A stretch of 17,709 nucleotides of DNA from Flavobacterium psychrophilum. GTDB taxonomy: Bacteria > Bacteroidota > Bacteroidia > Flavobacteriales > Flavobacteriaceae. The DNA lies in NCBI GenBank assembly GCA_945866505.1, contig CAMBHH010000055.1:1-17709 (forward strand), given 5' to 3'. Position numbers and translations under genes: made by a program. Positions 1-17,709 of the stretch are shown here, in pieces (the first letter of the stretch is position 1; every line of letters starts with the position of its first letter). The notes beneath the pieces were generated by a model. That model made no database searches, was not told the DNA's origin, and saw only the letters and a program-made list of their open reading frames with translations.

Positions 1-128
1 CCAATCATGGATAAGTCTGGCACTAGAATGAGAACCAAAAACCACCACCAAGCAAAATCTAACTGGTTAAAAAGATAAATCCCAAAAAGGAACAATCCAA
101 ATTCTTCGAGTTTAATAACTGTTTTCAT
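1..128 (-). CDS. DUF4260-like membrane protein (5' part only)
   Basis: The reading frame starts at an ATG on the minus strand (128-126) and runs off the window edge, so only the first 42 residues are visible. They begin MKTVIKLEEFG and continue as a hydrophobic stretch rich in Phe, Leu and Ile, containing a WWWF run and then a VPDLSM motif. This resembles my recollection of the N-terminus of DUF4260 family proteins, small multi-pass membrane proteins of unknown function. The start overlaps the stop of the upstream GNAT gene by one base (TGATG), which implies co-transcription and translational coupling. The family call rests on a short N-terminus and is moderate; the existence of a coding frame is more certain. 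Confidence 0.6.
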   Translation of the reverse strand, partial: MKTVIKLEEFGLFLFGIYLFNQLDFAWWWFLVLILVPDLSMI

Positions 129-526
129 CACACTATTTTTTCCATCATTTTTTCTGGGTGCGCCAATGCCTTAAAACCAAATTTCTCATATAAAAAGTGA
201 GCATCAGATGTGGCCAATCTCCATATTTTCACCTCCTTCAAAACAGGTTCATTCATCATTGCATCAATTAAAATAGAAGAATAGCCGTTTCCTCGATATT
301 CTTCAGCAATAAAAACATCCATCAAATAGGCGAGAACCACATAATCTGTAATCACTCTTGCAAAACCTATTTGGACATCATTCAAATAAATTCCAAAACA
401 AACGGAACTGTCAATCGTGGTTTGCACTTCTTCGATAGTTCTTCCGGCTGCCCAATAAATATCTTTCAAAAAATCTTGAATGAAAGGAATGTTGAGTTTC
501 GTTTTATCGGTTGAGGTTGTAATCAT
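128..526 (-). CDS. GNAT family N-acetyltransferase
   Basis: This 132-residue protein is a single GNAT domain, predicted to transfer an acetyl group from acetyl-CoA to an amine of unknown identity in the cytoplasm. The acetyl-CoA pyrophosphate-binding motif A is clear at about residues 70-91, with R78-G79-N80-G81 fitting the R/Q-x-x-G-x-G/A pattern just after strand beta4 (YLMDVFI). The closing YEKFGF motif at 113-118 is typical of the last helix and strand. Length is normal for a minimal GNAT. The gene is followed with a 1-base overlap by the DUF4260-like gene and is preceded, only 10 bases upstream of its ATG, by the left palindrome of the GIY-YIG element. That element may therefore have displaced its original promoter. 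Substrate cannot be inferred. Confidence 0.88.
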   Translation of the reverse strand: MITTSTDKTKLNIPFIQDFLKDIYWAAGRTIEEVQTTIDSSVCFGIYLNDVQIGFARVITDYVVLAYLMDVFIAEEYRGNGYSSILIDAMMNEPVLKEVKIWRLATSDAHFLYEKFGFKALAHPEKMMEKIV

Positions 527-535
527 ATTCTTTTA

Positions 536-554
536 TGCTGAATTTATTTCAGCA
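536..554. repeat. Left palindrome of GIY-YIG element
   Basis: A perfect inverted repeat, TGCTGAA, a 5-base loop TTTAT, then TTCAGCA. It is followed on the plus strand by TCT. A second copy with the same 7-5-7 geometry and the same trailing TCT sits at 874-892 on the opposite strand, so the two copies face inward around the GIY-YIG frame. The loops differ between the copies while the stems are identical. Confidence 0.85.
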
Positions 555-568
555 TCTCACCTTGAGAT
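554..568. repeat. Second hairpin abutting the left palindrome
   Basis: ATCTCA-CCT-TGAGAT is a perfect 6-bp inverted repeat with a 3-base loop. It lies directly inside the left palindrome and just after the GIY-YIG stop codon (573-571). With the palindrome it makes a double hairpin at the 3' end of the element, which could act as an RNA structure or as a recognition site. There is no long T-run, so it does not look like a standard terminator. Confidence 0.6.
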
Positions 569-570
569 AC

Positions 571-858
571 TTATAGATATGTGTATAAATCTTTTAACTC
601 AGGATTTGAAAATTTTGCTAAATTCCATTTCCAATCTTTATGCCTATTTTTTAATTGTTTTTCTCTTTTAAAAGCATCACTAAAATCATCAAATTCTTCA
701 AAGTATATTAAAATTGTTGCGTTGTACTTTTTTGTAAAAGCAGCACCGGTTCCATTACGATGACAATCAATCCTGTTTTTGAGATTTTTACTCGCGCCAA
801 CGTATAAAACGGTACAGTTTTTATTTGTTAGAATAAAGTAAATCCCTTTTCCATAAAT
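571..858 (-). CDS. GIY-YIG nuclease family protein, no standard start codon
   Basis: Reading the minus strand gives a small GIY-YIG endonuclease domain of about 95 residues, ending in TAA at 573-571. Counting from the ATT codon at 858-856, the landmarks are G5-I6-Y7, Y19-V20-G21, the active-site R29, H33, and the metal-binding E66 in a KREKQLK motif. The Trp/Lys-rich tail (DWKWNLAKF) is typical of the short YhbQ/UPF0213-like subfamily, which averages 80-100 residues. All expected catalytic positions are present, so the domain looks intact. The frame stays open back to a TAA at 957-955 but contains no ATG, GTG, TTG or CTG. Either a rare start (ATT at 858 or 897) is used, translation enters from hemW (this is the -1 frame of hemW), or the start was lost. 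The given 5' end is provisional. Palindromes flank the gene on both sides. Confidence 0.72.
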   Translation of the reverse strand: MYGKGIYFILTNKNCTVLYVGASKNLKNRIDCHRNGTGAAFTKKYNATILIYFEEFDDFSDAFKREKQLKNRHKDWKWNLAKFSNPELKDLYTYL

Positions 859-873
859 TTTAAGATTAAAAGA

Positions 874-892
874 TGCTGAAACTAGTTCAGCA
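874..892. repeat. Right palindrome of GIY-YIG element, overlapping hemW stop
   Basis: TGCTGAA, loop ACTAG, TTCAGCA: the same 7-bp stem and 5-base loop geometry as 536-554. Read on the minus strand it is followed by TCT, as in the left copy, so the two copies are inverted relative to each other. On the minus strand the palindrome encodes the end of the last Met codon, the Leu and Asn codons and the TAG stop (884-882) of hemW. It is also read through in another frame by the open GIY-YIG frame. Confidence 0.85.
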
Positions 893-2039
893 TAAATAAA
901 TCTGAAGCAATCCCATCGGTCAAAAATTTTCCTTTTTTGGTTGTTTTTAAAATGTTATCTTCAATAAAAAGAAATCCATCATCAATAAATTTCTGGAATT
1001 GTTTTTGCAAATAAACTAAAAATTCATTTCCGAATTCTTGTTCAATTCTATCTATAGAAACGCCCCAAATGGTTCGCAAACCTGTCATGATGTATTCGTT
1101 ATAACGATCGGTTTGGGTTAAAATTTCAATTTCGTTGGGTAATTTATTATCCTCCATTGATTTCAAATAAATGGAATTATTCGAAACATTCCAACTGCGC
1201 GAAATTCCGTTATAACTATGTGCCGATGGTCCAATGCCAATGTACTTTTTCCCCAACCAATAAGCCGAATTATTCTTCGAAAAATAATTCTCTTTCCCGA
1301 AATTCGACAATTCATAATGGATAAAACCATTCTTTTCAAGGGTTTCGACCAAAATTTGAAAATGTTCTTCTGCAACTTCATCTTTGGGTTTGTCAATTTT
1401 TCCGGTTTGAATGAGTTTGCTTAAAGCCGTTTTAGGTTCCACGGTCAGGGCATAACTTGAAATGTGCGGAATGCCAAAAGACAAAGCGGTTTCTATATTA
1501 TGTTTCCACTTTTCGTTGCTCATTTGCTTTACCTGTTCGCCATTCTGTTTCGGGTCAGGAATTCCATACATCAAATCAAGGGAGATATTATCAAAATATT
1601 TTGTAGCAAATTCTAAACATTTTTTAGCTTCTTCCGAATTATGAGCGCGATTCATCATCGTTAAATCTTCTTCAAAAAACGACTGAATCCCGATACTTAA
1701 ACGGTTAATTGGACTGTTTGATAATTCGATAATTCGTTCTTTGGATAAATCATCCGGATTGGCTTCAATCGTAATTTCTGGGTTTACTGCAACTTTGTAA
1801 TTTTCATAAACCGCATCAATCAAAAATTGTATTTCGTTAGTTGTCAAAACACTTGGAGTTCCTCCACCGAAATAAATGGTTTCTACTGCTTCATCTTTAA
1901 ACTCAATTTTTCGCAATTCTATTTCTTTGGCCAAAGCCAAAACCATATCCTCTTTTTTCTTCATTGAAGTCGAAAAATGAAAGTCGCAATAATGACAAGC
2001 TTGCTTGCAAAAAGGAATATGAATGTAGATACCGCTCAT
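882..2039 (-). CDS. hemW: HemW-like radical SAM protein (heme chaperone family)
   Basis: This is a 385-residue radical SAM protein of the HemN/HemW family. The [4Fe-4S]-binding CxxxCxxC motif is C11, C15, C18, directly after the family start [10 protein letters not shown]. Position 20 is Phe, where true HemN coproporphyrinogen dehydrogenases carry a further Cys; this marks the HemW branch, which is known to bind heme and act in heme trafficking rather than oxidise coproporphyrinogen. The GGGTPS SAM-binding motif follows at about residues 58-63, and the C-terminal HemN-like domain is complete in length. The gene starts inside the stop region of ruvC with an ATGA overlap (2036-2039), implying a coupled ruvC-hemW transcript. 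Its last codons and TAG stop lie in a palindrome of the adjacent GIY-YIG element, so the C-terminus (FMLN) may be repeat-derived. Confidence 0.93.
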
Positions 2040-2590
2040 TTTTTAACTCGTTCCTCATTTTGTTTCACAAAAGCATCCCAACCGGTATAACTTTTCGCAC
2101 CAACGACTTTTCCAGAATTGAAAAAATGACAGACTGCAGCCGCCAAGCCATCAGTTGAATCGAGATTTTTAGGAAGTTCTTTTAAGCCTAATAATTGTTG
2201 GAGCATTTTGGCTACTTGTTCCTTACTGGCATTTCCATTGCCGGTAATGGCCATTTTTATTTTCTTGGGTTCGTATTCGGTGATGGGAATATCTCTCGAA
2301 AGTCCCGCTGCCATCGCCACACCTTGAGCTCTTCCCAACTTCAGCATCGATTGTACGTTTTTACCAAAGAAGGGCGCCTCAATCGCAATTTCGTCTGGAT
2401 TGTGGGTGTCGATTAACTCGATGGTACGTTCGAAAATGATTTTCAGCTTTTGATAGTGGTTGTCGTATTTAGACAATTGCAATTCATTGAGTTGAATAAA
2501 ATGCATATTCTTTCCGACTACTTTTATGATTCCGAAACCCATTATGGTAGTTCCTGGGTCAATTCCTAATATGATGCGTTCGTTTGCCAA
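2036..2590 (-). CDS. ruvC: Holliday junction resolvase RuvC
   Basis: RuvC cuts Holliday junctions in the RuvABC pathway of recombination and repair. The 184-residue protein begins with the canonical [10 protein letters not shown] strand, giving the first catalytic Asp at D11. The second acidic residue is E71 in AIEAPFF, and the C-terminal acidic pair is D144 and D147 in [13 protein letters not shown], with the helix His at 155. These match the D-E-D-D metal-binding set of the family. The tail beyond about residue 160 is a short basic extension. The gene overlaps hemW by 4 bases. Upstream, across a divergent spacer with a 33-bp palindrome, lies the flippase/glycosyltransferase pair. Identification is secure from the motif set and length. 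Confidence 0.96.
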
Positions 2591-2605
2591 TTTTCTCTAT
2601 TTATC

Positions 2606-2638
2606 AAACCTTATAGGTTTTTAAAACCTATGAGGTTT
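2606..2638. repeat. 33-bp palindrome in a divergent intergenic region
   Basis: Two 16-base arms (2606-2621 and 2623-2638) surround one central T. The inner 19 bases (ATAGGTTTT-T-AAAACCTAT) are a perfect palindrome. The full arms match except at one pair (T2612 opposite G2632), which would be a G-U pair in RNA. It lies between the divergent ruvC and flippase-like genes, so it is not placed as a terminator for either. It could be an operator, or a dispersed palindromic repeat of the kind common in Flavobacterium spacers. Confidence 0.8.
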
Positions 2639-2672
2639 CTTAAACTTGTAGATTTTATGTTCCTTTGCAAGT

Positions 2673-3599
2673 ATGATTTCAATTCCTCACAAAGCTAAAC
2701 AATTCCTTGTACTTCTAATCAAACTTTTGATTGTTGGCGGTGCATTTTATTTTATTTACAACCAATTGGCGAATAACGACAAACTAGATTGGGAGAAATT
2801 CATCATCCTTTTCAAAAAAAACCAGTCGGTTGCTGGTATCAGTTTTATCTTGTTGTTGAGTGTTTTGAATCGGTTTTTCGAAATTTTGAAATGGCAGAAT
2901 CTAGCTCAAGTTGTAAAGCCCATTTCTAAAAGTGAAGCTACAAAACAAGTTCTTTCGGCATTAACTTTGGGCGTTTTTACACCGGTTGGCGTTGGCGAAT
3001 ATGCAGGAAAAGCATTGTATTTTTCTAAAAAAGAGACTAAAAAAATTATTTTTCTGAATTTAATATGCAATGGAATCCAAATTGTAGCTACTGGGTTATT
3101 TGGTATTCTTGGAATGATGCTGTTAGGATATTGGCTTTGGAGTTTTGGAATAATAGTTTTTACAATTGCTTTTTTGGCGTTTTCCTATTTTTCAAAGAAC
3201 ATCAAAATAAAAGGATATTCTATTGAAGATTTGCTGCTGAAAATTAGTGAAATTCCGAAGAAAATTCACCGTAAGAACCTGATTTTAGGGTTTTGCCGTT
3301 ATTTGGTTTTTTCGCATCAATATTATTTTTTGTTCTTGGCATTTGATGTAGATTTGTCATATATAACTTTAATGTCAACAATTACAACCGTCTATTTTTT
3401 AGCTTCAGTTGTACCAAGTTTTCAGTTTTTAGATTTTGCTTTAAAGGGAAGTTTATCCATTTATTTCTTTGGATTACTTGCTGTAAATGAATGGATAGTG
3501 ATTTTTATAAGCTCATTAATGTGGTTTTTAAACGTAGTTTTACCTGTTATTATTGGTAGCTATTATGTGATGAGTTTCAAAACTAAAATAGCACAATGA
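2673..3599 (+). CDS. Flippase-like integral membrane protein (LPG synthase TM/UPF0104 family)
   Basis: This 308-residue polytopic membrane protein has about seven or eight hydrophobic segments, beginning at residues 10-28 (LVLLIKLLIVGGAFYFIYN). It contains a PVGVGEYAGKA motif at roughly residues 103-113, the conserved signature of the membrane domain shared with lysylphosphatidylglycerol synthases and YbhN-like proteins. The catalytic synthase domain of MprF is absent, so this is the stand-alone form, proposed in the family to move lipid-linked substrates across the inner membrane. It overlaps the following glycosyltransferase by 4 bases (ATGA at 3596-3599), a strong hint that the two act together on a lipid-linked glycan or glycolipid. 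The substrate cannot be read from sequence. Confidence 0.82.
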   Translation: MISIPHKAKQFLVLLIKLLIVGGAFYFIYNQLANNDKLDWEKFIILFKKNQSVAGISFILLLSVLNRFFEILKWQNLAQVVKPISKSEATKQVLSALTLGVFTPVGVGEYAGKALYFSKKETKKIIFLNLICNGIQIVATGLFGILGMMLLGYWLWSFGIIVFTIAFLAFSYFSKNIKIKGYSIEDLLLKISEIPKKIHRKNLILGFCRYLVFSHQYYFLFLAFDVDLSYITLMSTITTVYFLASVVPSFQFLDFALKGSLSIYFFGLLAVNEWIVIFISSLMWFLNVVLPVIIGSYYVMSFKTKIAQ

Positions 3600-4693
3600 T
3601 TCTTGTTTTATACCTAATCATTGCAATATATTGCCTGGCAATGGTTGCTCTTATTTATGGATTTACCAAAGTTAATTCCTTTGATTATTTAGGGCTAAAG
3701 CCAAAAACCAAATTCTCGATTGTAGTTCCTTTTCGGAATGAAGATGAAAATTTGCCAAAGCTTTTAGATAGTTTTTCAAAACTGAATTATCCGAATGATT
3801 TGTTTGAAGTTATTTTGGTTGATGATGCTTCAGATTTAAGATTTCAGATTAATGATTTTAAATTTCAGATTTCGTTAATTGACAATATTCGGGTTTCGAA
3901 TTCGCCAAAGAAAGATGCAATTTCAACAGCAATTCAAAGTGTAAATAATGATTGGATTATCACAACCGATGCAGATTGTGTGGTTAGTAAAAACTGGTTA
4001 TTAGCATTGGACAATTACATTCAACTGCATCCTGTTTCGATGATTGCTGGCGCTGTTTCTTATAATTGTAAAGATTCTTTTTTGCATCATTTTCAGCAAT
4101 TGGATTTGGCGAGTTTACAAGGTGCCACTATTGGAAGTTTTGGACTAAAAAAAGGTTTTATGTGCAATGGAGCCAACTTTGCGTATGCAAAATCGCTTTT
4201 TCAAGAACTGAATGGTTTCGAAGGAAATGACAACATTGCTAGTGGCGACGATGTTTTTTTGCTACAGAAAGCGATTGCAAAATTTTCTCAAAAAGTTCAT
4301 TATTTAAAATCTGAAAATAACATTGTAATCACAAAGCCTTTGGACGATTGGAAATCCTTATTTTATCAAAGAGTCCGTTGGGCTTCGAAAACGGGTTCGT
4401 ATCAAAGTGGTTTTGGAAAAGGATTGGGATTGATAGTTTTTGGTGGAAATTTTGCTTGGGTGCTGGGTTTTGGGTTTTGGGTTTTCAGTTTTATTCCGTT
4501 TCCAAATATCATTTTGTTGTTACTTTTGAAATTTTTTGCTGATTCGATTCTGATTTATAAAGCAACTCGTTTCTTAACCCAAATGAGAATGCATTATTTG
4601 CTTTTAAGCAGCGTATTCTATCCCTTTTTTAGCGTGAGCGTGGCTTTGTATTCCTTGTTTGGAAAATATGAATGGAAAGGAAGACGATTTTAG
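3596..4693 (+). CDS. Family 2 glycosyltransferase, membrane-associated
   Basis: This 365-residue processive-type GT2 enzyme has an N-terminal membrane helix (residues 1-22), a GT-A domain and C-terminal hydrophobic segments from about residue 277. The key motifs are FSIVVPFRNEDENLP (40-54), the nucleotide-sugar-binding V-D-D at 75-77, D-A-D at 125-127, G-D-D at 217-219 carrying the likely catalytic Asp, and QRVRW at 258-262. All are intact. Two stretches are unusual. Residues 80-93 are encoded by six degenerate heptanucleotide repeats giving two D-aromatic/Leu-basic-FQI units, right after the VDD strand. Residues about 290-296 (GFGFWVF) are encoded by three exact GGGTTTT heptamers. Both insertions are multiples of 21 bases and keep the frame. 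It is translationally coupled to the flippase-like gene. Confidence 0.92.
   Translation: MILVLYLIIAIYCLAMVALIYGFTKVNSFDYLGLKPKTKFSIVVPFRNEDENLPKLLDSFSKLNYPNDLFEVILVDDASDLRFQINDFKFQISLIDNIRVSNSPKKDAISTAIQSVNNDWIITTDADCVVSKNWLLALDNYIQLHPVSMIAGAVSYNCKDSFLHHFQQLDLASLQGATIGSFGLKKGFMCNGANFAYAKSLFQELNGFEGNDNIASGDDVFLLQKAIAKFSQKVHYLKSENNIVITKPLDDWKSLFYQRVRWASKTGSYQSGFGKGLGLIVFGGNFAWVLGFGFWVFSFIPFPNIILLLLLKFFADSILIYKATRFLTQMRMHYLLLSSVFYPFFSVSVALYSLFGKYEWKGRRF
3833..3874 (+). repeat. In-frame heptanucleotide array within the glycosyltransferase
   Basis: Six consecutive degenerate heptamers: GATTTAA, GATTTCA, GATTAAT, GATTTTA, AATTTCA, GATTTCG. They can also be read as two 21-base repeats (16 of the first 18 bases identical), giving the peptides DLRFQIN and DFKFQIS. 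The best unit, GATTTCA, is a rotation of the reverse complement of TCTGAAA, which is tandemly repeated at 11019-11046. Confidence 0.75.
4465..4485 (+). repeat. Three GGGTTTT heptamers in the glycosyltransferase
   Basis: GGGTTTT occurs three times in perfect tandem (21 bases, 7 codons), encoding a Gly/Phe/Trp/Val-rich hydrophobic stretch within a membrane segment. The period matches the other heptamer arrays in the window. Confidence 0.8.
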
Positions 4694-4706
4694 ATTTCAA
4701 AAAACC

Positions 4707-4784
4707 TAGCCCAGATAGTAGTGGAAATCCTTTATGTTTTTTCTTTAAAACATAAAGATTGCAACGGATAGCTGGAAAAAGCTA
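4707..4784. ncRNA. Candidate structured RNA element (possibly Flavo-1-like)
   Basis: The spacer between two convergent genes folds into nested helices. An 11-bp perfect hairpin lies at 4730-4740/4747-4757 (CTTTATGTTTT with AAAACATAAAG, loop TTCTTT). It is enclosed by internal-loop sequences containing AGATAG and GGATAG, then by CCAG (4711-4714) paired with CTGG (4772-4775) and TAGC (4707-4710) paired with GCTA (4781-4784). From memory, a similar repeated element (AGCCCCGATAG ... GGATAGCGGG) is widespread in Flavobacteriia spacers. The change from CCCG/CGGG there to CCAG/CTGG here would be compensatory. Whether this is Rfam Flavo-1 cannot be confirmed here. Strand is uncertain; written on the plus strand. 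Confidence 0.5.
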
Positions 4785-4793
4785 CTAAAGAAA

Positions 4794-5276
4794 CTATTCT
4801 ACTTTAAGAATAACAGGTAAAATAAACTGAGTCTTTACAGGAATTCCTCTTTTTATTGCTGGATTTATTTTTGGGAATCCAACCAAACGAGCTTTGAGTA
4901 TGCTATCGATTTTTATGGTATCGTAGGCAACGGAATCTTTAGGGAATAATGGCTCGAATATTATTCGTGAGTTGGGATAAACCGTTACTTTCACTTCGAT
5001 TGTATCTAATTCAGGATAAAGAACCGAAAGGGTATCAACACTTAGTTTGTATTGAATTAGCTGTGTCATATATTCAAAAAAACACTGTTGCCGCTCGGTT
5101 ATATTTTCGATTTTTTCGCATTCAGCAACTGATGGATATTCGTCGACTTCCTTCCAATTGATGGCTTTCAATTCCTTTTGCAGCAATTCTTTTTCTGATG
5201 GCACTTGCTTGTCGAAGTACTGACAGGAATTAAAAAGTAGTGGTAAAAAAAGTAATATTAGAATAATTTTCCTCAT
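4794..5276 (-). CDS. Putative lipoprotein with TonB-C-terminus-like end
   Basis: The chosen start is the ATG at 5276-5274, giving 160 residues beginning MRKIILILLFLPLLFNSC. This is a lipoprotein signal with the lipidated Cys at position 18. An upstream in-frame ATG at 5336 would put 20 residues before the signal and is unlikely. The mature part has a Glu/Lys-rich region with a C-x10-C pair (C34 and C45), and ends with VGFPKINPAIKRGIPVKTQF, which resembles the C-terminal domain of Bacteroidota TonB-family proteins (PK..PG..RG..V...F.L). No TonB membrane anchor or Pro-rich linker is present, so it is not a normal energy transducer. Function is unknown; the protein is probably anchored in the envelope. 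It is divergent from the DUF456 gene. Confidence 0.72.
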   Translation of the reverse strand: MRKIILILLFLPLLFNSCQYFDKQVPSEKELLQKELKAINWKEVDEYPSVAECEKIENITERQQCFFEYMTQLIQYKLSVDTLSVLYPELDTIEVKVTVYPNSRIIFEPLFPKDSVAYDTIKIDSILKARLVGFPKINPAIKRGIPVKTQFILPVILKVE

Positions 5277-5302
5277 ATTCGTAAAAGAAACAAATGCAAT
5301 TT

Positions 5303-5341
5303 TAAATTTGTTTAAAAGTACTGCTTTAATTTTCAAAAATA
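5303..5341. promoter_or_regulatory. Candidate divergent -7 promoter elements
   Basis: TAAATTTG at 5303-5310 (plus) and CAAAAATA at 5334-5341 (TATTTTTG on minus) both fit the Bacteroidota -7 element TAnnTTTG. They would serve the DUF456 gene and the lipoprotein gene respectively. No good -33 TTTG is seen at the right spacing for either, so the call is weak. Confidence 0.3.
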
Positions 5342-5355
5342 CTAAAAAATACTAT

Positions 5356-5856
5356 ATGGATTCATTGCTATTGATTATTGGTTTTATGTTTATAATTAGT
5401 GGCATTTTTGGAAGTTTTATGCCTGTTTTGCCCGGTCCAAGTTTAAGTTGGTTTGGCTTAGTATTGCTGTATTTTACAAATGCAGTTCCAGTAAATTATT
5501 GGATTCTAGGAATTAGTTTGCTTATTACCATTATTATTTCGGTCTTAGATTATGTAATTCCAGCCCAAGGAACCAAGAAATTTGGCGGCAGTTCGTATGG
5601 CGTTTGGGGAACCAATATCGGTTTGATTGTGGGGATTTTTGCACCTATTCCTTTTGGTTTCATTATCGGTCCTTTTGTCGGCGCTTTTATTGGAGAACTT
5701 ATTTATGATTATAAAGACCACGGCCGAGCTTTTAAGGCTGCAACCGGTTCTTTTCTGGGATTTCTAGCTGGAAGTTTTATGAAGTTTGTAATCTGCGTGA
5801 TGTACTTAGGACTTTTTGTTTGGATTGTTTGGGAGAATAAATCAAGGTTTTTCTAG
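5356..5856 (+). CDS. DUF456 family membrane protein
   Basis: From the ATG at 5356 the protein is 166 residues with four or five hydrophobic segments and the sequence features of DUF456: an N-terminal helix followed by FMPVLPGPSLSW, a second pair of helices, then GGSSYGVWGTNIGLIVG and a Gly-rich PIPFGFIIGPFVGAFIGEL helix ahead of a YDYKDHGRAFKAA loop. This is a widespread small membrane family with no established function; the Gly-zipper-like helices suggest tight helix packing. An earlier in-frame ATG at 5308 adds 16 polar/basic residues and overlaps the likely -7 element, so the later start is preferred. The gene stands alone, divergent from the lipoprotein gene and convergent with the amylase gene. 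Confidence 0.85.
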   Translation: MDSLLLIIGFMFIISGIFGSFMPVLPGPSLSWFGLVLLYFTNAVPVNYWILGISLLITIIISVLDYVIPAQGTKKFGGSSYGVWGTNIGLIVGIFAPIPFGFIIGPFVGAFIGELIYDYKDHGRAFKAATGSFLGFLAGSFMKFVICVMYLGLFVWIVWENKSRFF

Positions 5857-5927
5857 GCTTGGATTTACTTTTAAATCAAGTATTGGAAACAAATTTTCGG
5901 CCTTGTATAAAATTCTCATAAAAATCA

Positions 5928-5966
5928 AAAATACCCATCTTATTCAAAAAAACAGATGGGTATTTT
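5928..5966. terminator. Bidirectional terminator between DUF456 and amylase genes
   Basis: A perfect 13-bp stem (AAAATACCCATCT at 5928-5940 and AGATGGGTATTTT at 5954-5966) with a 13-base A-rich loop. A/T runs flank the stem on both sides, fitting termination of the two convergent genes. Confidence 0.85.
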
Positions 5967-6020
5967 ACATTTAAATAATCAAGAATTTTGCAGAAGTAAA
6001 TGACTACAGATATTCATACA

Positions 6021-8138
6021 TTATTCTTTTAAAAATTTTACTGAATGTTCTATTCCGTCAGTGGAATTTATCTTTACAAAATATATTCCGTTGTCAAATT
6101 CTCTTACATCAAAATTTGAAAACTTATCGAATGAACCTTTAAATTGTTTTATCATTTTACCCGATATATCATAAATATGTACAGCTGTTGCTTCTAAATT
6201 AATTTTAAAAACGTTTTTAACTGGATTTGGATATAGTTTTACTTGCATTAAATCCAAGCTATTTTCATCGATTTTTAAAGTAGCACAATCTGTTTCAAGA
6301 ACATCTATTTTTGTATTTGTTCCCGTTGGAATAAAGCAAGTATTTGCTGTTACTCCGATAATATCAACAGTTTGTGGTCCTGATGCACCTTTTGTAAAAA
6401 TTACATTGGTAGAAGCAATGTTATTAAACGTATAGGAAAAATATCCATTTACATCTGGACCGGTCATTGCTATTCCAGGCCAACTTGCATTTGCTAAATT
6501 CGCTAATGGTAAAGCATTCCAATGATAAATGTAAATTGTATTGCCCCAACTAACCGGCGGTTTGAATTTTACAGTTCGATTACCTAATGCTAAAAAAGTA
6601 TAGGATTGAGTAGCTACACCTGATGATAAACCGTCAGAATCTATAGCAATCGCTTTTATCGTTGTAGTGCTTGAAACACTTAGGGGAGATGAATAAACTA
6701 ACGATGAAGCAGTTGGAGTTGAACCATCTGTTGTATAATAAATAGTCGAACCTGATTTATCATCTGTCGCTGTGATTGTTACTTTTACAGGAGTACCTTC
6801 AATAAATGTAGCTCCAACAGGTGCTAGGGTAACTACTGGTGCAGGATTAAAAGTAGATTTTGACCAAACTGCATAATCAGTTCCCGAAGCATTTAAAATC
6901 CATTCTACTCCTGGATTCCACAAACCTGGACCAATTTTAACGGCTACCTTGCCGTCAATAATGGCAGAATAAAAGGTGCTTGAATTTGAAATCAATACTG
7001 AGCTATAAGCATTTATTTTATTAGCCTTTCTTATTCCCATTAAATTATTGATTGCCATTTCATTCGAAGTATAGGTTACTGTAACCCCATCTTTTTTATA
7101 AGTTCCTCCGTAATAATGTGGGAAGAAAATACAAGGAATACCTGGATGAGTTAAAATATAAGCATAGGCTTTCATAATGTTATTATTATTAACAAAACTA
7201 CCTGCTTTGACAAAAGTATCGTGATTATCCACAAAAGTTACTGCTTTATCAGCATAGCCAAACTGCCCTGCTAACCCTGGGTTTCCAGTCAGAGAACTAT
7301 AATTACCATTATTAAATGCAGGTTGCAAGCTATTATAGTAAAGGGTAAAATCAAAAACTGCCGATTTTCCGCCAGTTCCATCGATCCAAGATTTTAGTAA
7401 GTTGGTATTTCCATCCCAATATTCTCCTACAGATGAATAAGGTGATGAAGAGGTTAAGTACTCACCAAAATAACTTGCCGAAAATCCTTTGGCTACGTCC
7501 CATCTCCAACTATCAAAACCTAAGCCTTTCAGGCGTGTTAGATATTCCTTTACACCATTTCGTACTTGTAAATCTGTATGATCCAAATCTCTTGCGCCAT
7601 TAAAATCTTCACCAGTATCAGGAGTTCCACAAGGTTTAACACCAGTAATTGCTACGGAATTTGCCTCATCAGTGCTTGTAATAGACTTGCAGTCCCAAGT
7701 TGGATTTGTAAAATCCGTCCAGTTGGTAGATCCTCCTCTATGATTTACAACGATATCGGCCATAGGATGAATTTTTGGTGAACTTGTGTTTAAGGTGGTC
7801 AATAAAGTCCTTAATTGGGTTTCTGTTCCGTAAGATGTTGAACTGAAGTTAAACAGCTCAGTTGGAATATAGCCTGTTCCACCTGTTGACTTACTTGGCG
7901 GTGGCATCCAAAGAACATTTATACCAGCGACTGCATAGCCACTTGCACGATTGTTTAAATAATTATACAGTCCTCCTTCTGCAGCAACCGAAGGTTGATT
8001 GAAAACATCCCAACCAAATGCTTGCATCATTATATCATTAATGTTGGCAGAAGATTGTGCATTTAGATTTGAAGTTATAGAATTGAAAATAAACAACAGC
8101 AAAATCAGTTTGTACTTAAAAAATAATTTGATTTTCAT
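6021..8138 (-). CDS. Secreted GH13 alpha-amylase with T9SS sorting domain
   Basis: This 705-residue protein is predicted to be exported and to cleave alpha-1,4 links in starch or glycogen. A Sec signal occupies residues 1-27 (cleavage after LNA). The GH13 barrel shows the four conserved regions: DIVVNH (128-133); GFDSWRWDVAKG (207-218), with nucleophile D214; GEYWD (238-242), with acid/base E239; and FVDNHD (302-307), with the transition-state stabiliser D307. The form FDSWRWD...VGEYWD resembles plant-type subfamily members. After a short linker come a chitobiase/Fn3-associated-like domain (about 435-515, YYTTDGSTPT), a starch-binding CBM26-like domain (about 522-605, YIYHWN and WPGI) and a type IX secretion sorting domain (about 630-705, YPNP...IYDISGK...GIYFVKI). 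It stands alone, with no SusCD genes visible nearby. Confidence 0.95.
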   Translation of the reverse strand: MKIKLFFKYKLILLLFIFNSITSNLNAQSSANINDIMMQAFGWDVFNQPSVAAEGGLYNYLNNRASGYAVAGINVLWMPPPSKSTGGTGYIPTELFNFSSTSYGTETQLRTLLTTLNTSSPKIHPMADIVVNHRGGSTNWTDFTNPTWDCKSITSTDEANSVAITGVKPCGTPDTGEDFNGARDLDHTDLQVRNGVKEYLTRLKGLGFDSWRWDVAKGFSASYFGEYLTSSSPYSSVGEYWDGNTNLLKSWIDGTGGKSAVFDFTLYYNSLQPAFNNGNYSSLTGNPGLAGQFGYADKAVTFVDNHDTFVKAGSFVNNNNIMKAYAYILTHPGIPCIFFPHYYGGTYKKDGVTVTYTSNEMAINNLMGIRKANKINAYSSVLISNSSTFYSAIIDGKVAVKIGPGLWNPGVEWILNASGTDYAVWSKSTFNPAPVVTLAPVGATFIEGTPVKVTITATDDKSGSTIYYTTDGSTPTASSLVYSSPLSVSSTTTIKAIAIDSDGLSSGVATQSYTFLALGNRTVKFKPPVSWGNTIYIYHWNALPLANLANASWPGIAMTGPDVNGYFSYTFNNIASTNVIFTKGASGPQTVDIIGVTANTCFIPTGTNTKIDVLETDCATLKIDENSLDLMQVKLYPNPVKNVFKINLEATAVHIYDISGKMIKQFKGSFDKFSNFDVREFDNGIYFVKINSTDGIEHSVKFLKE

Positions 8139-8224
8139 AATGTATTAAGATAGGTAAATATTTGGTTATAAAGAAACAATTGAAATTTAGAATGTCAAAG
8201 TTAGATGTTTGAGTATTGATTTAA

Positions 8225-8232
8225 CAAAATTA
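8225..8232 (-). promoter_or_regulatory. Possible -7 element for the amylase gene
   Basis: On the minus strand this reads TAATTTTG, fitting TAnnTTTG, and would give a leader of about 80 bases. A clear -33 TTTG is not seen at the expected distance. The rest of 8139-8400 is AT-rich spacer in which I see no gene or operator. Confidence 0.3.
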
Positions 8233-8400
8233 GTTTATTTTATTATAGCGAAAACGTGATAGTGTTGATAAATTAATATTTTTCCATTTTTTAATAGTTA
8301 TACAAAAAATAGTGTAGTCTAGCCAATTAAACAGAAAGAGAATCTGAAATGGTTACTTTAGGATAATAGAAATTTTATTTTATACAGTATTTAAAACAAA

Positions 8401-8428
8401 AAACCACCTAACAAAAGTTAGATGGTTT
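8401..8428. terminator. Hairpin, probable terminator or transcription barrier
   Basis: AAACCACCTAAC and GTTAGATGGTTT form a 12-bp stem with one C-A mismatch and an AAAA loop. A-rich sequence on the left becomes a U-run for minus-strand transcripts. It lies between the tRNA and the amylase gene, both on the minus strand. Confidence 0.6.
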
Positions 8429-8439
8429 TACTTACTTGG

Positions 8440-8452
8440 CGGCGGAAGGACT
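8440..8452 (-). other. Possible remnant of a tRNA 3' end
   Basis: The 13 bases CGGCGGAAGGACT match the 3' acceptor and start of the T-arm of the tRNA-Thr gene (8557-8569, CGGCGGAGGGACT) at 12 of 13 positions in the same orientation, about 117 bases away. No tRNA fold follows. This may be a scar of tRNA-targeted integration or duplication, or chance. Confidence 0.35.
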
Positions 8453-8468
8453 TCTCAAATTGCTTCGC

Positions 8469-8502
8469 TTGGGATATCCCGAAATTTCGGGACTCGTCCC
8501 AA
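8469..8502. repeat. Nested palindrome downstream of tRNA-Thr
   Basis: The core TCCCGAAATTTCGGGA (8477-8492) is a perfect 16-bp palindrome. It is enclosed by TTGGGA (8469-8474) paired with TCCCAA (8497-8502). An alternative palindrome, GGGATATCCC (8471-8480), competes for the same bases. The GC-rich arms stand out in an AT-rich spacer and suggest a dispersed repeat. Confidence 0.7.
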
Positions 8503-8519
8503 TATTTTTCAAAATAAAA

Positions 8520-8546
8520 AAACCGTAAGCGATAAGCTTACGGTTT
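8520..8546 (-). terminator. Intrinsic terminator of tRNA-Thr
   Basis: A perfect 11-bp stem (AAACCGTAAGC with GCTTACGGTTT, 5-base loop), followed on the minus strand by a T-rich run. It lies 8 bases after the tRNA 3' end. Confidence 0.88.
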
Positions 8547-8553
8547 CTGATTG

Positions 8554-8627
8554 AGCCGGCGGAGGGACTCGAACCCACGACCTGCTGATTACAAATCAGC
8601 TGCTCTAGCCAACTGAGCTACGCTGGC
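8554..8627 (-). tRNA. trnT: tRNA-Thr (anticodon UGU)
   Basis: The 74-base cloverleaf on the minus strand has D arm GCTC/GAGC, anticodon arm GCTGA-TTTGTAA-TCAGC and T loop TTCGAGT. The anticodon TGT is at loop positions 3-5 and reads Thr ACA codons. Discriminator base is U; CCA is not encoded, as is usual in this phylum. Two stems carry mismatches: A4 opposite C69 in the acceptor stem (GCCAGCG/CGCCGGC) and U50 opposite U64 in the T stem (GTGGG/CCCTC). The gene has a consensus promoter directly upstream and a strong terminator downstream, so it appears to be an independent unit. Confidence 0.93.
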
Positions 8628-8642
8628 GACTCATTTCGGGTG

Positions 8643-8673
8643 CAAATATAAGTCTGAATTTTAATTTTCCAAA
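8643..8673 (-). promoter_or_regulatory. Consensus Bacteroidota promoter of tRNA-Thr
   Basis: On the minus strand: TTTG (8673-8670), exactly 19 bases, then TATATTTG (8650-8643). This matches the Flavobacterium/Bacteroides sigma consensus TTTG-N19-TAnnTTTG perfectly and ends 15 bases before the mature tRNA 5' end. Confidence 0.82.
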
Positions 8674-8702
8674 AAAAAATCAAAACTTTTTATTGACATT
8701 TT

Positions 8703-8972
8703 TTACTGTAATCCGTTGATTTTAGCAATCAGTTGATTTGCAGTTTGTTCCAATTCAACATTAATTTGTTTGAAATGGGCTTTTTTGTTTTCAACATTCT
8801 TTGCATTTACTTTTGTAATCAAAGTGTCAAAAGCTGCGATAGCTTCATCGATTAAAGCATTAGTTTCTGTTGTTGGTTTTCCTGTAGTAGAAATTTCAAA
8901 CAAGTAAACTGCTTCAATAATATCTCCTAAAACGTAGTTGATGTCTTTTTTTAAATTCTTAACGTTTGCCAT
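8703..8972 (-). CDS. Small conserved-looking helical protein, unknown function
   Basis: Starting at the ATG at 8972-8970 the protein has 89 residues (MANVKNLKKDINYVLGD...); an upstream ATG at 9002 would add 10 basic residues and sits on a likely -7 element (CAAAAGTA, 9000-9007), so the shorter form is preferred. The sequence is soluble, rich in Ala, Asn, Lys and Glu, has no Cys or Trp, and reads as three or four amphipathic helices. The C-terminal part (about 60-87, VENKKAHFKQINVELEQTAN) could form a coiled coil. I do not recognise the family. Its codon use is ordinary for the window and it has its own spacer, so it is probably a real gene expressed alone. Confidence 0.7.
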   Translation of the reverse strand: MANVKNLKKDINYVLGDIIEAVYLFEISTTGKPTTETNALIDEAIAAFDTLITKVNAKNVENKKAHFKQINVELEQTANQLIAKINGLQ

Positions 8973-9029
8973 TTTATTTTTAATTTTAATTTGCGATTGC
9001 AAAAGTACACATAATCTTTCTATTACCTA

Positions 9030-9992
9030 CTAGGAAATATAAATTTCTAAAATTGACCCTTTTCCGCTGAGAACAAAAGACTTCAAAGCCGCTGGAATTA
9101 AAACAGTATCTCCTTTTATATATTTGAATTTTGCTCCTTCATATTCCAATTCAAAATCACCTTCAACACACATATAAACTGTGAAAGAATGTCCTGATTT
9201 GTTTACTTCAATTTTTCCGTCCAATGGTAGAAAATTAGTAGTGAAATAAGGACAGTCAACCATAGAATTGGATTGATTTAGCTCTTTATTGTATTTTTTA
9301 TAAGTATCAATTTTTTTGTAATTGATAGCATCCAAAGCCAAATCAACGTGCAATTCTCTATGATTTCCGGCTGCGTCTACTCTATCAAAATCATACAAAC
9401 GATAGGTAATATCCGAAGTTTGCTGAATTTCTGCAATCACCATTCCAGCTCCAATCGCATGAACGGTTCCTGTTTCAAGAAAAAAAACATCTCCAACTTC
9501 GACATTTACGTTGTCAAGAATAGAAAGCAAGGTTTTGTTGTTTAGATTTTCTACATATTCCGCAGCATTAGAATCTTCTTTAAAACCAACAATTAATTTG
9601 GAATTTTCATCGGCTTGCATAACATACCACATTTCGGTTTTTCCGAAAGAATTATGACGCTTCTTAGCCAATTCATCATTAGGATGCACCTGTATAGATA
9701 AATCTTCACGAGCATCCAGATATTTGAACAACAAGGGGAATTGTTTACCAAATTTTTCATGAACTTCAGTCCCTAAAAGTGCATCTGGGTTTATGTCAAT
9801 CAAATCATTCAGAGATTTTCCAGCCAAATCTCCATTGACAACCACACTTACATCGCCTTGGACAGTAGATAATTCCCAGCTTTCGCCAGTAATTTTGGAA
9901 GTAATGGGTTTATTGAGAATCGTTTTTAATTTTTCTCCGCCCCAAATTCTTTCTTTTAGAATGGGTTCGAATTGTAAAGGATATAATTTCAT
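9030..9992 (-). CDS. manA: Mannose-6-phosphate isomerase, class I
   Basis: ManA interconverts mannose 6-phosphate and fructose 6-phosphate, linking glycolysis to GDP-mannose and glycan synthesis. With the ATG at 9992 the enzyme has 320 residues (MKLYPLQFEPILKERIWGG), the usual size of the short bacterial class I form; an upstream ATG at 10019 would add nine residues unlike the family start. The zinc ligands are visible as H103 in SIQVHPND, E120 in KTEMWYV and H178 in TGTVHAIG, within a cupin fold, followed by the QQTSDITYRLYDF motif. A second small cupin-like segment closes the protein. It is separated from bcp by about 97 bases. A -7-like TAATTTTG on the minus strand (10051-10044) may be its promoter. 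Confidence 0.94.
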   Translation of the reverse strand: MKLYPLQFEPILKERIWGGEKLKTILNKPITSKITGESWELSTVQGDVSVVVNGDLAGKSLNDLIDINPDALLGTEVHEKFGKQFPLLFKYLDAREDLSIQVHPNDELAKKRHNSFGKTEMWYVMQADENSKLIVGFKEDSNAAEYVENLNNKTLLSILDNVNVEVGDVFFLETGTVHAIGAGMVIAEIQQTSDITYRLYDFDRVDAAGNHRELHVDLALDAINYKKIDTYKKYNKELNQSNSMVDCPYFTTNFLPLDGKIEVNKSGHSFTVYMCVEGDFELEYEGAKFKYIKGDTVLIPAALKSFVLSGKGSILEIYIS

Positions 9993-10089
9993 TTTTGGTT
10001 CTTCTAAGAGGTTAGTCAACTTTTAAAAAATAAGTAGGAGCAGCAAAATTAAACATATATTTTGTTAATCTATAACACTATTGTATCTT

Positions 10090-10548
10090 TTATAATGCCA
10101 TTTTTTTTATAATTTTCAATGCTTTTGGAATATGATTAGTGGCCACTAGGCTATCAAAGACCAATTGGATAATCCCGTTTTTGTCTGCTACATAAGTAAC
10201 TCTTCCTGGAAGTAACCCAAATAAATTGGTCTTTACGCCAAATAATTTTCGAAGTTTTTTATCATTGTCCGAAAGCAATAGAAAAGGTAATTTGTATCGC
10301 TTTGCGAATTTTTCGTGTGATTGTACGCTATCACTGCTTATACCGATTACTTCGGCACCTAAATCTTTGAAATCTTCATATTGATCACGGAAACTACAAG
10401 CTTGTGCAGTACAACCTGGCGTATTGTCTTTTGGATAAAAATAAAATACAACTGGCTTTTTTCCGATGACAGAGGAACTCTCAAAATCATTTCCATTGCT
10501 GTCTTTTGCTGAAAAATTGGGAATTTTATCTCCTAGTTCTAATGCCAT
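10090..10548 (-). CDS. bcp: Thioredoxin-dependent thiol peroxidase (Bcp/PrxQ)
   Basis: This 152-residue peroxiredoxin reduces hydrogen and organic peroxides using thioredoxin. The active-site motif is PKDNTPGCTAQAC (39-51): T43 and peroxidatic C46, with C51 as the resolving Cys five residues on, as in the atypical 2-Cys Bcp/PrxQ subgroup. Other family marks are the N-terminal GDKIPNFSAKDSNGN and the VVFYFYP strand. A conserved-looking Arg in PGRVTYV near residue 115 fits the active-site Arg. Length is standard. The ATG overlaps the queD stop by one base (TAATG), so the two genes are co-translated. Confidence 0.95.
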   Translation of the reverse strand: MALELGDKIPNFSAKDSNGNDFESSSVIGKKPVVFYFYPKDNTPGCTAQACSFRDQYEDFKDLGAEVIGISSDSVQSHEKFAKRYKLPFLLLSDNDKKLRKLFGVKTNLFGLLPGRVTYVADKNGIIQLVFDSLVATNHIPKALKIIKKMAL

Positions 10549-10958
10549 TATTCTCCTTTATAAGTTACAAAGTTCCTCGGTGTTTCATATAGAACCACTT
10601 CTAATTCCATTTCGGGTTTTATTCTTTTTCTTAATTTGTTCCAAATTACAACCACAATGTTTTCGGCGGTGGGATTAAGATTTTCAAATTCGGGAACATC
10701 CAAATTCAGGTTTTTATGGTCAAAAGGATTTTCAACTTCCTCTTTGATTAAATCACTTAATATTTTAACGTCCATTACATAACCTGTTTCTGGATCTATT
10801 TCTCCAGTAACACTGACAATCAAATCGTAGTTGTGTCCGTGAAAATTGGGATTGTTGCATTTGCCAAAAACAGCATCATTTTGTTCGAAAGTCCAATCTT
10901 TTCGATACAATCGATGTGCTGCGTTAAAGTGGGCTTTTCGAGATATAGTTACTTTCAT
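10548..10958 (-). CDS. queD: 6-carboxytetrahydropterin synthase / PTPS family (QueD)
   Basis: This 136-residue enzyme belongs to the T-fold PTPS/QueD family, which converts dihydroneopterin triphosphate to 6-carboxytetrahydropterin on the route to queuosine. Zinc ligands are H15 (FNAAHRL), H40 and H42 (NFHGHNY). The active-site Cys is C34 in GKCNNPNFHGH, a spacing (C-x5-HGH) more like eukaryotic PTPS and many Bacteroidota members than the C-x3-HGH of E. coli QueD. The catalytic Asp/His pair is in FDHKNLN, and the pterin-anchoring Glu is in YETPRNF near the C-terminus. No other queuosine genes are in view, so a biopterin-type role is not excluded. It sits between idi and bcp on the minus strand. 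Confidence 0.88.
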   Translation of the reverse strand: MKVTISRKAHFNAAHRLYRKDWTFEQNDAVFGKCNNPNFHGHNYDLIVSVTGEIDPETGYVMDVKILSDLIKEEVENPFDHKNLNLDVPEFENLNPTAENIVVVIWNKLRKRIKPEMELEVVLYETPRNFVTYKGE

Positions 10959-10963
10959 TTGAA

Positions 10964-11046
10964 GTTAGAGGTTAGGGGTTAGAAGTAAAGTTTAAAGGTT
11001 TACGAGTTTAAAATTCAGTCTGAAATCTGAAATCTGCAATCTCAAA
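10964..11046. repeat. Heptanucleotide repeats in the idi-queD spacer
   Basis: Two arrays with 7-base period lie between idi and queD. The first (10964-10984) reads GTTAGAG, GTTAGGG, GTTAGAA. The second (11019-11046) reads TCTGAAA, TCTGAAA, TCTGCAA, TCTCAAA and extends into the idi stop codon (11044-11042). The stretch between them (about 10986-11010) is also loosely seven-periodic. The TCTGAAA unit is the reverse complement, in rotation, of the GATTTCA unit inside the glycosyltransferase. Confidence 0.78.
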
Positions 11047-11569
11047 TCTTATGCTCTTCTAAAAAATGATAAAACTCATCGAATATTATTTTGAACCAAA
11101 CAGTGTAAATTTTGGGTTGCAACTGAATGTCTTTGGCCACATCCTCTATGCTCATCCATTTCCAACTTTCAACTTCTTCGGGATTTATTTTTGGCTCGCC
11201 ACTATAATATCCAATCATCACGTGATCGAGTTCATGTTCGGTCAATCCGTTATCGAATGGTGCTTTGTATATAAAATGGAATAATTCTTTCAAACCCGTT
11301 TCGAAACCCATTTCTTCATACAATCTGCGACTTCCGGCTTGAATATTGGTTTCACCATCGCGCTGATGACTGCAACATGTATTGGTCCACAACAACGGCG
11401 AATGGTATTTTTGATTGGCTCGTTGCTGCAACATTATCTCGTTTTTATCATTCAATACAAAAACAGAAAAGGCACGATGCAAAACGGCTTTTTCGTGAGC
11501 TTCCATTTTAGGCATCAAACCTATTTGCTCGTCATTTTGGTTTACCAATATTACGTTCTCTTCTTCCAT
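11042..11569 (-). CDS. idi: Isopentenyl-diphosphate delta-isomerase, type 1
   Basis: Idi interconverts isopentenyl and dimethylallyl diphosphate for isoprenoid synthesis. The 175-residue Nudix-fold protein has the catalytic Cys at C66 in WTNTCCSHQR (E. coli WTNSVCGHP) and the catalytic Glu at E113 in EHELDHV. The Nudix-like helix is GSRRLYEEMGF (79-89). Metal-binding His residues are expected at H25, H31 (LHRAFSVF) and H68. Length and motif order are typical. The final Ile codon and TGA stop fall in a heptamer repeat array, so the extreme C-terminus may be repeat-derived. It is probably the first gene of the idi-queD-bcp minus-strand group. Confidence 0.95.
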   Translation of the reverse strand: MEEENVILVNQNDEQIGLMPKMEAHEKAVLHRAFSVFVLNDKNEIMLQQRANQKYHSPLLWTNTCCSHQRDGETNIQAGSRRLYEEMGFETGLKELFHFIYKAPFDNGLTEHELDHVMIGYYSGEPKINPEEVESWKWMSIEDVAKDIQLQPKIYTVWFKIIFDEFYHFLEEHKI

Positions 11570-11586
11570 ACTTTTTTTTAGCTTGC

Positions 11587-11652
11587 CAAAAATACGAAAA
11601 AAGAAATGGATTATTGCCTTGTAGAAAGTTTGTGAAAAGTTTAACGCGCGTT
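11587..11652. promoter_or_regulatory. Divergent idi/msrBA spacer: -7 element and palindrome
   Basis: The 262-base spacer 11570-11831 holds no gene. CAAAAATA at 11587-11594 reads TATTTTTG on the minus strand, a -7 match for idi, which would give a short leader. AACGCGCGTT at 11643-11652 is a perfect palindrome with a CpG-rich core that stands out in the AT-rich spacer and might be an operator. A further TAACGTTA palindrome lies near 11733. Confidence 0.35.
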
Positions 11653-11803
11653 TAATATCTGAAAAGATTAATTTTATAAAATCAAATTTAGTAGCAAATC
11701 GCAGTGATTTTATTTAATTTAGTACTAAAAACATAACGTTAAAGTTTCCCTAATTACTAATTGATTTGTAAGCTAAACGACAATTTAATTTGGAAGTCAA
11801 TAT

Positions 11804-11811
11804 TACTTTTG
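11804..11811 (+). promoter_or_regulatory. Possible -7 element for msrBA
   Basis: TACTTTTG fits TAnnTTTG and lies 20 bases before the msrBA start. No TTTG at 19-base spacing is seen (one occurs only 11 bases upstream), so the match is partial. Confidence 0.35.
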
Positions 11812-11831
11812 AAAAATAAAAAAAGTAAACT

Positions 11832-12956
11832 ATGAAAATTATGAAAACAAAAAATCAATGTCGAATCCTGCTATTCTTGATTCCTCTTTTTATGCTGCAA
11901 GCTTGCGGCCAATCTGTAAAAAATCAAAACAATATTCAAAATTCTTCAAACATGGAAAATTCAATTAGCAAACCCGGAAATCCCTATTATTCGAATACCG
12001 ACAACACAAAACTCAATGTCACTGATGCCGAATGGAAAAAAGTGCTTTCTCCAGATTTATATGCCGTTTCCAGAAACGCCGACACCGAAAGGGCTTTCAC
12101 AGGAAAACTATGGGATTCCGAAGCAAAAGGAACCTATTATTGTGCGGCCTGTGGCAATAAGTTATTCAAATCCGATCAGAAATTTGTCAGCAGTTGCGGT
12201 TGGCCTAGTTTTTTTGAACAAGAAAACAAAAATAGCGTGGTGTACAAAGAAGACAATTCATACGGAATGAAAAGAATCGAAGCGCTTTGTGGCAGATGCG
12301 ACGGACATTTGGGTCATCTTTTTGATGATGGACCAGCGCCAACCGGAAAAAGATATTGTATGAATTCCATTGCTTTGGATTTTGTTCCTGAAGATGTTGT
12401 TTCAGCTACTAACAACAAAAGTAATCTGGAAACCATTACTCTTGGCGGCGGATGTTACTGGTGTGTGGAAGCCGTTTACGAAAATTTAAAAGGAGTGCAA
12501 TCAGTAGTTTCTGGATTCACAGGCGGAAAAAATGCAAATCCTACCTATGAAGAAGTTTGTACAGGAAGAACGGGTCATGCCGAAGTAGTTCAAATTACGT
12601 ATGACAATACCATTACGAATATTGACGAAATCTTTAAAGTTTTCTTCACCGTTCACGACCCAACAACCTTAAATCGTCAAGGTGGCGATATTGGAACGCA
12701 ATACCGTTCCGTGATTTTTTATGCCAACGAGCAACAGAAAAAAGAAGGCCAATCCATTATTGATAAATTAAATTCCGAAAAAGTATATAGCAATCCAATT
12801 GTAACTACTTTGGAGCCCTTAACTCAATTTTATAAAGCTGAGGATTATCATCAGAATTATTATCAAAACAATAAAAGCCAACCCTATTGTGAAATGGTAA
12901 TTCAACCCAAAATCGAGAAATTCGAAAAGATTTTTAAAGACCGATTGAAAAAATAA
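11832..12956 (+). CDS. msrBA: Lipoprotein methionine sulfoxide reductase, MsrB-MsrA fusion
   Basis: This 374-residue bifunctional enzyme repairs both stereoisomers of methionine sulfoxide. A lipoprotein signal ends in LQAC with C25 lipidated, placing it in the envelope facing the periplasm. Residues about 60-186 are MsrB (R-sulfoxide): zinc-binding C104/C107 and C153/C156, catalytic C176 in RYCMNS, and possible resolving C122 in SSCGWPSF. Residues about 202-370 are MsrA (S-sulfoxide): catalytic C208 in GGGCYWC, followed by VVSGFTGG and a GHAEVVQ motif. The domain order B then A is the reverse of the PilB/MsrAB arrangement in Neisseria. A further Cys near the C-terminus (PYCEM, C353) may help recycling. 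It is a single-gene unit with its own terminator. Confidence 0.95.
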   Translation: MKIMKTKNQCRILLFLIPLFMLQACGQSVKNQNNIQNSSNMENSISKPGNPYYSNTDNTKLNVTDAEWKKVLSPDLYAVSRNADTERAFTGKLWDSEAKGTYYCAACGNKLFKSDQKFVSSCGWPSFFEQENKNSVVYKEDNSYGMKRIEALCGRCDGHLGHLFDDGPAPTGKRYCMNSIALDFVPEDVVSATNNKSNLETITLGGGCYWCVEAVYENLKGVQSVVSGFTGGKNANPTYEEVCTGRTGHAEVVQITYDNTITNIDEIFKVFFTVHDPTTLNRQGGDIGTQYRSVIFYANEQQKKEGQSIIDKLNSEKVYSNPIVTTLEPLTQFYKAEDYHQNYYQNNKSQPYCEMVIQPKIEKFEKIFKDRLKK

Positions 12957-12970
12957 GAATAAAATTCACA

Positions 12971-13002
12971 AAAAAAACCGGAAAGAAATTTTCGGTTTTT
13001 TT
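12971..13002 (+). terminator. Terminator after msrBA
   Basis: An A-rich left arm AAAAAACCGGAAA pairs with TTTTCGGTTTTTT through a stem with one bulged G, ending in a T-run. It starts 15 bases after the stop. Confidence 0.75.
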
Positions 13003-13040
13003 ATGGGCTGAAATTAGATCTTATAACTAGCATTATAAAA

Positions 13041-13073
13041 TTGTAATCGAATGTCTGTTATTTATTATATTTG
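13041..13073 (+). promoter_or_regulatory. Candidate promoter of the alpha/beta hydrolase
   Basis: TTG at 13041-13043, 22 bases, then TATATTTG at 13066-13073, a full match to the TAnnTTTG -7 element with spacing at the long end of the accepted range. The start codon follows 20 bases later. Confidence 0.5.
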
Positions 13074-13093
13074 GATGGATTAATATAAAAAAG

Positions 13094-14038
13094 ATGGATC
13101 TAGAAGAAAAATTCAATTATCATACGATTAATTTAAAGAGCGATTATGAAGGAAAAACAATCGCTACTTTAATCTCTTCGAAATCAAACACAGATAATAG
13201 TATTCCTGTTCTCTACATACACGGTTTTATTGATTATTTTTTTCACCCTCACTTGGCAGAAGAATTTCATCAACACGGTTATGATTTTTATGCTTTGGAA
13301 CTCCGAAAATATGGACATTCCTTGCAACCCCATCAGCATCCCAATTATTGCAAATCCAGTGAAGAATATTTTGAAGAAATCTCTATTACCATTAGATCAA
13401 TTTACGACAAATCCCAGAAAAAGATTGTATTGATGGGGCATTCTACTGGAGGTTTAATCACAAGCCTTTACATGAATAAAGGAAAAGAAAGAGAACTGGT
13501 TTGCGGATTGATATTAAACTCACCTTTTTTAGAGCTCAATATGCCACTTGCAGTGAGAATGGTTGCTCCAGCTTTCGCCAAAATAGCTTCAACTTTTTAT
13601 CCTTTTTCTAAATTAAATAATGCAATCTCTCCTGTTTACGGGCAAAGCGTGCATAAAAATTATTTTGGCGATTGGGATTTTAATTTAAAATGGAAACCAA
13701 TCAACGGTTTTCCTGCTTTTTTTGCTTGGCTTGTTGCTATTGTTGATGCACAAAAACAACTCAAACAAAACGCTGCAATCAAGGTGCCGATTTTAGTACT
13801 GTTTTCTTCCCATTCCCTTTTGTTAAAAAAATATACTCCCGAAGCACAGACTGCAGATATAGTTCTTAATGTAAAACATATCCAAAAAATTGGAAAAAAA
13901 TTAGGTTCTAATGTAGTCTTAAAAGAAATTAAAAACGGAATGCACGATCTGTTTCTATCTAAAAAAGACGCACGAAATGTAGCCTTTATAGCACTTTTTG
14001 ACTGGATGTCGGAGAATGAAATAAATTTTAAACTTTAA
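13094..14038 (+). CDS. Alpha/beta hydrolase (serine aminopeptidase S33/lysophospholipase-like)
   Basis: This 314-residue cytoplasmic protein has the alpha/beta hydrolase fold. The nucleophile elbow is GHSTGG (115-120), with S117. The catalytic His is H284 in NGMHDLFLS. The acid is probably D255 in the TADIVLNV segment, because the usual position after PILVLFSS carries His rather than Asp; this matches a subgroup whose members carry ADTVLDV there. The oxyanion region is YIHGFIDYF (41-49). There is no signal peptide. Relatives include monoacylglycerol lipase-like and lysophospholipase-like enzymes; the substrate is unknown. The gene is 89 bases upstream of glycogen synthase on the same strand, but that spacer has its own -7-like TATATTTAC (14062-14070), so co-transcription is uncertain. 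Confidence 0.87.
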   Translation: MDLEEKFNYHTINLKSDYEGKTIATLISSKSNTDNSIPVLYIHGFIDYFFHPHLAEEFHQHGYDFYALELRKYGHSLQPHQHPNYCKSSEEYFEEISITIRSIYDKSQKKIVLMGHSTGGLITSLYMNKGKERELVCGLILNSPFLELNMPLAVRMVAPAFAKIASTFYPFSKLNNAISPVYGQSVHKNYFGDWDFNLKWKPINGFPAFFAWLVAIVDAQKQLKQNAAIKVPILVLFSSHSLLLKKYTPEAQTADIVLNVKHIQKIGKKLGSNVVLKEIKNGMHDLFLSKKDARNVAFIALFDWMSENEINFKL

Positions 14039-14127
14039 ATCAACAAATCAACTAAACTAAGTATATTTACGAATAGTAACCAATAAAGAAAAAGTTATAT
14101 TGATAACTTAAATCCGTCAATTAAATT

Positions 14128-15354
14128 ATGAAAATAGCACTTTTTACCAATGAGTTTCCACCCAATATTTACGGTGGTGCCGGTGTTCACATCGATTTTT
14201 TAAGCCAAGAATTAGCCAAATTAGGTCAGGTCGAAGTACGCTGTTTTGGAGACCAAAATGTCGATACCGATTCGATGCACGTTCGAGGAATCAATTCTTC
14301 GCTAACCAAAATGGTTGATGATGCCAATCCTCATATCAAGATGTTTCACAATATGAGTCGAAATGTAGAATTGTCGCAAGCCACGCCTGAAGCCGATGTG
14401 ATTCATTGCCACACTTGGTACACCCACCTTGCTGGAATTATGACTCGCGAACTATTGCAATCGCCATTGATTTTAACAACTCACAGTTTAGAAACACATC
14501 GCCCTTGGAAAGTAGAACAACTTGGAAACGGTTATTTTCTTTCGCGTTGGATCGAAAATAGTGCTTACAATACCGCCGATGGAATTATTGCTGTGAGCCA
14601 ACAAATGAAAGAAGACGTCATCGAAGCTTATGGTGTTAATCCTGAAAAAGTGACGGTAATACACAACGGAATCGATCCCGAATTCTACCAACCCACCTTT
14701 GAGAACAACTTACTTCTAGAATTAGGAATTAATCCCAACATTCCATTTGTACTATTTGTGGGACGCATTACCCGCCAAAAAGGAATTTCACAGTTAATTT
14801 CTGCTGCCAAACATTTCAACAAAAACTGCCAAATCGTACTTTGTGCTGGAGCTCCTGATACCAAGGAAATTGCCGAAGAAACCGAAGCTTTGATTGCCGA
14901 TTTGAAAAAAGAAAGAGATGGAGTCATCCTTATCTCCGAAATGCTACCACGCGAAAAAATAAAAGTGTTGTACAGCCACGCTCGAGTATTTGCCTGTCCT
15001 TCCTTGTACGAACCTTTTGGCATCATCAATCTCGAAGCAATGGCTTGCGAAACACCAGTGGTGGGGAGTCAGGTAGGTGGAATTCCAGAAATCATTGTCG
15101 AAGGAGAATCGGGTTATTTAATCCCACTCGAAAGTGTTTCCAGAACCGATTTTAATCCTGCCAATCCGGAAGCTTTTCAGAAAGCTTTTGCAGCCAAAAT
15201 CAATATTTTGTTAGAAGACGAAGCCTTGGCAACCCAAATGGGAAAAGCTGGAAGAGAACGCGTTTTGAAAATTTTCAGTTGGGAATCTATCGCTAAAACT
15301 ACTTATGATTATTACCAAAAAGTGATTGATGAATTTGTGAAGGAGAAGGCTTGA
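14128..15354 (+). CDS. glgA: Glycogen synthase, actinobacterial-type (GT4 family)
   Basis: This 408-residue GT-B retaining glycosyltransferase opens with ALFTNEFPPNIYGGAGVH (4-21), the glucan-binding loop of the actinobacterial GlgA/GlgM group (TIGR02149-like) rather than the KTGGL loop of classic GT5 synthases. Further group marks are HCHTWYTHLAG (93-103) and HSLETHRPWKVEQLG (119-133). The nucleotide-sugar site has GRITRQKG (212-219) and the E-x7-E motif E295...E303 in YEPFGIINLEAM. In actinobacteria this group makes maltose-1-phosphate or elongates glycogen from ADP-glucose. Which activity applies here cannot be told; no glgC, glgB or glgE is in the window. The length (about 400 residues) fits the group and is shorter than GT5 enzymes. 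Confidence 0.88.
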   Translation: MKIALFTNEFPPNIYGGAGVHIDFLSQELAKLGQVEVRCFGDQNVDTDSMHVRGINSSLTKMVDDANPHIKMFHNMSRNVELSQATPEADVIHCHTWYTHLAGIMTRELLQSPLILTTHSLETHRPWKVEQLGNGYFLSRWIENSAYNTADGIIAVSQQMKEDVIEAYGVNPEKVTVIHNGIDPEFYQPTFENNLLLELGINPNIPFVLFVGRITRQKGISQLISAAKHFNKNCQIVLCAGAPDTKEIAEETEALIADLKKERDGVILISEMLPREKIKVLYSHARVFACPSLYEPFGIINLEAMACETPVVGSQVGGIPEIIVEGESGYLIPLESVSRTDFNPANPEAFQKAFAAKINILLEDEALATQMGKAGRERVLKIFSWESIAKTTYDYYQKVIDEFVKEKA

Positions 15355-15489
15355 TAGAAATAGTACTCAAGTTGAGAAAACCGTCCAAAAGCAGATAGAT
15401 ATACTCAGTTTTTGGATTAATAAATGAGTATATAAAAGTGGTCTATAGCATTGTAAAACTGCCCCGAAAGCAATTCAAAACGACAAAAT

Positions 15490-16014
15490 GTGGACAAAAC
15501 AACAATAGAAATATTATGGAATCAATTCGGAGCAAGTATTGATATGCTTATCAATGTAATTTCAAATTGCCCTGACGATTATTTTTTGACAAATAGACGA
15601 TTTTATTATATTGCTTTTCACAGTACAATTTTTTTAGACTACTATTTGACAATTCCACCAAGCGACTTTTCACCACTACTTCCCTATACACAAAAAGAGC
15701 CAGAAGACAGACCAAAAGAAGCAATTGACGATTTAATACCAGACAAACTTTACAGTAACCAAGAAATAGTGGAATATCTTAAACAAAGTCGTGAAAAATG
15801 CAAACAATTGATTTACGCTCTGACAGAAGAAAAATTAAATGATAGGTTTAAAGAAGGAGACGAGCCAAATGATATGGATTACCCGATTTTGGAAATTCTA
15901 CTTTATAACCTGCGACATACCCAGCATCATACTGCACAACTAAATATGTTGTTACGACACGATATTGATAAGCATATAGAATGGTCATTCAAAGTAGGGG
16001 ACATAAACAACTAA
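15490..16014 (+). CDS. DinB-like four-helix protein
   Basis: The frame begins with GTG at 15490 (VDKTTIEILWNQF); an ATG two bases earlier is out of frame and stops after six codons. The 174-residue protein is mainly helical and fits the DinB/YfiT metalloprotein fold. A first metal-ligand candidate is the His in YIAFHSTIFLDYY (near residue 44), and the C-terminal RHTQHHTAQLNMLLR (near 132-146) carries the second His pair in the usual last-helix position. Members are putative metal-dependent thiol transferases or are uncharacterised. The gene starts a plus-strand run of small unrelated genes with palindrome-bearing spacers, which suggests an accessory region. The 135-base spacer before it (15355-15489) holds nothing I can name. 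Confidence 0.78.
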   Translation: MDKTTIEILWNQFGASIDMLINVISNCPDDYFLTNRRFYYIAFHSTIFLDYYLTIPPSDFSPLLPYTQKEPEDRPKEAIDDLIPDKLYSNQEIVEYLKQSREKCKQLIYALTEEKLNDRFKEGDEPNDMDYPILEILLYNLRHTQHHTAQLNMLLRHDIDKHIEWSFKVGDINN

Positions 16015-16022
16015 CAATAAAA

Positions 16023-16098
16023 CTAACGTTAGGGAAGAACAACGACCCGAAATCACGGATTTCCAAACGAACGAAGTAAACTGACGAAGTAATCCGTG
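16023..16098. repeat. Palindromes and direct repeats in the spacer after the DinB-like gene
   Basis: CTAACGTTAG (16023-16032) is a perfect 10-bp palindrome just after the stop codon. Further on, CACGGATT (16054-16061) and AATCCGTG (16091-16098) are perfect 8-bp inverted repeats around a 29-base loop, and ACGAAGTAA occurs twice (16071-16079, 16084-16092). No T-run follows, so this is not an ordinary terminator. It may be a dispersed palindromic repeat or a cassette-like recombination site. Confidence 0.6.
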
Positions 16099-16130
16099 CC
16101 CACAAACAAAAGCAATAATACTTAAAAATA

Positions 16131-17033
16131 ATGAGAAAACATAAAACTAATTATACGCTATTTAATATAAAATTAAACCGCTTACTATTTTTAATTGTAT
16201 GGCTACATCAATATGGATTTGCACAACCCGCAACTGAAGTTTACTTGCTCGATATTCAAAAAAATGCAACTTCTTTTAGTATCAACCCAAATTCAAAACC
16301 TGTAAATATTAGTAATAATGAAGACTACGACAACCAACCTAGTTTTATTGAAAAGCTGAATGCTGTGGCGTATGTCAGTACTAGAAATAAAAAACCAACA
16401 GATGTTTTTCTATATGATTTAGCCACTGCCACTACCAAACAATTGACCAATAATAGCCAAGCAGAATATTCTCCAAAAACTACTCCCGACGGTAAATTTA
16501 TATCTGTAGTAAAAGACACAGACCAAAATCTGACCCGAATTTCGTTAGATGGTTTAGTTACTGAAAAACTATATACATCAAAAGATTCTATTGGATATTA
16601 TTGCTGGTTGAACAAGTCCGAAATTGCTGCGTTTACATTATCAAAACCAAAGGTTACTTTGAAATTAATCAATATCAAAAACAAAACCGAAAAGTACTTG
16701 ACAGACAGCATCGGTCGTAGTTTGTATAAATACCGTGACGGAATTGTAATTTGTCAGAAGCTAAAAAAAGGAAATTGGGTCTCATTTATTGACAAAAAAG
16801 GCACCATAACTCATCTGATTGAACTACCAAAAGACACCGAAGATTTTTATTTAACTGATGATGGATGGTTGTGTTCTTCGAATGAATCTAGCCTCATTTA
16901 TTGTAACATAAAGTCTGAAAACAAAGCTTGGCGAGAATTGTCCAATTTGAAAGCAATGGGGATTTCAAAAATATTTCGGTTGGCCGTAAACCAAGATAGA
17001 AACAAACTTGTTTTTGTCTCTGAAGGGCAATAA
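16131..17033 (+). CDS. Secreted TolB/PD40-like beta-propeller protein
   Basis: This 300-residue protein has a basic N-terminus followed by a hydrophobic core (LNRLLFLIVWL, 15-25) and a likely signal peptidase site after FA (residue 31). The mature protein is built of short beta-rich repeats of the WD40-like PD40/TolB type. Examples are DNQPSFIEKLNAVAYVS with DVFLYDLAT and TKQLT at about 67-106, and AEYSPKTTPDGKFISVV at about 111-127. This pattern (entity, state, 'print the change') is common in periplasmic proteins related to the C-terminal propeller of TolB. No catalytic domain is seen; a peptidase domain such as in DPP IV relatives is absent. It is likely a binding or scaffold protein. It is separated from the VOC gene by 31 bases and may be co-transcribed with it. 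Confidence 0.78.
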   Translation: MRKHKTNYTLFNIKLNRLLFLIVWLHQYGFAQPATEVYLLDIQKNATSFSINPNSKPVNISNNEDYDNQPSFIEKLNAVAYVSTRNKKPTDVFLYDLATATTKQLTNNSQAEYSPKTTPDGKFISVVKDTDQNLTRISLDGLVTEKLYTSKDSIGYYCWLNKSEIAAFTLSKPKVTLKLINIKNKTEKYLTDSIGRSLYKYRDGIVICQKLKKGNWVSFIDKKGTITHLIELPKDTEDFYLTDDGWLCSSNESSLIYCNIKSENKAWRELSNLKAMGISKIFRLAVNQDRNKLVFVSEGQ

Positions 17034-17064
17034 AAAAATAATGTAAAAAATCAATCCATTAACT

Positions 17065-17421
17065 ATGCTAACAGCCATTCATCCCAAGTTACCGATGCGC
17101 GACAAAAAGGCAACAAGGAACTTTTACAGTAATAAATTAGGCTTTCAAGAATTTGGAAGTGCTGACTTTGATGGCTATTTGATGATGCAAAAAGACGGGA
17201 TTCAAATTCACTTTTTCGAGTTCAAAACATTGGACCCAAAAGAAAACTATGGTCAGGTTTACATCAGAACAGATGCTATTGATAACTATTATCAAACTTT
17301 GTTGGACAATAAAACAAGCATTCATCCCAATGGACAATTAGAACTAAAACCTTGGGGACAAAAAGAATTTTCAGTACTTGACCCAGACAACAATTTGCTG
17401 ACTTTCGGACAAAATATCTAA
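17065..17421 (+). CDS. VOC (glyoxalase/bleomycin-resistance-like) protein
   Basis: This 118-residue protein consists of two beta-alpha-beta-beta-beta modules of the vicinal oxygen chelate fold. Module one is HPKLPMRDKKATRNFYSNKL with LGFQEFG and IQIHFFEF; module two includes NYGQVYIRTDAIDNYYQTLL and ends KEFSVLDPDNNLLTFGQN, the typical closing strand. It is closest in style to bleomycin-resistance-type proteins, which sequester ligands rather than catalyse. Metal ligands are not obvious as a full set, so enzymatic activity is doubtful. It ends 12 bases before the cyclophilin gene, so the two probably share a transcript. Confidence 0.87.
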   Translation: MLTAIHPKLPMRDKKATRNFYSNKLGFQEFGSADFDGYLMMQKDGIQIHFFEFKTLDPKENYGQVYIRTDAIDNYYQTLLDNKTSIHPNGQLELKPWGQKEFSVLDPDNNLLTFGQNI

Positions 17422-17433
17422 ACCAATAAAACA

Positions 17434-17709
17434 ATGAAAAAAATAGCACTGTCTATACTAGTTATGCTTTTCGCAATCATTAATCTTACAGCACAGAAGA
17501 AAAAAAATTGCCTAATTAAAACATCATTAGGCGATATCACCGTAGAATTGTATCCTAAAAAAGCACCAACTACCGTTGCCAATTTTCTGAAATATGTTGA
17601 TGCACATTTGTACGACAACACGACTTTTTTTCGTTCGGTAACTTTGCAAAATCAACAAAAGGATTCCGTAAAAATTGAAGTCATTCAAGGTGGCGAAGTC
17701 GATTCGACA
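17434..17709 (+). CDS. Secreted peptidyl-prolyl isomerase, cyclophilin type (5' part)
   Basis: The frame starts at ATG 17434 and runs off the window after 92 codons. It opens with a signal peptide (MKKIALSILVMLFAIINLTA, cleavage before QKKK). The cyclophilin start follows: CLIKTSLGDITVELYPKKAP with TTVANFLKYV (about 27-56), then YDNTTFFRSV, where the catalytic Arg follows FF (residue 68), and the VIQGG motif near residue 85. The protein would catalyse prolyl isomerisation outside the cytoplasm during folding. An insertion between FFRSV and VIQGG (LQNQQKDSVKIE) is longer than in E. coli PpiA-type enzymes, as seen in some Bacteroidota members. Confidence 0.9.
   Translation, partial: MKKIALSILVMLFAIINLTAQKKKNCLIKTSLGDITVELYPKKAPTTVANFLKYVDAHLYDNTTFFRSVTLQNQQKDSVKIEVIQGGEVDST

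Follow-up and report, generated by a model that had tools for sequence, protein, structure and literature searches.

What a small nuclease gene is doing between two inverted copies of one DNA hairpin is the question raised by a locus of Flavobacterium psychrophilum, for which the original prediction had proposed a design recalling REP sequences and their RAYT transposases, with a GIY-YIG nuclease in the place of the transposase. The window, i.e., the whole stretch of DNA analysed, comprises 17,709 nucleotides (contig CAMBHH010000055.1 of assembly GCA_945866505.1). On the minus strand, on which the genes lie, hemW is followed by a hairpin, CT, the GIY-YIG gene, AG, a second hairpin and a GNAT gene (Table 1), so that the tight position of the block between hemW and the GNAT gene is confirmed. 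Elsewhere, the window contains a Flavo-1 RNA (RF01705, 80 bits) at 4704–4782 (+) and a tRNA at 8554–8627 (−).

Table 1. Features of the hemW–GNAT locus, in window positions; throughout the text, G and L numbers are handles of genomes and loci, respectively.
Feature	Position	Strand	Observation
Whole unit (359 bp): hairpin, GIY-YIG gene with broken start, inverted hairpin	535..893	−	Absent in its entirety from the hemW–GNAT loci of G146, G096 and G175
5' hairpin (gene strand), ATGCTGAA-CTAGT-TTCAGCAT, then CT; includes the hemW stop codon (882–884)	873..893	−	Present in 13/13 subfamily copies
GIY-YIG gene, Slx1/UPF0213-like, with broken start; domain frame open 897..571 without start codon	571..854	−	
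3' hairpin, inverted relative to the first; gene strand: AG, then ATGCTGAA-ATAAA-TTCAGCAT	535..555	−	
hemW; final codons enter the hairpin (..SDLFMLN*)	882..2039	−	Own ends in the relatives with an empty site, ..SDLFYLNLE* being the commonest
GNAT acetyltransferase, downstream neighbour	128..526	−	Next gene directly behind hemW in G146 and G096, where the site is empty

Exactly two copies of the palindrome TGCTGAA-N5-TTCAGCA are present in the window (536–554 and 874–892), compared with 0.00 expected from 200 shuffles, and they are inverted relative to each other with TCT on the inner side, exactly as predicted. The matches described as a 19-base palindrome with 7-base stems are present, but the true stem measures 8 bp once the adjacent A/T is counted (535–555 and 873–893), around a loop of 5. 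Both hairpins fold as DNA, at about −7 kcal/mol each. The gene between them encodes a GIY-YIG domain (Pfam PF01541, 4e-16) and not a HuH/Y1 tyrosine transposase; that its reading frame holds all key residues was, however, overstated. In the domain frame, no ATG, GTG or TTG start leaves at least 20 residues, and the ATG at 854–852, the counterpart of the start used by the relatives, lies in a different frame from the domain and runs for only 8 codons before a stop. In comparison with the relatives, the copy is frame-shifted near its start, and even the literal "GIY" arises from this shift, GFTY being found in most relatives. Because the relatives' start ATG is out of frame and no usable in-frame start exists, the window copy may be a decayed gene or a sequencing or assembly error; in 12 relatives, the gene is intact.

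These relatives, together with the window copy, form a group termed subfamily A. In all 7 closest relatives among the species genomes, the gene follows hemW and has both hairpins, and the same arrangement at the hemW site is found in all 13 copies examined (12 intact ones plus the window). The 5' stem has two variants, distinguished by one compensated base-pair change (G-C to C-G), namely ATGC..GCAT in 7 copies and ATCC..GGAT in 6. The exact window stem is present at 2 to 9 places in 7 relatives, and a relaxed pattern of the window hairpin in 39 of 101 congeners. At the 3' end of hemW in L148 (G154), three tandem copies of the 5' hairpin are found, and in L007 repeated hairpin units lie on the 3' side of the gene; these hairpin-only tandem copies imply that hairpins multiply locally without the gene.

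Among 30 hemW loci, taken as the best matches of a search of 199 congeners, the block is present in 5 and absent in 25, and none of the 25 empty sites holds a perfect hairpin of at least 7 bp with 3 G/C within 250 bases after hemW. The comparison of hemW–GNAT loci that the original prediction called for therefore did yield clean empty sites, with the same GNAT gene following within about 10 bases after hemW in G146 and G096, but it also revealed that the subfamily of this copy is fixed at hemW (13/13). The reading frame of hemW ends in ..YLDLK* and ..YLNLK* in G146 and G096, most often in ..YLNLE* elsewhere and in ..MLN* in the window. In several empty sites (L126 of G175, L135, L140, L142 and others), another repeat-like spacer stretch, AACCGCAAGG.. 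/ ..CACTAAG..CACAAAG.., is seen just after hemW; it is partly self-complementary over a longer distance.

Since the identities of the nucleases rise and fall with those of hemW (66 non-independent pairs, Spearman 0.61; for the window versus L001, 85% for the nuclease and 83% for hemW) and all copies sit at hemW, subfamily A has mostly been inherited together with its site, and the comparison of nuclease and hemW divergence revealed no movement within it. On a hemW tree with weak support, the presence of the block switches 7 times, a patchiness that may be due to multiple losses, to more than one insertion at the same site or to recombination. The nearest hemW relatives of the window (G175, G146, G153, G051) lack the whole block, and the window copy therefore looks like an old, mostly vertically inherited and decaying resident. 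As an active mobile element it was rejected, given its broken frame, the one fixed site and the vertical pattern.

Most of the hairpins found beside small GIY-YIG nucleases share one form, in which (C/T)GTC precedes a stem that starts with AT and measures about 8 bp, a loop of 4 or 5 bases, the returning stem and CCA or CT. The GTC tag is present on 87 of the 134 hairpins beside 54 classed nucleases, and at least one tagged hairpin occurs at 37 of the 54 loci (e.g., L019, L192, L195, L250). Most of these hairpins match the definition of CGTC-tagged REPs in the accessible text of Di Nocera et al. 2013 (PMC3733652), where this superfamily includes the Neisseria dRS3 and the Rickettsia RPE-4 and RPE-6 elements, is described as being without a dedicated transposase, and leads the authors to ask what could move it. 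The window hairpins share the stem and loop of CGTC REPs (8–9 bp with AT start, loop 4–5; here ATGCTGAA with a loop of 5) and have the tail CT instead of a CCA-like one; a search of the window for GTC-tagged hairpins found no GTC tag on them, nor is there one on those of subfamily A. The CCA tail is common on ATTCCCGC-type and alpha-proteobacterial units.

Relatives of the nuclease were found in 64 of 101 Flavobacterium genomes by a genus-wide search. From 110 places (30 loci plus 80 more), two without a frame and one long UvrC-like frame were dropped and three loci gave a second frame, resulting in a final set of 110 frames in 107 loci, in whose flanks hairpins are confined to certain subfamilies (A–E). 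Among these genus frames, hairpins accompany subfamily A in 4/4 cases, always on both sides; subfamily B (..YHNYWVYILTNKPNGTLYIGVT) in 4/4, on both sides in three; subfamily C (..YIYILASQKNGTLYIGVT) in 3/4, on both sides in two and with TTCCCGC-type stems; subfamily D (MKLWYIYIM..) in 2/2, on both sides in one; and subfamily E (..GFVYILTNNTNT..) in 2/2, on both sides. In Flavobacterium, hairpins are not a feature of most GIY-YIG subfamilies, and those of subfamily A carry no tag; under the strict definition, a GTC-tagged hairpin on any side is found at 4/110 GIY-YIG genes versus 1/999 control ORFs of the genus. The notion that all small GIY-YIG genes are hairpin-bound was rejected, the MKPGF.., ..GYHTYYIYI.. 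and MKGYMYI.. groups of Flavobacterium having only sporadic, unpaired hairpins.

Beyond the genus, subfamily C has relatives (E up to 1e-22) in 103 of 296 Bacteroidota genomes, in up to 8 copies; from these, 30 loci and 40 hand-picked stretches were drawn from among the matches listed. Subfamily C relatives were also found in 31 records of a plasmid collection, of which 10 were fetched. Hairpins lie on both sides in seven of them (Aeromonas, Shinella, Neisseria, Sinorhizobium, Azospirillum, Novosphingobium and Rhizobium sp. CIAT894), on one side in Photobacterium and on neither in Planktothrix and Rhizobium tumorigenes, which establishes the pairing in two phyla, Bacteroidota and Pseudomonadota. 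A tagged GIY-YIG unit lies between sufB and sufC on plasmid AZO_p3 of Azospirillum lipoferum (L188). Apart from subfamilies A–E, a small GIY-YIG group (..YVYIL..DKFYIGYT; L122, 8923–9180 (−), and L124, 198–449) carries identical terminator-like hairpins on both sides (A-run, stem, T-run; AAAAGCACTCAATTTGAGTGCTTTT at −33 and +63, AAAAAAAGCCTTACAATTGTAAGGCTTTTTTT at −51 and +50) and is possibly a different hairpin-bounded element. A further hairpin type is represented by CCTGCCTTTGCCGGCAGGCAGG-type palindromes, which bracket two GIY-YIG genes on different contigs of G040 (L044 and L111) that are 86% identical and share no flanks.

The association was quantified on 40 Bacteroidota stretches (768 kb) containing 50 GIY-YIG genes and 513 control ORFs, the latter chosen mechanically (at least 80 amino acids, longest non-overlapping) and the nuclease loci being best matches, i.e., a non-random choice. 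Hairpins with outward GTC tags lie on both sides of 8/50 GIY-YIG genes and of 0/513 control ORFs (p=2e-9, kinship ignored), and a GTC-tagged hairpin on any side accompanies 20/50 versus 23/513. For hairpins of the untagged type of at least 8 bp, the two-sided counts are 13/50 versus 8/513. Tagged hairpins reach a density of 1.04 per kb within 300 bp of GIY-YIG genes versus 0.07 elsewhere, 47 of the 99 in these stretches lying within that distance. Where the nearest tagged hairpins are found on both sides (25 loci), the tags point outward in 15, inward in 3 and the same way in 7. Stand-alone tagged pairs in Bacteroidota have no preferred orientation (5 outward, 7 inward, 9 same-strand), and REPIN-like dimers were rejected as a general rule. 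Among the matches listed, close pairs of CTGAA hairpins are arranged plus then minus in 13 cases, minus then plus in 2 and on the same strand in 3.

The type of hairpin follows the nuclease. On a quick maximum-likelihood tree of 195 different nucleases, with identical proteins counted once, the state flanked or not flanked changes 9 times, compared with a mean of 47 and a least value of 38 in 2000 shuffles (0/2000 as low); among the 54 flanked nucleases, hairpin class changes 8 times, compared with a mean of 24 and a least value of 17 (again 0/2000). The classes were defined post hoc, after inspection of the data, L122 and L206 having been relabelled "none" before the tree test because their hairpins are terminator-like; the shuffles take no account of kinship, and in subfamilies A, C and D the match stems in part from common descent at a single site. 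With L122 dropped, all 35 two-sided loci have the same hairpin class on both sides. Out of 160 nuclease pairs with an identity of 60% or more, blastn detects shared flanking DNA in 24, and the pairs of at least 70% identity without detected flank similarity agree in hairpin class in 13/13 cases, one of these pairs lying on one contig and one within one genome. No classed hairpin accompanies 139 of the 195 small GIY-YIG genes (54 being classed after the two were relabelled), and the family as a whole is therefore not REP-bound. The predicted enrichment of palindromes near GIY-YIG genes thus holds for certain clades but not for most small GIY-YIG genes, which are unflanked. That certain clades are bracketed by REP-type hairpins, in a clade-specific manner and in two phyla, we regard as almost certain.

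Traces of movement are found outside subfamily A. In G288, two elements of 349 and 342 bp start 1.1 kb apart and are identical in 318 of 349 aligned columns; their similarity runs from CGTC to GACG, with 11/30 and 13/27 bases agreeing outside, although BLAST extends the match 27 bases beyond GACG. In G266, three copies stand in tandem, repeating about every 419 bp, and a further one is inverted; in G274 two identical proteins are encoded within REP clusters. In G020, a subfamily B element takes up about 560–595 bp, whereas at the corresponding place about 13 to 65 bp are present in G021, G042 and G039; none of these three empty sites contains a hairpin of at least 6 bp, and G039 has its own subfamily B gene at another place. 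At the level of the class, presence/absence polymorphism with clean ends is thus observed (the G288 duplication and the empty sites); a target-site duplication was not recognised.

Hairpins and nucleases also co-occur across genomes. At least 5 copies of CTGAACTNGTTTCAG are present in 8/8 Flavobacterium genomes with subfamily A or B versus 12/93 without (p=6e-7, kinship ignored). In Bacteroidota, GTCATTCCCGC-N4-GCGGGAAT was found in 37 of 296 genomes, 28 of which encode subfamily C, compared with 75 of the 259 genomes without this repeat (p=1e-7, kinship ignored). Where at least 10 such sites are present, the share is 12/13; in 9 of the 37 genomes with the ATTCCCGC repeat, subfamily C is missing at the cut-off. 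G046 and G088 contain 49 and 33 sites of CTGAACTNGTTTCAG (the CTGAA hairpin), respectively, and neither has a nuclease of subfamily A or B (cut-off E 1e-8) or a Y1_Tnp match; their hairpins may be orphan REPs or have an undetected partner.

The protein itself consists of nothing but a GIY-YIG domain (about 95 residues) and falls, by its domain, into the Slx1-like branch of the GIY-YIG superfamily. Y7, Y18, G20, R28 and E65 are invariant across ten aligned rows, and the two tyrosines, the arginine and the glutamate we take to be the GIY-YIG catalytic residues. The predicted structure of an intact 94-residue relative (mean pLDDT 76.8, falling below 50 over the final 20 residues) has UPF0213 1zg2 as its nearest fold (E 4e-4), followed by Slx1 (E 0.01–0.02; TM to query 0.60–0.64 for the best four chains) and UvrC; by sequence, the nearest solved structures are 1zg2 and 1ywl. 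The prokaryotic Slx1-like/UPF0213 proteins correspond to COG2827, and GIY-YIG enzymes are not known to form a covalent intermediate. Slx1 cuts branched DNA, and the GIY-YIG enzyme ANKLE1 is described, in the accessible text of its report, as nicking one strand of a cruciform in a supercoiled plasmid (PMC10287932). On this precedent, the nuclease would recognise the hairpin or cruciform once it is extruded by replication or supercoiling and would nick near the hairpin base, at the tag; host repair could then copy or rearrange the hairpin, or the entire hairpin-gene-hairpin unit, to new places. We infer hairpin recognition, nicking and mobilisation by the nuclease and a dependence of REP spread on it.

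With somewhat better than even confidence, we read the block as a decayed member of a class of widespread elements, in which a minimal Slx1-type GIY-YIG gene lies between inverted hairpins of the CGTC type, or akin to it, and the nuclease is the partner enzyme of these hairpins. This reading builds on the bracketing, the match of clade and hairpin, the units at unrelated loci, the tag-bounded duplication and the empty sites. The proposed REP/RAYT analogy accordingly gains ground beyond the locus, where enrichment, stem types that track the clade, unrelated loci and empty sites speak for it, but it holds only in part for the copy from which it was drawn, which is fixed at hemW like all 13, diverges in step with hemW, is untagged and is frame-shifted. 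Since its subfamily is settled at one site, its hairpins lack the tag and its start is broken, the window copy is probably inactive. A wider claim, about which we are evenly divided, is that of a second, independent REP system, in which small Slx1-type GIY-YIG nucleases mobilise CGTC REPs across phyla (including the dRS3 type), co-evolve with the hairpins and copy hairpin-gene-hairpin units through structure-specific nicks and repair by the host.

Three other explanations have to be weighed against the nuclease as partner enzyme. The hairpins might be spread by another process and the GIY-YIG gene be a homing parasite that cuts REP hairpins and is copied in by repair; a gene repaired into the REPs it cuts would end up between two of them. 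Copies do often lie within REP clusters (L019, L020 and the arrays of G274 and G266), the tandem period in G266 suggests exchange between repeats, and REP-rich genomes without the nuclease exist. We nevertheless consider such homing unlikely, given that 25/25 empty hemW sites and 3/3 empty sites of the G020 unit have no perfect hairpin of the size sought, so that hairpins and gene came or went together, and that the duplicated unit of G288 stops at its outer tags. It is less likely again that the gene is a bystander in hairpin-rich spacers, or that the hairpins are terminators or mRNA stabilisers of the nuclease gene. The location of hairpins near both gene ends, one of them holding the hemW stop codon, makes effects on transcripts likely, and terminator-like hairpins do stand on both sides of some GIY-YIG genes (L122, L124); yet outward-tagged hairpins bracket none of the control ORFs in the same stretches, the clade of the nuclease predicts the hairpin class, the same hairpins occur away from the gene, by the dozen in some genomes, and other GIY-YIG subfamilies of the same genus have no recurring hairpins.

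Very improbable is the movement of the hairpins by a RAYT or IS200-type tyrosine transposase encoded elsewhere in the genome. For GTAG REPs, RAYTs are proposed as the partner enzymes in the accessible text of PMC3733652, and of the 16 hairpin-bearing genomes searched, which include all 8 with subfamily A or B, 12 encode Y1_Tnp proteins (28 loci, 26 of them over the family cut-off). However, neither a CTGAA nor a GTC-tagged hairpin was found at any of the 28 loci (stretches of about 3.3 kb each, three of them shorter), many of which carry other palindromes; four of the 16 genomes, including the hairpin-richest ones, G046 and G088, have no Y1_Tnp match; and the same absence is reported for CGTC REPs by Di Nocera et al. 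(PMC3733652), in the part of that paper available. With such hairpins missing from the 28 Y1_Tnp loci read, mobilisation by RAYTs was rejected. Near Y1_Tnp-like genes at four Flavobacterium loci (L165, L178, L180, L182; L180 and L182 under the cut-off), CAAGGTTTT..AAAACCTTG-type palindromes are found, seemingly a RAYT-type REP family of their own.

Short palindromic repeats fill many bacterial spacers, and one of their two large superfamilies had no known enzyme according to the accessible text of PMC3733652; a named partner nuclease would, if the reading is true, turn the mobility of CGTC REPs into a question for the bench. It would, furthermore, give small stand-alone GIY-YIG proteins a selfish role, addressing a question left by the 2006 survey of the superfamily, the available main text of which asks whether further members are molecular parasites and does not contain "palindrom" (PMC1564403), and it would mean that the REP life style has evolved also with an enzyme that is not a transposase. 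Among the matches listed from the open-licence literature, titles and beginnings of abstracts contain no earlier link of these nucleases to bacterial REPs. CGTC REPs themselves are known; GIY-YIG nucleases are newly proposed here as their partner.

Compared with known systems, the elements share with CGTC REPs the GTC, TGTC or CCTC tag, the AT-initial 8-bp stem, the 4–5-base loop, the CCA-like tail and the occurrence in scattered and clustered copies; they differ in the nuclease gene between two hairpins, no dedicated enzyme being named in the accessible text of PMC3733652, and the window's own hairpins differ in being untagged with a CT tail. With the prokaryotic Slx1-like/UPF0213 proteins, they have in common the minimal stand-alone GIY-YIG domain (nearest to 1zg2 and 1ywl), but the known members are predicted repair nucleases for which the available text of the survey names no link to hairpin repeats (PMC1564403). 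GIY-YIG homing endonucleases possess the same catalytic domain and, if our reading is right, a similarly selfish life style, whereas here no intron and no NUMOD or other DNA-binding domain is seen and the ends are hairpins. RAYT/REPtron/REPIN systems (TnpA-REP) likewise consist of one nuclease gene between inverted hairpins that are also scattered in the genome. Single-copy, vertically inherited cases occur among RAYT genes as they do among the GIY-YIG units. In both systems, the hairpin type evolves with the enzyme (for RAYTs, in the accessible text of PMC6006769). In contrast to RAYTs, the enzyme is a GIY-YIG domain of about 95 residues instead of a HuH/Y1 tyrosine transposase, the hairpins have no GTAG tag, and they are absent from the Y1_Tnp loci.
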